Part shown: positions 1 through 64,000 of the stretch, in pieces
Layout of the letters: each line of letters starts with the position of its first letter
Numbering within the stretch: position 1 is the first letter of the stretch
Made by a program: the position numbers and the translations under genes
Origin: Burkholderiales bacterium RIFCSPHIGHO2_12_FULL_63_20
Lineage (GTDB): Bacteria > Pseudomonadota > Gammaproteobacteria > Burkholderiales > Burkholderiaceae_C
NCBI GenBank assembly: GCA_001770775.1
Contig: MESA01000011.1
Coordinates: 121,001-185,000, forward strand
Length of the DNA: 64,000 nucleotides
Reading direction: 5' to 3'
Notes under the pieces: generated by a model
Seen by the model: the letters and a program-made list of their open reading frames with translations, nothing else
What the model was told of the DNA's origin: nothing
The model's database searches: none

Positions 1-1
1 C

Positions 2-3000
2 CTGCTGGTGGCCATCCCGGTCTCGGAAGCGGTGGTGGCCGTCATCAACCGCCTCATCAGCGAATCGCTGCGCCCGACGCACCTGGCCCGGCTGGCCCTG
101 GCACACGGCATCCCGCCCGAGCACCGGGTGCTGGTCGTCATCCCGGCCATGCTGACCTCCCCGGCATCGGTGCACGAACTGGTCCACCAGTTGCACCTGC
201 ATGCCCTGGCCAACCCGGAGCCGGAGGCGCAATTTGCCTTGCTGACCGACTGGGTCGATGCCGACACCGCCACGCTGAGCAGCGATGCGCCCTTGCTGGC
301 CGCACTCCAGCAGGCCATCGACGCACTCAATGCACGCCCCGACACCCCAACCACGCCCTACGGCGCCCCGCGCTTTGTCGTGCTGCACCGCCCGCGTCTG
401 TTCAGCCAGAGCGAACAACGCTGGATTGGCTGGGAGCGCAAGCGCGGCAAGCTCGAGCAGCTGATCGCGGCGCTGGCCCACCACAACCTCGACGGCTTCA
501 TCGACCTGGGAGAGACCTCGCGCCTGGCCACGGGTATCCAGTACCTCGTCACGCTCGACAGCGACACGCAATTGCCACCGGGCACGTTGCGCGAGTTGGT
601 CGGCGTGGCGGCCCACCCGCACAACCAGCCGCGCCTGGACCCCAGCGGTCGCCGGGTCATCGCGGGCTACGCCATCTTGCAGCCGCACATGGCCACCCCG
701 CTGCCCTCCCAGCAGGAGTTCACCCTGTTTCACTGGCTGTTTGCCGGCCAGTGCGGCGTGGATGCCTACAGCGCCAGCAGCTCCGAGATCTATCAGGACG
801 TGTTCGCCGAAGGCTCCTTCAGTGGCAAGGGCCTGCTGCACGTGCAGGCGATGCACGCTGTGCTCAACGGACGCCTGCCACCCGACCGCGTGCTGAGCCA
901 CGACCTGCTGGAAGGCGCCCTGGCCCGCTGTGCGGTGGTCACCGACATCACCCTGATCGAGGACGCGCCCTTTCATGCCGATGTGGCCGCCTCGCGGGTT
1001 CACCGCTGGATGCGTGGCGACTGGCAGTTGCTGCCCTTCATGCTGCAGCCCTGGCGCCACCACCTCAATGGCATCAACTTATGGAAGATGAGCGACAACC
1101 TGCGCCGCACGCTGGTGGCCCCCAGTTGCCTGCTGCTGTTGTGCCTGGCCCTGGCCGGTCAGTTGCTGAGCCCCTGGGCCGCGCTGGGCGTGGTGCTCGC
1201 CGCCTACGGGGGCGGGCCGCTGATGGGCGCATTGGCCGGACTGTGGCCCAGCCACTATGACGTGGCCTGGCGCCACTTCTATCGCCATGCCCTGACCGAC
1301 CTGGGGCGTGTCGTGGCCGGGGCGCTGTGGCAACTGGTGCAGCTCATTCCCCATGCGGTGCAGGCGGTTGACGCCATCGTACGGGCGCTGTTTCGGCTCA
1401 CCATCAGCCACCGCCACCTGCTGCAATGGACCACGGCGGCCGCGGCCCGCGCCAGCAGCCGGGTGCGCCTGCGCACGGTGCTGAGGCAACACGCCTGGGA
1501 GCCCTGGGTCGCGCTGGCCTTGGGGGCCGGGCTGTGGGCATGGCAGGCCGGCGGGCCTGTCCCCTGGCTGACGCTGAGCCTGTGCCTGGCCTGGGCGCTC
1601 TCGCCCCTGTGGACCTGGTGGGTGAGCCACCCGCGCGGCGCCCATCCGGATGTGCTCCTGCCGCCCGGCGACCGGTCCTACCTCACCGGCATCGCACGCG
1701 ACACCTGGCGCTTTTTCGAGCACTGCGTGGGCCCATCCGACCGCCATCTGCCACCCGACAACCTGCAGATCCTGCCCCACGAGATCCTGGCCCACCGGAC
1801 CTCGCCCACCAACATCGGCCTGTACCTGCTGAGCGTGGCCTGCGCGCGCCAGTTCGGCTGGATCGGCACCGAAGACCTGCTCACCCGATTGGAGGCCACG
1901 CTGGGCAGCCTTCAAACGCTGGAGCGCCATCACGGCCACTTCCTGAACTGGTACGACACGCAAACCGGCCTGCCCTTGATGCCTCGCTATGTGTCCAGTG
2001 TGGACAGCGGCAACCTGTGCGGCCACCTGCTGGCCGTGGGCGAAGCCTGTCGCGAGCTCGCGGTGCACCCCTATGACCCGGCCGCCCTGCAAGCGGCCGT
2101 GCAGGCCTCGACCGAGCGGCTGGCGCCCTTGCTGTTGCGCCGCTCGCAGCTCTCGCAGGTTGAGCGCGATGCGCTGATCTGGCTGATGGCCGATCACCGC
2201 GCCACGCTGCGCTCGGCCGCACGCGATGAGCTAGCCCGGGCCAGCGAACCCGTCGAACAAGCGGCCGCGCACGCGGCAGCACGGCTGCGGGCTGTGGCGC
2301 GCACCTGTGCGCAACTGGCCCAGGAGGCCGATTTCGCCATGCTGTACCACCCGCGCCGGCACCTGTTTCACCTGGGCTTGCGGGTCGACGAACAACAGCT
2401 CGATGCCGGCTTTTATGACCTGCTCGCCTCGGAGTCCCGCCTCACCGGACTGTGGGCCATTGCCAAGGGCGACGTGCCCGTGAGCCACTGGGCCAGCCTG
2501 GGGCGGCCCCTTTACGCCTTGGGCGCCGAGGTCGGCGTGCGCTCGTGGTCCGGCTCGATGTTCGAGTACCTGATGCCCATGCTGGTGCTCAACGCGCCCC
2601 AGGACAGCGTGCTGCGCAGCGCCTGTGACGTGGCGCTGCAGGAGCAGATGGCCTTTGCCCGCGAGAAGGGGGTGCCCTGGGGCATCTCCGAGTCGGCCCA
2701 TGCCGAGCAGGACCACACCCTGGCCTACCAGTACGCCCCCCAGGGCGTCCCCCGCCTGGCGCTGCGCCGCACGCCCCCTGGCGAGTTGGTCATCGCCCCC
2801 TACGCCACGGCCCTGGCCGCCCAACTGGCCCCCCATCTGGCCGCGCTCAACTTTCAGTCCCTGGAACACCTGGGGGCCCGTGGCCGCTATGGTTTCATCG
2901 AGGCGCTGGACTACACGCCGGCACAACAACCCACCGGGGTCACGATGACCCCCGTGGCCACCTTCATGGCCCACCACCAGGGCATGAGCATCGTCGCGCT

Positions 3001-6000
3001 GGCCAATGTCCTGCTGGGGCAAGTGGCCCAGCGCTGGGGCATGGCCCCGGTGCACCTTGAGGCTGTGAGCTCGCTCCTGCACGAGCGCACGCCCCGCGAG
3101 GTGTCCCGACTGTACGCGCCGCTCTCGGGCCCTTCCCTCCAGACGGTGCAGTCGCCCTCGGCCCATCTGCAAAGCCAGCTCATCCCGGGCATGGCGGCGA
3201 TCGAGCCCACGCACCTGCTCTCCAACGGGCGCTACCAGGTCACGCTGCGGGCCAATGGCGCCGGGTGGAGCCGCTGGGGCCACACCGACCTCAGTCGCTG
3301 GCGCGACGACGTGCTGCGCGATGCGCATGGCAGCTTCCTGTACCTGCGCTGGGCCCCCACGCAGGCGCCCGTCTCGCTCACCTTGCACCCGGCCCCCGAC
3401 CCGCGCGCCCATTACCAGAGCACCTTCCACACCGACCGGGTGCGCTTCGAGGCCCATTGGCCGCAGTGGCAAGCACACACCACGGTGTGGGTCAGCCCCG
3501 AGGACGACATCGAGTTCCGCCAGGTCGAGCTCTACAACCAGAGCGACACGGCCATCGAGGTCGAACTGATGTCCGCATGGGAGGTGGCGCTGAGCCCCGC
3601 CCGTGCCGACGAGGCCCACCCAGCCTTTGCCAACCTCTTTGTGCGCGCCGAATGGCAGCCCGAGCATCAGGCCCTGCGCTTCGAGCGCCAGCCCCGCCTG
3701 CCCGATGAACCCACCCTGCTGGCCGCCCACTTCCTGGTCGAGACCGATGCGGAGGTGCTCTCCGTGCAGCACCAGTGCGATCGCCTGCACTGGGCTGGGC
3801 GCAACCAGCATGGCAGCCAGCCCCGGGCGAGCTTTCCGCCCCCCGCCGAGCCGGTCGCCGGTGACCCGGCGGCGTCCAGCGACACCGGCCTGGACCCGGT
3901 TGCCGCCCTGAGCGTGCGCCTGCGCATCGCGCCGCACGCCAAGGCACGGGTGACCTTTGCCACAACGGCCGCCAACGATCCGGTCACGCTGCACGCGATC
4001 ATCGACAAGTACCGCCAGCCCAGCCATGTGGAGCGCGCCTCGCTGATGTCGGCCACGCTCAGCCGCATCCGCTTGCAGACCCTGTCCCTGAGCCCCGCCC
4101 AGTTTGCCGCGATCCAGACGCTGAGCACCGCCTTGCTGCTGACCTTGAGCCGCGCGCCCATCCAGTCCGAGGGCCCCAACCACGCCGGGATGGCGGCCTG
4201 CGACCGCCGTTTGCTGTGGCGACTGGGCATCCCAGGCGATCGCCCCCTCATCCTGGTCACAGTGAGCCTGGCGCACGGGCTGCCCCTGCTGCGCACCCTG
4301 TCTCAAGCCCTGCGCTGGTGGTCCTGGGGCGGTGTGGCCTGCGATCTGGTCGTGCTCGACACCGAAGCGAGCTCGTACCACATGGCCCTGCACCATGCCT
4401 TGCTCGACCTGCGCGACCGCCATCGTCAGGACATGGGCGAGGCCGCCGACGGTCCCCGCCCAGGGCAGAGTGCCTACCATGTGCTGCGCCGTCAGGACAT
4501 CTCCGACGCCGAGCTGCACACCCTGCACCAGCTGGCCCGACTGGACCTGCACGCCGATGGGCGGCCGCTGCTGCGCCATGTGGCGGAATGGACGGCCTGG
4601 CACGAAGCGGCCTTCAACACCCGCTCGGACACCTCGGTGAGCGCCGTGCCGGCCCTGCCCGCCCCCGCCAAGCCCCCCGCCCCCACCCAAGGTCACTTCA
4701 CGGCCGGCGAGGGCGCCTTCACCTTCGATACCGGGCGCCACCAGCGCCCCCCGCGGCCGTGGATCAATGTGCTGGCCAATCCGATGCTGGGCACCCATGT
4801 CTCGGAAGCCGGCGGCGGCCACACCTGGGCCCTCAACAGCCAGGCGCTGCAGTTGACCCCCTGGTCCAACGACCCCGTGGCCGATCCGCCCGGCGAGCTC
4901 TTCCTGCTGCAAGACCTGCAGACCCACACCACCTGGAGCCTGACGCCGTCCGCCTGGGGCCTGGCCGGCGCCACCTACCGCGTCACGCACGGGCAGGGTT
5001 ACAGCACCATCGTGCACCGCCGGGGTGACCTGGTGGTGCGGCTCACCTGGTGCGTGGATGCGCACACGGCCATCAAGCAGCTGCAGATTCACCTGCACAA
5101 CCATGGCACGGCCCCCCAGTCCTTGCGCCTGACGGGCCTGGTGGAGTGGCTGATGGGCTCACGTCGCAGCGACCGCGGCACCGTGTTCACGGCCCGCCAC
5201 CGCCCGCTGCTGGAGCTCACCCCGCCCTTCACGGCCTTGCTGAGCACCCAGACCTCGCCCGTGGACGGCTTCGGTCTGGCCACCGCCTTCTTGCTGCTGG
5301 CCACCGATGCAGACGACCGGGCCGACTGGACCTGTGACCGCCGCGAGTGCTTTGACAGCCGTGGCCATCTGGTCTTGCCGGATCATTTCGGACGCCGCAG
5401 CGGGGCGAACCTGGACCCTTGCGCCGCCCTGTCGGTGCCGCTGACCGTGCCGGCGTCGGGCAGCGTCGAGCGGGTGTTCCTGCTGGGCTTTGCCGACACA
5501 CCGAGGGCGGCCCGCGCCTTGGCGGCCGAGGCTGTGGCGGTCGACTCGGCGCACCGCCTGGCCACAGCCCGCGCGCAATGGGCCCCGCTGCTGGACGCCA
5601 CCACCATCGAAACCCCGGACCCCTTGCTGGACGTGCTGGCCAACCGATGGCTGCTCTACCAGACGGTCTCGTGCCGCCTGTGGGCCAAGGCGGGCTTTTA
5701 CCAAGCGGGTGGTGCCACCGGCTTTCGGGACCAGTTGCAGGACACGCTGGCCCTGGCCTGGGCCGCGCCCGAGCGCCTGTACGCACAGATCGTCTTGTGC
5801 GCCTCACGCCAGTTCCGCGAAGGCGATGTGCAGCACTGGTGGCACAGCCCCAGCGGCGCCGGCGTGCGCACGCACTTCTCGGACGACCTGCTGTGGCTGC
5901 CGTATGCCTGTGCGCACCACCAGCGCAGCACCGGCGACGCCCGCTTGCTGGACGAGCTCGTGCCGTTTCTGGAAAGTCCGACCATCCCGGAGGGCGCCGA

Positions 6001-7165
6001 AGACCTCTTCAACATCCCGAGCGTGAGCGCCGAGACGGCCAGCGTCTACGAACACGCCGCCCGCGCCATCGACCACAGCCTGCGCGTGGGCGTGCACGGC
6101 CTGCCCCTGATGGGCACCGGCGACTGGAACGACGGCATGAACCGGGTTGGCCACCAAGGGCGCGGGGAATCGGTGTGGCTGGGCTGGTTCCTGTGCCGCA
6201 TCGTGGCCGACTTTGCCCCGCTGGCTCAGGCCCGTGGCGACGGTGCGCGCGCCCAACGCTGGCTGGACAGCGCCAAGGGCTGGCAAGCCGCCCTGCGTCA
6301 AGCCGCGTGGGATGGACTGTGGTTCAAACGTGCCTTCTTCGACAATGGCGAGGCGCTGGGCTCGCAACGCAACCCCGAGGCCCGCATTGACCTGATCGCC
6401 CAGGCCTGGGCCGTGCTGGCCGACGTGGCCTCACCGGAAGCGCAGCACCTGGCCATGACCTCGGTCGAGAAGCACCTGGTCGACCCGCAGGCGGGCCTGA
6501 TTCAGCTGCTGACCCCACCCTTGATGCACGCGCGCCCCAGCGCGGGCTACATCCAGGCCTATCCGCCGGGCGTGCGCGAAAACGGGGGCCAGTACAACCA
6601 TGCGGGGGTCTGGGCCGCGATGGCCTGGGGCCGGCTGGCCCACACCGTGCCCCACGTCGGGGGAGCGGCAGAACACGTGTACCGCTACCTCACCTACCTG
6701 AGCCCGGCCCACCGCGCCGCCCACCCGAGCCGGGGCGCAGCCTACGGGCTCGAGCCCTATGTGATGGCGGGGGATGTCTACACGCAGCCGCCCTATGTCG
6801 GACGCGGGGGCTGGAGCTGGTACACGGGCTCGGCCTCGTGGATGCACCGCGCGATCATCGAGTCCCTGATGGGCTTGCAGGTGTGCGCACGCACCCTGAC
6901 ATTCACGCCTTGCCTGCCTCGCCATTGGCCGCAGGCCTCGGTGACCTTGCGTCGGGCGGGGCGCACGATGCGCTTCGTGCTGATCCGGGCCAGCAGCTTG
7001 GCGGCGCTGCAATCGCACGATGATGCGGAGCGGATGGCGGACCGCGCGGCTGACTGGGTGGCGGACTGGGTCAGCGCCGGCTCACCGATGCTGGCCGTCG
7101 GGCAGGTGCTGGACTGGACCACCCTGCCTGAGACCGGGACCGTGGTGATCTCCTTACCGGACTGA
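2..7165 (+). CDS. ndvB: Cyclic beta-1,2-glucan synthase, C-terminal 2387 residues (5' end cut by window)
   Basis: The frame is already open at base 2 and ends at a TGA at 7163-7165; the full family is about 2,800-2,900 residues, so roughly the first 450 are outside the window. The visible order fits NdvB/ChvB. First comes a family 84 (GT2-like) glycosyltransferase with VTLDSDTQLPPG near residue 180 and RVHRWMRGDW near 330. Hydrophobic membrane segments follow around 365-430 and 495-540. A glycoamylase-like domain comes next (PRYVSSVDSGN, GSMFEYLMPM). The C-terminal GH94/GT36 phosphorylase-like module contains GDWNDGMNRVG near residue 2040, whose Asp is the expected general acid. The family polymerises UDP-glucose at the inner membrane, cyclises it and trims the chain, giving periplasmic glucans for osmotic adaptation. 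That function is inferred from the family. Confidence 0.93.
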   Translation: MLVAIPVSEAVVAVINRLISESLRPTHLARLALAHGIPPEHRVLVVIPAMLTSPASVHELVHQLHLHALANPEPEAQFALLTDWVDADTATLSSDAPLLAALQQAIDALNARPDTPTTPYGAPRFVVLHRPRLFSQSEQRWIGWERKRGKLEQLIAALAHHNLDGFIDLGETSRLATGIQYLVTLDSDTQLPPGTLRELVGVAAHPHNQPRLDPSGRRVIAGYAILQPHMATPLPSQQEFTLFHWLFAGQCGVDAYSASSSEIYQDVFAEGSFSGKGLLHVQAMHAVLNGRLPPDRVLSHDLLEGALARCAVVTDITLIEDAPFHADVAASRVHRWMRGDWQLLPFMLQPWRHHLNGINLWKMSDNLRRTLVAPSCLLLLCLALAGQLLSPWAALGVVLAAYGGGPLMGALAGLWPSHYDVAWRHFYRHALTDLGRVVAGALWQLVQLIPHAVQAVDAIVRALFRLTISHRHLLQWTTAAAARASSRVRLRTVLRQHAWEPWVALALGAGLWAWQAGGPVPWLTLSLCLAWALSPLWTWWVSHPRGAHPDVLLPPGDRSYLTGIARDTWRFFEHCVGPSDRHLPPDNLQILPHEILAHRTSPTNIGLYLLSVACARQFGWIGTEDLLTRLEATLGSLQTLERHHGHFLNWYDTQTGLPLMPRYVSSVDSGNLCGHLLAVGEACRELAVHPYDPAALQAAVQASTERLAPLLLRRSQLSQVERDALIWLMADHRATLRSAARDELARASEPVEQAAAHAAARLRAVARTCAQLAQEADFAMLYHPRRHLFHLGLRVDEQQLDAGFYDLLASESRLTGLWAIAKGDVPVSHWASLGRPLYALGAEVGVRSWSGSMFEYLMPMLVLNAPQDSVLRSACDVALQEQMAFAREKGVPWGISESAHAEQDHTLAYQYAPQGVPRLALRRTPPGELVIAPYATALAAQLAPHLAALNFQSLEHLGARGRYGFIEALDYTPAQQPTGVTMTPVATFMAHHQGMSIVALANVLLGQVAQRWGMAPVHLEAVSSLLHERTPREVSRLYAPLSGPSLQTVQSPSAHLQSQLIPGMAAIEPTHLLSNGRYQVTLRANGAGWSRWGHTDLSRWRDDVLRDAHGSFLYLRWAPTQAPVSLTLHPAPDPRAHYQSTFHTDRVRFEAHWPQWQAHTTVWVSPEDDIEFRQVELYNQSDTAIEVELMSAWEVALSPARADEAHPAFANLFVRAEWQPEHQALRFERQPRLPDEPTLLAAHFLVETDAEVLSVQHQCDRLHWAGRNQHGSQPRASFPPPAEPVAGDPAASSDTGLDPVAALSVRLRIAPHAKARVTFATTAANDPVTLHAIIDKYRQPSHVERASLMSATLSRIRLQTLSLSPAQFAAIQTLSTALLLTLSRAPIQSEGPNHAGMAACDRRLLWRLGIPGDRPLILVTVSLAHGLPLLRTLSQALRWWSWGGVACDLVVLDTEASSYHMALHHALLDLRDRHRQDMGEAADGPRPGQSAYHVLRRQDISDAELHTLHQLARLDLHADGRPLLRHVAEWTAWHEAAFNTRSDTSVSAVPALPAPAKPPAPTQGHFTAGEGAFTFDTGRHQRPPRPWINVLANPMLGTHVSEAGGGHTWALNSQALQLTPWSNDPVADPPGELFLLQDLQTHTTWSLTPSAWGLAGATYRVTHGQGYSTIVHRRGDLVVRLTWCVDAHTAIKQLQIHLHNHGTAPQSLRLTGLVEWLMGSRRSDRGTVFTARHRPLLELTPPFTALLSTQTSPVDGFGLATAFLLLATDADDRADWTCDRRECFDSRGHLVLPDHFGRRSGANLDPCAALSVPLTVPASGSVERVFLLGFADTPRAARALAAEAVAVDSAHRLATARAQWAPLLDATTIETPDPLLDVLANRWLLYQTVSCRLWAKAGFYQAGGATGFRDQLQDTLALAWAAPERLYAQIVLCASRQFREGDVQHWWHSPSGAGVRTHFSDDLLWLPYACAHHQRSTGDARLLDELVPFLESPTIPEGAEDLFNIPSVSAETASVYEHAARAIDHSLRVGVHGLPLMGTGDWNDGMNRVGHQGRGESVWLGWFLCRIVADFAPLAQARGDGARAQRWLDSAKGWQAALRQAAWDGLWFKRAFFDNGEALGSQRNPEARIDLIAQAWAVLADVASPEAQHLAMTSVEKHLVDPQAGLIQLLTPPLMHARPSAGYIQAYPPGVRENGGQYNHAGVWAAMAWGRLAHTVPHVGGAAEHVYRYLTYLSPAHRAAHPSRGAAYGLEPYVMAGDVYTQPPYVGRGGWSWYTGSASWMHRAIIESLMGLQVCARTLTFTPCLPRHWPQASVTLRRAGRTMRFVLIRASSLAALQSHDDAERMADRAADWVADWVSAGSPMLAVGQVLDWTTLPETGTVVISLPD

Positions 7166-7191
7166 CCCCACGACCCCGGACCACAGCAACA

Positions 7192-7229
7192 AGGCGCTGA
7201 CCGCGCGTTTCACCGCCCGGTCAGCGCCT
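7192..7229. terminator. 11-bp stem-loop between convergent genes
   Basis: Perfect 11-bp arms at 7192-7202 and 7219-7229 (AGGCGCTGACC / GGTCAGCGCCT) enclose a 16-base loop. They lie between the convergent glucan synthase and DUF3309-like genes. There is no clear T-run on either side, so a bidirectional terminator or mRNA 3'-end stabiliser is likely but unproven. Confidence 0.4.
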
Positions 7230-7234
7230 CGCGC

Positions 7235-7393
7235 TCATAAACGTCCCATCAGCCACAGGATGAGCAGCACCACGACTACCGTCCCCAGCAGACCACTGGG
7301 CCCGTAGCCCCAGCTGCGACTGTGTGGCCAGGCCGGGACGACCCCCACCAGCATCAGGATCAGGACGATCAACAAAATGGTACCCAGACTCAT
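7235..7393 (-). CDS. DUF3309-like small membrane protein (52 aa)
   Basis: This 52-residue protein has two hydrophobic helices: residues 3-20 (start MSLGTILLIVLILMLVG) and 36-50 (TVVVVLLILWLM). They are separated by a short Trp/Ser/Gly/Pro-rich turn. The pattern and length match DUF3309-type peptides common in proteobacteria. The start at 7393 is preferred over an upstream in-frame ATG because AAGGAG lies 8 bases before it. Function is unknown; homologues often sit beside CsbD and BON stress genes, as here. It is divergent from the BON lipoprotein gene. Confidence 0.75.
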   Translation of the reverse strand: MSLGTILLIVLILMLVGVVPAWPHSRSWGYGPSGLLGTVVVVLLILWLMGRL

Positions 7394-7460
7394 GAGGTTC
7401 TCCTTGATGGCCGTGAAAGCACGGCTTCGACCTACAGCGTAGGCGCCTGCCCCCCGACAT

Positions 7461-7480
7461 TCCGTGCGATACCGCACGGA
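7461..7480. repeat. 20-bp perfect inverted repeat in divergent promoter region
   Basis: TCCGTGCG at 7461-7468 and CGCACGGA at 7473-7480 flank ATAC. A smaller dyad, CCTAC-AGC-GTAGG, lies at 7431-7443. Both fall in the 180-base region between the divergent DUF3309-like and BON genes, where an operator or promoter control site would be expected. No known binding motif is recognised. Confidence 0.4.
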
Positions 7481-7573
7481 CGACAGAGGGCGAGGCCCCT
7501 ACATTGAGGGCTCTTCAGTCCAGGCGCTGCAGGCTACCTCAGCCGGGACCACATCAACACTTCAGGAGTCACC

Positions 7574-7888
7574 ATGAACATCAAATCCCCCCTCATCGCC
7601 GCCATGATGGCCTTGACCCTGCTTGGCACCACCGGCTGCGCAGTGCAGCGTGGCCAGGAAACCGTGGGCAGCTATGTGGATGACTCGGCCATCACGCTGG
7701 CCGTCAAGAGCCGCTTCGTGGAAAGCAAGGAAGTGGACGCGGCCGCCATCAGCGTGGAAACGCTCAATGGCACCGTGATGCTGTCGGGCTTTGCCAAGAA
7801 CGCTGCGGAAAAAGCAGCCGCATCGCAACTGACCTGGCAGGTCAAGGGCGTCAAGTCAGTCAAGAACGAGATCGCCATCCGTCCTTGA
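7574..7888 (+). CDS. BON-domain lipoprotein (104 aa)
   Basis: The signal peptide ends in a lipobox (LLGTTGC), so the mature protein should start at Cys22 and be lipid-anchored in the periplasm. Residues 34-103 form one BON domain: DDSAITLAVKSRF, then VSVETLNGTVMLSG-like and VKGVKSVKNEI-like strands, as in OsmY and the DUF4142/BON stress proteins. A single BON copy makes it shorter than OsmY, which has two. AGGAG precedes the ATG. CsbD follows 27 bases downstream, suggesting one stress-induced transcript. Confidence 0.88.
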   Translation: MNIKSPLIAAMMALTLLGTTGCAVQRGQETVGSYVDDSAITLAVKSRFVESKEVDAAAISVETLNGTVMLSGFAKNAAEKAAASQLTWQVKGVKSVKNEIAIRP

Positions 7889-7915
7889 CCTCACCATTCA
7901 ACACAGGAGATTGAC

Positions 7916-8152
7916 ATGAACTGGGACCGTATCCAAGGGAACTGGAAGCAAGTCGTTGGCAAGGCCAAGACCCAATGGGGTGAGCTGACCGACGACGACT
8001 TCGATGTCATCGCAGGGCAACGCGACCAACTGGCCGGCAAGATCCAGGAACGCTACGGCGTGGCCAAGGAAGTGGCTGAATCGCAGATCGCGGAGTGGTC
8101 GGACAAAGCCGACGACTCCTGGTTCGATTCGCTGCGCTCGAACCGTCACTGA
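7916..8152 (+). CDS. CsbD family stress protein (78 aa)
   Basis: MNWDRIQGNWKQVVGKAKTQ is the diagnostic N-terminus of the CsbD family (YjbJ in E. coli), small hydrophilic helical proteins induced by envelope or osmotic stress. Domain length is normal. The start follows ACAGGAG at a good spacing. The gene is second after the BON lipoprotein and is followed by a strong terminator. Biochemical function is unknown. Confidence 0.9.
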   Translation: MNWDRIQGNWKQVVGKAKTQWGELTDDDFDVIAGQRDQLAGKIQERYGVAKEVAESQIAEWSDKADDSWFDSLRSNRH

Positions 8153-8240
8153 CATCTCGCACTGAATCCGCGCATCACGGATAGGGAACACTGGCACAGG
8201 GAGGACATGCTTCGGCATGCTGGCCATTCCCGCGCTCTCC

Positions 8241-8275
8241 GCCGACGCTGCCATCTGGCCGCGTCGGCTTTTTTT
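8241..8275 (+). terminator. Rho-independent terminator after csbD
   Basis: Perfect 8-bp stem GCCGACGC (8241-8248) / GCGTCGGC (8261-8268) with a 12-base loop, followed by seven T at 8269-8275. It ends the BON-csbD transcript just before the convergent P-type ATPase gene. Confidence 0.88.
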
Positions 8276-8279
8276 CGTC

Positions 8280-10859
8280 TCAGCCCCGCGCCACAGTGCC
8301 CACCCGTGAACGGCCCCACTTGAGGGCCTCCAACAGCACCAGAGCCCCCAACGCGACGATGCCTGCCTGCGCCGCCAGCGGCCCACTCAGCGGCTCAAAC
8401 TGGAACAGCGCTCGCAAGGCCGGCCAGCCCAGCACCAGGGTGAGCAAGGTCGTGGTGACGCCCAGCATCACCCACAGCGCGCGATTGGGCCGCCTCAGGC
8501 TGGCCAGCAACTGGTTGCCCATGGAGCGGTTGCTCACGATCAGCGCCACATTGGCGCCCACCAGGGCCACGAAGGCCGCAGCGCGCGCGGCCGCGTCCGC
8601 CGTGCCCGCGTTCAGCAGCCACACATAAAAACCGCCGATCAGGCCCATCACCAGCAGGCCCTGCACGAGGCTGCCCAGCAGCAGCCCCCGACTCAACAGG
8701 GGCGAGCCCGGGGAACGCGGGGGACGGTGCATGACGTCATCCTCCTCGGGCTCGGCCTCGAAGACCACGGAGCACACCGGGTCGATGATCAGCTCCAGGA
8801 AGGCGATGTGCACCGGCATGAACAGCAAGGGCAGGCCAAACAGCAAAGGCAGCAGCGACAAACCGGCGATCGGCACATGCACCGCCAGCACGAAGGCCAT
8901 GCCCTTGCGCAGGTTGTCGTCGATGCGCCGTCCCAGGCGCACCGCCTGAGGAATGGCGCCAAAGTCATCGTCCAGCAGCACCAGCGACGACGCCTCACGG
9001 GCCACATCCGTCCCCCGCGCACCCATCGCCACGCCGATGTCGGCGGCTTTGAGCGAGGGCGCATCGTTGACGCCGTCCCCGGTCATGGCCACCACCTCAC
9101 CGTGGGCCTGCAGCGCCCGCACGATGCGCCACTTCTGCTCGGGCGTGACGCGCGCGAACACCTGGGTCTGGCGCACCCGCTCGCTCAGGTCCGCCTCCGA
9201 CAGGGCCGCGATCTCCTCGCCCCGCAAGGCCCCCCCGCGGGTGTCGATGCCTGCCTGCGCGGCAATCGCCAGCCCCGTGGCCGGGTAGTCCCCCGTGATC
9301 ATGGCGACGCGGATGCCGGCCTGCCGACACAGTTGCACCGCTTCGACCACCGTGGGACGCAAGGGGTCCATCAAGCCCACCAGACCGAGGAACTCGAAGT
9401 CCAGGTCGTGCTGGATGGCGGGCCAGTCCGCCCCCGGCTGGTGGCCGTCGAGCAGCCCCCGCGCCACGCCCAGCACCCGCAGCCCCTGGGCCGCCAGGGC
9501 CTCGGTCTGGCGACGGATCTCGTCCCCCCGTTCGGGCGGCAGATGGCACAGGTCGGCCACCGCCTCGGGTGAGCCCTTGGCCGCCACCACCGGGCTGCGC
9601 TGCGCCGGGCTCTGCCACACGTGCGACATGGCCAGCAGATCGGGGCTGAGCGCGTAGGCGTGCGCCAGGGTCCAGTCGGGGTGCAGGTGCTCGCGGTCCT
9701 GCTCGGTCAGGTGGCTGCGGGCCAGGTCCCAGAACGCCTGCTCCATCGGATCGAAGGGGTCGCGTTCACTGGCCAGGATCGCGTACTCCAGCACCGCGTG
9801 GAAGGCTTCGGGCAGCGGCGCGCTCCCGGCAGCGTCAGCCGTCCAGCTTGCATCGCCCGCCTGCAGGGCGGCCACCGTCATGTGGTTCTGGGTGAGGGTG
9901 CCGGTCTTGTCGGTGCACAGCACGGTGGCCGTGCCCAGGGTTTCGATGGCACTGGCGCGGCGCACCAGCACGCGCTGGCTGGCAATGCGCCAAGCGCCCA
10001 TCGCCATGAACACCGTCAGGATCAGCGGAAACTCCTGCGGCAGCATGGACATGGCCAGGGTGATGCCCGCCAGCACCCCACCCAACACGTCGCCGCGCAC
10101 CTGGGCGTACAGCAGCGCCACCGCCACACTCAAGGCCACGCCCACCACGGCGAAACTGCGCACCCACTGCCGGGTCTGGCGCTGCAAGGCCGAGGGGGTC
10201 GCGTCGATCTGGCTCAAGGCCTGGCCGATGCGGCCAATCTGCGTGGCCGCGCCGGTGTGGCGCACCTCGGCCAGCCCCGTCCCGCGCACCACCAGCGCAC
10301 CCGAAAACACCCAGGGCAGGTCATCGCCACCGGGCGGCTGATCGGCCACCGCCCCGCTGGAGGCAGCCTGCTTGCGTACCGGCACCGATTCCCCCGTCAA
10401 CAGCGACTCGTCGGTCTGCAGCGTATGGGCCTGGCGCAGCACGGCGTCGGCCGGGATGCGGTCACCCTCGGCCAGCACGATGAGGTCACCGGGCACCACC
10501 TCGCGTCCGGCCACGCGGCGCCGACGCCCATCGCGGATCACCAACGCGCGCGGGCTGCTGAGGTCGCGCAGTGCCTCCATGACGCGCTCGGTGCGGGTCT
10601 CCTGCACCAGGCTGATGGACAAGGACAGCACCACGAAGGCCAGCAGCGCCAGCGCCTCGGCCACATCGCCCAGCACCAGGTAGATCAGCCCGGCGGCCAT
10701 CAACAGTTGCAGCATGGGCTCGCGCACCACCTCGACCGCGATGCGCCACACGGAGCGACGTCGCGCCTGGGGCAACTCGTTGGGGCCATGCGTGCGCAGC
10801 AATTCGCTGGCGACCTGCTCGCTCAAACCCGTGTCTTCGAACGAAGGCAATGACGCCAT
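8280..10859 (-). CDS. Cation-translocating P-type ATPase, type II-like (859 aa)
   Basis: The domains are complete and in order. An N-terminal cation-ATPase domain has helices M1-M2 at about 45-85. The actuator domain carries TGES at 155-158. Helix M4 has MLPQEFP near 272-278, and the phosphorylated Asp317 sits in DKTGTLTQN. The nucleotide-binding domain contains KGSPE, and the hinge is MTGDGVNDAPSLKAADIG. Six C-terminal helices occupy about 670-850. There is no heavy-metal CxxC domain and the M4 motif is PQEFP rather than the PEGLP of Ca2+ pumps. The ion is therefore uncertain (Ca2+, Mg2+ or H+). It sits alone next to stress genes. Confidence 0.9.
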   Translation of the reverse strand: MASLPSFEDTGLSEQVASELLRTHGPNELPQARRRSVWRIAVEVVREPMLQLLMAAGLIYLVLGDVAEALALLAFVVLSLSISLVQETRTERVMEALRDLSSPRALVIRDGRRRRVAGREVVPGDLIVLAEGDRIPADAVLRQAHTLQTDESLLTGESVPVRKQAASSGAVADQPPGGDDLPWVFSGALVVRGTGLAEVRHTGAATQIGRIGQALSQIDATPSALQRQTRQWVRSFAVVGVALSVAVALLYAQVRGDVLGGVLAGITLAMSMLPQEFPLILTVFMAMGAWRIASQRVLVRRASAIETLGTATVLCTDKTGTLTQNHMTVAALQAGDASWTADAAGSAPLPEAFHAVLEYAILASERDPFDPMEQAFWDLARSHLTEQDREHLHPDWTLAHAYALSPDLLAMSHVWQSPAQRSPVVAAKGSPEAVADLCHLPPERGDEIRRQTEALAAQGLRVLGVARGLLDGHQPGADWPAIQHDLDFEFLGLVGLMDPLRPTVVEAVQLCRQAGIRVAMITGDYPATGLAIAAQAGIDTRGGALRGEEIAALSEADLSERVRQTQVFARVTPEQKWRIVRALQAHGEVVAMTGDGVNDAPSLKAADIGVAMGARGTDVAREASSLVLLDDDFGAIPQAVRLGRRIDDNLRKGMAFVLAVHVPIAGLSLLPLLFGLPLLFMPVHIAFLELIIDPVCSVVFEAEPEEDDVMHRPPRSPGSPLLSRGLLLGSLVQGLLVMGLIGGFYVWLLNAGTADAAARAAAFVALVGANVALIVSNRSMGNQLLASLRRPNRALWVMLGVTTTLLTLVLGWPALRALFQFEPLSGPLAAQAGIVALGALVLLEALKWGRSRVGTVARG

Positions 10860-10917
10860 GAATCCGCCTGCTCAGTTATGCCCCGCATCCTATCCGACCC
10901 ACAAACGCGGTCAATGC

Positions 10918-10952
10918 GGCACTTGTGGACACAAAAGTGCCCGTTGTGACAA
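10918..10952. promoter_or_regulatory. Inverted repeats between ATPase and chemoreceptor genes
   Basis: GGCACTT (10918-10924) and AAGTGCC (10935-10941) form a dyad around an inner TTGTG-GA-CACAA. A second small palindrome, TTGT-G-ACAA, follows at 10944-10952. Both share TTGT/ACAA half-sites and lie in the divergent intergenic region, so a shared operator is possible. No promoter hexamers are clear. Confidence 0.35.
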
Positions 10953-11044
10953 GCTCTTCGCTCAAATGTGGCCCAATGGAATTGAGGCAAATCAACTTCA
11001 CACCTCACATCAAGGACGCCAATCCTGGCGCCAACCCTCCCGAC

Positions 11045-12655
11045 ATGCGACAGAACCTGCCCATCACCCAACGCGAGTACCCGTTTCCACCGAACCGCAC
11101 GCTGGTATCCGTGACCGACCTGAAAGGTCGCATCACCTACTGCAACCCTGCGTTCATCGAGGTGAGCGGGTACAGCCGCGACGAGCTGCTGGGCCAGCCC
11201 CACAACATCCTGCGTCACCCCGACATGCCGGCCGAGGCCTTTCGGGACATGTGGGCCACCATCGAGTCGGGCCAGCCTTGGAGCGGCGTCGTCAAGAATC
11301 GCCGCAAGAACGGCGACCACTACTGGGTGATGGCCAACGCCACCCCGATGATGGATGGGGGGCGCATCACCGGCTACCTGTCGGTGCGCCATGAACCCAG
11401 CCGCGACACCATCCAGGGCGCCGAGGCCCTGTACGCCACGATGCAGGCGGAAGCCGCGCAAGGCCGACTGCGACATGTGCTGAAGGCCGGCCAGGTGCTG
11501 CGCACCGGATGGATGGGGTCGGTGCTGCACCTGACCCGCACCAGCACCCGCCTGCGGCTGCTGGCTGTGCAAGGCTTGGGCGTGGCTGTCACCGGTGGCG
11601 CCGCCTTGTGGGATGCGCCCGCCCCGGTCACGGCGGTGCTGGCCCTGCTGTCGGGCGTGGCCAGCTACCTGGCCACCCGCGCCCTGACCATTCAGCCTGT
11701 GCAACGTCTGGTGGCCGATGCCAACCATCTGGCGGCGGGCGACCTCTCTCACCCGATCAGCACCGGGGCACGCGGCGCGGCCGGCCAGTTGCAACAAGCC
11801 CTGCAGCAGATGTCGCTGAGCCTGCGCACCGTCGTGCAGGATGTGCGCAACGAGGTGGACCAACTCAGCACGGCCGTGTCCCAGATCGCGTCGGGCAACC
11901 AGGACCTGGCCTCGCGCACCGAGTCCCAGGCCAGCAGCCTGGAGCAGACCGCCGCCTCCGTGGAAGAGATCAATGGCACGGTGCAACACAGCGCCGACGC
12001 CGCACAACGCGGTGCCCAACTGGCCCAGGAGACCTCGCAGATCACGCAGCGCAGCAACGATGCGGTGCAGGCCGTCACGCAGACCATGTCCGGCATTGCC
12101 GAGTCGTCACGTCGCATTGGCGAGATCATTCACCTGATCGAAGGCGTGGCCTTCCAGACCAACATCCTGGCGCTCAATGCCGCCGTGGAAGCCGCCCGCG
12201 CGGGCGAGGCCGGGCGCGGCTTCGCCGTGGTCGCCACCGAGGTGCGTTCACTGGCCCACCGCACCAGCGACGCCGCCCGCGAGATCAAGCAGCTCATTCA
12301 GGAGTCGGCCGACCGCGTGCAGCAAGGGGGCGAACGCACCGACGAGGCCGGCGCCCGCATGCGCGAAGCCATTGAGGCCGTGCAGAAGGTCAGCGATGTG
12401 CTCGACGCCATCAGCGGGGCCGCGCGCGAACAGCAGCTCGGCATGGGTCAGATCAACGAGGCCGTGGCCCACATGGATGCAATCACCCAGCAAAACGCCT
12501 CCATGGTGGAAGAGCTCGCCTCTGCGGCCAAGTCGCTGACCGAGCAGGCTCAAGGGGTGAGCCACTCCATGCGCCTGTTCCGTCTCCAACGTGGCGAACA
12601 GACGCTGACCGACCTGGACGCCGTGGCGTTGCGCCGTCAGGCCAAGGGCGACTGA
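11045..12655 (+). CDS. PAS-containing methyl-accepting chemotaxis protein (536 aa)
   Basis: This resembles the Aer-like receptors of Burkholderiales. An N-terminal PAS domain at about 18-120 ([20 protein letters not shown]) would sense redox or energy state, possibly through FAD. A short membrane-anchor pair at about 180-215, a HAMP-like linker and a cytoplasmic signalling coil follow. The conserved tip contains [20 protein letters not shown]. There is no periplasmic sensing domain and no C-terminal NWETF-type CheR tether. The start [14 protein letters not shown] is chosen because the homologous N-terminus begins there; in-frame ATGs exist at 10925 and 10976, and none has a strong ribosome-binding site. 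No che genes are adjacent. Confidence 0.88.
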
Positions 12656-12667
12656 GCGCCGGCCGCG

Positions 12668-14872
12668 TCAGGCAGACTGCCGACGCTCGGCCAACCAGGC
12701 CAGCAGCTCCGCCTCGTCCAGCGCGCGGGCAAACAGCCAGCCCTGCCCTTCCTCACAGCCCAGGGCACACAGGGCCTGGCGCTGCGCCTCGGTCTCGACC
12801 CCTTCGGCGGTGATGCGCATGCCCAGGCTTTGCCCCAGGCTGATCACCATGCGGGCGATGCTGTCGTCGTCCTCCAGCTCGTTGATGAAGCTGCGGTCGA
12901 TCTTGAGGCGCTGCGCCGGCAGATGGCGCAGCACGCTCAGGGACGAGAAACCCGTCCCGAAGTCATCAATGGCCACGCTCACCCCCAGCGCGCACACGGC
13001 CATCAGCAAGGGGCGGATCACCGCCAGGTCATCGGCCGCCATGGACTCGGTGATTTCCAGCTCGACGCTGGACGGTGGCACCCCGCTGTCCGCCATCGCC
13101 TTCTGCACGGTGGCCACAAAATCGGGCTCACGCAGCTGCGCGTGTGACACGTTGATGGCCATGACCAGCTCACGCTCACCTGCGGCCCGCAAACGCGCCA
13201 GTTGCTGGCAGGCACTGCGCAGCACAAACGTGCCCAAGGCCCCCATCAGGCCCGATTGCTCGGCCAGGGGAATGAAGCGGTCGGGCGGCACCATCTGACC
13301 ATCGGCCATGCGCCAGCGCAGCAAGGCCTCCACCCCCTGTGGCTGGCCATCAACCAGGGACACCTTGGGTTGGTACAACAGGAACATGTGCTGGGCTTCG
13401 AAGGCCTGGCGCAGCCCGGACAGCAACCGCATGCGTTCGCGCGCATCCTGCCCCATCGAGGCAGAGAAGGTCACCGCACTGCCGCGCTGGTGCAGCTTGG
13501 CCTGCTTGAGCGCCACATGGGCATCCTTGAGCACCGCCGCCCCCGCATCCAGCCGTTCGGCCAGGGGCACCAAGCCCAGGGTGGCCGACACCCGCACCCG
13601 CTCGCCTTGCGCCTGCACCGGCTCATGCAGGACGCTCTGCAGGTGCCCCGCCGACACCTCGTCGCACGGCCCCAGCACGCCGAAGATGTCGGGGCCCAGA
13701 CGGGCAATGTGGCTGCGCGGCAGCGCCTGCGCCAAGCGCTGAGACACCGCCTGCAGCACCGTGTCGCCAAACTCATGCCCCAGCGCGTCATTGAGGGCCG
13801 CGAAGTCATCGATGTCCAGCAAGGCCAAGGCGTTGTCGGCACGCTCGACCAGGCCCGCATCCAGCATCTCCAGCAGGCGGTTGAGATTGGGAATGCGCAG
13901 CAGCGGGTCCACATAGGCCTGGTCGACCAGGCGGTCGTACAGCAGCACGTTCTCGAAGCCCACCGCCATGCTCGCGCAAAAGACCTGCAGCAGCTGCCGG
14001 TCGATGTCATGGAGTGACCGCTGCACATCGACATAGGCCGCCAGACCACGCCCGTTCTCCATCGAGAAGTACAAGAGCATGTGGGGCTCGAAGCTGCTGC
14101 GGCGCTGGCTCAGGCAGGTCGCCAGGGCCTCCTGCACCGTGGGCAACTCCAGCTCACCCAGGGTCCGATGGATGAGGTGGCTGAAACGCCCTGCCGCCGC
14201 GATGACGCGGGCAGGCTCGTTCACGCCATGCAGACCATCTTGCGCACAGATGAGCCCGGCCGGCTCGACGTTCAGCAAGGCACACAGCTGGCTGACCACC
14301 CCCTGCGCGAACATCTGCATGCCGTGCATCTTGGTCAGCTCGGTGCTGGCCTGGATGACCATCTCGAAGCCACGGCGGATCTCTTCGTGCGCCCGCATCT
14401 GCCGGTAAGACCGCACCGCCGTGGTCAGGCTGGTGAACAGGCGCACCCGCGTGAGCTCCGACTTGGTCTTGTAGTCGTTGATGTCGTAGTGGCGGATGGT
14501 GTCCAGCTCGGGGGCATAGCCAGGCTGGCCCGTGCGCAGGATGATGCGCACGGCCTCGCGTTGCAGGTCCTGGCGCACATGGCGCACCAGCTGCAGCCCG
14601 GCATCGTCGGTTTCCATGACCACATCGAGCAGGATGACGGCCAGATCGGGCAACATCGCCACCGCGGCGCGCGCCTCGGCCGCCGAATAGGCATGCGCCA
14701 GCGACAGGGAACGACCTTCGACCAGCAGGCCGCGCAGGGCCAGTTCGGTGGCACGGTGCACATCCTGATCGTCATCGACCACCAACACACGCCAAGCTTG
14801 CGCCGCATCGACCACCTCGGGGGCTGCGGGGGCGTCGTCCTCGTCAATGAGGATCAGGTCATCGTCAACCAT
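12668..14872 (-). CDS. Response regulator REC-DUF3369-GGDEF(degenerate)-EAL, c-di-GMP phosphodiesterase (734 aa)
   Basis: The receiver domain at about 27-150 has an acidic cluster near 33-35, phospho-acceptor Asp83 (ILLDVVM) and Lys135. DUF3369, a GAF-like dimerisation module, spans about 160-320. The GGDEF domain at about 330-480 is degenerate: the signature reads RLGPDIF, so no cyclase activity is expected. The EAL domain at about 490-730 keeps its catalytic residues (VEALLRW, ITESM, DDFGTGFSSL, LKIDRSF, AEGVET), so c-di-GMP hydrolysis is likely. It overlaps the histidine kinase gene by 8 bases and is almost surely its phosphorylation partner. The degenerate GGDEF may bind GTP as an allosteric site. 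Confidence 0.92.
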   Translation of the reverse strand: MVDDDLILIDEDDAPAAPEVVDAAQAWRVLVVDDDQDVHRATELALRGLLVEGRSLSLAHAYSAAEARAAVAMLPDLAVILLDVVMETDDAGLQLVRHVRQDLQREAVRIILRTGQPGYAPELDTIRHYDINDYKTKSELTRVRLFTSLTTAVRSYRQMRAHEEIRRGFEMVIQASTELTKMHGMQMFAQGVVSQLCALLNVEPAGLICAQDGLHGVNEPARVIAAAGRFSHLIHRTLGELELPTVQEALATCLSQRRSSFEPHMLLYFSMENGRGLAAYVDVQRSLHDIDRQLLQVFCASMAVGFENVLLYDRLVDQAYVDPLLRIPNLNRLLEMLDAGLVERADNALALLDIDDFAALNDALGHEFGDTVLQAVSQRLAQALPRSHIARLGPDIFGVLGPCDEVSAGHLQSVLHEPVQAQGERVRVSATLGLVPLAERLDAGAAVLKDAHVALKQAKLHQRGSAVTFSASMGQDARERMRLLSGLRQAFEAQHMFLLYQPKVSLVDGQPQGVEALLRWRMADGQMVPPDRFIPLAEQSGLMGALGTFVLRSACQQLARLRAAGERELVMAINVSHAQLREPDFVATVQKAMADSGVPPSSVELEITESMAADDLAVIRPLLMAVCALGVSVAIDDFGTGFSSLSVLRHLPAQRLKIDRSFINELEDDDSIARMVISLGQSLGMRITAEGVETEAQRQALCALGCEEGQGWLFARALDEAELLAWLAERRQSA

Positions 14873-16934
14873 GTTGCACCATGTTGTGAGAAGGGGCTGC
14901 GGCGTGAGGGGCCTCGCAGGGCAGGTCCAGGGTGACGGTGCACCCCTGACCGGGCTGGCTGCTCACCTGTACCGTGCCGCCGAGCAGACCGGTCACCAGG
15001 GTGTAGACGATGTGCAGCCCCAGGCCGGAGCCGCCGCGCCCCAGCTTGGTCGTGAAGAAGGGATCGAACAGGCGCGACAGGTGAGCGGGATCGACCCCGC
15101 AGCCGTTGTCGGCGACCGTCAGGCGCACCCGCTGGTCGGGCAGCGCCTCGGCCGTGATGCGCACCTCACGCAAACGCTCGCGCTGCTCGAAGGCATGCAC
15201 CACGGCGTTGTTGACCAGGTTCATCAGCACCTGGGTGAGCGGGCCGGGGTAGCTGTCCATGCGCAAGCCAGCCGGAGCCAGGTCGATGAGCTCGACCTGG
15301 CTGCGGCGCAAGGTGGGGCTGAGCGTGAGGTGCAGCTCATGCAACACCTCGCGCAGCTCGAACGGGCGGCGCTGGTAGCTGGACTGGTCCACCGCCACCT
15401 GCTTGAAGCTGGCGATCAGCTCGGCCGCGCGCCGCAGGTTGCGCTCGATGACCTCGGTGGCCTCGCGCCAGTGGGACTGGAACTGCTGCAGCGCCGAACG
15501 CTTGAGACCCTGCGCCACGCTCTCTTCGAACTGCTGCTGCAGGTCGCGCAAGGTGCTCGACACCATCACGGCATTGCCGATGGGGGTGTTGAGCTCATGC
15601 GCCACGCCCGCCACCAGCGAGCCCAGGCCAGCCAGCTTCTCGGAACGCACCAGCTCCTCCTGCGTGCGCTGCAGGTGGTCAACGGCGGACTGCAGCGCCT
15701 GGGTGCGCTCCTGCACGCGGCTCTCCAGCGTGGCATTGAGCGCCTCCAGCTCGGCCTGCGCCCGGCGCTGCGGGGTCACATCCACAAAGCTGCTCATCAA
15801 CTCCTTGCCCACCATGGCCCCGCCCACCAGCACGCTGCGGGTCTGCCCGTCCTTGCTGCGAACCTGCACCTCGGTGGGCTGCATCTCTCGCCCCTCCTCC
15901 ATCACCGCCGTCAAGGCCTGATCCCACAGGGCCAGGGCCATGTTGCGGTAGGCCAGATCTGGGTAGGCCAGCGCCACCCAGGTCGGGATGTCGGGCACCT
16001 CGTCGAGGGTGTAGCCCAGCAACTGGGTCCATTGCCGGTTCACGGCCAGCACCCGACCGCGCGGCTCCAGCAGCGCCAAGGGCACCGGCGCCAGCTCGAA
16101 CAGGCGCTGGAAGCGCTCGGCACTGTCTTTGAGGGCCTGTTCGGCTTGCAGGCGGTCCGTGACATCGCGCATGATCGACACGAAGCGCCCCTGGCGGGGC
16201 AAGCCATTGTCATCCAGCAGGCTGTGGGCGGGGTTGAGCATCACCTCGGCCGTGAACTCGCTGCCATCGGGGCGCAGATGGCGCCACAGAAAACGGCGAC
16301 GCACCCCGGACAGCGCATCCGCAATGCGCTGCTGGGCCAGCTCCATGGACGCAATCCCCCCCTCTTGAAAGGGCGGGGACAGATCGCCGGGGTGCTGGCC
16401 GATCAGCTCAGCCCGTGAGCGGCCGAACAACTGCTCGGCGGCCGGATTGCATTCGATGATGCGGTTGTGCTCGACCAGCAAGATGCCGTCATTGGCGCTT
16501 TCGACCATCTCGCGGTATTCCCCGATGGAGGCCATCACGGCGGCGCGCTGCTTGGTGATGTCGAGGTAGCCCGCCAGCAGCATCGTCTGCCCGTTCACCG
16601 GCAACAGGTGCGCTTTCACCAACATCTGAAGCTCGCGCCCCTGTCGGTCGGTCAGCGCCATCTCCCGCCTCAGGGGCTCAACGCCCTCGGCACCCTGCCC
16701 GCTCCGGGCGATCAGACGGTGCACGAACTCAGCGTGAACGGCTGGATCGACCCAGGGTGCGGCCCCCTCAAAAAGACGATGCCACGCGACATTGCCCCGC
16801 CACTGCGACAGCGCGCCGTCCGGGGTCACCACCGCGCAGGTCTGCGGCAGCGGCGCGTGCTCGAAAAGCCAGTCACCCGGCACCCCCTGGTCGGGCGCCG
16901 ACACAGGGTGCGGGTCGGTGGTTGGCGTCGGCAT
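14865..16934 (-). CDS. Multi-PAS sensor histidine kinase, soluble (about 689 aa)
   Basis: No transmembrane segment is visible, so the kinase is probably cytoplasmic. Three successive PAS-type regions occupy roughly the first 390 residues. A coiled coil and the H-box VAGVAHELNTPIGN follow. The ATPase domain has the N-box LMNLVNNAV, G1 DNGCGVD and G2 GGSGLGLHIV. Overlap with the downstream REC-EAL gene indicates a two-component pair that switches c-di-GMP breakdown. The start at 16934 (MPTPTTDPHP) is preferred because the 31 residues from the upstream in-frame ATG at 17027 look unlike coding sequence; neither start has a clear Shine-Dalgarno. Confidence 0.9.
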   Translation of the reverse strand: MPTPTTDPHPVSAPDQGVPGDWLFEHAPLPQTCAVVTPDGALSQWRGNVAWHRLFEGAAPWVDPAVHAEFVHRLIARSGQGAEGVEPLRREMALTDRQGRELQMLVKAHLLPVNGQTMLLAGYLDITKQRAAVMASIGEYREMVESANDGILLVEHNRIIECNPAAEQLFGRSRAELIGQHPGDLSPPFQEGGIASMELAQQRIADALSGVRRRFLWRHLRPDGSEFTAEVMLNPAHSLLDDNGLPRQGRFVSIMRDVTDRLQAEQALKDSAERFQRLFELAPVPLALLEPRGRVLAVNRQWTQLLGYTLDEVPDIPTWVALAYPDLAYRNMALALWDQALTAVMEEGREMQPTEVQVRSKDGQTRSVLVGGAMVGKELMSSFVDVTPQRRAQAELEALNATLESRVQERTQALQSAVDHLQRTQEELVRSEKLAGLGSLVAGVAHELNTPIGNAVMVSSTLRDLQQQFEESVAQGLKRSALQQFQSHWREATEVIERNLRRAAELIASFKQVAVDQSSYQRRPFELREVLHELHLTLSPTLRRSQVELIDLAPAGLRMDSYPGPLTQVLMNLVNNAVVHAFEQRERLREVRITAEALPDQRVRLTVADNGCGVDPAHLSRLFDPFFTTKLGRGGSGLGLHIVYTLVTGLLGGTVQVSSQPGQGCTVTLDLPCEAPHAAAPSHNMVQHG

Positions 16935-17063
16935 CGCGGCGGCCCAGTTCGTTGTCCGGAAATCTGACAGAGATGGCCAAGATATCCTATCTTCGCCGCC
17001 CCGCTCGGGCATCACACGGAAACCCACCCCCGTACCGCATCCCCGCGTGACGGATGCACACCC

Positions 17064-17096
17064 CCGGCGCGCCGGCGGCGATTCAGGGGCGATTCA
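17064..17096. repeat. Palindrome and tandem 9-mer downstream of the methyltransferase gene
   Basis: A 12-bp perfect palindrome (CCGGCGCGCCGG, 17064-17075) is followed by two direct copies of GGCGATTCA at 17077-17085 and 17088-17096, 11 bases apart (one helical turn). They lie between the methyltransferase stop and the histidine kinase start. Function is unknown. Confidence 0.4.
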
Positions 17097-17104
17097 AGGC
17101 CAGG

Positions 17105-17716
17105 TCAGCGGCGCGTCAGGGTCAGCGCCAGTTCGTGCTGCAGCGTGGGGTGCGCCACCTGGGCGTAGGGTGGCTTGGGCCAGTCCCACTTTGACGCGGG
17201 CAACAGCGCGCGCATGGCATTGATGTCGCAGTGGTAGGGCGGGCCTTGCACCTGCCCCTCCTGGCTGGCGGCCGGACGCAGCATCTGCATGAACAGCACC
17301 CACAGTTGGCCGCCAGGCTTCAACCAGCGGTGCAGTTGCGCGGTGTAGGTCTGCCAGTGGTCCGGGTGGATGGCGCACAGGCAGGTCTGTTCGTAGATGG
17401 CGTCAAACGGGGCGCTGGCCTCATACGTCAGGGCATCGGCGCGCACCACATCGGCGCTCACGCCCTGCTTGCCACACAGGGCCTGGGTCAGGGCGACGGC
17501 GGCCTCGGTGTAGTCCAGGCCCACCACCTCGAAGCCACGGCGGGCCAGCTCGGCCACTTCCCAGCCGCTGCCACAGCCTGGCACCAGGATGCGGCAGGGC
17601 TGCAGGGCACCACCGTCGAGCCAGGCCAGCAGTTGCGGGCTGGCTGCGCCGCGATCCCATGCGGTCTCGTTCTTGTCAAACTTCTCTTGCCAGAAATCGG
17701 CAGTGGGGCCGGCCAT
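17105..17716 (-). CDS. TPMT-family SAM-dependent methyltransferase (203 aa)
   Basis: The start FWQEKFDKNETAWDRG and the SAM-binding loop LVPGCGSGWEVAELARRG, with an acidic end of strand 2 (VVGLDYTEAAV), match the thiopurine S-methyltransferase superfamily. YEQTCLCAI is the family's active-site-lid strand. Length is typical of bacterial TPMT-like enzymes, several of which act on selenite, tellurite, thiols or thiocyanate-like anions. The substrate here cannot be read from sequence. It is 75 bases downstream of leuA on the same strand. Confidence 0.85.
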   Translation of the reverse strand: MAGPTADFWQEKFDKNETAWDRGAASPQLLAWLDGGALQPCRILVPGCGSGWEVAELARRGFEVVGLDYTEAAVALTQALCGKQGVSADVVRADALTYEASAPFDAIYEQTCLCAIHPDHWQTYTAQLHRWLKPGGQLWVLFMQMLRPAASQEGQVQGPPYHCDINAMRALLPASKWDWPKPPYAQVAHPTLQHELALTLTRR

Positions 17717-17791
17717 GCGGTGCTCGTTTCAAATCAGATGAAGGGAAAGGGCCGGCATCACCGCCAGGCCCCTCGTGGTTCAGGTTCAAGC

Positions 17792-19480
17792 TCAAGCTGC
17801 GTTGCGCATGGGCACCGCGCCGGCGCGGTTGAGGCTGCTGACCAAGGCCTTGAGCGAGGCGGTCACGATGTGGCCGTCGATGCCCACGCCGAAGTGCTCC
17901 TTGCCGTTGACCGCCGCCTCGATGATGGCGCAGGCCTGGGCACTGCCATCGACCCGGTTGCCCGTCATCGAACGCTCTTCGTAGCTGCGCACCTCGATGG
18001 CGATGCCCGCGCTCTCGAACGCATGCACCGCAGCGTGGATCGGGCCATTGCCTTCGCCGGTGAGGATGTGGGTCTGGCCGTTGATGTCCACCGTGAGGCG
18101 GATGCCCTGGGCGTCACCGTTCTCATAGAGGTGGTGTTCGCGGTAGCGCACGGGCGTTGCCGGCTCGATGTAGGTCTGGGCGAACAAGCCCCAGATGGCG
18201 TCAGCCGTGACCTCGCCGCCATGCGTGTCGGTGTGCTGCTGCACCACGCCCGAGAACTCGACCTGCAAGCGACGCGGCATGACCACGCCGTGCTCGGTCT
18301 CCATCAAATAGGCGATGCCGCCCTTGCCCGACTGGCTGTTGACGCGGATGACCGAGTCGTAGGTGCGGCCCACGTCGGCCGGGTCGATCGGGAGGTAAGG
18401 CACAGCCCAACGCTCATCCGCCTTGTGAGCGGCAAACCCCTTCTTGATGGCATCCTGGTGGGAGCCGGAGAAGGCCGTGAACACGAGATCCCCCACATAG
18501 GGTTGGCGTGGGTGGATCGGGAGCTGGGTGCAGTACTCGTAGGTGCGGGCCACCGCATTGATGTCGCCAAAGTCCAAACCGGGCTCGACGCCTTGCGTGT
18601 GCATGTTGAGTGCCAAGGTCACGAGGTCGACGTTGCCGGTGCGCTCGCCGTTGCCAAACAAGCAGCCTTCGACGCGGTCGGCGCCGGCCATCAAGCCGAG
18701 CTCGGCGGCGGCCACGGCGGTGCCGCGGTCGTTGTGCGGGTGCAAGCTGATGATCACGCTGTCGCGGCGGGCCACGTGGCGGTGCATCCACTCGATCTGG
18801 TCGGCGTAGACATTGGGCGAGGCGACTTCGACGGTGGCGGGCAAGTTGAGGATGACCTTGCGTTCGGGGGTGGCGCCCCAGGCGGCGGTCACGGCATCGC
18901 ACACCTCGCGGGCAAAGTCGAGGTCGGTGGACGAGAAGTGCTCGGGGCTGAACTCGAGCATCACGCGGGTCTCGGGCATCTCGGCGGCGAGCGACTTGAT
19001 CAAGTTCACGGCTTCCACCGTCATCTTCAAGACCTCGGCGCGGTCCATGTTGAACACGGTCTCGCGGAAGCTGTCGTCGGTGGCGGCGTAGAAGTGCACG
19101 ATGGCCTGCTTGGCGCCTTGGATGGACTCAAACGTGCGACGGATGAGGGGCTCGCGGGCCTGGGTGAGCACCTCGATGCTCACACCGTCGGGGATGCGGT
19201 CTTCTTCGATGAGGCTGCGCACGAAGTCGAACTCGGTCTGCGAGGCCGAGGGGAAGCCCACTTCGATTTCCTGGAAGCCGATGTCGCAGAGCATCTGGAA
19301 CATGCGCATCTTCTTGTCGACGTTCATCGGCTCGAACAAGGCCTGGTTGCCGTCACGCAGGTCGGTGCTCATCCAGATCGGCGCGCGGTCGATCACGCGG
19401 TTGGGCCACTGGCGATCGGTGAGGGCGATCGGGGCGAAAGCGCGGTACTTGACGTTGGAGGAGGCGGACATGGCAGACAT
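17792..19480 (-). CDS. leuA: 2-isopropylmalate synthase, long form (562 aa)
   Basis: Catalyses acetyl-CoA + 2-oxoisovalerate to 2-isopropylmalate, the committed step of leucine synthesis. The TIM-barrel start has the metal and substrate motif STDLRDGNQALFEPM. Further in are HPHNDRGTAVAAAELG and GNGERTGNVDLV. The C-terminal part from about 430 is the LeuA regulatory dimerisation domain, expected to bind leucine. At 562 residues this is the LeuA2 type found in many betaproteobacteria and actinobacteria. It is divergent from an Lrp/AsnC regulator with 102 bases between start codons, suggesting amino-acid-responsive control. Confidence 0.96.
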   Translation of the reverse strand: MSAMSASSNVKYRAFAPIALTDRQWPNRVIDRAPIWMSTDLRDGNQALFEPMNVDKKMRMFQMLCDIGFQEIEVGFPSASQTEFDFVRSLIEEDRIPDGVSIEVLTQAREPLIRRTFESIQGAKQAIVHFYAATDDSFRETVFNMDRAEVLKMTVEAVNLIKSLAAEMPETRVMLEFSPEHFSSTDLDFAREVCDAVTAAWGATPERKVILNLPATVEVASPNVYADQIEWMHRHVARRDSVIISLHPHNDRGTAVAAAELGLMAGADRVEGCLFGNGERTGNVDLVTLALNMHTQGVEPGLDFGDINAVARTYEYCTQLPIHPRQPYVGDLVFTAFSGSHQDAIKKGFAAHKADERWAVPYLPIDPADVGRTYDSVIRVNSQSGKGGIAYLMETEHGVVMPRRLQVEFSGVVQQHTDTHGGEVTADAIWGLFAQTYIEPATPVRYREHHLYENGDAQGIRLTVDINGQTHILTGEGNGPIHAAVHAFESAGIAIEVRSYEERSMTGNRVDGSAQACAIIEAAVNGKEHFGVGIDGHIVTASLKALVSSLNRAGAVPMRNAA

Positions 19481-19541
19481 CTCGTTGTGAATCTCAATGC
19501 CTGTATCTTATGAAAGAAGGGCTGGCAGGTGCTTGCGTTGT

Positions 19542-19558
19542 GTGCCATGATTTGGCAC
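19542..19558. promoter_or_regulatory. Inverted repeat GTGCCA-N5-TGGCAC, candidate operator
   Basis: Perfect 6-bp arms at 19542-19547 and 19553-19558 sit midway between divergent leuA and the Lrp/AsnC gene. The position suits an operator for the regulator acting on itself or on leuA. The sequence does not match the A/T-rich E. coli Lrp consensus, so the assignment is inference from position. Confidence 0.4.
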
Positions 19559-19582
19559 CCGTTTGGCAGGAAATTGCGCGAA

Positions 19583-20074
19583 ATGACCAACCTGAGCAAC
19601 CACATCCAGCTGGATCGCTACGATCGGCACATTCTGGCCGTCTTGCAGGAAGACGGTCGCATCAGCAACCAGGACCTGGCCGACCGCATCGGCCTGTCGC
19701 CCTCGCCCTGCCTGCGCCGCGTGCGCGCGCTGGAAGACGCCGGCCTGATCCGCGCCTACCGCGCCCTGCTCGATGCCAAGAAACTGGGCCTGTCGCTGAT
19801 GGCGCTCATTGGCATCTCGATGGACCAGCACACCCCGGAGCGCTTTGCCAGCCTGGAGCAGGCCATCACCGCCCTGCCCGAGGTGCTCGAATGCCTGCTG
19901 ATCACCGGCCAGCAGTCCGACTACCAGCTCAAGGTGGTGGTGCGCGACATGGACGACTATCAGGATCTGCTGCTCAACAAGCTCACCACCATCCCCGGCG
20001 TGACCGGCGTGCACACCAGCTTCGTGCTGCGCCGCGTGGTCGATCGCACGGCGCTGCCGGTGGGTTCGCTTTAG
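19583..20074 (+). CDS. Lrp/AsnC family transcriptional regulator (163 aa)
   Basis: The N-terminal helix-turn-helix (LDRYDRHILAVLQEDGRISN, then LADRIGLSPSPCLRRVRALE) is followed by the RAM/AsnC ligand-binding domain (about 70-150: LITGQQSDYQLKVVVRDM). Length is standard. Family members form octamers and respond to amino acids. The ATG at 19583 is chosen because the conserved HTH begins a few residues later; an upstream in-frame ATG at 19529 would lie in the leuA control region. AGGA lies about 11 bases before it. Confidence 0.93.
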   Translation: MTNLSNHIQLDRYDRHILAVLQEDGRISNQDLADRIGLSPSPCLRRVRALEDAGLIRAYRALLDAKKLGLSLMALIGISMDQHTPERFASLEQAITALPEVLECLLITGQQSDYQLKVVVRDMDDYQDLLLNKLTTIPGVTGVHTSFVLRRVVDRTALPVGSL

Positions 20075-20097
20075 GCCCCATCCTCGGCCCCATCACA

Positions 20098-20125
20098 TTG
20101 GTACAAATTTGATGGCGATTAAACT
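20098..20125 (+). promoter_or_regulatory. Candidate sigma-70 promoter of the mrp operon
   Basis: TTGGTA (20098-20103), 16-base spacer, TAAACT (20120-20125). The start of transcription would fall near 20132, only about three bases before the mrpA ATG, predicting an almost leaderless mRNA. No Shine-Dalgarno is visible before that ATG, which agrees. Confidence 0.45.
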
Positions 20126-20134
20126 CGACCGGGT

Positions 20135-23103
<2,969 letters not shown>

Positions 23104-23104
<1 letters not shown>

Positions 23105-23448
23105 TGGAAATCGTCCTGGCCATCGCCATCGGGGTGCTGACCGCCTGCGGCGTCTGGCTGCTGCTGCGCCCGCGAACCTACCAGGTCATCATGGGCCTGT
23201 GCCTGCTGAGCTACGGGGTCAACCTGTTCATCTTCAGCACCGGTCGCCTGGCCCTGGACAGCGAGCCCGTGCTCATCCCCGGCGTGCTCGAAACCCTGCA
23301 GAACTACACCGACCCGATGCCCCAGGCCCTGGTGCTGACCGCCATCGTGATCGGCTTTGCCATGACCGCGCTCTTCCTGGTCGTGCTGCTGGCGCAGCGG
23401 GGTTTCTGGGGCAATGACCACGTCGACGGCCAGGGAGACGCCGAATGA
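23104..23448 (+). CDS. mrpC: Na+/H+ antiporter subunit C (114 aa)
   Basis: NuoK-like small subunit with three membrane helices. LLLRPRTYQVIMGLCLLSYG and the later ALVLTAIVIGFAMTALFLVV are characteristic. The ATG overlaps the mrpA stop (TGATG) and is preceded by AAGGAG. It is required for assembly of the Mrp complex in characterised systems. Confidence 0.94.
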
Positions 23449-25166
23449 CGTGGTCGCCCTATGCGCTCATTGAGGCCGTGATGCCTCACCTGAGCATCGC
23501 CCCCATCTTGCTGCCCCTGCTGACGGCCTGCGTGCTGCTGTTCCTCAGCGAACACCGGCTGCGCACCAAGACCGCGGTCAGCCTGGCCGCCGCCCTGCTC
23601 AACCTGATCCTGGCGGTGCTGCTGTTCCAGTGGACCGCGCGCGGCGATGCGCAGGGCACCTACAGCGTCTACCTGCCCTCGAACTGGGATGTGCCCTTCG
23701 GCATCGTGCTGGTGCTCGACCGCCTGTCGGCCCTGATGCTGCTGCTGGTCGGCGTGATCGGGCTGATGGCCCTGCTGTTTGCCGTGGCGCGCTGGCACAA
23801 GGCCGGGGCGCACTTTCATCCGCTGTTCCAGATCCAGCTGATGGGCCTCAACGGTGCCTTCCTCACGGGCGACCTGTTCAACCTCTTCGTGTTCTTCGAG
23901 GTGATGCTGGCGGCGTCCTACGGCCTGCTGCTGCACGGCTCCGGCCCGGCACGGGTCAAGGCCGGCCTGCATTACCTGAGTGTCAACCTGGTGGCCTCGT
24001 CGCTCTTCCTGGTCGGCGCGGCCATGATCTACGGCGTGGTCGGCACGCTCAACATGGCCGACCTGGCTGCCAAGATCCCGCAGGTCTCCGCCATCGATCG
24101 GCCGCTGCTGCACGCGGGTTGCGCCATCCTGGGCGTGGCCTTTCTGACCAAGGCGGCGATGTGGCCGCTCAACTTCTGGCTGGTGCCGGCCTACTCCAGC
24201 GCCAGCGCGCCCTCGGGCGCCATCTTTGCACTGCTCACCAAGGTGGGCGTTTACGTGCTGCTGCGCCTGTCCACCCTGTGGTTCTCGCCGCAGGCGGGTG
24301 AATCGGCCGGCTTTGGCAGTGCCTGGCTGGTGTGGGGCGGCATGGCCACGCTGGCCTTTGGCGCCCTGGGCATGCTGGCCTCGCAGCGGCCCGCGCGCCT
24401 GGCCGGCTACGCGGTCATCGTGTCCTCGGGCACCCTGATGGCGATGATCGGCCTGGGTCGCCCCGAGGTCACGGCCGCGGCGCTGTACTACCTGCCCACG
24501 TCCACCTTTGCCATTGCCGCCTTCTTCTTGCTCACCGAGTTGATGGACCGCTCGCGCAGCGCCGACCCCGGTGTGCAGCGGCGCCCCGAGGACGAGGAAG
24601 ACCATCTGCCCTTTGCCCTGGCCGACCTGGACCTGCAACCGGGCAGCAACCTTGATGACGACGAGGAACTGCTCATTGGCCAGCCCATCCCGGCGTCGAT
24701 CGCGTTGCTGGGTCTGGCCTTCATTTGCTGCACCTTGCTGGTGGCCGGGCTGCCGCCGCTGTCGGGCTTTGTTGGCAAGTTCGCCATGCTCTCGGCCCTG
24801 CTGAGCACGCCCGAAACCGGCGGTACGCTGACCGCCGTGACCTGGACGCTGCTGGGCCTGGTCGTGCTGTCGGGCCTGTTTGCGATGATCGCCCTGTCGC
24901 GCACCGGCATCCGCTTCTTCTGGGCCCCGGTGGGTCGCAAGGCCCCGGTGCTCAACAGTGTGGAGTACCTGCCGGTGGCCGTGCTGGTGGGGCTGTGCGT
25001 GTTCTTCACCGTGCGGGCCGAACCTTTGATGCGTTACGCACGCGACACGGCCCAGGTCCTCTACCAACCTCAGGGCTACATCGACGCCGTGCTGAAAACC
25101 CAGCCCCGCGCCACCCCCACCAACGCCGAGCGCATGGGCGCGCCGGCCCCGCAGGTACTGCCATGA
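23445..25166 (+). CDS. mrpD: Na+/H+ antiporter subunit D (573 aa)
   Basis: NuoN/M-like antiporter subunit with about 14 membrane helices. LTGDLFNLFVFFEVMLAASY and LTKAAMWPLNFWLVPAYSSA hold the conserved Glu and Lys used in proton or cation transfer. An unusual acidic cytoplasmic loop at about 370-410 (rich in Glu and Asp, e.g. RRPEDEEDH) separates the last helices. ATGA overlap with mrpC. Confidence 0.95.
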   Translation: MTWSPYALIEAVMPHLSIAPILLPLLTACVLLFLSEHRLRTKTAVSLAAALLNLILAVLLFQWTARGDAQGTYSVYLPSNWDVPFGIVLVLDRLSALMLLLVGVIGLMALLFAVARWHKAGAHFHPLFQIQLMGLNGAFLTGDLFNLFVFFEVMLAASYGLLLHGSGPARVKAGLHYLSVNLVASSLFLVGAAMIYGVVGTLNMADLAAKIPQVSAIDRPLLHAGCAILGVAFLTKAAMWPLNFWLVPAYSSASAPSGAIFALLTKVGVYVLLRLSTLWFSPQAGESAGFGSAWLVWGGMATLAFGALGMLASQRPARLAGYAVIVSSGTLMAMIGLGRPEVTAAALYYLPTSTFAIAAFFLLTELMDRSRSADPGVQRRPEDEEDHLPFALADLDLQPGSNLDDDEELLIGQPIPASIALLGLAFICCTLLVAGLPPLSGFVGKFAMLSALLSTPETGGTLTAVTWTLLGLVVLSGLFAMIALSRTGIRFFWAPVGRKAPVLNSVEYLPVAVLVGLCVFFTVRAEPLMRYARDTAQVLYQPQGYIDAVLKTQPRATPTNAERMGAPAPQVLP

Positions 25167-25654
25167 TCCGCCGTCTGTTTCCTGCCCCCCTGCTGTCCCT
25201 GGCCCTGCTCGCCATCTGGCTGGTGCTCACCCGCGACGTCAGTCTGGGCCAGGTGCTGCTGGGCGCACTGGTGGCCACCATCGTGCCGCGGATGACGCAG
25301 TCGCTGCGCCCCACCCCCGTGCGCATCCGCCACCTGGGCGTGGCGTTTCGCTTGTTCATGCAGGTGGGCTGGGATGTCATCGTGTGGAACGTGCGCGTGC
25401 TGCTGGGCACCTTGGCCTCGCGTGACAAGCTGCCGCGGGGCGGCTTCGTGACCGTGCCGCTGGACCTGCGCGACCCCAGCGGCCTGGCCGTGCTGGCGGC
25501 CATCATGTGCGTGATCCCCGGCACCATCTGGTCCGAGATCGCACTCGACCGCAGCGCCCTGCTCGTGCACATCTTTGACCTGGGCGACCCGCAGGACGAG
25601 ATCGATCTGATCAAGACGCGCTACGAGCGCCCCCTGATGGAGATTTTCGAATGA
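25163..25654 (+). CDS. mrpE: Na+/H+ antiporter subunit E (163 aa)
   Basis: Starts with two hydrophobic helices, followed by the MrpE cytoplasmic region, including LDLRDPSGLAVLAAIMCVIP and PGTIWSEI. Length is normal. It overlaps both neighbours by 4 bases. Confidence 0.93.
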   Translation: MIRRLFPAPLLSLALLAIWLVLTRDVSLGQVLLGALVATIVPRMTQSLRPTPVRIRHLGVAFRLFMQVGWDVIVWNVRVLLGTLASRDKLPRGGFVTVPLDLRDPSGLAVLAAIMCVIPGTIWSEIALDRSALLVHIFDLGDPQDEIDLIKTRYERPLMEIFE

Positions 25655-25929
25655 GCCCCATCCTGTTTGGCGCCATTGTGTTCACGCTGGGCTGCTACGT
25701 ACTGGCCATGGCGCTGGCCCTGCTGCGCCTGTACCGCGGCCCCTCGGCGCAAGACCGCGTGCTGGCGATGGACCTGATCTACACCATCGGCATGCTGGTG
25801 CTGATGGTGCTGGCCATTCGCTACCGCAGCGCCATGTACTTCGAGGCCGCCTTGCTGATCGCGCTGTTCGGCTTCGTCAGCTCCATGGCCATGGCCAAGT
25901 TCCTGCTGCGCGGCGAGGTGATCGAATGA
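25651..25929 (+). CDS. mrpF: Na+/H+ antiporter subunit F (92 aa)
   Basis: Three-helix small subunit with the family signature LYRGPSAQDRVLAMDLIYT. It overlaps mrpE and mrpG by 4 bases each. Confidence 0.94.
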   Translation: MSPILFGAIVFTLGCYVLAMALALLRLYRGPSAQDRVLAMDLIYTIGMLVLMVLAIRYRSAMYFEAALLIALFGFVSSMAMAKFLLRGEVIE

Positions 25930-26348
25930 ACCCCGAACTGTTTGGATGGGTGGAGGCGGCCGTGGCGCTGCTGCTGGTGCTCAGCGGCATCTTCACACTG
26001 GCGGCGGCCGTGGGCGTGGTGCGCTTTGAAACCTTCTTTCAGCGCATGCACCCACCCGCGCTGGCCTTCAGTTTGTCGGCCTGGTGCGTCACGCTGGCAA
26101 GCATCCTCTATTTCTCGGCGCGGCGCGAACAGCTGGCCCTGCACGCCTGGCTGATCATCATCTTCCTGTCCATCACGGTCCCGGTCACCACCATCTTGCT
26201 GGCGCGCACCGAACTGTTCCGCCGCCGCACACACGACGCGCCCAGCGCCGACATCCCGCCAGCCCTCAGCTACGATCTACCCCTGCCTTCAGCACGCACC
26301 GACAGCGCGGGCCCCAGCGCCGAACCTGCCGCACGCGCCGACCGCTGA
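25926..26348 (+). CDS. mrpG: Na+/H+ antiporter subunit G (140 aa)
   Basis: Three-helix MrpG/PhaG subunit with VGVVRFETFFQRMHPPALAF, matching the family motif. It has a hydrophilic, Ala/Pro-rich C-terminal tail of about 35 residues that is longer than usual. Last gene of the mrp operon; its stop is two bases from the stop of the convergent diguanylate cyclase gene, so no terminator fits between them. Confidence 0.92.
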   Translation: MNPELFGWVEAAVALLLVLSGIFTLAAAVGVVRFETFFQRMHPPALAFSLSAWCVTLASILYFSARREQLALHAWLIIIFLSITVPVTTILLARTELFRRRTHDAPSADIPPALSYDLPLPSARTDSAGPSAEPAARADR

Positions 26349-26350
26349 GC

Positions 26351-27502
26351 TCACGCCATGCCCGACACGGGTGGCACCCAGATCTCGACCCGGTTGCGCC
26401 CCGCCCCTTTGGCCCGGTACATGGCCCGGTCGGCACGCCCCAGCGCGGCCTCGGGGGCCTCATCCGGCACACACAGCGTCACGCCAATGCTCACCGACAG
26501 GGAGACCGGTCCGCGGGCCGTCTGACAAGGCTGCGCCTCGACCCGGGCACGCAGACGCTCGGCCACCCGACTGGCCACCGACTCACTCGCCAGCGGCAAA
26601 AAGACCGCGAACTCCTCGCCTCCCAGGCGACCCAGCACGTCGCCGTTGCGAAGGCAGGCTTGGGTCACCGTCACAAAATGGCGCAGCACCTCATCGCCCA
26701 CCTGATGCCCCCAGCGGTCGTTGACCTGCTTGAAGTGATCAAGGTCCACCAACAACACCGGCAGACGCCGGTCCACACGCGCCTCCACACTCATGGCCTT
26801 GCCCAGCAAGGTCAGGAAGGCCCGGTGATTGAAGACGCCCGTGAGCGAATCGCTCTCGGCCAGACGACGCAAGGCCGCATTGACGTGCTCGTTGACCAGC
26901 ATGAGGATGCAAAAGCCCAGGATGTTGAGCACCACAATGGACTCGATCATCACCACGCTGGACACCATCTCGATGTGAGTCGACCCCGCGTGAAACAGCA
27001 AAGGACGCAGCAGCAGAAAAACCCCATGGCCGCCGCAGACCCAGGCCGTCAGCCGACGTGCCGGATAAGCTCGGACGTCGTGTGGCCACATGGCGCGCGC
27101 GCTCAGCAAAAAGAACACCCCCGGCCCCACACTGGCCAGCACCATGCGGACGCGCAAGTCCGGCTGCACCACGGTGAAATACAGCGCCAGCAGCAGCCAC
27201 GCAGCCATGAGCAGCCAGACACCGTGCAGCCTCGCCAAAGGACGACCGGCGTAGGCACGACACCCTTGCATGCACTGGTAGGCCATCAACAGGATGCCTC
27301 CTTGGGCCAGCAACACCGACACCGGTCCGGGCGCCTGCGGCCTCAGCAGAAAACCCACGCAGCCCAGGAAGCCGAAGGCGTAGGCCAGCGTCCACGCTTT
27401 GAGGCCCGGAATGTCGCGGTTGAAGCGCCACACCGCCTGAAAGACGGCCGCCATGATCCCCATGAGGAGCGCCGCGAGAACAAACAGGGTGGGAACGTGC
27501 AT
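26351..27502 (-). CDS. Membrane-bound diguanylate cyclase (383 aa)
   Basis: About six hydrophobic helices fill residues 1-200 and form a sensory membrane domain of unknown ligand. A GGDEF domain follows at about 215-380. The active-site signature is RLGGEEF. An RNGD inhibitory I-site lies five residues before it, so product feedback is expected. LVDLDHFKQVNDRWGH carries the metal-binding Asp. The start at 27502 (MHVPTLFVLAALL) begins directly with the first helix; an in-frame ATG at 27556 would add 18 residues. First of three adjacent c-di-GMP genes. Confidence 0.9.
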   Translation of the reverse strand: MHVPTLFVLAALLMGIMAAVFQAVWRFNRDIPGLKAWTLAYAFGFLGCVGFLLRPQAPGPVSVLLAQGGILLMAYQCMQGCRAYAGRPLARLHGVWLLMAAWLLLALYFTVVQPDLRVRMVLASVGPGVFFLLSARAMWPHDVRAYPARRLTAWVCGGHGVFLLLRPLLFHAGSTHIEMVSSVVMIESIVVLNILGFCILMLVNEHVNAALRRLAESDSLTGVFNHRAFLTLLGKAMSVEARVDRRLPVLLVDLDHFKQVNDRWGHQVGDEVLRHFVTVTQACLRNGDVLGRLGGEEFAVFLPLASESVASRVAERLRARVEAQPCQTARGPVSLSVSIGVTLCVPDEAPEAALGRADRAMYRAKGAGRNRVEIWVPPVSGMA

Positions 27503-27537
27503 GGTCAATTCATGGTATGTGAAATTCGGACGGGCTA

Positions 27538-27564
27538 TTGAAAATGAACGCTGCATGCTATGTT
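27538..27564 (+). promoter_or_regulatory. Weak promoter candidate for the PAS-GAF-GGDEF-EAL gene
   Basis: TTGAAA at 27538-27543 and TATGTT at 27559-27564 are separated by 15 bases, shorter than the optimal 17. The position suits the plus-strand gene at 27606. The divergent cyclase start lies 36 bases to the left. Confidence 0.3.
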
Positions 27565-27605
27565 AGCGCCTCGCACATGGCGAAATATCTCGCGACACCC
27601 TCCTC

Positions 27606-30600
27606 ATGAAACCCCGCTCCTTCGCGCGCCAGATCGCCTACACCCTGGTCATGCTGGGCGTGATGATCGTGGCCTTCATGGTCTACACGCTCGCCGAGAA
27701 GGCCATCGATGCCGCCAACGAGGCGCGCCTGCGCGCATTCATGCTGGCCGACGAGCTGCACCAGTCCTCCGACGACCTCACCCGCATGGCGCGCCTTTAT
27801 GTGGTCGGCGGGCATGCGGAGGCGCGCCGTCATTACCAGCGCATCCTCGACATCCGCGATGGCCTGCACCCTCGGCCCACCGGCTACAGCGGCATCTACT
27901 GGGATCTGGTCCTGGTCAGTGGCCAAGCCCCCCGAGCGGACAGCACGCAACGTATCCCGCTGATCGAGTTGATGCGCCAGGCGGGGTTCCCCGCCAACGA
28001 GCTGGACATCCTGATCCAGGCCAAGGCCCATTCCGACCGGCTCACGCAAATCGAACGCGACGCCATGGCGGCGAGCGACGACCGGGGGCCCGATGCCGAA
28101 GCAAGCCAGGCGCGTGCTCGGCTGATGCTGCACGACACCAACTATCTTGTCGCCAAAGCCGCCATCCTGGCGCCCATCGACCGGGTCAACACCCTGATGC
28201 GCGAGCGCACGAACGGCGCGGTGGCTCAGGCCGAGCGCCAGGCGCTGTACGCGCGCAGCGTGCTGATCGCCAGTGGCGTGATCCTGATGCTCATGCTGTT
28301 TCGGGCGGCCCAGGTGCTGCGTGCCCTGCTGGGCGGGTCGGTCGATGCCGTGCATGTCCAGATCAGCCGCATCGGCCAGGGTGATTTCACCCCCTCGAGC
28401 CTGGCGCTGGACGCCCCGGAGGGCTCCATGCTGGCCCGACTCATCGACACCCAGCGCAGGCTGCAGCAGATGAGCGAGGAGCGCGCGCGCACCCAGGACG
28501 AACTGCACCGCAGCGAAACCCGCTTGATCGAAGCCCAGCGCTTGGCCCAGCTGGGCCACTGGGAGCTCGACTTCGACACCTATGCCATGCAGTGGTCCCA
28601 CGAGGTCTACCGCATCTTCGAGCGGGACCCAGCACGCTTCACACCCAGTTGCGAGAGCATTCTCGCGCTCATCCACCCCGACGACCGCGACCGCGTGGAC
28701 CGCGACTTCAAGGCGGCCATGGTCAGCCACACGCCGTGCGAGATCGCCTACCGCCTGCAGTGGTCCGATGGTCGCGTGAAGTTCATTTGCCAGCGCTGTG
28801 AAACCTTGTTCGATCCGCAAGGACAGGCCGTGCGGATCATCGGCACGATGCAGGATGTCAGCCACAGCAAGCAGACCGAGCGGGCGCTGCAACGCCTCAA
28901 CCGCGACCTGCGGCTGCTGAGCGACTGCAACACCGCCCTGGTCCATGCCCAGGACGAAGCCACCTTGTTGCAGGAAATTTGCCGCCTCGGCGTCGAGAGC
29001 GGTGGCTACAGCCTGGCCTGGGTCGGCTTTGCTCAGCAGGACGAGGAGCGCAGCGTGACGGTGGTCGCCGAACGCGGCGACCGCAACAACTACCTGGCGC
29101 AGGTGCGCATCACCTGGGCGGACAGCGCGCGGGGCCGTGGCGTGGTGGGCACCGCCATCCGCACCGGCCAGCCCAGCCTGGTGACCGACATCCCCAACGA
29201 TCCGCGCATGGCACCGTGGGCGCCCACGGCCAGCGAACTGGGCCTGCAGTCCTGCGTCGCCCTGCCCCTGATCTGCGATGCGCGCGTACTGGGCGCCCTG
29301 ACCCTGTACTCGAGCGAACGCGATGCCTTCGACGCGACCGAGCTGAACCTGCTGATGGAGCTGGCCAACGACCTGGCCTACGGCATCACCACGCTGCGCG
29401 CCCGGGCCGAGCATGCCGAGGCCAAGGCGCGGCTGGACTTCCTCTCGCACTACGACCCGCTGACGCACCTGCCCAACCGCCTGCTGCTGGGTGATCGCTT
29501 TGCGCACGCCGCCGAGGTGGCCCGCAGTGAGCACCGCACGCTGACGCTGTTCTATCTTGACCTGGACCACTTCAAGCACATCAACGACAGCCTGGGTTAT
29601 GCCGTGGGCGACCAGGTCCTGGTGCAGTGTGTCGAGCGCCTGCGCCAGTGCCTGCCGCCCAGCGCCACGATCAGCCGCATGAGCGGCGACGAGTTCGTGG
29701 TGCTGCTGACAGGCCCGGACGACCTGGCCCGCATCGCAGGCCTGGCCGATGCCGTCAGCAAGGCGTTTGCCGAGCCCTTCCAGGTGGGCGAACACGCGCT
29801 CAACGCGTCCTGCTCCATCGGCATCGCGCTGTTCCCGAACGACGGCGACGATTTCGACACGCTGTTCCGCCACGCCCACACTGCGGTCAACAGCGCCAAG
29901 GACGCGGGCCGCAACGCCTACCGCTTCTTCTCGCACGAGATGAACGCCGGCCTGGTCGACCAGATCCGCCTGACTGGCGCGCTGGCCCAGGCGGTGCGCC
30001 GCCACGAGTTCTGCCTGCACTACCAGCCGCAGCTCGACCTGCGCAGCGGCCACATCGTCGGCATGGAGGCCCTGGTGCGCTGGCAACACCCCGAGGCCGG
30101 CCTGCTGCCGCCGGGGCAGTTCATCGCGCTGGCCGAACGCAGCGGGCACATCATTCCCATCGGCGAATGGGTGCTGCGCGAAGCCTGCCGCCAGGCGCGC
30201 CTGTGGGCCGACACCCTCGCCCACCCCCCGGTGATGGCCGTCAACCTCTCGGCCCTGCAGTTCAAGCGCGGCGACGTGCTGGCCCTGGTGCGCGACGCCC
30301 TGGCCACATCCGGCCTGCCGGCCCAGTTGCTGGAGCTGGAGCTGACCGAATCCATCTTGCTGCAAGACGTGGACAGCACCATCGCCACCCTGCAGGGGCT
30401 CAAGGCCATGGGGGTCAAGCTCTCCATCGATGATTTCGGCACGGGCTACTCCAGCCTGTCCTACCTGAAACGGCTGGCGGTGGACAAGCTGAAAATCGAC
30501 CAGTCCTTCGTGCGCGACATGCTCATTGATGCGGATGGCGCCTCCATCGTCAAGGCCATCGTGCAGCTCGGGCACAACCTGCAGCTGACGGTGATCGCCG

Positions 30601-30725
30601 AGGGCGTGGAAACCCAGGCGCAGCGCCAGGCCCTGACCGACATGGGCTGCGACGAGGCGCAGGGCTACCTGATCAGCCGCCCCGCACCAGCCGAGGCCTG
30701 CCAGGCCCTGCTTGAGCAGGCCTGA
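27606..30725 (+). CDS. Membrane sensor PAS-GAF-GGDEF-EAL protein (1039 aa)
   Basis: A first helix at about 10-30, a periplasmic helical region at 31-215 and a second helix near 217-236 form an extracytoplasmic sensor. PAS (about 300-415), GAF (about 425-585), GGDEF (about 595-755) and EAL (about 770-1030) follow. The cyclase signature is RMSGDEF, an accepted active variant. The EAL domain keeps GMEALVRW, ELTESIL, IDDFGTGYSSL, KLKIDQSF and AEGVETQAQ. It may switch between making and breaking c-di-GMP. The ATG at 27606 follows a CCTCCTC-rich region without a clear purine-rich ribosome-binding site. Confidence 0.92.
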   Translation: MKPRSFARQIAYTLVMLGVMIVAFMVYTLAEKAIDAANEARLRAFMLADELHQSSDDLTRMARLYVVGGHAEARRHYQRILDIRDGLHPRPTGYSGIYWDLVLVSGQAPRADSTQRIPLIELMRQAGFPANELDILIQAKAHSDRLTQIERDAMAASDDRGPDAEASQARARLMLHDTNYLVAKAAILAPIDRVNTLMRERTNGAVAQAERQALYARSVLIASGVILMLMLFRAAQVLRALLGGSVDAVHVQISRIGQGDFTPSSLALDAPEGSMLARLIDTQRRLQQMSEERARTQDELHRSETRLIEAQRLAQLGHWELDFDTYAMQWSHEVYRIFERDPARFTPSCESILALIHPDDRDRVDRDFKAAMVSHTPCEIAYRLQWSDGRVKFICQRCETLFDPQGQAVRIIGTMQDVSHSKQTERALQRLNRDLRLLSDCNTALVHAQDEATLLQEICRLGVESGGYSLAWVGFAQQDEERSVTVVAERGDRNNYLAQVRITWADSARGRGVVGTAIRTGQPSLVTDIPNDPRMAPWAPTASELGLQSCVALPLICDARVLGALTLYSSERDAFDATELNLLMELANDLAYGITTLRARAEHAEAKARLDFLSHYDPLTHLPNRLLLGDRFAHAAEVARSEHRTLTLFYLDLDHFKHINDSLGYAVGDQVLVQCVERLRQCLPPSATISRMSGDEFVVLLTGPDDLARIAGLADAVSKAFAEPFQVGEHALNASCSIGIALFPNDGDDFDTLFRHAHTAVNSAKDAGRNAYRFFSHEMNAGLVDQIRLTGALAQAVRRHEFCLHYQPQLDLRSGHIVGMEALVRWQHPEAGLLPPGQFIALAERSGHIIPIGEWVLREACRQARLWADTLAHPPVMAVNLSALQFKRGDVLALVRDALATSGLPAQLLELELTESILLQDVDSTIATLQGLKAMGVKLSIDDFGTGYSSLSYLKRLAVDKLKIDQSFVRDMLIDADGASIVKAIVQLGHNLQLTVIAEGVETQAQRQALTDMGCDEAQGYLISRPAPAEACQALLEQA

Positions 30726-30737
30726 ACACCGGCCTCG

Positions 30738-31826
30738 TCAGCGCGCAGACACCACCCGGTTGCGCCCCTGCGACTTGGCCATGTAGAGGGCCTGGTCGGC
30801 GCGGTGCTGCAGGCTGTCAGGCCGCTCTTCGGCCAGCAAGGTGGCCACGCCAATGCTCACGGTGACCCCGGCCACAGGCATCGCCTCGGCCTGGGCAATC
30901 TGGCTGCGGATGCGCTCGGCCACCCCAGCAGCTGACGTGGCATCGGTGTCGGCCAGGAGCACAGCAAACTCCTCGCCGCCCACGCGCGCCGCGACATCGA
31001 TCTCACGGGCGCTCTCCTGCAGCACACCGGCCAGCACCCGCAACACATGATCGCCCACCGCATGGCCATGCTGATCGTTGACAGCCTTGAAATGGTCGGC
31101 ATCGACCAGCAGCACGCTCAGGGGCGCGCCGTTGCGCTGCACGCGCCGCCACTCGCGGGCCAGTTGCTGGTCGTAAGCCCGCCGGTTATTCAAGCCCGTG
31201 AGCGCATCGGTGTGCGCCAGCTCCGACAGGCGCTCGTTGAGCACGCCGACCTTGTGCATCTCCTCGGCCAGCAGCCGGTTGGTCTCGGCCAACTGGGTCA
31301 GGGCCTGGCGCAAAGTGATCTCGCGCAAGGTGGCGTGCGCCAGCTCGGTCAGCACCTCCACATCGCGCGCGGTCCAGTGCCGGGGCTGCATGTCCACCGC
31401 GCAAAAACTGCCCAGCACCAGCCCCTCCGGGGTCACCAGCGGCACCCCGGCATAGGCCCGCACGCCCAAGGTCTGCACCGTGGGCACGTCGGCAAAGCCG
31501 GGCAGTGCGCAGACATCGTCCAGCAACAATGGACCCTGCGAGAGCAAGGCGTAATGGCAGAAGGTGCGCCCCTGGAGCTGACGCGCGCTGGCCAAAGGCT
31601 CGCCAAAGCCGATGGTGCTCTTGTAGAAGTCCCGCCCGGCATCCACCAGGGAGACGAAGGTGGCCGGCACCTCCAGCAAGCGGGTGGCCAACCGGGTGAG
31701 GCGGTCAAAGCTCTCTTCGGCAGGGGTGTCCAGCAAGCCGGTGTCGCACACCGCCTGCAGCCGCGCCGGGTCGAGGCGGGCGGCGTTCACTTCGTCATCC
31801 GACGGCGCGGGAGCGGAAAAACTCAT
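30738..31826 (-). CDS. GAF-domain diguanylate cyclase, soluble (362 aa)
   Basis: An N-terminal GAF domain at about 25-165 (ESFDRLTRLATRLLEVPATF, FCHYALLSQGPLLLDD) resembles those of cytosolic cyclases. A short coiled coil leads to a GGDEF domain at about 200-360, with RVGGEEF and an REID I-site five residues earlier. No membrane segment. The start at 31826 (MSFSAPAPSDDEVNAARLD) is where homology begins; a longer in-frame start at 32036 would add 70 residues with a non-coding look that cover the icd promoter region. It is convergent with the PAS-GAF-GGDEF-EAL gene. Confidence 0.9.
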   Translation of the reverse strand: MSFSAPAPSDDEVNAARLDPARLQAVCDTGLLDTPAEESFDRLTRLATRLLEVPATFVSLVDAGRDFYKSTIGFGEPLASARQLQGRTFCHYALLSQGPLLLDDVCALPGFADVPTVQTLGVRAYAGVPLVTPEGLVLGSFCAVDMQPRHWTARDVEVLTELAHATLREITLRQALTQLAETNRLLAEEMHKVGVLNERLSELAHTDALTGLNNRRAYDQQLAREWRRVQRNGAPLSVLLVDADHFKAVNDQHGHAVGDHVLRVLAGVLQESAREIDVAARVGGEEFAVLLADTDATSAAGVAERIRSQIAQAEAMPVAGVTVSIGVATLLAEERPDSLQHRADQALYMAKSQGRNRVVSAR

Positions 31827-31951
31827 GGCGTGCGTGAAGCGGACAAAAACACAGTGTGCCGCAAGATGGCCCAACACCGCCCCCGGTTTGCCCCCACAAC
31901 GGTTGAGGTCACAGGTCGACTTATTGCCATGAAACAAGCAATTTGCCCCAA

Positions 31952-31967
31952 GTAGCGATATCGTTAC
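31952..31967. promoter_or_regulatory. Near-palindrome in the icd upstream region
   Basis: GTAGCGATATCGTTAC is palindromic except for one pair. It sits about 90 bases before the icd start in a 230-base divergent intergenic region. It could be an operator; no regulator is identified. Confidence 0.25.
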
Positions 31968-32056
31968 GCCTTTGCCAAAACCATGGCCCTGTGATGCCCG
32001 CCGTTGCTGCGATCCAGCCGGCGGCATTTTCGTCATCCTTATCCGGAAAGCAAGTT

Positions 32057-34297
32057 ATGAGTACCCAGCAGCCCACCATCATCTACACCCTGACTGACGA
32101 GGCGCCGCTGCTGGCGACCAGCTCCTTCCTTCCGATCGTGCGCACCTTTGCCGCCCCGGCCGGCATCAACGTCACCACCAGCGACATCTCGGTGGCCGCC
32201 CGCATCCTGGGCGAGTTCCCCGAGTGCCTGAGCGAAGCGCAGCGCGTGCCCGACAACCTGGCCGAACTGGGCCGCCTGACCCTGCAGCCCGACACCAACA
32301 TCATCAAGCTGCCCAACATCAGCGCCTCGGTGCACCAACTGGTCAGCGCCATCAAGGAACTGCAAGGCAAGGGCTACGCCGTCCCCGACTTTCCGGAAGA
32401 CCCCAAGAGCGACGAAGAGAAGGCCATCCGTCTGCGCTATGCCAAGTGCCTGGGCAGCGCCGTGAACCCCGTCCTGCGTGAAGGCAATTCCGACCGCCGC
32501 GCCCCTGCCGCCGTCAAGAACTACGCCCGCAAGAACCCGCACAGCATGGGCGAGTGGAGCCAGGCCTCGCGCACGCACGTGGCCACCATGAAGCACGGCG
32601 ACTTCTACCACGGTGAAAAGTCCCTGACCCTGGACAAGGCCCGTGACGTGAAGATGGAGCTGGTCACCGCCAGCGGCAAGACCATCGTCCTCAAGCCGAA
32701 AGTGGCGCTGCTCGAAGGCGAGATCATCGACAGCATGTTCATGAGCAAGAAGGCGCTGTGCGACTTCTACGAAACGCAGTTCGAAGACGCCCGCAAGACC
32801 GGCGTGATGCTGTCGCTGCACGTCAAGGCCACGATGATGAAGGTCTCGCACCCCATCGTGTTCGGCCACGCCGTGCGCATCTTCTACAAGGAAGCCTTCG
32901 AGAAGCATGGCAAGCTGTTCGATGAGCTGGGTGTCAACGTCAACAACGGCCTGGTCAACCTGTTCGACAAGCTGGAGACCCTGCCCAGCTCGCAACGCGA
33001 AGAAATCATCCAGGACCTGCACGCCTGCCACGAGCACCGTCCCGAGCTGGCCATGGTGGACTCGGCCAAGGGCATCTCCAACCTGCACGCCCCCAACGAC
33101 GTGATCGTGGACGCCTCGATGCCCGCCATGATCCGCATCGGCGGCAAGATGTGGGGCGCCGATGGCCGTCCGAAAGACACCAAGGCCGTGATCCCCGAGT
33201 CGACCTTTGCCCGCATCTACCAGGAGATGATCAACTTCTGCAAGACCAACGGCAACTTCGACCCGCGCACCATGGGCACCGTGCCCAACGTGGGCCTGAT
33301 GGCCCAGCAAGCTGAAGAGTACGGCTCGCACGACAAGACCTTCGAGATCGCCGAAGCGGGCGTGGCCAACATCGTCGACATCGCCACCGGCGAGATCCTG
33401 CTGTCGCAGAACGTGGAAGAGGGCGACATCTGGCGCATGTGCCAGGTCAAGGACGCCCCGATCCGCGACTGGGTCAAGCTGGCCGTCAACCGCGCTCGCA
33501 ACTCCGGCATGACCGCCGTGTTCTGGCTCGACGAGTTTCGCCCGCACGAGGCCGAGCTGCGCAAGAAGGTCGTCCAGTACCTCAAGGACCACGATACGAC
33601 CGGCCTGGACATCCAGATCATGTCGCAGGTGCGCGCGATGCGTTACACGCTGGAGCGCGTGATCCGCGGCAAGGACACCATCTCGGTGACCGGCAACATC
33701 CTGCGCGACTACCTGACCGACCTGTTCCCCATCATGGAACTGGGCACCAGCGCCAAGATGCTGTCCATCGTCCCGCTGATGGCCGGTGGCGGCATGTACG
33801 AAACCGGCGCGGGCGGCTCGGCCCCCAAGCACGTCAAGCAGCTGGTGGAAGAAAACCACCTGCGCTGGGACTCGCTGGGTGAGTTCCTCGCCCTGGCCGT
33901 GTCGCTGGAAGACCTGGGCCTCAAGACCGGCAACACGCAAGCCAAGATCCTGGCCAAGACGCTGGACGCGGCCACGGGCACCTTGCTGGAAAACAACAAG
34001 AACCCCTCGCCCAAGACCGGTCAGCTGGACAACCGCGGCAGCCAGTTCTATCTGGCGCTGTACTGGGCCCAGGCGCTGGCCGCCCAGACCGACGACGCGG
34101 CCCTGGCCGCCAAGTTCGCCCCCCTGGCCCAGTCCCTGAGTGCCCAGGAAGCCACCATCGTGGCCGAGCTGGCCGCGGTGCAAGGCAAGCCGGCCGACAT
34201 CGGTGGCTACTACATGCCCGACGCGGCCAAGCTGGAAGCGGTCATGCGCCCCAGCGCCACGCTGAACGCCACGCTGGCGAGCGTGGTCGCCGCCTGA
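32057..34297 (+). CDS. icd: Isocitrate dehydrogenase, NADP-dependent, monomeric (746 aa)
   Basis: Converts isocitrate to 2-oxoglutarate + CO2 with NADPH in the citric acid cycle. The sequence is the monomeric IDH-II type: [20 protein letters not shown] at the start, [30 protein letters not shown] and [20 protein letters not shown]. Length fits the roughly 740-residue family. The ATG at 32057 gives the conserved N-terminus; an in-frame ATG at 31943 would prepend unrelated sequence. A strong terminator follows. Confidence 0.97.
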
Positions 34298-34323
34298 TCC
34301 GCGCGTGATCCCTGAGTGACCCG

Positions 34324-34347
34324 ACGGCCTCGCAAGAGGCCGTTTTT
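34324..34347 (+). terminator. Rho-independent terminator after icd
   Basis: Stem ACGGCCTC (34324-34331) / GAGGCCGT (34336-34343) with a GCAA tetraloop, followed by a T-run to 34347. Confidence 0.9.
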
Positions 34348-34366
34348 CATGGGGGCCCCGAACGGC

Positions 34367-35215
34367 TCACCAGGCGGCCGGGTCCACCTTGTAAAAGCCC
34401 GCCAGCTCGGCATACAAGGCCGGCTGGTTCTGCAGCAGATCCTGGCCGCGCTCGAAAAACGCCTCGGTGGCGACCGCGAAGAACTCCACGGGCTCGCTCG
34501 CGCCGTACGGGTCCAGCACCGTCTCCTCGCCACGCGCCACCTGCGCTTGCAGCTGCGCAAACGCTGCCCGCATCACCTCGGCCCAGCGCGCATGGCGCTG
34601 CGCACTGCCCAGCTCCGGCGCGCCGTTGCTCAGACCGTTCTCGGCGTCGAGCTGGTGCGCAAACTCGTGCAGCACCACGTTGAAAGCATCGTCCGGGATG
34701 CGGGCGCTGTCGCGCGTCTCGTCCCACGCCAAGATGACCTGCCCCTCATCCCACGACTCACCTGCCCGCAGTTCGTCATGGGCGTGCACCAGGCCGTGCT
34801 CGTCGGGCTGCGTGTGCTGCACCCAGAAGGCCCGGGGGTAGACCAGGATCTGGCGCAGACGGGGGTAATAGTCCGTGGGCCGATTGAGCAGCAGCAGGCA
34901 AGCCTGTGCCGCCACCGTGATGCGCACTTCGTCGGTGATGGCCTGCCCTTCGCAGCCGATGAAGGCCTTTTCTGCCAGGAAGACCTGAATGTGCCGTTTG
35001 AGCTGCGCCTGCAGATCAGCCGGCATGCTGCGCGTCAGCGGCACCCGTCGACGCAGGATGCGCTCCCACGCCTCGGGAAAGGGCGCCGACTGCAGCCGTC
35101 GCCGGCGATGCGCCAGACGCCGGGGCTGCGTCCACAGCCAGACGATCCAGGCCAAGGCCAGGGCGACCAGCAACAACAAGGGCAAGGGATTGGGGGCAGA
35201 CAAGGAAGCAACCAT
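34367..35215 (-). CDS. mtfA: MtfA-type zinc peptidase, M90 family (282 aa)
   Basis: HEFAH at 183-187 is the zinc motif. The helix EFFAVATEAFFE (243-254) supplies the third ligand expected from E. coli MtfA. In E. coli, MtfA binds and inactivates the glucose repressor Mlc and has aminopeptidase activity. An N-terminal hydrophobic helix (11-28) suggests inner-membrane anchoring, unlike the soluble E. coli protein. Whether this organism has Mlc is not visible here. Confidence 0.9.
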   Translation of the reverse strand: MVASLSAPNPLPLLLLVALALAWIVWLWTQPRRLAHRRRRLQSAPFPEAWERILRRRVPLTRSMPADLQAQLKRHIQVFLAEKAFIGCEGQAITDEVRITVAAQACLLLLNRPTDYYPRLRQILVYPRAFWVQHTQPDEHGLVHAHDELRAGESWDEGQVILAWDETRDSARIPDDAFNVVLHEFAHQLDAENGLSNGAPELGSAQRHARWAEVMRAAFAQLQAQVARGEETVLDPYGASEPVEFFAVATEAFFERGQDLLQNQPALYAELAGFYKVDPAAW

Positions 35216-35346
35216 ACAACATCCTGGCCAGCCGATGGGCGTGACAAATTCACGTGATCACCTCGGCGCCACTGGGTCATTTTGCGACATCGTCAAGTTG
35301 TCATCCGGGCTCGCAATAGTCGCCTGCGTCGCGCAGGAGACTTTCC

Positions 35347-35856
35347 ATGGACTTGACCCTTCCCTATGCCAAGACCGACCTCGCGTGGTCGGCCATCCGC
35401 ACCCGCAGCATCGAGCTCAGTGGGGCGGCGCGCGCCGTGCTGATCATGATCGACGGCAAGCGCCCCCTGGCTGACCTGCTGCCAGCCATCGAAGCCCTGT
35501 CGCTGACGCTGGACGATGTGCGAGAGCTTCTGACACGTGGTTTGGTGGCGCCCTGCCCGAAAAAACAGGTGACGGCCCCGTTGGCACACTCATCGGTACC
35601 CGCGCCCGCGCCGGCCCCAGCGGCCACGCGCTCGCTCGCCGCGGCCAAGTTCTATGCGCTGGAGCAGATCGCGCGCCTGCTGGGCCGCCGCGATGAAGCG
35701 CTGCGCCTGGCCGCCCGCGATGTGGTGGACCACCCCAGCCTGCTGACCTGGCTGGAGACCTGCCGGCACGCGATTGCCGAGATTGCCGGAGAAGAGCGCG
35801 CCAACATGCTGATGGCGCGCACCCACGCGTTGATCCCAGAGTTGCAACCGGCCTGA
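35347..35856 (+). CDS. Hypothetical protein, winged-helix-like N-terminus (169 aa)
   Basis: I do not recognise the family. Residues 15-68 (IRTRSIELSGAARAVLIMID, then a Leu-rich LTLDDVRELLTRG segment) look like a small helical, perhaps winged-helix, module. A Pro/Ala linker at 78-95 leads to a helical C-terminal domain at 96-165. No signal peptide or membrane segment. GCAGGAG before the ATG and normal codon pattern support a real gene. It stands alone between mtfA (divergent) and the GST genes (convergent). Confidence 0.7.
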   Translation: MDLTLPYAKTDLAWSAIRTRSIELSGAARAVLIMIDGKRPLADLLPAIEALSLTLDDVRELLTRGLVAPCPKKQVTAPLAHSSVPAPAPAPAATRSLAAAKFYALEQIARLLGRRDEALRLAARDVVDHPSLLTWLETCRHAIAEIAGEERANMLMARTHALIPELQPA

Positions 35857-35932
35857 AGACGCAAGGGCCTGTGCGGCCACGTGTGCACGGCCGCCGCTGT
35901 CAGTGCCCCGTCAGCAGCAGGTCAACGCGCGG

Positions 35933-36568
35933 TCACAGCGACATGGACGGCCGCTCGGCCATCGCCGCGCGCCAACGCATCAGGTGCGGGTGCGCCTCGG
36001 TGACGCGTACCTTGACCACGCGCGCAAAGTCCACGGCCACCACCGCCGTGATGTCAGCGATGCTGAACCGGTCGGTGGCGATGAACTCCCGACCGGCCAG
36101 GCGCTCGTTGAGCATGTCGAAGAACTGCTGCGTACGCACCAGGCCGCGCTCGGCCAGCGCCGGGATCTGCGGGTGGTCCTGCGGGCCCGGCAAGGCGCGG
36201 TTGGCCATCGCCGGGCTGCCGTTGCGAAAGGCCTCGGCCACGGCCATCAGACCTTCAAACTCCATGCGCCAGTTCCAGCTGGCCACCTCGGCCTTCTCGG
36301 CGGGCGAGACACCCAGCAAGCGATGCTGGGGGTACTGCGCCTCGATGTAGGCCGCGATCGCAGCGTTGTCGGTCAGCAGCAGACCGTTCTCGGTGCGCAA
36401 AACGGGCACCGTGCACAGCGGATTCACCGCGCGGAAGGCGTCACTGAGTTGCTCGCTGGTGCGCAGGTCCACCTGCACGGTCTCATAGGTCAGGCCTTTT
36501 TCGGCCAGCAAGATGCGGGCGCGGCGGGGGCTGGGGGCCGTGGCGCAGTCGTAAAGGGTCAGGGGCAT
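35933..36568 (-). CDS. Glutathione S-transferase (211 aa)
   Basis: The N-terminal thioredoxin-fold domain starts PLTLYDCATAPSPRRARILL, with a Ser-Pro at the usual glutathione-activating position, and has the cis-Pro motif VPVLRTENGLLLTDNAAIA. The all-helical C-terminal domain contains FSIADITAVVAVDF, the GST N-capping box. Length is normal. The start overlaps the end of the upstream YghU-like gene by 10 bases, so the two are co-translated. Substrate unknown. Confidence 0.9.
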   Translation of the reverse strand: MPLTLYDCATAPSPRRARILLAEKGLTYETVQVDLRTSEQLSDAFRAVNPLCTVPVLRTENGLLLTDNAAIAAYIEAQYPQHRLLGVSPAEKAEVASWNWRMEFEGLMAVAEAFRNGSPAMANRALPGPQDHPQIPALAERGLVRTQQFFDMLNERLAGREFIATDRFSIADITAVVAVDFARVVKVRVTEAHPHLMRWRAAMAERPSMSL

Positions 36569-37443
36569 GCCAACTTGTCCTGGGTGTTCGTCTCGAAATC
36601 GCTGGCGTCATGGCGTTCGTGCAACTGGCTGGCCGGGTCGCCCACCACGCGGTTGACCATGCGCCCGCGCCGGGCTCCCGGACGCTGCGCGATCTCTTCT
36701 GCCCAGCGTACGACATGGGTGTAGTCCTGGACCTGCAGGAATTCCCCAGCTTCGTACAACTGCCCCTTCGACAAGGCGCCGTACCAGGGCCAGATGGCCA
36801 TGTCGGCGATCGTGTACGTGTCGCCCACCATGTAGCGGTGCTCGGCCAGATGGCGGTTGAGCACGTCCATCTGGCGCTTGACCTCCATGGCATAGCGGTC
36901 GATGGCGTATTCGAGCTTGACCGGCGCATAGGCATAGAAGTGCCCGAAACCCCCACCCAGGAACGGCGCGCTGCCCACCTGCCAGAACAGCCACGACAGG
37001 CACTCGGCGCGCTGGGCTGGCTCGGTGGGCAGGAAGGCGCCGAACTTCTCGGCCAGGTAGACCAGGATGGCGCCGGACTCGAACACGCGAATGGGCTCAG
37101 GGCCGCTGCGGTCCATCAGCGCCGGGATTTTGGAGTTGGGGTTGACCTCGACAAAGCCCGAGCCGAACTGCGCGCCCTCGTTGATGCGGATCAGCCAGGC
37201 GTCGTACTCGGCGCCGGTGTGGCCGGCTTGCAGCAGCTCTTCGAGCATCACCGTCACCTTCACGCCATTGGGCGTGCCCAGCGAGTACAGCTGCAGCGGG
37301 TGCTTGCCCACGGGCAGGGCCTGCTCGTGGGTCGGCCCGGCAATGGGGCGGTTGATGTTGGCAAAGCGGCCGCCATGGCCTGGGGTCCAGGTCCAGACGG
37401 CCGGGGGCGTGTAGCCAGAGGCGTCGTCGTGGGTGTCGCTCAT
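36559..37443 (-). CDS. yghU: YghU-type glutathione-dependent disulfide-bond oxidoreductase (294 aa)
   Basis: The sequence begins with the extended N-terminus typical of YghU (YTPPAVWTWTPGHGGRFANI, INRPIAGPTHEQALPVG). The GST fold follows, with QLYSLGTPNGVKVTVMLEEL, the Asn-containing NSKIPAL and ESGAILVYLAEKFG. YghU/YfcG proteins bind two glutathiones and reduce disulfides or organic peroxides. The start at 37443 (MSDTHDDASGYTPP) agrees with family length; an in-frame start at 37497 would add 18 residues. First gene of a two-GST unit. Confidence 0.92.
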   Translation of the reverse strand: MSDTHDDASGYTPPAVWTWTPGHGGRFANINRPIAGPTHEQALPVGKHPLQLYSLGTPNGVKVTVMLEELLQAGHTGAEYDAWLIRINEGAQFGSGFVEVNPNSKIPALMDRSGPEPIRVFESGAILVYLAEKFGAFLPTEPAQRAECLSWLFWQVGSAPFLGGGFGHFYAYAPVKLEYAIDRYAMEVKRQMDVLNRHLAEHRYMVGDTYTIADMAIWPWYGALSKGQLYEAGEFLQVQDYTHVVRWAEEIAQRPGARRGRMVNRVVGDPASQLHERHDASDFETNTQDKLACP

Positions 37444-37611
37444 GTCGGGCACTCCTGAGTCAAGGTGAAAGGCACGCGGGGTGTGCAATCGGTCCAAGGC
37501 CGCAGATTAGCAAACCCGCTGAGGCCGAGCTTGCGCAAGGACATGCGGACCCTCGGCCGCTGCGCCCATCGCCGACAATGCACACCTGCTTCATCCCGCC
37601 CCTGCTGACCC

Positions 37612-38556
37612 GTGACCCCACAAGCCCTGCTCGACGCCATCGCCACGATGACGCTGCCCCCGGACGCCCAGCGCCTCTTCCACGGCCGTGGCGGCATGTT
37701 CCCTGGTTACGAACAATGGGCGCTGGACTGGTATCCGCCGGTCCTGCTGCTGACCAGCTACCAACCGGTGAGCGAGGAGGAGCTGGCGCCCATCCAGGCT
37801 GCGCTGGCGGCCCGCTGGGCGGAACTGATGCCCGATCAGCCTGTGAACCTGGTGTTCCAGCACCGCAACGAGGTGCGCGCCGACACCCGTGTGCTCAGCG
37901 GCGCGGTGCCTGACCCGCATGTGGTCAGCGAGCAAGGCGCGCAGTTCAAGGTGCACCTGCTGCGCGGCTTCAACCACGGGCTGTTTCTGGACATGGGCGA
38001 GGGCCGCCGCTGGGTGCGCGAGCACGTGGCCCAGGCCTGCACCACGAGCCACCGCTACAAGGTGCTCAACCTGTTTGCCTACACCTGCGCCTTCTCGGTG
38101 GTGGCGATGCAGGCCGGTGCCCGCCAGGGCATCAATGTGGACATGGCCGCCGGCGCCCTGTCCATCGGCAAACAGAACCACCACCTCAATGGCATCACGT
38201 CGGATGTGAGTTTCCTGCCGCACGACATCTTCAGCTCCTGGGGCAAGATCACCCGCAGCGGCCCGTACGACCTCATCATCCTCGACCCGCCGACCTACCA
38301 GAAGGGCAGCTTCGTGGCCGAGAAGGACTACGCCCGCCTCATGCGCCGTCTGCCGGATTTGCTGATGCCGGGGGGCCATGCGCTGCTGTGCCTGAACTCG
38401 CCCAAACTGGGACCGGGCTTTTTGCAGGATCTGATGGCGGTGGAGGCGCCGGAGCTGCGCTTTGTGGAGCGCGTGGCCAACCCGGCGGCGTTTGCGGATG
38501 TGGCCGAAGACCGCGCGTTGAAGGTGTTGGTGTACCGCGCGCCGGACCTGAGCTGA
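37612..38556 (+). CDS. RlmI/RlmK-like SAM-dependent RNA methyltransferase (314 aa)
   Basis: The Rossmann-fold methyltransferase motif I is VLNLFAYTCAFSVVAMQAGA, and the catalytic strand is IILDPPTYQKGSF, the DPPxY type seen in 23S rRNA cytosine/guanine methyltransferases. The N-terminal PUA domain of RlmI is absent, replaced by about 120 residues including LVFQHRNEVRADTRVLSG. The predicted start is GTG at 37612 with no good Shine-Dalgarno; an ATG at 37648 is possible. rRNA modification is the likely role; the target base is unknown. Confidence 0.82.
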   Translation: MTPQALLDAIATMTLPPDAQRLFHGRGGMFPGYEQWALDWYPPVLLLTSYQPVSEEELAPIQAALAARWAELMPDQPVNLVFQHRNEVRADTRVLSGAVPDPHVVSEQGAQFKVHLLRGFNHGLFLDMGEGRRWVREHVAQACTTSHRYKVLNLFAYTCAFSVVAMQAGARQGINVDMAAGALSIGKQNHHLNGITSDVSFLPHDIFSSWGKITRSGPYDLIILDPPTYQKGSFVAEKDYARLMRRLPDLLMPGGHALLCLNSPKLGPGFLQDLMAVEAPELRFVERVANPAAFADVAEDRALKVLVYRAPDLS

Positions 38557-38564
38557 GCTGCCCC

Positions 38565-40250
38565 TCAGTTCACCACGTCACGCGCTGCCCCGCCCAGCTT
38601 GAGCATCCGGTAATTGAACTGCCGCAAGGTCAGCCCCAGCGCCTGAGCGGCACGGGAGCGGTTGCCACCGTGCTGGCGCAAGGCCTCCGTCAAATCGGCC
38701 AGCGCATGGGAGGCGGCGGGCAGGTAAGGCCGCACCAGGGTCACGTCCATTGCCGCGGGACGCGGGACGCGGTCGTCCGCCGTGAAGCGCGCGCGCAGCG
38801 CGTCCGCCGGCGAGGTGCGCGGCAGAAAGCGCTCGATGTCGGCCGCCTCCAGCACGCTCTTGTCACCCAGCAACACCATGCGCTCGATCAGGTTGGCCAG
38901 CTCGCGGATGTTGCCGGGCCAGGCGTGCGCCTGCAGGCGCTGCAGGGCGCCCGGGCTGAGGTTGACGTTGCGCTGGTTGGCCTGGTTGAAGCGGTTGAGA
39001 AAGTGGATCGCCAGCTCATGCACATCGGCGCTGCGCTCGCGCAAGGCAGGCAGGCGGATCGGGATCACATTGAGCCGGTAGAACAGGTCTTCGCGGAAGG
39101 CGCCCAGGGTCACTTCGTGAGCCAGATCGCGGTTGGTGGCGGCCACCAGCCTGGCATCGATGTGCACCTCACGCTTGCCGCCCAGGCGCACGATGGTGCC
39201 CTCCTGCAGGGTGCGCAAGAGCTTGGTCTGCATGGACAGCGGCAGCTCGCCAATCTCGTCCAGAAAAATGGTGCCGCCATGCGCCTGTTCGAACAGGCCG
39301 GCGCGCGAACCCACGGCCCCGGTGAAGGCGCCCTTCTCGTAGCCGAACAGCTCCGACTCGAACAGGGTTTCGGGAATGGCCGCGCAGTTGACCTTGATGA
39401 AGGGGTGATCCCGGCGCGGGCTGGCCAGGTGCAGCGCGCGCGCGAACATCTCCTTGCCGGTGCCCGACTCGCCCAGCAGCAGCACACTGGCCTTGGTGGC
39501 GGCCACCTGCTCCAGTTCGGCGATCGAGCGCAGCAACACCGGTGAGGTGCCCACGATGCCGTAGCGCGCGGGCGAGGCCTCCAGCGCCTGCGTGAGCGCC
39601 ATGTTGTGCGCCTCCAGCGTGCGGGTGCGCTGCTCCACCGTGAAGCGCAGCTCCAGCAACTGCCCGATCAGCGTGGCGAGGATGCCCAGGATGGTCAGGT
39701 CATCGGCCAGCGAGCGATAGCGATGGCGGATGCGATGGCAGGCCAGCACCCCGACGGTGGACAGCCCCACCCGCACCGGCATGGCGATGAAGGACACCGG
39801 CCCGGGCGGCAGGTCGTCGCGCTGCACGGTGCGGCACAGGAAGGTCGGCTCGCGGTCGATGTCCTGCACGATGATGAGCTGCCCCGTGGCCAGCACCCGA
39901 CCCGTGATGCCCTCGCCACGCCGAAAGTGCCCCCGTTCGCGCTCCTCCCGCGTCAGCCCGTAGGCATAGCGGATGCTGGCCGAAGCCACCTTCAGGCTGC
40001 TGCCGGGCGGCAGGTCCATGAGGGCTTCGAGGTTGTCGGCCAGCACGATCCGCCCGCGGTTCAGGCCCAGCAGCTCGGAGCACAGGTGCAGCATCTCGCG
40101 CAGCACCACGTCCGGCGCCAGGCTCTTGCCGATGTGCTTCATCACCTCCCGCATCAGGAGCATTTCCTGCGCGTGCCAGTTGCCGGCGCCCGGGGCGGCG
40201 TCGGCCCCGGGCGCACCCGGCAGATCAGGGGTCGCGGGAGGGGTGTGCAT
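38565..40250 (-). CDS. Sigma-54-dependent activator GAF-AAA+-Fis HTH (561 aa)
   Basis: NifA-like architecture. The GAF sensor domain covers about 35-200. The AAA+ domain has Walker A GESGTGKE near 258, the sigma-54 contact loop GAFTGA near 306 and Walker [13 protein letters not shown] near 320. The C-terminal Fis-type helix-turn-helix ([20 protein letters not shown]) lies at about 530-555. There is no receiver domain, so control is presumably by a small ligand on GAF. It is the last gene of the cyanase operon, 15 bases after cynS, and the operon has a consensus sigma-54 promoter, so positive autoregulation is likely. Canonical cyn operons use a LysR regulator instead. Confidence 0.93.
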
Positions 40251-40265
40251 GTGCGTCGGGGCCGA

Positions 40266-40709
40266 TCAGTACTGCTTGTAGGGCAGGAACTTGCCGGACA
40301 GCACGACGTTGACGCGATCTCCCTTGGGATCGCCCTGGCGCTGGATGTCCATGCTGAAGTCGATCGCACTCATGATGCCGTCGCCGAACTCTTCGTGGAT
40401 CAACTCCTTGATCGTGCTGCCGTAGACGCTGACGATTTCATACCAGCGGTAGATCAGTGGGTCGGTGGGCACCGGTGTGGGCAGCGAGCCCTTGTAAGGC
40501 ACCACCTGCAGCCATTTGCGCTCCTCGTCGGTGAGGTCGAAGATGTCGCCCACGATGGCGGCCTGGGCGGCGTCGAAGGTCATCTGGCCCAGGCACCCGG
40601 CCGTCGTCCACTCCTTGGAGAGGCCGACCTTCTGGGCGACCTCTTCCCACTTGATGCCCTTGGACACCTTGGTGCTGATGATTTTTTCGGTGACGTCCAT
40701 GCGGTTCAT
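40266..40709 (-). CDS. cynS: Cyanase (147 aa)
   Basis: Cyanate + bicarbonate gives CO2 + carbamate, which decays to ammonia. Active-site residues Arg88, Glu91 and Ser114 keep the exact spacing of E. coli Arg96/Glu99/Ser122, within YRWYEIVSVYGSTIKELIHE and EFGDGIMSAIDF. The N-terminal helical domain precedes the family-specific cyanase fold. The start at 40709 follows CTGGAG and gives the usual length; the upstream extension has no homology. Its place behind a nitrate/cyanate-type importer indicates use of external or pathway-derived cyanate as a nitrogen source. Confidence 0.96.
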   Translation of the reverse strand: MNRMDVTEKIISTKVSKGIKWEEVAQKVGLSKEWTTAGCLGQMTFDAAQAAIVGDIFDLTDEERKWLQVVPYKGSLPTPVPTDPLIYRWYEIVSVYGSTIKELIHEEFGDGIMSAIDFSMDIQRQGDPKGDRVNVVLSGKFLPYKQY

Positions 40710-40764
40710 GAGAACTCCAGTCTTGATGTGAGAAAAAAGGGGGTTGGAAAAATGGCAGGATCGC

Positions 40765-41652
40765 TCAGTGAGCCTTGGCGCGCGACACCAGAAAGTCAAC
40801 GATGTGGTTGCGCAGGTCGTAGTAGCCATCGAGGTGATGCAAGGTGGCGCGGGTGCGCTCGCGGGGCAGTGGGTTGACCACCACCTCGGCGATGCCGCCC
40901 GGCTTGTAGCCTTGGTCGGTCTCGGCGCCGTTGCTCATCAGCAGGATGCGATCGGCCAGCAAGATGGCCTCGTCCACGTCGTGAGTGATCATGAACACCG
41001 TCTGATGGGTCTCGCGCACAATGCCCATCAGCTCGTCCTGGATGGTGCCGCGCGTCAGCGCATCCAAGGCGCCAAAGGGCTCGTCCAGCAAGAGCATCTT
41101 GGGCTGGATGGAGAAGGCCCGGGCGATGCCCACCCGCTGCTTCATGCCGCCGGACAACTGGCTGGGCTTCTTGTCGATCGCCGGCGTCAGGCCCACCAGC
41201 TGCACGAACTTCTCGACATGCGCGTTGGTTTGCGCCGCCGACCAATCCGGCCAGCGAGACTTGACGGCAAAGGCAATGTTCTGGCGCACCGTCAGCCACG
41301 GCATCAGGGCGTGGCCCTGGAACACCACCCCGCGCTCCAGACTGGGCCCGACCATCTCACGCGACTCCATGAACACATGGCCCGCAGTGGCGGTGTCCAG
41401 CCCGGCCAGCACGTTCAAGATGGTGGTCTTGCCGCAGCCCGAGTGGCCGATGACGCAGACGAACTCGCCGCGGTCCAGCGTGAAGGAAACATCGGCAAAC
41501 ACGGGCTTGTCGGCCACATAGGCCTTGCCGAGGCGTTCGATCTGAAGCAGAGGGGTCTTCACGGGAGCCTTTCCTGCGGATGCTGTGAGGTCGGGCGCGG
41601 GCGCCGGCGGTGCGGTCTTGAGGCCACCGAGGGCCGAGGTGTCAATCCACAT
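40765..41652 (-). CDS. Nitrate/cyanate-type ABC transporter ATPase (295 aa)
   Basis: Walker A GHSGCGKTT, signature LSGGMKQR and Walker B LLLDEPFGALD are intact. VFQGHALMPWLTVRQNIAFA and VNPLPRERTR are typical of the NrtD/TauB/SsuB subgroup. There is no fused substrate-binding domain at the C-terminus, so it is NrtD/CynD-like rather than NrtC-like. An unusual 35-residue Ala/Pro-rich N-terminal extension precedes the ABC domain. The ATG overlaps the permease stop by 11 bases. Confidence 0.92.
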   Translation of the reverse strand: MWIDTSALGGLKTAPPAPAPDLTASAGKAPVKTPLLQIERLGKAYVADKPVFADVSFTLDRGEFVCVIGHSGCGKTTILNVLAGLDTATAGHVFMESREMVGPSLERGVVFQGHALMPWLTVRQNIAFAVKSRWPDWSAAQTNAHVEKFVQLVGLTPAIDKKPSQLSGGMKQRVGIARAFSIQPKMLLLDEPFGALDALTRGTIQDELMGIVRETHQTVFMITHDVDEAILLADRILLMSNGAETDQGYKPGGIAEVVVNPLPRERTRATLHHLDGYYDLRNHIVDFLVSRAKAH

Positions 41653-42508
41653 AGGTCACCGCCTTTTGCAGTCGGCCAAAGGCCAGGTCCAGCAACATGC
41701 CCACCACGCCGATGACCAGCACGGCAAAGATCACATTGCTCAGGGAGAGGTTGTTCCACTCGTTCCAGACGAAGTAGCCGATGCCCGTGCCGCCCACCAA
41801 CATCTCCGCCGCCACGATCACCAGCCAGGCAATGCCCATGCTGATGCGCATGCCGGTGAGGATGGTGGGGGCCGCGGCGGGCAGGATCACCTGCAGCGCT
41901 TTGCGCAAGGGGCTGACCTCCAGGGTGGCCGCCACGTTGAGCCATTCCTTCTTGACCGCCGCCACACCAAAGGCGGTGTTCACCAGCATCGGCCAGATCG
42001 AGCAGATGAAGATCACGAAGATCCCGCTCAGGGTCGAGTCCTTGATGGTGTATAGCGCCAGCGGCATCCAGGCCAGGGGGCTGATCGGCTTGAGGACCTG
42101 GATGAACGGATCCAGCGCCCGATTCAGCAGGGGGGACATCCCGATCACGAAGCCCAGCGGGATCGCGACCAGGCAGGCCAGGCCAAAGCCCAGCGCCACA
42201 CGCCCCAGCGAGTGCGCCAGCTGGATGCCCACGCCCTTGTCGTTGGGGCCGTTGTCATAGAACGGCCGGGACAGATGCGACCACACCGTCTCGCCCATCT
42301 GGCCCAGCGTGGGGAAGCCATCGGCCTTCTTGGCCGAGGGGTCCTGCCCCATCATCTGCGCGTACTCGATCTGTTCGGGCGTCAGGCCGGCACCGGAGGC
42401 GGCGCCGCCCGCGCTCGCGGTGGCGACGTACCAGATGCCGAGGATGGCCACCAGGATCAGGCCCGACAGCAGCCCGGCGCGCACTTTCAGGTTCTTGGCG
42501 ACACTCAT
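41642..42508 (-). CDS. Nitrate/cyanate-type ABC transporter permease (288 aa)
   Basis: BPD-type inner-membrane permease of the NrtB/TauC/SsuC family with six predicted helices. The EAA-like loop includes LEVSPLRKALQVILPAAAPT, which couples to the ATPase. LKPISPLAWMPLALYTI is characteristic of NrtB-type permeases. A long periplasmic segment (about 40-95) follows the first helix. The start at 42508 lies between the substrate-binding gene stop and the permease coding region with no gap. Confidence 0.93.
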   Translation of the reverse strand: MSVAKNLKVRAGLLSGLILVAILGIWYVATASAGGAASGAGLTPEQIEYAQMMGQDPSAKKADGFPTLGQMGETVWSHLSRPFYDNGPNDKGVGIQLAHSLGRVALGFGLACLVAIPLGFVIGMSPLLNRALDPFIQVLKPISPLAWMPLALYTIKDSTLSGIFVIFICSIWPMLVNTAFGVAAVKKEWLNVAATLEVSPLRKALQVILPAAAPTILTGMRISMGIAWLVIVAAEMLVGGTGIGYFVWNEWNNLSLSNVIFAVLVIGVVGMLLDLAFGRLQKAVTYVD

Positions 42509-42509
42509 G

Positions 42510-43901
42510 TCACACCGCCTTTCGGATGGCAAAGCTCTTCAGGTAGGCATCGGCCTTGGCCGCATCGAACTCCTTGCCCATCACCTTGAACTTGGGCGAA
42601 GCGGCCGCCGGTGCCGGCTGGCCCAGTGCCTTCATGTGCTTGCGGGCATCGGTCATCAGGAACACCTTTTCGGCAATCTGACGGTAGTTCACATCGCCCT
42701 TGAGGTAACCCCAGCGCTGCATCTGCGTGAGCATCCACACGGCCATGCTGTCCCAGGGCATCGGGTCAAAGTCCGCACGCGAGGGCACGTTCTGCACATT
42801 GCCCAGGCCATCGGCAAAGCGGCCAGTGAGCACCTGCTTGACCACCACCTCGGGCTGGTTCAGGTACTGCGGCTTGGAGATGACGCCCGCGATCAGCTCG
42901 CGGTTCTTGGGGCCGCGGGCCATGGCGGCAGCGGTCAACACGGCGCGGTAGAGCGCGGCAAAGGTGTTGGGGTTCTTCTGCACGAACTCGGCGCTGGTGC
43001 CAAAGGCGCAGCAAGGGTGACCGTCCCAGATGTCCTTGGTGAGCAGGTGGATGAAGCCCACCTCCTCGTAGACCGCGCGCTGGTTGAAGGGATCGGGGCC
43101 GAGGAAGCCGTCGATGTTGCCGGCACGCAGGTTGGCCACCATTTCGGCCGGTGGCACCACGCGCAGTTGCACATCGGTGTCGGGGTTCAGGCCCGCCTCA
43201 GCCAGGTAGTAGCGCAACAGGAAGTTGTGCATGCTGAACTCGAAGGGAATGGCGAACTTGAAGCCCTTCCAGTTCTTCGGGTCGCGGTTGTTCTTGTGCT
43301 TGAGCGCCAGGGTGATGGCCTGGCCGTTGACGTTCTGGATCGTCGCCACCTGCATGGCCTTGGCGCTCGATCCCAGGCCCAGCGTGATGGCCAGCGGCAT
43401 CGGGCTCAAGAAGTGCGAGGCGTCATACTCGTTGTTGAGCATCTTGTCGCGCACCAGGGCCCAGCCCGCCGTTTTGCTGAGCTCCACATTCAGCCCTTGC
43501 TGTTTGTAAAAGCCCAAGGGGTGCGCCATGATCAACGGCGTGGCACAGGTGATGGGGATGAAGCCGATCTTCAGATCGGTCTTCTCCAGCGCGCCTTTGT
43601 CCTGCGCCATGGCCTGCAGACTGGCCAGGGGCAGCACGCTGGCGATGGCCGCCATGGCCGTGCGCTGTCCGACGGCATTGAGGAAGGCGCGGCGGGTGGC
43701 TTCCACCGGGAAGAGCGCTTTCACCGCGGCCGCTTCGATGAAATCGCGCGACAGGGTGTCGACATCGGTGGCGCGGGCCTCGGTCGCAGCCAGCGTGGCG
43801 GCGTCATGCTCGGCACTGCTGGCGTGTTGTCCGCAGGTGCAACCGCCCAGTCGGGCAAGCGGCGAATACGGGCGATAGATGTTGTCGTCAGAGTTCGTCA
43901 T
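42510..43901 (-). CDS. NrtA/CynA-like ABC substrate-binding protein, Tat-exported (463 aa)
   Basis: The binding domain from about 105 (LKIGFIPITCATPLIMAHPL) belongs to the NrtA/CmpA family for nitrate, bicarbonate or cyanate. A twin-arginine signal, TRRAFLNAVG, precedes a hydrophobic segment and an AMAQ cleavage region near 95-100. Before this lies an unusually long n-region of about 65 residues with the motif GGCTCGQHASSAEH, which could bind metal before cleavage. The next gene is cynABDS-like, so cyanate is a sensible ligand, but nitrate or an organic anion cannot be excluded. Confidence 0.9.
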   Translation of the reverse strand: MTNSDDNIYRPYSPLARLGGCTCGQHASSAEHDAATLAATEARATDVDTLSRDFIEAAAVKALFPVEATRRAFLNAVGQRTAMAAIASVLPLASLQAMAQDKGALEKTDLKIGFIPITCATPLIMAHPLGFYKQQGLNVELSKTAGWALVRDKMLNNEYDASHFLSPMPLAITLGLGSSAKAMQVATIQNVNGQAITLALKHKNNRDPKNWKGFKFAIPFEFSMHNFLLRYYLAEAGLNPDTDVQLRVVPPAEMVANLRAGNIDGFLGPDPFNQRAVYEEVGFIHLLTKDIWDGHPCCAFGTSAEFVQKNPNTFAALYRAVLTAAAMARGPKNRELIAGVISKPQYLNQPEVVVKQVLTGRFADGLGNVQNVPSRADFDPMPWDSMAVWMLTQMQRWGYLKGDVNYRQIAEKVFLMTDARKHMKALGQPAPAAASPKFKVMGKEFDAAKADAYLKSFAIRKAV

Positions 43902-43931
43902 GGCGTGGCCTCGGTCAGAAGTGATGAAAGG

Positions 43932-43958
43932 GGGCGCTGCGCCCTGCTCAGTGCAGGG
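43932..43958 (-). repeat. Two overlapping small hairpins at the rubredoxin reductase / transporter junction
   Basis: GGGCG-CTG-CGCCC (43932-43944) and CCCTGC-TCAGT-GCAGGG (43942-43958) share three bases and cannot form together. The second spans the stop codon of the reductase gene. They might act in mRNA processing or set the transporter-to-enzyme ratio. Function is inferred only from position. Confidence 0.3.
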
Positions 43959-45177
43959 TCAGCGGCATCGACGTGGTCTTGACCCGCACCACCATGGGGC
44001 GGACCTGATAGGGCTCCGGCTCACCCGCGCAGATTTGCGCGGCGATGGTTCTGGCCTGGCGCGCAATCGGCTCGATGTAGCGGCTGGCCTGGCCATCCAC
44101 CGTGATGCAGTCGCCCAGTGCGTAGATGCCTGCCTGACTGGTACGCAAGGTTCGTGCCTCCACGGCGACGCCCTGGTCCCAGCGCAAGCCCGCCGTGCGG
44201 GCCAGGCGTGAGGGGGTGTGCAAGCCCGCGGCGGCGATCAGCTGATCGGCCTCGAACACCTGACCACAACGGGTGCGCACGCGGATGCGGCCCTGCACTC
44301 GCTCGGCCGAGGCCACCTGCACACCGCCCACAAAGCGGATGGGCAGGTCTTGCCAGGCTTGCAGCACCTGCTGCCCCGCTTGCTCGGCCTGCCAGCGCGC
44401 CAGCGGCTCGCTCTGGGTGTCCAGCAAGGTGATGCGGTGCCCGCCCAAGGCCAGGTCATTGGCCAGTTCACTGCCAATCAGGCCAGCCCCGACGATCACA
44501 AGCTCACATGATGAGCCTTCCATCGCAGCGCGCAGTCTCTGATACGCCGCCAGGTGGTTGATGCGCCAGCACAAGGTGGCCGGCAGCGTGTCGGGCAACA
44601 CCGGCTGCGCGCCGTGGGCCAGGATGAGATGGGTATACGGAATCGGCCCCCGTGTGGTGCGCAATTGGTGCGTGGCCTCGCACACGCGCACCGCATGGGT
44701 GTGTGCCATCAGGGTCACACCCAGGCGACGTGCCGCCTGCACGCCAGACTCTTTGACCAGCTGCTCGGGCGCCAGGCCTCGGGCCATGGCCACGGACAGC
44801 AGCGGCTTGTCATACACATCGCCGGCGCACGCGCTCACCAGGGTGATGGGCAGATCGGCATCACGGGCCCGCAAGGCCTCGGCCATCTGCCAGCCTGCGC
44901 GCCCTGCGCCCACGATGACCACACCGGCTTCGCCCGCACGGCGAGTGCACACCACCGATGCGCGGCCGGCCTGCGCACGCAGCGTGTCCAGACAGGGTGC
45001 GGTGTAAGGCACGAAGTCCTGCTTGCTGACCCCGCACAGGGGGCAGGCCCAGTCATCGGGGATGTCAGCCAGGCGGGTGCCAGGAGGCAGCCCTCCGTCG
45101 GGATCGCCCTGGGCCTCGTCGTAGACGTAGCCGCAGGCCTCGCAGATGTACTGCTGGAAAGGCAAGATGGCACTCAT
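43948..45177 (-). CDS. Rubredoxin fused to FAD/NAD(P)H rubredoxin reductase (409 aa)
   Basis: Residues 8-56 are a rubredoxin with Fe ligands Cys12, Cys15, Cys45 and Cys48 ([17 protein letters not shown]). Residues from about 84 form a pyridine nucleotide-disulfide oxidoreductase: FAD motif [13 protein letters not shown] motif [15 protein letters not shown] and terminal FAD motif GIYALGDC. Such pairs pass electrons from NAD(P)H to oxygenases or oxygen-protection enzymes, usually from two genes; here one polypeptide does both. The ATG overlaps the upstream flavoprotein stop by 4 bases, pointing to that protein as the electron acceptor. An in-frame start at 45348 lies inside the upstream gene and is rejected. 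Confidence 0.92.
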
Positions 45178-46325
45178 GCGGGCATCTCCTCGGTGCTCAA
45201 GCGCGCGATCTCCTTGCGCAGGTGCTTGATGGCGGGGGTGACGATGGCGACGAAGTGCGACTCTCGCACGCGGCGCTGCACATCGGAGCTGAGCAGATAG
45301 CCGCGTGCGCCCTGGTGCATCAAGGCCGACTGCGCGGCCCGCAGACACAGCTCGGCGCCATGCGCCCGCGCATCCAGCACGTCGATGAAGAACTCCTTGC
45401 TGCTGTCAAACGGGGTCTCGGCCAGCTTCATGACCCGTGCCGACAACTCGTCCAGCTCGGCCTGCAAGGCATCGGGCCGGTCTTCCAGGAACTGGTTCAC
45501 ATGGCCGAGCTGCCCTTCCACGGCCCACATCGAGTCGATGGCGCCCTGGGTCACGCCCACCGCCATGCCGCACTGCAACATCACAAAGGCCGCCCGGATG
45601 CTGGCAATGAAGGGGCGCGTCGGATCGGCAATCAGTTGATCGGCACCCACAAAGTGATCGCTCAAGCGCAGGGCATAGGTGCCCGTCCCCTCCATGCCAG
45701 AGAAACTGGGGCACTCGCGCATTTCCACGCCCGGTGCATCACAGTGCAGCAGGAACATGATTTCATGTGGCTCACTCGTTGAGCCTGATTCCACGCTGGC
45801 GATGGCGCCGCAGTATTGAGATGGCCCCAGGTTGCTCACCCAGGGCAGCGTGCCGCTCACCCGATAGCCGCCCTCCACCACGCGAGCACGCAAAAGCATG
45901 CCTTCAATCTGGGCGTAGCTCTTCATGGGGTTGGACAGCGCGGTGCCGCCCAGCCCCTCCCCGCTGAGGTGCGCCTGCAGCACGCGGCCGGTCAAGGCGG
46001 GGTTGCCGCTGTGCTGCAGGTACAGCCCGCACACGGCCTGGCACCACATCATGAAGCCGGTGGCCCCGCACACGCGGGACACCTCGGCCATCGCCTGGAT
46101 GGCTAGGCCATAGTCGCCGGCCTGCGTGTCGGTATCGAGGTGGGCACTCATGGCGCCCACCCTGGCCAGATCGCGCAGGATCGCTTGCGGATACAGGCCG
46201 CGGTCGATGGCTTCGACCTGCTGCTTCAAGGGGCCGTGGGCAATGGCCTGCACGGCAGCCATCAAGGCGGAGGAGACCTCTGCAGGAGGCGAGGCGAGGT
46301 CCTGAGGCATGTCAGCGTGGTTCAT
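45174..46325 (-). CDS. Acyl-CoA dehydrogenase-fold flavoprotein, possibly a monooxygenase (383 aa)
   Basis: Matches the acyl-CoA dehydrogenase superfamily: [20 protein letters not shown], the FAD-contacting strand [20 protein letters not shown] and a C-terminal four-helix domain with [20 protein letters not shown]. Similarity is to the DszC/SfnB-like branch, which uses reduced flavin and oxygen on S- or N-compounds, more than to beta-oxidation enzymes. There are no thiolase or CoA-ligase neighbours. Co-translation with rubredoxin-reductase supports an oxidative role. AAGGAG precedes the ATG. Substrate unknown. Confidence 0.8.
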
Positions 46326-46358
46326 GTGGAGACTCCTTGAGGCAGCCAGCGCTCGGCT

Positions 46359-46943
46359 TCAGTCAGCCAGGCTGATCGTGAAGGGGATGGGGTTGCGCAT
46401 CGTGTTGGCCACCGGCGAGTAGTAGTTGGCGTGCTGCACGATCTCGTCGAGCACCTCACGCGGCGCATCGCCTTCCACCAGCACCTTCACGCGAATGGCC
46501 TGAAAGCCCATCTCAGGCGGGGTCTTCTGCAAGGCCCCATCGGCGCCCCAGGCGGCGGGGTTGCCGATGTCGCCCTCCATGAAGATCTCCAGGCGCGTCA
46601 GCTTGACCTGCTTCCATGTGGCGACCGCGGTGATGCCCACGGCAAGGCAGCCGCCCAGGCCCGACAGCACGATCTCCCCGGGGGCGGGGGCGGTGTCCTG
46701 CCCGAACAGATGCAGCGGCTCATCGACCACCACTGGCGTGTGGTTGCCCACATAGCTGAGCGAGCGGTATTGCCCCTCCATCACGGTGTGCACTTTGTTG
46801 GTGCCGCGAGAGGATGGGTTGTTGCGCCCCTTGTCCGCAAAGGCCATGAGCCCATCGCGATCGATGGGGCGCAGATAGGCCTTCACCGTGGTGGGGGCAG
46901 CGGCAGTCGAGGGGGCAGTGGCTGGGGCGATGACGGTGGACAT
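46359..46943 (-). CDS. OsmC-fold protein lacking the resolving cysteine (194 aa)
   Basis: The OsmC/Ohr core is recognisable: GEIVLSGLGGCLAVGITAVA with the usual first Cys at 99, and the late motif YYSPVANTMRNPI. Family peroxidases have a second Cys in the late motif (CPVSNT-like); here it is Ser176, and Cys99 is the only cysteine. A two-cysteine peroxidase cycle is therefore impossible, and a binding or hydrolytic role is likely. It is the first gene of the sigma-54 operon. AGGAG before the ATG at 46943 decides the start over an in-frame ATG at 47000, which lies inside the promoter. Confidence 0.85.
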   Translation of the reverse strand: MSTVIAPATAPSTAAAPTTVKAYLRPIDRDGLMAFADKGRNNPSSRGTNKVHTVMEGQYRSLSYVGNHTPVVVDEPLHLFGQDTAPAPGEIVLSGLGGCLAVGITAVATWKQVKLTRLEIFMEGDIGNPAAWGADGALQKTPPEMGFQAIRVKVLVEGDAPREVLDEIVQHANYYSPVANTMRNPIPFTISLAD

Positions 46944-46995
46944 GAAAGCTCCTGAACAAGGGAAAGAAAGAATGTCTGCTTGGCAATGTCTACAT

Positions 46996-47011
46996 TGCAA
47001 GGGGTGTGCCA
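46996..47011 (-). promoter_or_regulatory. Sigma-54 (-24/-12) promoter of the OsmC-cyanase operon
   Basis: On the minus strand the sequence reads TGGCACACCCCTTGCA, matching TGGCACR-N4-TTGCW at every conserved position, with the GG and GC dinucleotides at the required spacing. Transcription should start near 46986, about 43 bases before the OsmC-like ATG. The same transcription unit encodes a GAFTGA activator as its last gene. Confidence 0.88.
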
Positions 47012-47131
47012 GATGCGCGATCGCCCCTCAAACTTTTCTCAAACCATTGATTCAGAAGTGCTTTTTCAGTACCCACCCACGGATTGAGCGATCACCCCCG
47101 CCCGATGGCCAAGCCACGAGCGCAGACAAAC

Positions 47132-47155
47132 GTGAACACTTTGTTCACAAAGTGT
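47132..47155. promoter_or_regulatory. Compound palindrome, candidate activator (UAS) site
   Basis: ACACTTTG-TTCA-CAAAGTGT (47136-47155) is a perfect 8-bp-arm inverted repeat. Overlapping it, GTGAAC-ACTTT-GTTCAC spans 47132-47148. It lies about 150-170 bases upstream of the predicted sigma-54 start point, the usual enhancer distance, and about 110 bases before wrbA, so it could serve both. It does not match the NifA TGT-N10-ACA site. Confidence 0.6.
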
Positions 47156-47262
47156 GCTGAGCCCCGCGCCTCATTGCCAACACCTCCTCACCCGCGCAGA
47201 ATGACCCGCTCGGGCTGAGCAGTGCGCCCTCGCCACATCCTTGTCACCCACCAGGAGCTCCC

Positions 47263-47862
47263 ATGTCCAAAGTCCTCGTCCTGTACTACTCGAGCTACGG
47301 CCACATTGAAACCATGGCCCAGGCCGTGGCGGAGGGCGCACGCAGCGCCGGCGCCACCGTCGACGTGAAGCGGGTCCCGGAAACCGTCCCGCAGGAGATC
47401 GCCCAGTCGGCACACTTCAAGCTTGATCAGGCCGCCCCCATCGCCACGGTGGCGGAGTTGGTCAACTACGACGCCATCATCGTGGGCGCGCCGACGCGCT
47501 ACGGGCGCATGCCAGGGCAGATGGCCGCCTTCCTCGACCAGACGGGCGGGCTGTGGGCGCGCGGCGCCCTCAACGGCAAGGTGGGCGCGGCCTTCACCTC
47601 CACCGCCACGCAGCACGGTGGCCAGGAGGTGACGCTGTTTTCCATCATCACCAACCTGATGCACTTTGGCATGGTCATCGTGGGGCTGCCCTACAGCTTT
47701 GCAGGCCAGATGACGCTGGACGAAATCGTCGGCGGCAGCCCCTATGGCGCGACCACGATTGCCGGTGGCAAGGGCGAGCGCCAGCCCAGCGCGATCGAGT
47801 TGGATGGTGCCCGCTTCCAGGGCAAGCTGGTGGCCGAAACCGCCAACAAGCTGTTCGGCTGA
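47263..47862 (+). CDS. wrbA: NAD(P)H:quinone oxidoreductase, WrbA flavodoxin-like (199 aa)
   Basis: FMN-binding flavodoxin fold with the WrbA insert: [38 protein letters not shown] and [17 protein letters not shown]. It reduces quinones by two electrons at the membrane face, avoiding semiquinones. Length is normal and GGAGC precedes the ATG. It is divergent from the sigma-54 operon and may share its upstream palindrome. Confidence 0.95.
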
Positions 47863-47981
47863 GGCCGCAGGGGCACCTCGGTGGCGCGTGTCGGCGCGGT
47901 GTGAGGGGGCACGAGCGGGGTGTTCGCGGGGGTGCGGTATGCTCCCCGCTGAGTCGCTTGCGACACCGCGAAGCCCCCTTC

Positions 47982-48755
47982 ATGACACGCCTGCTCGCCC
48001 ACCTGCTCTGCCTCGGTCTGCTGCTTGCCGGCGCCAGCGCCCATGCCGAGAAAATCATGGTGGCGGCCGCAGCTGACCTCAAGTTCGCCCTCGACGAGAT
48101 CGTGACCGCCTTCAAGGCCCGCGAGCCCGGTCATGAGGTCGAGGTCGTCTACGGCTCGTCGGGCAAGTTCCACACCCAGATCCAGCAAGGCGCCCCCTAC
48201 GATCTGTACTTCTCGGCCGACATCGCCTACCCGCGTGCGCTGGCCCAGGCGGGTTTTGCGGCCTCGTCAGTCCAGCCTTATGCGGTGGGCCGCCTCGTGC
48301 TGTGGAGCGCCTCGCGCGATGCCCGCCAGCTGCGCCTGAGCAGCCTCACCGATCCGAAGATCACCCGCATTGCGATTGCCAACCCCAAGCACGCGCCCTA
48401 TGGCCAGCGCGCGGTGGAGGCCTTGCGGGCCGCCGGGGTCTGGTCCCAGGTCGAGCCCAAGCTCGTCTACGGTGACAACATCGCGCAAACCGCCCAGTTC
48501 GTGCAGACCGGCAATGCCCAGGTCGGCATCATCGCGCTGGCCCTGGCCGTGAACCCGACGCTATCGCGCCAGGGTGGGTACGCCTTGATTCCCGACCAGC
48601 TCCACACGCCGCTGGAGCAGGGCTTCATCATCACGAAGCGGGCACAAGGCAAGGCGCTCGCCCAGCGCTTTGCGGACCACATGCGCAGCCCCCAGGCCCG
48701 CGCCGTGATGAGCCGCTACGGCTTCGTCCTGCCCGGTGAAGCGGCAGCCCCATGA
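47982..48755 (+). CDS. modA: Molybdate ABC transporter substrate-binding protein (257 aa)
   Basis: A Sec signal peptide (1-22, ending ASAHA) precedes the ModA fold: VAAAADLKFALDEIVTAF, YGSSGKFHTQIQQGAPYDLY and FSADIAYPRAL, with the oxyanion-binding Ser residues. NPKHAPYGQRAVEAL is conserved. It captures molybdate or tungstate in the periplasm for ModB/ModC, which follow within 25 and 2 bases. The start is the ATG before MTRLLAHLLCLG; the frame is open much further upstream but without homology. Confidence 0.94.
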   Translation: MTRLLAHLLCLGLLLAGASAHAEKIMVAAAADLKFALDEIVTAFKAREPGHEVEVVYGSSGKFHTQIQQGAPYDLYFSADIAYPRALAQAGFAASSVQPYAVGRLVLWSASRDARQLRLSSLTDPKITRIAIANPKHAPYGQRAVEALRAAGVWSQVEPKLVYGDNIAQTAQFVQTGNAQVGIIALALAVNPTLSRQGGYALIPDQLHTPLEQGFIITKRAQGKALAQRFADHMRSPQARAVMSRYGFVLPGEAAAP

Positions 48756-48779
48756 CACCCGTGCCCAGAAAGATGCCCC

Positions 48780-49457
48780 ATGCTCTCAGCCAGTGACTGG
48801 CAGGCCCTGTGGCTGACCGCCCGCCTGGCCGGGGTGGTGACGCTGATCTTGCTGGTGCTGGGCACGCCCATCGCCTGGTGGCTGGCGCGCAGCCGCTCGC
48901 GCTGGAAGGCCCCCATCGGCGCCGTGGTGGCACTGCCCCTGGTGTTGCCCCCGTCGGTGCTGGGCTTTTACCTGCTGCTGGCCATGGGGCCGGACGGCCC
49001 CCTTGGGCAACTGACCCAGGCGCTGGGCCTGCCCCCCCTGCCTTTCACCTTCACGGGGCTGGTGGTGGCCTCGGTGTTTTACTCCCTGCCCTTCATGGTG
49101 CAGCCCCAGCAAAGCGCTTTTGAGGCCATGGGCGAGCGCCCCATGGAAGTGGCCGCCACCTTGCGCGCCTCACCGCTGGACGCCTTCTTCACCGTGGCCG
49201 TGCCGCTGGCCGCGCCTGGCTTCCTGAGCGCGTCCATCCTGACCTTCGCGCACACGGTGGGCGAGTTCGGCGTGGTGCTGATGATCGGGGGCAACCTGCC
49301 GGGCATCAGCCGCGTCGCCTCGGTGCAGATCTACGACCATGTCGAATCGCTGGACTACGGCCAGGCCCATCGCCTTGCTGCGGTGATGCTGGTGTTCTCG
49401 TTCGTGGTCCTGCTGAGCCTGTATGCCTGGCGCGCCCAACCCGGGCGGAGGCGCTGA
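48780..49457 (+). CDS. modB: Molybdate ABC transporter permease (225 aa)
   Basis: Five to six helices and the EAA loop [20 protein letters not shown] define Mod[21 protein letters not shown]-type sequence is typical. Second gene of modABC. Confidence 0.94.
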
Positions 49458-49458
49458 G

Positions 49459-50526
49459 ATGAGCGACATCGAAGCACGGTTTCAGCTCGACTGGCCCGGG
49501 TTCACGCTCGACGTCGATCTGCGCCTGCCGGGGCGGGGCGTCACGGCGCTGTTCGGCCCCTCGGGCTCGGGCAAGACGACCCTGCTGCGCTGCATCGCAG
49601 GGTTGGAGCGCGCGCCGCAAGGACGCTTGCGCGTGCAAAATCAGATCTGGCAAGACAGCCGTGAATGGCTGCCCACCCATCGCCGTCCCATCGGCTATGT
49701 GTTCCAGGAGGCCAGCCTCTTCCCGCACCTCAGCGTGCTGGGCAACCTGCGCTATGGCCTGCGCCGCAGTGCCGAAGCGCCCCAGGTGCAGCTGGACCAC
49801 GTCATCGACCTGCTGGGCATCCGCCCCCTGCTCGACCGTCAGCCCGATCACCTGTCCGGGGGCGAGCGTCAGCGCGTCGGCATCGCCCGCGCCCTGGCGG
49901 TGGCCCCGCGCGTGCTGCTGATGGACGAGCCCTTGGCTGCGCTGGATCTGCGTCGCAAGCAGGAAATCCTGCCCTACCTGGAGCGTCTGCGCGATGAGCT
50001 CGACATCCCCATGCTCTACGTCAGCCACGCGCCCGACGAGGTGACCCGCCTGGCCGACCACCTCGTGATGCTGGACCAGGGTCGCGTGACCGCCAGTGGC
50101 GCCTTGGGCGAGATCCTGAGCCGGGTGGACGCGCCCATCCGCCTGGGCGAAGACGCCGGGGTCATCCTGGCCGCCACGGTCAGCGAGCTGGATTCCGCCT
50201 GGCACCTGGCCCGCGTGGACTTTGGTGGCGGCCAGCTGTGGATCCGCGACCATGCCCTGCAAGTGGGCCAGCGCGTGCGCGTGCGCATCCTGGCTCGCGA
50301 TGTGAGTCTGGCGGTGCAGCCCGGCCACACCAGCATCCAGAACGTGATGCGCGGCCGCGTGGACGCCATCGGCGACGACACCCACCCCGGCCTGATGCTG
50401 GTGCGGTTGCACATCGGTCAGACGAGCGTGCTGGCCCAGGTCACCCGACGGGCCGCCGCCGACCTGGGTGTGGCGCTGGGGCAGGACATCTGGGTGCAAA
50501 TGAAGTCGGTCGCCTTGATGGAGTGA
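49459..50526 (+). CDS. modC: Molybdate ABC transporter ATPase with TOBE domain (355 aa)
   Basis: Walker A FGPSGSGKTTLLRCIAG, signature LSGGERQRVGIARAL and Walker B LLMDEPLAALD. A C-terminal TOBE/Mop domain at about 290-353 senses oxyanion and gates the transporter in known ModC proteins. ATG lies one base after the modB stop. No ModE regulator gene or clear ModE site is present in the window. Confidence 0.94.
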   Translation: MSDIEARFQLDWPGFTLDVDLRLPGRGVTALFGPSGSGKTTLLRCIAGLERAPQGRLRVQNQIWQDSREWLPTHRRPIGYVFQEASLFPHLSVLGNLRYGLRRSAEAPQVQLDHVIDLLGIRPLLDRQPDHLSGGERQRVGIARALAVAPRVLLMDEPLAALDLRRKQEILPYLERLRDELDIPMLYVSHAPDEVTRLADHLVMLDQGRVTASGALGEILSRVDAPIRLGEDAGVILAATVSELDSAWHLARVDFGGGQLWIRDHALQVGQRVRVRILARDVSLAVQPGHTSIQNVMRGRVDAIGDDTHPGLMLVRLHIGQTSVLAQVTRRAAADLGVALGQDIWVQMKSVALME

Positions 50527-50670
50527 GCAACGCCTTGTCATCGCGAGGTCACGCGATGCGCGCGCGAACGCATGCATGACAAACTGCGTTACGCTGTGCA
50601 CTCGAAAAGATGGGTTCCTGACAGCCCTTCACCTCGACGCACATCCTCTTGTCATGTGGTCATGCTCACG

Positions 50671-51162
50671 ATGAAACCCCCTTCATTCACGATGTGGCGC
50701 ACCCCTGCGTTCGCGCTGGCAGCCAGCTTGCTGTTGTGTACCAATGTGCAGGCCGCCCTGGGGCGCGCGCCCCAAGCCCGCCCCGCCGACGCGGCTGACG
50801 CAGCCCCGGCCGCCAGACAGTTGCGCGCCGCGCCGGTGAATGAGGCCTACACGGTGTCAACCCTCGTCGAGCCAACCGGCACGGTCGTCCGCGAATTCGT
50901 CAATGCCCAGCAGCAGGTGTTTGCCGTGGTGTGGGCGGGGCCGGTGCTGCCCGATCTGGCCGTCTTCTTCGGAGACCACTTCACCGCATACCAGCAAGCC
51001 GTTCAGCAAAAGCGCGCGGCAGGTCAAAGAGGGGGGGTGGTGCATGCACGCAAGCCTGAGCTGGTGATGCTGTCACGCGGGCGCATGGGTAACTTCGAGG
51101 GGTATGCCTACATTCCCACCCTGGTGCCCCACGGGGTTGACATCAAAACGCTGCTGCCATGA
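50671..51162 (+). CDS. DUF2844 exported protein (163 aa)
   Basis: A signal peptide ending LLLCTNVQAALG precedes a mature domain that carries the DUF2844 pattern (VVREFVNAQQQVFAVVWAGP, LPDLAVFFGDHF, LSRGRMGNFEGYAYIP). Function is unknown. The ATG at 50671 is preferred; ATGs at 50662 and 50692 are alternatives and none has a strong ribosome-binding site. Its stop overlaps the start of the DUF3443 gene (ATGA), so the two proteins are translationally coupled and probably work together in the periplasm. Confidence 0.85.
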   Translation: MKPPSFTMWRTPAFALAASLLLCTNVQAALGRAPQARPADAADAAPAARQLRAAPVNEAYTVSTLVEPTGTVVREFVNAQQQVFAVVWAGPVLPDLAVFFGDHFTAYQQAVQQKRAAGQRGGVVHARKPELVMLSRGRMGNFEGYAYIPTLVPHGVDIKTLLP

Positions 51163-52421
51163 AGCCTCAGGTCACCTTCCGCTGGTTCGGACGCGCCATG
51201 GTGGCGAGCTTCGTGTGGCTGCTCGCCAGCTGTGGCGGTGGCGGCGGCAAATCCGATGGCTCGCCCCCGCCAGCGGTGTCGACACCGCCGGTCACCGGCG
51301 CCAATGTGCAGACGCTGCGCGTCGGGCCAGGCCCCGCAGGCTTGTCCGTGCGCGTGGTCAACCTGCTCTACACCAGCGTGCGCCTGTGCATGCCCGGCAC
51401 CGACACCTGCCAGACGATCGACCACGTGTTGGTTGACACCGGCTCCACCGGCTTGCGACTGCTGAGCACCGCCGTCACCTTGCCCCTGCCCGTCGCAACG
51501 GCCGAGGGGAAGTCGCTGTACAACTGCGTGCAGTTCATTGACCAGAGCTATATGTGGGGCCCGGTGGCCAGCGCCGACGTGTACCTGGGCGGCCCTGCGC
51601 TGGATGGCGAAAAGGCCGCCAACCTGCGGATTCAACTGGCAGGCTCCGCAGGCGCACCTGCCGCACCCTCGGTTTGCGCCAGCGGCGGCTTCACCCCCAA
51701 CGACTCACCCAGCGCCCTGGGGGCCAATGGCATCCTCGGCGTGGGCACCGCCCCCCAAGATTGCGGCATCGGCTGCGAGCTCAACCCCGCCAACGGTGTC
51801 TACCATGTCGCCACCGGTGGTGGCGCACTCACGGGCGTCGCCGTCAGCCAAGCCGAACAACTGCAGCATCCTGTGAGTCGGTTCGCCGTCAACCACAACG
51901 GCGTCCTCATCCACATGCCCGCTGTGGCGGCAACCGGTGCGGCCAGCGCCACCGGCGCCATGATCTTCGGCATTGGCACCCAGCCGAACAATGCCCCGGG
52001 CACGGTCCGCGTGATGGCGCCCAACGTCAACGGCTACTTCACGACCACCTTCAATGGTCGCACGCTGAGCCGCGGGTTCGTGGACTCCGGCTCCAATGGC
52101 TGGTTCTTTGGCACCGACACCGAGCCGACCTATCCCCCTTGCAGCAATGCGCCGCAGTGGTATTGCCCATCCAGCGCCTTGAACCTGCAGGCGGTCAACA
52201 GCAGTGTCAATGGCCAAACCAGCACGGTGGACTTCGCCATTGCCAACGCTAATACGCTGTTCAGCAACGCGGCCACCTATGCCTTGAGCAACCTGGCCGG
52301 CCCCGTCGGCGATGACACCGCGTTCGACTTCGGCCTGCCCTTCTTTTACGGACGCCAGGTGTACACGGCCATCAGCGGTGCGAGCACCCCGTTGGGAACG
52401 GGCCCCTACGTCGCGTACTGA
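51159..52421 (+). CDS. DUF3443 lipoprotein with pepsin-like aspartic protease motifs (420 aa)
   Basis: The signal peptide ends in a lipobox (LLASC, Cys25). Two Asp motifs are placed as in pepsin-type bilobal proteases: HVLVDTGSTGLRLLS (Asp93) and RGFVDSGSNGWFFG (Asp309), 216 residues apart. Between them GANGILGVGT (188-197) resembles the pepsin DGILGL segment. About seven further Cys could form disulfides. The family is formally of unknown function; an exported aspartic peptidase is my inference. DUF2844/DUF3443 pairs recur in Burkholderiales. Confidence 0.85.
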   Translation: MKPQVTFRWFGRAMVASFVWLLASCGGGGGKSDGSPPPAVSTPPVTGANVQTLRVGPGPAGLSVRVVNLLYTSVRLCMPGTDTCQTIDHVLVDTGSTGLRLLSTAVTLPLPVATAEGKSLYNCVQFIDQSYMWGPVASADVYLGGPALDGEKAANLRIQLAGSAGAPAAPSVCASGGFTPNDSPSALGANGILGVGTAPQDCGIGCELNPANGVYHVATGGGALTGVAVSQAEQLQHPVSRFAVNHNGVLIHMPAVAATGAASATGAMIFGIGTQPNNAPGTVRVMAPNVNGYFTTTFNGRTLSRGFVDSGSNGWFFGTDTEPTYPPCSNAPQWYCPSSALNLQAVNSSVNGQTSTVDFAIANANTLFSNAATYALSNLAGPVGDDTAFDFGLPFFYGRQVYTAISGASTPLGTGPYVAY

Positions 52422-52434
52422 TGCGGAAAATGCC

Positions 52435-53490
52435 ATGGGCATGACCCGTGCTCACTGGCCAGCCATCGTCGGCGCGACATGGGCCCTCCTGGCTGCACTG
52501 CTCTTTGGCGTCAGCACGCCCCTGGTGCAACGCGCCGGACTGGGTGTGGGTGCGTTCACCACCGCCGCGCTGCTGTACGCCGGGGCGGCGGTGGTTGGCC
52601 TGCTGACGCGCCGCCCCCCTCAGCAAGAAGCACGGCTGCGGCGGGCCGACCTGCCGCGCTTGTCAGCCATGGCGCTGTTCGGCGCTGGCGTCGGGCCCGT
52701 CGCCTTGGCATGGGGGCTGCAGCACACCAGTGGCGCCAGTGCCTCGCTGCTGCTGACGCTGGAAGCCGTCTTCACGGCGCTGATGGCGCGCGCCCTCTAT
52801 GGCGAGAGCATGGACCGCCGCGTCTGGAGCGCCATGCTGTTGCTGCTCGCCGGCGGTGTGGCGCTGATGCTGGATCAGCGACAGACGGGCCACGTCCAAC
52901 TTTGGGGTTTGCTCGCCGTGATGGCGGCCACTGTCGCATGGGGGCTGGACAACGCCCTGTCCCGGGGGCTGGCCGACCGGGACCCTGGCCAAGTGGTGTT
53001 GGGCAAAGCCGTACTGGGCGCCAGTCTCACCGGACTCATCGCCTGGCTGGCGGGCGAGGCCGCACCGAGCCGGCTGGCGGCCTTGTCCCTGCTGCTCATC
53101 GGTGCGTCAGGCTATGGCCTGAGCCTGCGCTTTTATCTGCTCGCACAGCGCACCTTCGGGAGCGCACGCACGGGCTCCGTGTTCGCGTTCGCCCCCTTCA
53201 TCGGAGCGGCGGTGGCGGTGGCCCTGGGGGACAAGGCCTGGAGCGTCTGGATGTTGGTCGGCGGCCTGCTCATGCTGGCCGGTGTCGCGCTGCACCTGAT
53301 GGAGTCACACGCGCACGCGCACACCCACGAAGCGGCGGAGCATGAACACGCCCATCGACATGACGATGGACACCACGATCACCCTCATGATCCGATGCCG
53401 CAGGGGCCGCACAGCCACCGCCATCGACACGCACCGATGCAGCATTCACACCCGCATGTGCCGGACTTGCATCACACCCACCGGCACTGA
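52435..53490 (+). CDS. EamA/DMT-family transporter with histidine-rich C-terminal tail (351 aa)
   Basis: Ten hydrophobic helices in two EamA repeats (ALLFGVSTPLVQRAGLGVGA; LLAVMAATVAWGLDNALSRG) fill residues 8-285. The remaining roughly 65 residues contain more than 20 His, with blocks such as HAHAHTHE, HDDGHHDHPHD and HSHRHRH, suggesting Zn, Ni or Co binding in the cytoplasm or periplasm. Metal export or metal-regulated export is therefore plausible; known DMT proteins usually move small organics. An ATG two codons later (52441) is also possible. It begins 13 bases after the DUF3443 gene. Confidence 0.85.
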   Translation: MGMTRAHWPAIVGATWALLAALLFGVSTPLVQRAGLGVGAFTTAALLYAGAAVVGLLTRRPPQQEARLRRADLPRLSAMALFGAGVGPVALAWGLQHTSGASASLLLTLEAVFTALMARALYGESMDRRVWSAMLLLLAGGVALMLDQRQTGHVQLWGLLAVMAATVAWGLDNALSRGLADRDPGQVVLGKAVLGASLTGLIAWLAGEAAPSRLAALSLLLIGASGYGLSLRFYLLAQRTFGSARTGSVFAFAPFIGAAVAVALGDKAWSVWMLVGGLLMLAGVALHLMESHAHAHTHEAAEHEHAHRHDDGHHDHPHDPMPQGPHSHRHRHAPMQHSHPHVPDLHHTHRH

Positions 53491-53552
53491 GCAGCTGGGC
53501 GGGCCCTTGCCGCGTCGGCCCACACACCCGGAGATGCGCGAAAATAGGGGGC

Positions 53553-53738
53553 ATGACCACCTCGCCCTCGCCTGCCCCCAATCCGGACCCTGACCCGAAG
53601 CCGCAAGCTCCCGAGCCGCCCGACCTGGACGCCTGCTGCGGCAATGGCTGCGACCCCTGCATCTTCGATCTTCACGACCTGGCGATGGACGAGTACCGTC
53701 AGGCGCTGCGGGCCTGGCAGGCGCGTCAATCCGCGTAA
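53553..53738 (+). CDS. Oxidoreductase-like domain small protein (61 aa)
   Basis: CCGNGCDPCIFDLHDLAMDE is the signature of the small oxidoreductase-like family (PF09791 type), also found at the N-terminus of eukaryotic proteins, with Cys residues that may bind metal. A Pro-rich N-terminus precedes it. Function unknown. Its 3' end overlaps the convergent small gene by 13 bases. Confidence 0.75.
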   Translation: MTTSPSPAPNPDPDPKPQAPEPPDLDACCGNGCDPCIFDLHDLAMDEYRQALRAWQARQSA

Positions 53739-53890
53739 GGCAGCAAGACCCGGCAGGTCACCGCGAAGGGGACGCGGTGCGACTCGAACATCTGGGCGGC
53801 ATCTCGCCAGGACAGCTCACCTTGGGCCAGCCGACTCAAGGCCCGGTCGATCAACTGTCGCATGTGGTGCCTGTATCTCAGTTCCGCCAT
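53726..53890 (-). CDS. Small hypothetical protein (54 aa)
   Basis: A helical, basic protein (starts MAELRYRHHMRQLIDRALSR, ends VTCRVLLPYAD). I know no firm family. The start at 53890 follows GGTGAGG by five bases; two in-frame starts at 53905 and 53941 are possible. A plausible sigma-70 promoter lies just upstream. Convergent with the oxidoreductase-like gene. Confidence 0.5.
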   Translation of the reverse strand: MAELRYRHHMRQLIDRALSRLAQGELSWRDAAQMFESHRVPFAVTCRVLLPYAD

Positions 53891-53931
53891 CTCGACCTCA
53901 CCCATTTGTAATTGATTGAAATACACCGAGG

Positions 53932-53960
53932 AATATGTCACGACATTTATGACAAATCAA
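53932..53960 (-). promoter_or_regulatory. Candidate sigma-70 promoter with an operator-like palindrome
   Basis: On the minus strand TTGATT (53955-53960) and CATATT (53932-53937) are 17 bases apart. ATGTC-AC-GACAT (53935-53946) overlaps the -10 element and could be a repressor site. It would drive the small gene ending at 53726. Confidence 0.4.
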
Positions 53961-54131
53961 GTGACGCTCAGGGCTTAAGCCGCAGCAGGACAGGTTCGAT
54001 GGGCCGGACTCTTCCCGGCAGCACGGATGCCATTTGCGCTGGACGCCAAAGCACCGCATGATCGCCATCACTCTGCAGGGGTTGTGGTTGCATCCCGTTG
54101 ATCACGTCGCCCCACTCCCCCGAAGGACACC

Positions 54132-54725
54132 ATGCAAATCTTGCCCACATTGAAAGTGCAACTGTTGGGCGCCCTGCTCGGCCTGTGCGCCCTGAGCGCC
54201 CTTGCAAGCGACGCCGCACCCGGAACCCCTGAACAGCCCCGCCACGGCGGTCTGAGCACGATTGCGGCCCTGGATGTGCCGCGCTACATGGGCACCTGGT
54301 TTGAAATTGCCAAGTACCCCAACTGGTTCCAGAAGAAATGCAAGGGGGGCACGAAAGCCGAATACCGTCTGCAGCAAGATGGCACGGTGCAGGTCATCAA
54401 CCGCTGCTGGCTGGAGAGCGGGGTCATGAGCGAAGCCATCGGCACGGCCAAGCAAGTGGGCTCGGCCACCTCCCCCAGACTGAAGGTGCGCTTCGCGCCA
54501 GCGTGGCTGTCATTTTTGCCCTTCGTGTGGGGCGATTACTGGGTGATCGACCTCGATGACCAGTACCAACTGGTGGCGGTGAGCGAGCCCAGCCAGGAGT
54601 ACCTGTGGATTCTGTCCCGCACCCCGCAGGTGGACCCGAAGGCCTACAACGCCCTGCTGGCCAGACTGGCCCAACAGGGGTTTGATCTGAGCAAGCTGGT
54701 ACTCACGCGACACGAGGATGATTGA
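54132..54725 (+). CDS. blc: Bacterial lipocalin, periplasmic (197 aa)
   Basis: Cleavable signal peptide (ALASDA region, about residue 26) without a lipobox Cys, so it is periplasmic rather than outer-membrane anchored as in E. coli Blc. The lipocalin motif YMGTWFEIAKYPNWFQKKC and the second motif DYWVIDLDDQYQLVAVSEPS are present. Two Cys (in KKCKGG and NRCWLE) could pair. Blc-type proteins bind fatty acids or lysophospholipids released by membrane damage. A 45-bp piece of a second copy lies at 59524-59568. Confidence 0.94.
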   Translation: MQILPTLKVQLLGALLGLCALSALASDAAPGTPEQPRHGGLSTIAALDVPRYMGTWFEIAKYPNWFQKKCKGGTKAEYRLQQDGTVQVINRCWLESGVMSEAIGTAKQVGSATSPRLKVRFAPAWLSFLPFVWGDYWVIDLDDQYQLVAVSEPSQEYLWILSRTPQVDPKAYNALLARLAQQGFDLSKLVLTRHEDD

Positions 54726-54762
54726 CAGGCCGCACGCCGATCGGGGCGCAGCGTGCCTGTCA
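54723..54762. terminator. Inverted repeat spanning both stop codons of convergent genes
   Basis: TGACAGGC (54723-54730) plus ACGC (54734-54737) pair with GCGTGCCTGTCA (54751-54762), leaving a 3-base bulge. The outer ends are exactly the TGA stops of the lipocalin and methyltransferase genes. No T-run; likely a shared 3'-end structure. Confidence 0.45.
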
Positions 54763-55296
54763 GGAACCGCGCTGCAAGATCCACACCCCTGCAGGCGGTG
54801 CATTGCGCCACACCCAGTCGGTACGCTGCCACCGAAACTCCGCTGAGGCCTCGAACGGTACGCGCGGCAAGTAGGTGAACTGGACCAGCTTCGAGTCGGG
54901 TACCCGGCGCAAAAACCGCTCGATGCTGGCCACCGTCACCTCGCGCAGCTCCTGCGGCAATGAGCGAAACGGCAGACTGGACACCAGCGCCGCCGGGCCG
55001 GGAAAGACGAGGTCGTCCAGCACCTCGTGAGCGGAGCTTTGCCGCACGTCCAGCCCACCAAAATCCGTCCTCAACCGCTGCGCCAGACGGGGTTGAATCT
55101 CGACCACCACCAACGAAGCCTTGGGCAGGCGACCGCGCAAGGCTTTCGTGACGGGACCGGTGCCGGCCCCCAGCTCCACGACATGACTCACCTCGCCCGC
55201 CGCGCGAACCATGGCCGAGGCCAGGTAGCGAGACGAGGGTGCGAACGCACCGGTCAGCCCTGGCGTCCTCAGCAAGTGCAGCAAGAGTGTCGTCAT
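54760..55296 (-). CDS. SAM-dependent methyltransferase, phospholipid N-methyltransferase-like (178 aa)
   Basis: LRTPGLTGAFAPSSRYLASA and the SAM loop VVELGAGTGPVTKAL match the PmtA/rRNA-dimethylase-like family that methylates phosphatidylethanolamine. SLPFRSLPQELREV corresponds to the substrate loop. No membrane helix. The start at 55296 (MTTLLLHLLRTPG) fits family length; an in-frame ATG at 55332 is less likely. Neighbouring lipocalin suggests a membrane-lipid theme. Confidence 0.8.
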   Translation of the reverse strand: MTTLLLHLLRTPGLTGAFAPSSRYLASAMVRAAGEVSHVVELGAGTGPVTKALRGRLPKASLVVVEIQPRLAQRLRTDFGGLDVRQSSAHEVLDDLVFPGPAALVSSLPFRSLPQELREVTVASIERFLRRVPDSKLVQFTYLPRVPFEASAEFRWQRTDWVWRNAPPAGVWILQRGS

Positions 55297-55408
55297 GGGC
55301 GGAGTATGCGCGGCGCCCTGTCCGCCGAGCAAGCCGGCGCGGCGGGGGCTTTGACCTTGAAGCCCGGCTCCAGCCGTCGGCCACCGTCCTGGGACACCCC
55401 GCTCAATG

Positions 55409-55465
55409 TCACGGATGCGCGAGCAGATCCGCCTTGGGCGAGGGCGCAGTTTTCGTCGTGGTCAT
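55409..55465 (-). CDS. Possible 18-residue micropeptide
   Basis: The reading frame MTTTKTAPSPKADLLAHP stops at 55409. An AAAGGA ribosome-binding site lies about eight bases before the ATG. It fills part of an otherwise empty 200-base gap on the operon strand. There is no homology knowledge to support it, and it may be chance. Confidence 0.25.
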   Translation of the reverse strand: MTTTKTAPSPKADLLAHP

Positions 55466-55496
55466 GAGATGTCCTTTGGCTGGTGGAGGTGTGACG

Positions 55497-55571
55497 TCAA
55501 TTGACGAACAGCGCGATCAAAATGATGATCGGGATGGGAATGCCCAGGAAGAGCAAGAGCAGTGAGCGCAT
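55497..55571 (-). CDS. 24-residue hydrophobic membrane peptide
   Basis: MRSLLLLFLGIPIPIIILIA followed by LFVN is one continuous transmembrane helix with a Pro-Ile-Pro kink. GGAG precedes the ATG by 8 bases. Such tiny peptides are common next to stress genes but usually go unannotated. It follows the large membrane protein gene by 59 bases and could belong to the same transcript. Confidence 0.6.
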   Translation of the reverse strand: MRSLLLLFLGIPIPIIILIALFVN

Positions 55572-55630
55572 GACGGTCTCCAGATGTGCAGTGAAATGAG
55601 GTGCCTCGCAACGTGCTGGCGGGGTTGGTC

Positions 55631-56623
55631 TCAGGCGTCCCTTTGTCGACCGCCCACCGTGGCAGCCAGGCTGGCCACGAAGGCCCCGATCAGCAAGGCG
55701 ATGAAGAGCCACAAGGCCGCATAGGCCGAGGTTTTGCGCGCTGCATCAGCGGCCTGACCCATCGCTTCCTGCGCCTCGCGCACACTGACTTGTGCGCGGG
55801 CATAGGTCTCGCTCACGCGCTGCTCCGCGTCTTGCTGAGACAGCCCGGTGTGTTGCGCAACCAACTGGCCCACATGGCGAACATCTTGCGCAGGCAGTGC
55901 CCCCTTGTGCAGGTGGGTCATGAAGATGCGGCCTGCTTCCGCCAGGGGCGCTGGCAAGGCGGGCGTGGCTGGCATGCGGCCTGGCATCTCGCGCCCATCA
56001 GGGGACTCGATGATCTCGGCGGTCGTGCCTTCCGTCGCGCCCTGTCGAAACAGCGCATCGATGAAGTACCCCATGGGTGCCGTGCTGGTGTCGGACTGCG
56101 CCGCCTCGGCCGCCGCTGCGGTGGAGGCGATGCCCCCGGCCACCGCAGCCCCGGCTTGCAAGCCGCTGTGGGTGATCGAGCCGATGACCGAAGTCAGTAG
56201 CGCCGCCGTTACCAACGATGACACTGCCCATGACAGAAAGCCGTGGGCAGTGTCGCGAAAGTAGACCTCGTCACGTTGCGCGTCCAGCCATTTGGTTCGG
56301 AGCCGGCCCGCCAGATAGCCCCCCAAGCCGGATGCAACGATCTGGGTGAACGTGACCCACGCGATGGTCGTCACGCCAAAGGCTGTCTTGCTGATGCCCT
56401 CATGTGCCCAGGGCGAGACGGACGACAAGCCCAGCCCGGTCCCCAGCATCAGCAGGATCAAGGACAGTGCGGCCGCGCCGACCGCCCCCGCGAAAACCGC
56501 CCCCCACGACACCGCGCTCGCGCAAGCCGAGGCCGTGTCCATGTCATCCCCCATGCCGTAAGCATCCGCCTGTGCGCGCTCGCGCCTGGGGTTGCCCACC
56601 ACTGAAGTATTGGGAATGGCCAT
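55631..56623 (-). CDS. Uncharacterised membrane protein with alpha-helical C-terminal domain (330 aa)
   Basis: Three N-terminal helices occupy about 38-165 (VFAGAVGAAALSLILLMLGT, FGVTTIAWVTFTQIVASGLG, WAVSSLVTAALLTSVIGS). A soluble Ala-rich helical region at 180-290 and a last helix at 305-325 complete it. The start of the sequence resembles proteins often labelled PhnA-like in alphaproteobacteria, but no function is known. AGGAGT decides the start at 56623. It lies downstream of katE on the same strand. Confidence 0.72.
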   Translation of the reverse strand: MAIPNTSVVGNPRRERAQADAYGMGDDMDTASACASAVSWGAVFAGAVGAAALSLILLMLGTGLGLSSVSPWAHEGISKTAFGVTTIAWVTFTQIVASGLGGYLAGRLRTKWLDAQRDEVYFRDTAHGFLSWAVSSLVTAALLTSVIGSITHSGLQAGAAVAGGIASTAAAAEAAQSDTSTAPMGYFIDALFRQGATEGTTAEIIESPDGREMPGRMPATPALPAPLAEAGRIFMTHLHKGALPAQDVRHVGQLVAQHTGLSQQDAEQRVSETYARAQVSVREAQEAMGQAADAARKTSAYAALWLFIALLIGAFVASLAATVGGRQRDA

Positions 56624-56670
56624 GATGACTCCTGAAGTTATTTTCAGCATCTTGTTCTGATGCGGGTTTT

Positions 56671-56696
56671 CGCTCGGTGCGCTGACGCACCGAGCG
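56671..56696. repeat. Perfect 11-bp hairpin between katE and the membrane protein gene
   Basis: CGCTCGGTGCG (56671-56681), CTGA loop, CGCACCGAGCG (56686-56696). The flanking TTTT and AAAA are in the wrong order for an intrinsic terminator on either strand and could extend the stem. It may stabilise the katE mRNA end or act as an operator. Confidence 0.6.
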
Positions 56697-56722
56697 TGGA
56701 AAACAATCTGAGGGGCGCTTGC

Positions 56723-58855
56723 TCAGTGCGCGGTCTGCGCGGTCTGCGCCGCCTCGCGCTCGGGATGCCGGTGCTTGCCGAGCGCCGAGACGAAAGCCGC
56801 CGTCACGCTGGTGGCCTTGGCTTTGGCTTTGGCATCCATGAGCACGCCCGGGTCAGGCTTGCCGGTCGTGAGCACCGCCCCGATGCCGGCCCGCTCCAGC
56901 AGCACCGCCGACGCCCCCAAGGCCAAGATGGTCTTGCCGTGCCGATACTGGTTCGAGATGAAATCCATCACCTCGACCTGCTGGCCCAGCAGGGTCACGC
57001 CGGCCTCGCCTTCGGGCAGGACCAGGCCGTCGAACAGCACCGGCGAGGTGTTCTCGAAGGTCGCCGTGGCCTCCAGTGAGGTGCCGCTGACCGACGTGAC
57101 CGGGCCCAGCCTGGCCGCGATCAGCTGCACCGTTGCGCCCGCCGCCTGCAGCGCCGCTTGCACCGCCGAGATCGACTCTCCGGCCACCCCGTCGGCCATG
57201 AGGATGGCCACACGGCGCGAGCGGATGCCGCCATCACCCGGCAAGGCCATCAGGGACAGCGCGGGCGAGCGGGTGACCTCGGGCATCGCCGGTTGAGGCT
57301 GCACCCTGGGCATCGCCGCAGGCAACGCGATGCCCAGGCCAGCGGCAACCGCGCCCGCCAGTTCTTTCGAGACATTGACCAGTGAGGACACCATGCGTTC
57401 GCGGATCGCCGGCACCGTCACCTTGCTCAGCTCGAAGCGAAAGCCCCCCGCAATGTGGGCCTTCTCGACCGCCGTCTGGCTGTTGTAGAACAACGTGGCC
57501 TGCGTGTAGTGATCGGCAAACTTCTCCGGCTTGCCGCGCACCTTGTCACCTTCGACCGCTTGGGGGAAGGACACGAACCCGGCCGCACCGGCCTCGAACG
57601 GGCACCCGCCCCCTAGGGAATTGGGCTCGTAGGCCACGCGGCCGCGCGCAACCGTCTGGCGGTGCAGCCCGTCACGCTGGTTGTTGCGCACGGGGGCCAG
57701 CGGCGCGTTGACCGGAATCTCGTGGAAGTTGGCCCCGCCCAGACGGGAGATCTGGGTGTCGATGTACGAGTGGATGCGGCCGGCCAGCAGCGGGTCGTTG
57801 CTGAAGTCGATGCCGGGCACGACGTGGGCCGCGCAGAAGGCCACCTGCTCGGTCTCGGCAAAGAAGTTGTCCGGATTGCGGTTCAGCACCATGCGGCCCA
57901 CAGGCGTCACCGGCACCAGTTCCTCGGGGATCAGTTTCGTGGCGTCGAGCACGTCGAAGCTGAAGCCTTCGGCCTGTGCCTCGGTGAAGATCTGCAGGCC
58001 CAGCTCCCATTCCGGGAACTCACCCGCTTCAATCGCGTCCCACAGATCACGGCGGTGAAAGTCGGAGTCGACGCCGGAGATTTTCACGGCCTCGTCCCAC
58101 ACCAGCGAATGGGTGCCGAGCTTGGGTTTCCAGTGGAACTTGACGAAGTGCGACGCCCCCTGGGCATTGACCAGCCGGAACGTGTGCACGCCAAAACCCT
58201 GCATCATGCGCAGGCTGCGTGGAATGCCGCGATCGGACATCACCCACATCAGCACGTGCGAGGTCTCTGGCATCAAGGAGGCGAAGTCCCAGAACGTGTC
58301 GTGCGCTGATGCCGCCTGGGGCATGCCGTTGTGGGGCTCGGGTTTGACGGCGTGGACGAGGTCGGGGAACTTCATCGCGTCCTGGATGAAAAAGACCGGG
58401 ATGTTGTTGCCCACCAGGTCCCAGTTGCCTTCGTCCGTGTAGAACTTGACCGCGAACCCGCGCACGTCACGTGCTGTGTCGGTCGAGCCGCGCTCGCCGG
58501 CCACGGTCGAGAAGCGCGCAAACACCGGGGTGATCTTGCCGGCGGCCTGGAACGGCGCGGCCCGCGTGAACGCCGTCATGGGCTTGTAAGCTTCGAAGAA
58601 GCCATGGGCCGCCGAGCCCCGGGCATGCACGATGCGTTCAGGAATGCGCTCGTGGTCAAAGTGGGTGATCTTCTCGCGCAGGATGAAGTCTTCCAGCACG
58701 GTGGGCCCTCGCAGGCCCGCCTTCAGCGAGTGCTGGTTGTCGCCGACCGGCACGCCCTGATTCGTGGTCAGCGTCTGGGCCGCAGCCTGCCCCTCACCCA
58801 CGTCCTGTGTGCCTTTGGCGGCGCGCGCGTCAGCCTGCTTGCGGATGGGCTTCAT
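56723..58855 (-). CDS. katE: Catalase HPII, large-subunit monofunctional (710 aa)
   Basis: Decomposes hydrogen peroxide to water and oxygen using heme. Catalytic His77 ([12 protein letters not shown]), Asn150 ([11 protein letters not shown]) and heme-ligand Tyr364 ([14 protein letters not shown]) keep the exact spacing of E. coli HPII His128/Asn201/Tyr415. The C-terminal 160 residues are the DJ-1/PfpI-like domain of clade II catalases ([20 protein letters not shown]). GGGAGA precedes the ATG, which abuts the PPOX gene stop. Usually under stationary-phase control. Confidence 0.96.
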
Positions 58856-59379
58856 CACACGTCTCCCGAGTTGGATGCCGAGGATGACAAGCCGGTGTGA
58901 ACCCCCTGCTCGCCCATCCCCACCGGCTTGCCGGCAATGACGGATGCGATCGCGCCAAACGCTCGCACCATCTTGCTGTGCGGCGCCTCCCAATAGGCGG
59001 CAGCGCTCGGCACGAACTTCAGCAAGGCCAGATCGGGCGAGTCAGGCCCATCCGGAAACCACGGCTTGGCGGGCGCCGACCACAGACGTTGGATGTGCGC
59101 CCGGTCGGTTTCAATCTCGCCTCGGCCCGACAAGGACACATAGGTGCCATGGTCGGTGTCCGTGAAGCTGAGGTTCGCCACGCGCAAATGCTCGACCTTC
59201 GGGGAGTGCACGTCGGTGAAAAACCAGAGGGCGCCGTGCGCATCCATTTCCAGCACGGCCATCGGCCGGCTGATCAAGGTGTGGTCGTCCTCGATCGTGG
59301 TGAGCATGGCGATCGGAATGTCGTCGATCAACTTCGCCACATGGGCGAACTCGGCGCTGTCCTGTGCTGCAATCTTCAT
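58855..59379 (-). CDS. PPOX-type general stress flavoprotein (174 aa)
   Basis: Pyridoxamine-5'-phosphate-oxidase-like split barrel: IAMLTTIEDDHTLISRPMAV, LWFFTDVHSPKVEHL and YVSLSGRGEIETD, as in the Bacillus general stress protein 26 group. It probably binds FMN, F420 or heme; cofactor unproven. AGGAGGCTCCCC ahead of the ATG is a strong ribosome-binding site. Its TGA overlaps the katE ATG, so the two are co-translated. Confidence 0.9.
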   Translation of the reverse strand: MKIAAQDSAEFAHVAKLIDDIPIAMLTTIEDDHTLISRPMAVLEMDAHGALWFFTDVHSPKVEHLRVANLSFTDTDHGTYVSLSGRGEIETDRAHIQRLWSAPAKPWFPDGPDSPDLALLKFVPSAAAYWEAPHSKMVRAFGAIASVIAGKPVGMGEQGVHTGLSSSASNSGDV

Positions 59380-59523
59380 GGGGAGCCTCCTGATTGGGAA
59401 TTCGCCCTGCGCGCTGACAACGCTGCAAAACGGCACACCGCCGCAGCGCAAGGACATCGTGGAACCAGGAGACACCGTAAGAGAGAGGCGCGGCAGCGGT
59501 CTGTGCGCTCACGAACACACGCC

Positions 59524-59568
59524 GATCGGTCTCGATGACCCGCACCAGTTGGTGGCGGTGAGCGAGCC
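59524..59568 (+). pseudogene. 45-bp lipocalin gene remnant
   Basis: This segment matches 54545-54589 of the lipocalin gene at 39 of 45 bases, including 19 identical in a row. In frame it reads IGLDDPHQLVAVSEP against IDLDDQYQLVAVSEP. It lies in the same orientation, in the gap between the PPOX and TauE/SafE genes. It is best explained as what is left of a deleted second lipocalin gene. Confidence 0.6.
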
Positions 59569-59572
59569 GCCG

Positions 59573-60349
59573 CTAGCCCATCCACCCTGATGCGTTGAGC
59601 ATCAGCTTGACGGACACCCCAAACAGCCCGATCTGCACCAAGAGGTAAAACCACTTGTCGGAGAGCCGCTTGGTCAGGTACGCCCCCAGCACCGTCCCGA
59701 TCAGCGCCGAGGGAATCAGGAACGCCGCCTCGCGCAGGCCCGCAAGCGTATAGGGCTGCAGAAACTGGTAGGGCACGATCTTGGTGGCATTGATGATGGC
59801 AAAGAACAGCGTGGCCGTGCCGGCGAACTGCGCTTTGGCGAGCTGCTGGGGCAGCATGTAGATCTGAAACGGTGGCGCCCCCGCATGTGATATGAAGCTC
59901 GTGAAGCCTGACACCACGCCCCACAGCGAACCCCAACCCCGATGCGCCGGCTTGGCCACCTGGGCGGAGCCCCGTCGCAGCCAGACCTGCAGGCAAAAGA
60001 GCACACCCATCAGGCCGATCAGGAAAGTGATGGCGCGCTCGGACACCAGCGAGACCGTGCCCCACCCGATCAGCACCCCGACGATGCCCGCAGGCACCAG
60101 GATGCGCAAATTGACGGCGCTGAAGTGCCGTCGGTAGAGCCAGATGCCCGCCATGTCGGAGATCACGAAGATGGGCAGCAAGAGCACCGCAGCCTTCATC
60201 GGCGGCATCACCAGAGAAAGGATGGGCACGGACAGCATGCCGATGGCGGGCAAGCCCCCCTTGGAAAGCCCCACCAACAAGGCCCCCAAACTGGCCAGCC
60301 AAAAATAATGGTCAGGATTCAAGACTCTGGGAACCTCCACCTGCGTCAA
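59573..60349 (-). CDS. TauE/SafE family transporter (about 258 aa)
   Basis: Seven to eight helices with the family motifs LLVGLSKGGLPAIGMLSVPI near the start and GFTSFISHAGAPPFQIYMLP in the middle. Family members export sulfite, sulfoacetate or related organic anions, or may import; substrate unknown here. The frame starts with TTG at 60349; a TTG at 60322, with GGAGG 11 bases upstream, is an alternative. The gene lies upstream of PPOX-katE on the same strand, 193 bases away. Confidence 0.85.
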   Translation of the reverse strand: MTQVEVPRVLNPDHYFWLASLGALLVGLSKGGLPAIGMLSVPILSLVMPPMKAAVLLLPIFVISDMAGIWLYRRHFSAVNLRILVPAGIVGVLIGWGTVSLVSERAITFLIGLMGVLFCLQVWLRRGSAQVAKPAHRGWGSLWGVVSGFTSFISHAGAPPFQIYMLPQQLAKAQFAGTATLFFAIINATKIVPYQFLQPYTLAGLREAAFLIPSALIGTVLGAYLTKRLSDKWFYLLVQIGLFGVSVKLMLNASGWMG

Positions 60350-60401
60350 ACCGCAGTATCGGGCATGTCACGGCGAGCAGCACATGGATCCGCTTGTCCG
60401 T

Positions 60402-61409
60402 TCACCCCCGAAACTGCTTGGCCGCAAACGCCCACACCATGCGTGAGGCATCCGGCCCCTTGGCATCGCTGAACGGCTGTCCGGCCGCACCGCCACTCCA
60501 CGCATGGCCCAGTGAGCCGATCTCGACCAGGGTGGCGACCAGATTGCCCTTGCGCTTGAAGTCCGTCACCGTCATGGGGTAACGCTTGCCGCGCTGCACA
60601 GTGCGCGACGGGCCGGCCTGCGCGTCGGCCGCATCGGCCCACACCTGCACCGCCGCCCGCCCGTTGCTGGCCGACACCATGGTGTCGGTGCCGCCATGGA
60701 TCACCATCAAGGGTGGCCATGTCGTCGCCATCGACAGCGGCGTCGCGGCCAAGGGCAAGGTGGCACGCCGACCGCGCATGGCCCCGAGCGCTGACATGCC
60801 CGAATGCGCCGTGCCCGGCGGAATGCCCGAATGCATCACCACCGCCTTGAAGCGTTCAGGGTGACGCGTGACCAGCAGCGCCGCCATGCTCGCACCCGCG
60901 GACAAGCCCGCGATGGCGATGCGTGCCGGATCGACGGGATACAGCAAACAGGCCTGGTCGACCGCGTTCATGATCAACGCCGCTTCGCCATAGGCTCGCC
61001 CGCCATCGGTGTCGAACCAGTTCCAGCAACCTTGGGCATTGGCCAGACGGTCCTGCTCCGGGTAGAGCACCAGAAATCGCTCGCGTGCCGCCACCCGGTT
61101 CATGCGCGTGCTGACGGCAAAACTGCGGGCGTCCTGCCCGCAGCCATGCAGCATCACCAGCAGTGGCAAGCGTTCGCCGGCCTTCACGCCCGGCGGGCGA
61201 TAGAGCCGGAAACGCCGCGCCCCTTTGAGCCCCAGGGCCATGCCAGCGAGCCAGTCGCCCTCACCGGCAGGGGGCTGGCTCCGCTCGACCACATCCTGGA
61301 TGGCACGCTTGACCACCTGCTTGCCCACCGCCACGCTGCTGCGGGTGGCGGCGCTCATGCTGCGCTTGAACGCCTTGGTCCACAGGGCGGTGTAACTGCG
61401 CCGGCTCAT
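60402..61409 (-). CDS. PHB-depolymerase-family esterase (335 aa)
   Basis: Alpha/beta hydrolase with oxyanion-hole HGCGQDARSFA (88-90), nucleophile Ser170 in IAGLSAGAS, Asp242 (HGGTDTMV) and His302 (LGHAWSGG). This is the LpqC/poly(3-hydroxybutyrate) depolymerase-like family. No signal peptide; the N-terminus is basic and helical, so the enzyme may act on intracellular polyester or a related ester. Starts with ATG at 61409. Confidence 0.88.
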   Translation of the reverse strand: MSRRSYTALWTKAFKRSMSAATRSSVAVGKQVVKRAIQDVVERSQPPAGEGDWLAGMALGLKGARRFRLYRPPGVKAGERLPLLVMLHGCGQDARSFAVSTRMNRVAARERFLVLYPEQDRLANAQGCWNWFDTDGGRAYGEAALIMNAVDQACLLYPVDPARIAIAGLSAGASMAALLVTRHPERFKAVVMHSGIPPGTAHSGMSALGAMRGRRATLPLAATPLSMATTWPPLMVIHGGTDTMVSASNGRAAVQVWADAADAQAGPSRTVQRGKRYPMTVTDFKRKGNLVATLVEIGSLGHAWSGGAAGQPFSDAKGPDASRMVWAFAAKQFRG

Positions 61410-61433
61410 CCGATCAATGGCCGGAGGACGGCT

Positions 61434-62045
61434 TTACTTGCCAAAGCGCGCCTTGGCCTGTGCCTGGCACTGGTCCTTGGCCGCACCCGAGAACTGATCG
61501 CATTTTTCCTTGGCCACCTGGTAGCCGGCATCGCTCTTGTCCTCTGCGGCGTCCTTGCGGGCTTCGCTGGCCTGCTCGCTCGCCTTGCTGCGCGCATCGG
61601 ACGTTGTCTCGCGGGCAGCCGCGTTCGCGTCCTTGGTCTTCATCTGAACCTTGGCGTTCGCCTTGGCCGTGGTCTGTGCCGCTTTCGCTTCCTTCACGCA
61701 GACGTCCTTGGCGTTGCCGGCCAGGTCATCGCAGCGTTCCTTGGCCACCGCATAGTCCGCCTCGGCCTTGGCGACGCGCGCGTTGTAGTGCGCCTTCACC
61801 GTGGGTTTGTAGCTGGCTTCCAGGTCGGCTTTTGCCACCTTCTCCTTGCCCTTGGCTTCGGCCATGCAGATGTCCTCGGCGTTGCCGGACAGCGCGTCGC
61901 AGGCCACCTTGGCCGCCTTGTACTCGGCAGCGATCTTGTCCTTGCCGACCTGATAGTTGGCCTTCGTCATGTTCTGCGCCATGGCGCCGGCGCTGAAGGC
62001 CAAGCTGACCGCGAGGACGATGGTATTGAGGTGATGTTGATTCAT
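61434..62045 (-). CDS. Periplasmic Lys/Ala-rich protein with three C-x10-C repeats (203 aa)
   Basis: Signal peptide 1-23 (ends AGAMA). The mature protein is helical and rich in Lys, Ala and Glu. Three copies of a unit of about 25 residues occur: YKAAKVACDALSGNAEDIC, YAVAKERCDDLAGNAKDVC and YQVAKEKCDQFSGAAKDQC. Each has exactly ten residues between its two cysteines, the only Cys in the mature protein. Each pair could form a local disulfide or a metal/heme-type site. Similar sequences are frequent in Burkholderiales but have no assigned function. GGGAG precedes the ATG. Confidence 0.8.
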   Translation of the reverse strand: MNQHHLNTIVLAVSLAFSAGAMAQNMTKANYQVGKDKIAAEYKAAKVACDALSGNAEDICMAEAKGKEKVAKADLEASYKPTVKAHYNARVAKAEADYAVAKERCDDLAGNAKDVCVKEAKAAQTTAKANAKVQMKTKDANAAARETTSDARSKASEQASEARKDAAEDKSDAGYQVAKEKCDQFSGAAKDQCQAQAKARFGK

Positions 62046-62086
62046 GGTGACTCCCTGAGATGTTGTAAGAAATGTGAGCGCGCGAC

Positions 62087-62113
62087 ACGACCCCAGCAGA
62101 ACGCTGGAGTCGT
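62087..62113. repeat. Imperfect hairpin after the collagen-like gene
   Basis: ACGAC-C-CCAGC (62087-62097), AGAAC loop, GCTGG-A-GTCGT (62103-62113). One C/A mismatch; no T-run. It may mark the 3' end of the collagen-like mRNA. Confidence 0.35.
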
Positions 62114-62120
62114 ATGCGGT

Positions 62121-62561
<441 letters not shown>

Positions 62562-62738
62562 TCACTTGGTCAGTCTGTCCCTTCGCCACGAACAGTTCCG
62601 TGCGTTACCAAACACAAGCGACAAACGCGCAGGGCATCCCTGGCGACATCCCTAGACATAGGGGTGGCGGCGCCCAGTCGCCCGGCACACCATCGCGGCA
62701 CATCATTCAAATCGGCAGCACCCTGCCAGGGAGGCCAC

Positions 62739-64000
62739 ATGCGCATCGCACCACGCCACACCAACGCTCTGGTGGTCGTCGCTCTCGCGCTGACGCTCAC
62801 CGCTTGCGCGACGCACAAGGAGGCGCCGGTGGAAGACTCACCCCGCGCGACGCGCGCGCGCCCCTCTGCGAAGGTCACCACGGCCATCAACGAGTTCAAA
62901 GCACGTGACCCGGATGCCTCGTTCACCTTTGCCGGTGCGCATGTCGACAGCTTTGCCACGAGCGCAAAGGCGCAGGTCCCGGACTACGCGCTGTCGGTGC
63001 TGGCCGGGGTCGGTCTGCCCACGGCCGCACGTCCGGTGCGCAAGCTGCTCTCGCCGGCCACCGGGGCACTGCCCGCAATCGATCACGACGCCAGCGATCG
63101 GGCCCTGCCGTTCATCACCGAGCCGACCTCCGAGTCGGTCGGATCCATCGGCGAAGTCGACGCGAGCGATGCGCGCACCGACAGCAAGCCACCACAGGTC
63201 GAGACGCGCACGCAGCCCTCGCCGTTTCCCGCACAGATGGTCGAATGGGAACGACCCGACCCTCGCACGCTGGCGCTCGAACAGCGCGTGGTCCTGCCAA
63301 TTGCCTCGGCCTTCCTGGCCCGCCATGCGCAACTCTTCGATGTCGATCCGGCGGCGCTGGCACGCACGTGGCGCGTCACGCACTACCAATCGTCGGCTCA
63401 TTTCCGCAAGCTGACGCTCGACCAGTACGTCGGCGAGGAGAAGGTGCTCTACGGCCGGACGCTGGTGCACTTCGACGGCAACTGGAACGTCATCGGCATC
63501 AGTCGCATGATCATGACACCGGACAAGCTGACGCTGCAGCCCGGCAGTGCCACCGTGCGCAGCGCCATCGACGCCGAGGTCGCCACGCGTGCCGCAATGG
63601 GCACGCCCGCGATGAAGGACTGCCAGGCCAAGCCGGCGCGCGTCATCCGTGCGGAGCGCGCGATCGACATCGTGCGCGGGCTGCGGGTCTACGACATCGA
63701 GTTGGCCTCGACCGATGGCGACTGCCACTGGCGCAGCATCGTCGATGCCGCCAGCGGAACGGTGCTCAACGTCACCGACCTGATTGACCGCGCCTTCAAC
63801 GATGCGCAGGTCAACCGGTGGCGTTACCCCGGTGGCGACCTCTTCGCGCCGCAGCAGATGGTGTCCACAGGTCAGTACACCCGCAACGACCGGCGACTGG
63901 AGCACGACTTCTTCTACATGATGAACGATCACCGTTGCGAGGGCGCTGCCGAGACCACCTGCGGCGAAACCAGCTTCACCACCAACTGGTGTTCGAAAGC
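62739..64000 (+). CDS. Unrecognised lipoprotein, 5' part (420 residues visible, continues past the window)
   Basis: The ATG at 62739 follows GGGAGG. Residues 1-23 are a lipoprotein signal with lipobox LTAC (Cys23). The frame is open to base 64000, so the 3' end is missing. VLYGRTLVHFDGNWNVIGIS and a preceding helical region look like the propeptide-like (FTP/PepSY-type) domain found ahead of secreted metalloproteases, but I see no zinc motif yet. After about residue 345 the sequence becomes Cys- and aromatic-rich (EHDFFYMMNDHRCEGAAETT), perhaps the start of the catalytic domain. The family cannot be named. It is divergent from the collagen-like gene. Confidence 0.75.
   Translation, partial: MRIAPRHTNALVVVALALTLTACATHKEAPVEDSPRATRARPSAKVTTAINEFKARDPDASFTFAGAHVDSFATSAKAQVPDYALSVLAGVGLPTAARPVRKLLSPATGALPAIDHDASDRALPFITEPTSESVGSIGEVDASDARTDSKPPQVETRTQPSPFPAQMVEWERPDPRTLALEQRVVLPIASAFLARHAQLFDVDPAALARTWRVTHYQSSAHFRKLTLDQYVGEEKVLYGRTLVHFDGNWNVIGISRMIMTPDKLTLQPGSATVRSAIDAEVATRAAMGTPAMKDCQAKPARVIRAERAIDIVRGLRVYDIELASTDGDCHWRSIVDAASGTVLNVTDLIDRAFNDAQVNRWRYPGGDLFAPQQMVSTGQYTRNDRRLEHDFFYMMNDHRCEGAAETTCGETSFTTNWCSK

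Follow-up and report, generated by a model that had tools for sequence, protein, structure and literature searches.

A sigma-54-headed cyanase operon whose three leading redox genes form a module possibly involved in nitrogen scavenging from thiocyanate

The locus discussed here raises the question of why an operon ending in a cyanase and a sigma-54 activator should begin with three redox genes, and what these genes might contribute to cyanate metabolism. It lies in the window, which is the whole analysed stretch of 64,000 nucleotides, and comprises eight genes carried by the minus strand. Measured start and stop codons, together with Pfam and NCBIfam matches, bear out the gene order and the junctions of the original prediction (33, -4, 46, 1, -11, 55 and 15 bases), and the eight-gene operon is real. 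It is flanked by two genes of the opposite strand, one for a flavodoxin/FMN-reductase that diverges from it (47263 onward) and one for a methyltransferase that converges on it (37612-38556). The features, in order of transcription, are as follows.

47132..47155, minus strand: overlapping perfect palindromes, CACTTTGT-GA-ACAAAGTG and GTGAACA-AAG-TGTTCAC, about 120 bp upstream of the sigma-54 site; candidate activator enhancer (sequence and palindrome scan)
46996..47011, minus strand: sigma-54 promoter (-24/-12 site) TGGCACACCCCTTGCA, first base 47011, 68 nt upstream of OsmC; zero mismatches to TGGCAYN5TTGCW
46359..46943, minus strand: OsmC-like protein, 194 aa; PF02566, 72.5 bits
45174..46325, minus strand: ACAD-fold flavoprotein, 383 aa; Acyl-CoA_dh_N, 32.4 bits
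43948..45177, minus strand: rubredoxin fused to a pyridine-nucleotide FAD reductase (NorW-like); PF00301, 75.7 bits, and PF07992 (Pyr_redox_2), 134 bits
42510..43901, minus strand: substrate-binding protein of the NrtA/CmpA family (CynA-like); PF13379 (NMT1_2), 281.5 bits
41642..42508, minus strand: NrtB-type permease (CynB-like); BPD_transp_1, 77.5 bits; TIGR01183 (ntrB), 226.5 bits, over the cut-off of 209.05
40765..41652, minus strand: NrtC/D-type ATPase (CynD-like); ABC_tran, 112.5 bits; TIGR01184 (ntrCD), 285.5 bits, slightly under the cut-off of 291.8
40266..40709, minus strand: cyanase CynS, 147 aa; PF02560 and PF21291 (122 and 91 bits); TIGR00673, 165.9 bits, over the cynS cut-off of 113.3
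38565..40250, minus strand: CynF/NifA-like sigma-54 activator; PF01590 (GAF), PF00158 (Sigma54_activat), 237.5 bits, and PF02954 (HTH_8)

Five of these eight genes correspond to the known cynFABDS type of cyanate system, but the gene order is new. The binding protein matches NrtA (2g29, E 7.2e-47) and CmpA (2i48, E 8.9e-44), and the cyanase is the single match in a genome that is 97.5% complete. The activator combines GAF, AAA+ and Fis-type HTH domains, contains the predicted GAFTGA motif, and reaches 434.9 bits against the nifA model, under its cut-off of 528.85. The expectation that such clusters normally have a LysR (CynR) or NtcA regulator proved incomplete, because cynFABDS of Pseudomonas pseudoalcaligenes CECT5344 requires the sigma-54 activator CynF, as described in the part of that report drawn on here (PMC6627978).

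The first three genes constitute a module of a single-cysteine OsmC, an ACAD-fold flavoprotein and a rubredoxin-reductase fusion, for which no description was found among the titles and abstract openings listed by searches of the open-access literature. In the OsmC-like protein, C99 and S176 are kept in 109/109 sequences, the window's protein included. Ser176 occupies what we take to be the site of the second catalytic cysteine of OsmC/Ohr, and the pair of cysteines that defines those peroxidases is lacking in this family (C99, Ser176; n=109). The ACAD-fold protein has the acyl-CoA dehydrogenase fold according to both its AlphaFold model (pLDDT 91.8, pTM 0.90) and its best 50 PDB matches, which are acyl-CoA dehydrogenase folds of 15-21% identity; its middle domain falls under the Pfam cut-off. 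In acyl-CoA dehydrogenases the catalytic Glu sits either in the C-terminal part of the chain or at the IVD position. Across 43 relatives, residue counts show an invariant C86 and no Glu or Asp at 357-369 (0/43), presumably the region where dehydrogenases of the common kind keep the catalytic base, with alignments to solved enzymes stopping at 360. Two ACAD matches with an inner TGA raised the idea of a selenoprotein, which was rejected on translation, as the TGA is a normal stop. The third gene had been called a rubredoxin-reductase; the reductase stands, but it is fused to a rubredoxin, and the fusion scores 219.7 bits against the NorW model, under the cut-off of 392. A rubredoxin-fed flavin is not universal, since rubredoxin is absent from 10/26 sampled OsmC-type loci, including every examined locus of one large-genome group (f87).

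The association of this module with cyanase was followed in two genome samples, one of 300 genomes of the window's order and one from the phylum. In the order sample, cynS occurs in 13/16 OsmC-type genomes, in 1/9 genomes where the ACAD partner is an AhpD-like CMD protein, and in 51/273 genomes without the ACAD gene; two further ACAD genomes were untypable, one with cynS (G212) and one without (G133). The OsmC-type genomes differ from those without ACAD at a Fisher p of 3.5e-7, in which the genomes do not count as independent events because they share ancestry. The phylum sample adds cynS in 11/12 further OsmC-type genomes. Across both samples, cynS is present in 24/28 OsmC-type genomes, within 10.3 kb of the module in 17/28; it is missing from 4/28, and 11/28 have none nearby. 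Given 24/28 against 51/273, the module does not stand beside cynS by chance. The tree of the ACAD family implies at least four to five partner changes and yields only five independent pairs, so that a test of correlated change could not reach p 0.05. Marker counts in loci were taken from tblastn, since simple gene callers often chose antisense frames in these GC-rich stretches.

The original prediction treated the link to cyanate as chance should relatives carry the redox genes mostly without cynS, and on this point the picture is mixed: OsmC-type genomes mostly have it, whereas AhpD-type (CMD/SsuABC) genomes mostly do not (2/12 with, 10/12 without). The ACAD family thus has two settings, one with OsmC, NrtABC, CynS and CynF genes and one with genes for the AhpD-like CMD protein and an SsuABC-like, sulfonate-type transporter. 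Three loci, L160, L120 (Cellvibrionaceae MAG) and L174 (Marinobacter plasmid), carry a sulfonate-type transporter and the module followed by cynS, and no NrtA-type protein was found in them; here cyanase occurs without a cyanate importer, as would be expected if cyanate were produced intracellularly.

A sigma-54 site with at most one mismatch precedes OsmC in 45/107 OsmC-type loci and rhodanese in 44/45 rhodanese-first operons, against a background of 37/2140 random 300-bp stretches from the same loci. A CynF-like activator lies within 10 kb of ACAD in 17/26 module loci and within 8 kb of cynS in 0/20 control loci. Co-occurrence, sigma-54 sites and control loci together support the predicted tie of the first three genes to cyanate metabolism under sigma-54 control. 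The overlapping palindromes are a candidate enhancer for the activator; similar-looking ones precede OsmC in some relatives, and among the 107 upstream stretches scanned there are many with none.

Sulfur genes accompany the module, not cynS. Rhodanese occurs in 10/26 sampled OsmC-type loci and 46/78 named ones, with YCFKGARA kept in 55/55 long matches, and in 0/11 CMD loci and 0/20 control cynS loci; within 8 kb, the 20 controls also have no CynF-like activator, OsmC, ACAD or rubredoxin. Some OsmC-type loci additionally carry a persulfide-dioxygenase-like gene, and two Stutzerimonas loci (L096, L103) combine the module and NrtABC with TauE-like and PDO-like genes, with no cynS in the stretch. 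The window's operon itself contains neither rhodanese nor persulfide dioxygenase; one rhodanese of the module kind, 32% identical, was found on another contig of its genome. Recurrent neighbours also include regulators, a TetR protein, a sensor kinase/response regulator pair and a SnoaL-like protein (by eye), which are uninformative.

Some module loci have a second, adjoining NrtA-like binding protein that belongs to its own clade without control rows, while two extra binding proteins fall outside it. In a comparison of 82 proteins, 5 of them set aside, residue 194 is Q in 68/69 standard proteins and N (7/8) or S (1/8) in the special clade. This residue may correspond to NrtA ligand contacts, but the spacing gives no clear fit, and a specificity switch at this position is a lead only.

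The best reading of these patterns is that the module converts a substrate containing both nitrogen and sulfur to cyanate and sulfane sulfur, the simplest case being thiocyanate, for which this would be a third enzymatic route. This explanation builds on gene content, the sigma-54 promoter and the recurrent partners, from which we infer substrate and chemistry. At a probability of roughly 0.5, the operon would serve nitrogen scavenging from thiocyanate (and cyanate). The predicted oxidation of some compound to cyanate remains the best fit, now with a narrower range of substrates. Rhodanese genes, genes resembling persulfide dioxygenase and the settings in which this enzyme occurs with a sulfonate-type transporter suggest a sulfur-containing substrate, which favours thiocyanate over cyanamide or a nitrile among the four examples first offered. 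Overall, the earlier interpretation is partly supported.

Under nitrogen limitation, the CynF-like activator would turn the operon on, and the NrtABC-type transporter would import SCN- and OCN-. NADH would supply electrons, relayed by the reductase domain and then the rubredoxin domain to the flavin in the ACAD-fold protein, and this flavoprotein would oxygenate SCN- at its sulfur. OsmC could then accept that activated sulfur on its single cysteine, forming a persulfide and releasing cyanate, which CynS would convert to ammonia and CO2; where present, rhodanese, persulfide dioxygenase and TauE would carry the sulfane sulfur to thiosulfate or sulfite. The exact chemistry is the least certain part: oxidase or dehydrogenase activity of the ACAD-fold protein is an alternative, in which OsmC or AhpD would remove peroxide.

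A broader reading, tentative and held at less than even odds as a whole, runs as follows. The ACAD-fold flavin oxygenase would activate sulfur in a third thiocyanate-breaking route, fed by NADH via rubredoxin in many carriers; the persulfide would form on a peroxidase-fold thiol partner, either single-cysteine OsmC or an AhpD-like CxxC protein, freeing cyanate; one enzyme core would, in different bacteria, serve either nitrogen use, together with sigma-54, NrtABC, cyanase and rhodanese, or sulfur use, together with an SsuABC-like transporter; and this core would explain thiocyanate use by heterotrophs. Against the preferred thiocyanate explanation counts the lack of cynS in 10/12 CMD/SsuABC-type genomes, which would leave cyanate undisposed if thiocyanate were their substrate too.

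The strongest competitor, itself unlikely, holds that the substrate of the module is some other compound containing nitrogen and a C-S bond (an organic thiocyanate, isothiocyanate, thiocarbamate or similar), with cyanate released en route. The whole of the sulfur and nitrogen evidence applies to it, and sulfonate-type transporters, which usually serve organic sulfur compounds, do occur with the module. DszC, whose substrate is an organosulfur compound, is among the PDB matches of the ACAD-fold protein (E 3.1e-9). However, most cynS-linked operons have a transporter of the NrtA/CmpA type, which serves small anions, and no recurrent hydrolase for organic substrates was recognised within 8 kb (18 neighbour clusters listed, 14 inspected by eye).

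Less probable still is that the ACAD-fold protein represents the cyanide monooxygenase that has long been proposed to turn HCN into cyanate, rhodanese then providing a side route. Rhodanese does transfer sulfur to cyanide and the product would be cyanate either way, but persulfide-dioxygenase-like and TauE-like genes and an SsuABC-type setting ill suit a sulfur-free substrate, and no nitrilase was recognised by eye among the recurrent neighbours; the enzyme is described as proposed without demonstration (PMC11049912). An ordinary cyanate operon joined by unrelated stress or sulfur genes of the same nitrogen-starvation regulon is the least probable of all: cynFABDS functions without redox genes (PMC6627978, in part) and cynS is found in 51/273 genomes lacking ACAD, but the linkage spans many families with changing gene order, the three loci with cynS directly behind the module have no cyanate-type transporter, the CynF-like activator goes with module loci rather than controls, and the sigma-54 site heads the redox genes.

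Thiocyanate is a toxic mining waste, and it is a nitrogen source for heterotrophic bacteria of several genera; the portions of the literature drawn on attribute its first step to either of two enzymes, thiocyanate hydrolase or a copper dehydrogenase (PMC5328954, PMC5778177). Two published observations count in favour of the thiocyanate reading: P. stutzeri 18 turns SCN- into thiosulfate (PMC4697911, in part), and in a groundwater consortium SCN- disappeared only when air was supplied, while ammonium had an inhibitory effect (PMC6440457, in part). The module is a concrete and widespread candidate for this first step in heterotrophs, and it could provide markers for the removal of thiocyanate in effluents from mining and coking. 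Carriers include Herbaspirillum frisingense GSF30 (L107) and strains of Curvibacter and Acidovorax. If the preferred thiocyanate reading is true, three loosely annotated families, 'acyl-CoA dehydrogenase', OsmC and AhpD, gain a new role.

Among known systems, the ACAD-fold flavin monooxygenases DszC and SfnB share the fold and the sulfur link, at distant similarity, and to our knowledge neither OsmC/AhpD nor rubredoxin is a partner of DszC. Thiocyanate hydrolase (COS pathway) likewise gives access to thiocyanate as a nitrogen source, but by hydrolysis to COS and ammonia; the only candidates in the window's genome, two nitrile hydratase alpha chains, were rejected, as they score 197.5 and 165.4 against TIGR03887 (gamma subunit, cut-off 291.45) and both exceed the nitrile hydratase cut-off. 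With cynFABDS of CECT5344 the operon has in common an ABC cyanate transporter (here NrtABC-type), cyanase, a Fis-type sigma-54 activator and a sigma-54 promoter (PMC6627978). Ammonium control is demonstrated for cynFABDS, whose cynF is divergent, whereas the window's activator, resembling CynF in domains only, is co-directional and the last gene; the window's promoter stands before OsmC, with three extra genes heading the operon, and the available part of the CECT5344 text has zero mentions of OsmC, rubredoxin or acyl-CoA (PMC6627978). If the thiocyanate reading holds, the 'cyanate pathway' of Thioalkalivibrio thiocyanate dehydrogenase shares the conversion of thiocyanate to cyanate and sulfur, followed by cyanase (PMC5328954, in part). 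That dehydrogenase is a copper protein of autotrophs that oxidise sulfur, with cytochrome c as its electron acceptor, according to the excerpts used (PMC5328954, PMC5778177), whereas the window's operon, with no copper oxidase family among the Pfam matches of its eight proteins, presents a flavin/rubredoxin set in a nitrogen-type operon.

The operon in the window consists of eight genes on the minus strand, running from 46943 to 38565. They encode, in order, OsmC, an ACAD-fold flavoprotein and a rubredoxin-reductase fusion (together, the module), followed by the cyanate half: an NrtA-type binding protein, an NrtB-type permease, an NrtC/D-type ATPase, cyanase (cynS) and a GAF/sigma-54/Fis activator. 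An eight-gene, same-strand operon had been claimed and its junctions listed; these proved identical on re-reading, and the operon is real. Both of its flanks are occupied by opposite-strand genes. Two features lie upstream.

47011-46996, minus strand: sigma-54 site with zero mismatches, 68 nt 5' of OsmC
About 120 bp farther upstream than the sigma-54 site: overlapping palindromes, from a palindrome scan

The palindromes could be a binding site for the activator. A flavodoxin/FMN-reductase gene (47263-47862, plus strand) diverges from the operon, and the genes at 47982-50526 (plus strand), whose products are a binding protein, a permease and a TOBE-domain ATPase, resemble a molybdate transporter.

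The original prediction also linked the redox genes to the cyanate half, and this linkage of the two halves is well supported. In a sample of 300 genomes of the window's order (Burkholderiales, judged by named relatives), 27 encode an ACAD of the module family (E 1e-20). By their neighbours, 16 are OsmC-type, nine have an AhpD-like CMD partner instead (CMD-type; in one, CMD lies at the operon's far end), and two are untyped (G133 and G212, the latter because its contig ends). cynS is carried by 13/16 OsmC-type, 1/9 CMD-type and 51/273 ACAD-less genomes (Fisher's p = 3.5e-7 for OsmC-type against ACAD-less and 0.002 against CMD-type, values that overstate the number of events because genomes share ancestry). 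In the phylum sample, where 21 of 349 genomes have the ACAD at E 1e-50, the new genomes carry cynS in 11 of 12 OsmC-type and one of three CMD-type cases. The ACAD gene has cynS within 10.3 kb in 9/16 and 8/12 OsmC-type genomes of the order and phylum samples, respectively, but in no CMD-type genome (0/12, both samples together). Genome groups f77, f87, f94 and f100 belong to a different class of the phylum, our guess being Alphaproteobacteria, since named alphaproteobacterial plasmids carry the same genes.

As controls, 20 cynS loci of ACAD-less genomes were used, 19 hand-picked from the 51 such genomes of the order sample and one from the phylum sample; cynS is visible in all, and two have just ~3 kb on one side. 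Within the 8 kb searched, a cyanate-type binding protein occurs in 11/20, while a CynF-like activator, rhodanese, OsmC, ACAD and rubredoxin each occur in 0/20. Within 10 kb of ACAD, the sampled OsmC-type loci (26 of 28, two not having been fetched at length) contain the binding protein in 20, CynF-like activator in 17, rubredoxin in 16, cyanase in 14, rhodanese in 10, and a persulfide-dioxygenase-like protein and a sulfonate-type transporter in two each. Over the same distance, the 11 CMD-type loci have rubredoxin in seven and a sulfonate-type transporter in seven; the binding protein, cyanase, CynF-like activator, rhodanese and persulfide-dioxygenase-like protein are found in none. Four more loci without a near partner include one with the binding protein and two with the sulfonate-type transporter.

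The named loci are the best 80 of 521 by match to the window's OsmC, and are therefore similar to it. ACAD is within the stretch in 78 of them (exceptions L079 and L111), all OsmC-type. Among these 78, many of which are clipped by contig ends, there are rhodanese in 46, cyanase in 46, CynF-like activator in 59, a TauE-like protein in five, and a persulfide-dioxygenase-like protein in seven by one query and one by another. Where the sequence extends for at least 9 kb on one side and 8 kb on the other (42 loci, from the same best 80 of 521), 28 loci have cyanase nearby and 23 have rhodanese. Recurrent neighbours within 8 kb of ACAD include a PAS-type sensor kinase (10 examined loci) and a LuxR-type response regulator (14), both identified by eye (e.g., L067, L077). 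One OsmC-type branch has a DUF302 protein flanked by ACAD and by a small rubredoxin encoded separately (L048:10234-10644; similarly L038, L040, L044, L047, L166, L167).

The same ACAD family is found both with cyanase, a nitrogen setting, and in a sulfur setting; this points to a substrate carrying both elements, with nitrogen leaving as cyanate. A quick tree of 70 ACADs (thinned from 123 at 82% identity) shows at least four partner switches, or five when the two loci whose CMD is at the far operon end are scored as CMD. One ACAD (L031) is 70% identical to the window's and falls in its clade of 22 rows, yet has CMD and a sulfonate-type transporter. The window's genome (G000) also encodes a second copy of ACAD, 37-39% identical (L049, at contig C27, 7097-11609, and L204); the C27 operon is of the sulfonate type (CMD, ATPase, binding protein, permease, ACAD), and this copy adjoins the genome's sole match to the module rhodanese (32%). 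In an independent-pairs test, cyanase and activator follow the expected direction in all decided pairs, the test having five pairs only. Thiocyanate is the smallest compound of this nitrogen- and sulfur-bearing kind.

Other settings also occur. CMD, ACAD and a small rubredoxin, with no adjoining transporter match, are present in a Neisseria gonorrhoeae record (L183) and in L039, L043, L045 and L169. Thiocyanate is abundant in saliva, and such sets may be of interest in this respect. In Synechococcus elongatus pANL (L180, 7457-11916), a distant ACAD (28%) comes after cysK and catalase-type genes and is itself followed by an ABC transporter. An ACAD relative (28.6% identity) in two unannotated 'Staphylococcus phage' records (OR849882.1, OR845000.1) is possibly host DNA within them.

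In three loci, namely L160, L120 (a Cellvibrionaceae MAG) and L174 (a Marinobacter plasmid), a sulfonate-type ATPase, binding protein and permease precede the module and then cynS. L120 and L174 include the activator, and L120 and L160 include rhodanese. None of the three stretches gave an NrtA-type match, the L120 contig ending soon past cynS. This arrangement is expected if a compound other than cyanate is imported and cyanate arises inside the cell. In Stutzerimonas kunmingensis, OsmC, cynS and rhodanese are consecutive (L079:10001-12007), and the stretch has no ACAD match.

Sulfur-related genes recur around the module. Its rhodanese is a two-domain sulfurtransferase (PF00581), far under the 3-mercaptopyruvate sulfurtransferase model cut-off, and keeps YCFKGARA in 55/55 long matches. 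It follows ACAD in L156-L160 and L165, and lies upstream of OsmC in many named loci, e.g., Acidovorax, Hydrogenophaga and Curvibacter. In rhodanese-first operons the sigma-54 site precedes rhodanese in 44/45; upstream of CMD genes such a site (at most one mismatch) occurs in 0/12. A Herbaspirillum protein 3' of cynS best matches the sulfur transferase/dioxygenase Blh (349 bits, under its cut-off of 625), with just that half present, and an Oxalicibacterium locus additionally carries a TauE family protein. Blh-like (persulfide-dioxygenase-like) and TauE-like genes stand behind the operon in Stutzerimonas loci L096 and L103. A Pseudosulfitobacter plasmid carries transporter, OsmC, ACAD and sulfurtransferase, and an Acetobacter plasmid the complete set including cynS.

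The ACAD-fold structure model is confident, its best 50 PDB matches being acyl-CoA dehydrogenase folds at 15-21% identity. Positions 357-369, which we take to be the region where common acyl-CoA dehydrogenases keep their catalytic base, contain neither Glu nor Asp in 43 relatives, among which C86, W94, N132, K135, E141, H337 and K367 are invariant; the C86 motif is present in 118/123 ACADs. OsmC has C99 in 109/109 and Ser in 109/109 at what is presumably the second catalytic position, and the CMD partners have CxxCxxxH in 12/12. The ACAD-fold protein would oxygenate the sulfur of thiocyanate, and this sulfur would move onto the thiol of the partner, releasing cyanate. In a variant, the ACAD-fold protein might act as a flavin oxidase whose peroxide is cleared by OsmC/AhpD. 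As 10 of the 26 sampled OsmC-type loci lack rubredoxin, these must rely on a different electron donor.

A tree of NrtA-like proteins (42 rows drawn from 82, including nine control rows) places eight module-adjacent proteins in one clade (SH-aLRT 98) with 0/9 control rows inside. Five of them have no permease of their own (L032, L033, L044, L046, L124), two stand in tandem before the standard binding protein (L042, L054), and L172 is clipped by the contig end; both kinds are present in L042, L054 and L124. Further extra binding proteins (L154, L159) fall outside this clade. This is the picture one would expect of a single transporter handling two related anions, and residue differences between the binding proteins offer a lead on specificity, nothing firmer.

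Thiocyanate is the best single reading of the substrate, with a probability of about one half. Heterotrophs of several genera use thiocyanate as a nitrogen source, and excerpts of PMC5328954 and PMC5778177 name two first-step enzymes for it. Thiosulfate formation from thiocyanate by P. stutzeri 18, as cited from Grigor'eva 2006 in part of PMC4697911, suits sulfane sulfur plus sulfite. The module is present in Stutzerimonas kunmingensis and S. stutzeri (L096, L103), carriage being read there and not in that paper's own strain. A groundwater consortium offers a physiological parallel, having lost thiocyanate only with air, ammonium being inhibitory (excerpt of PMC6440457). The window's genome encodes two nitrile hydratase alpha chains (L181, C11:99580-100122; L182, C32:9144-9701), one of them on the window's own contig, at a distance of ~21 kb from where the window starts.

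The cyanase, transporter and sigma-54 activator are of the same kind as cynFABDS of Pseudomonas pseudoalcaligenes CECT5344, in which, according to the sections of PMC6627978 consulted, CynF is essential to expression and ammonium is a repressor. The window's gene order and its three leading genes, however, fall outside the description in those sections, and the terms OsmC, rubredoxin and acyl-CoA have zero occurrences in that paper's text. The cyanate half is already known, and the novelty is the redox module and its swapping.
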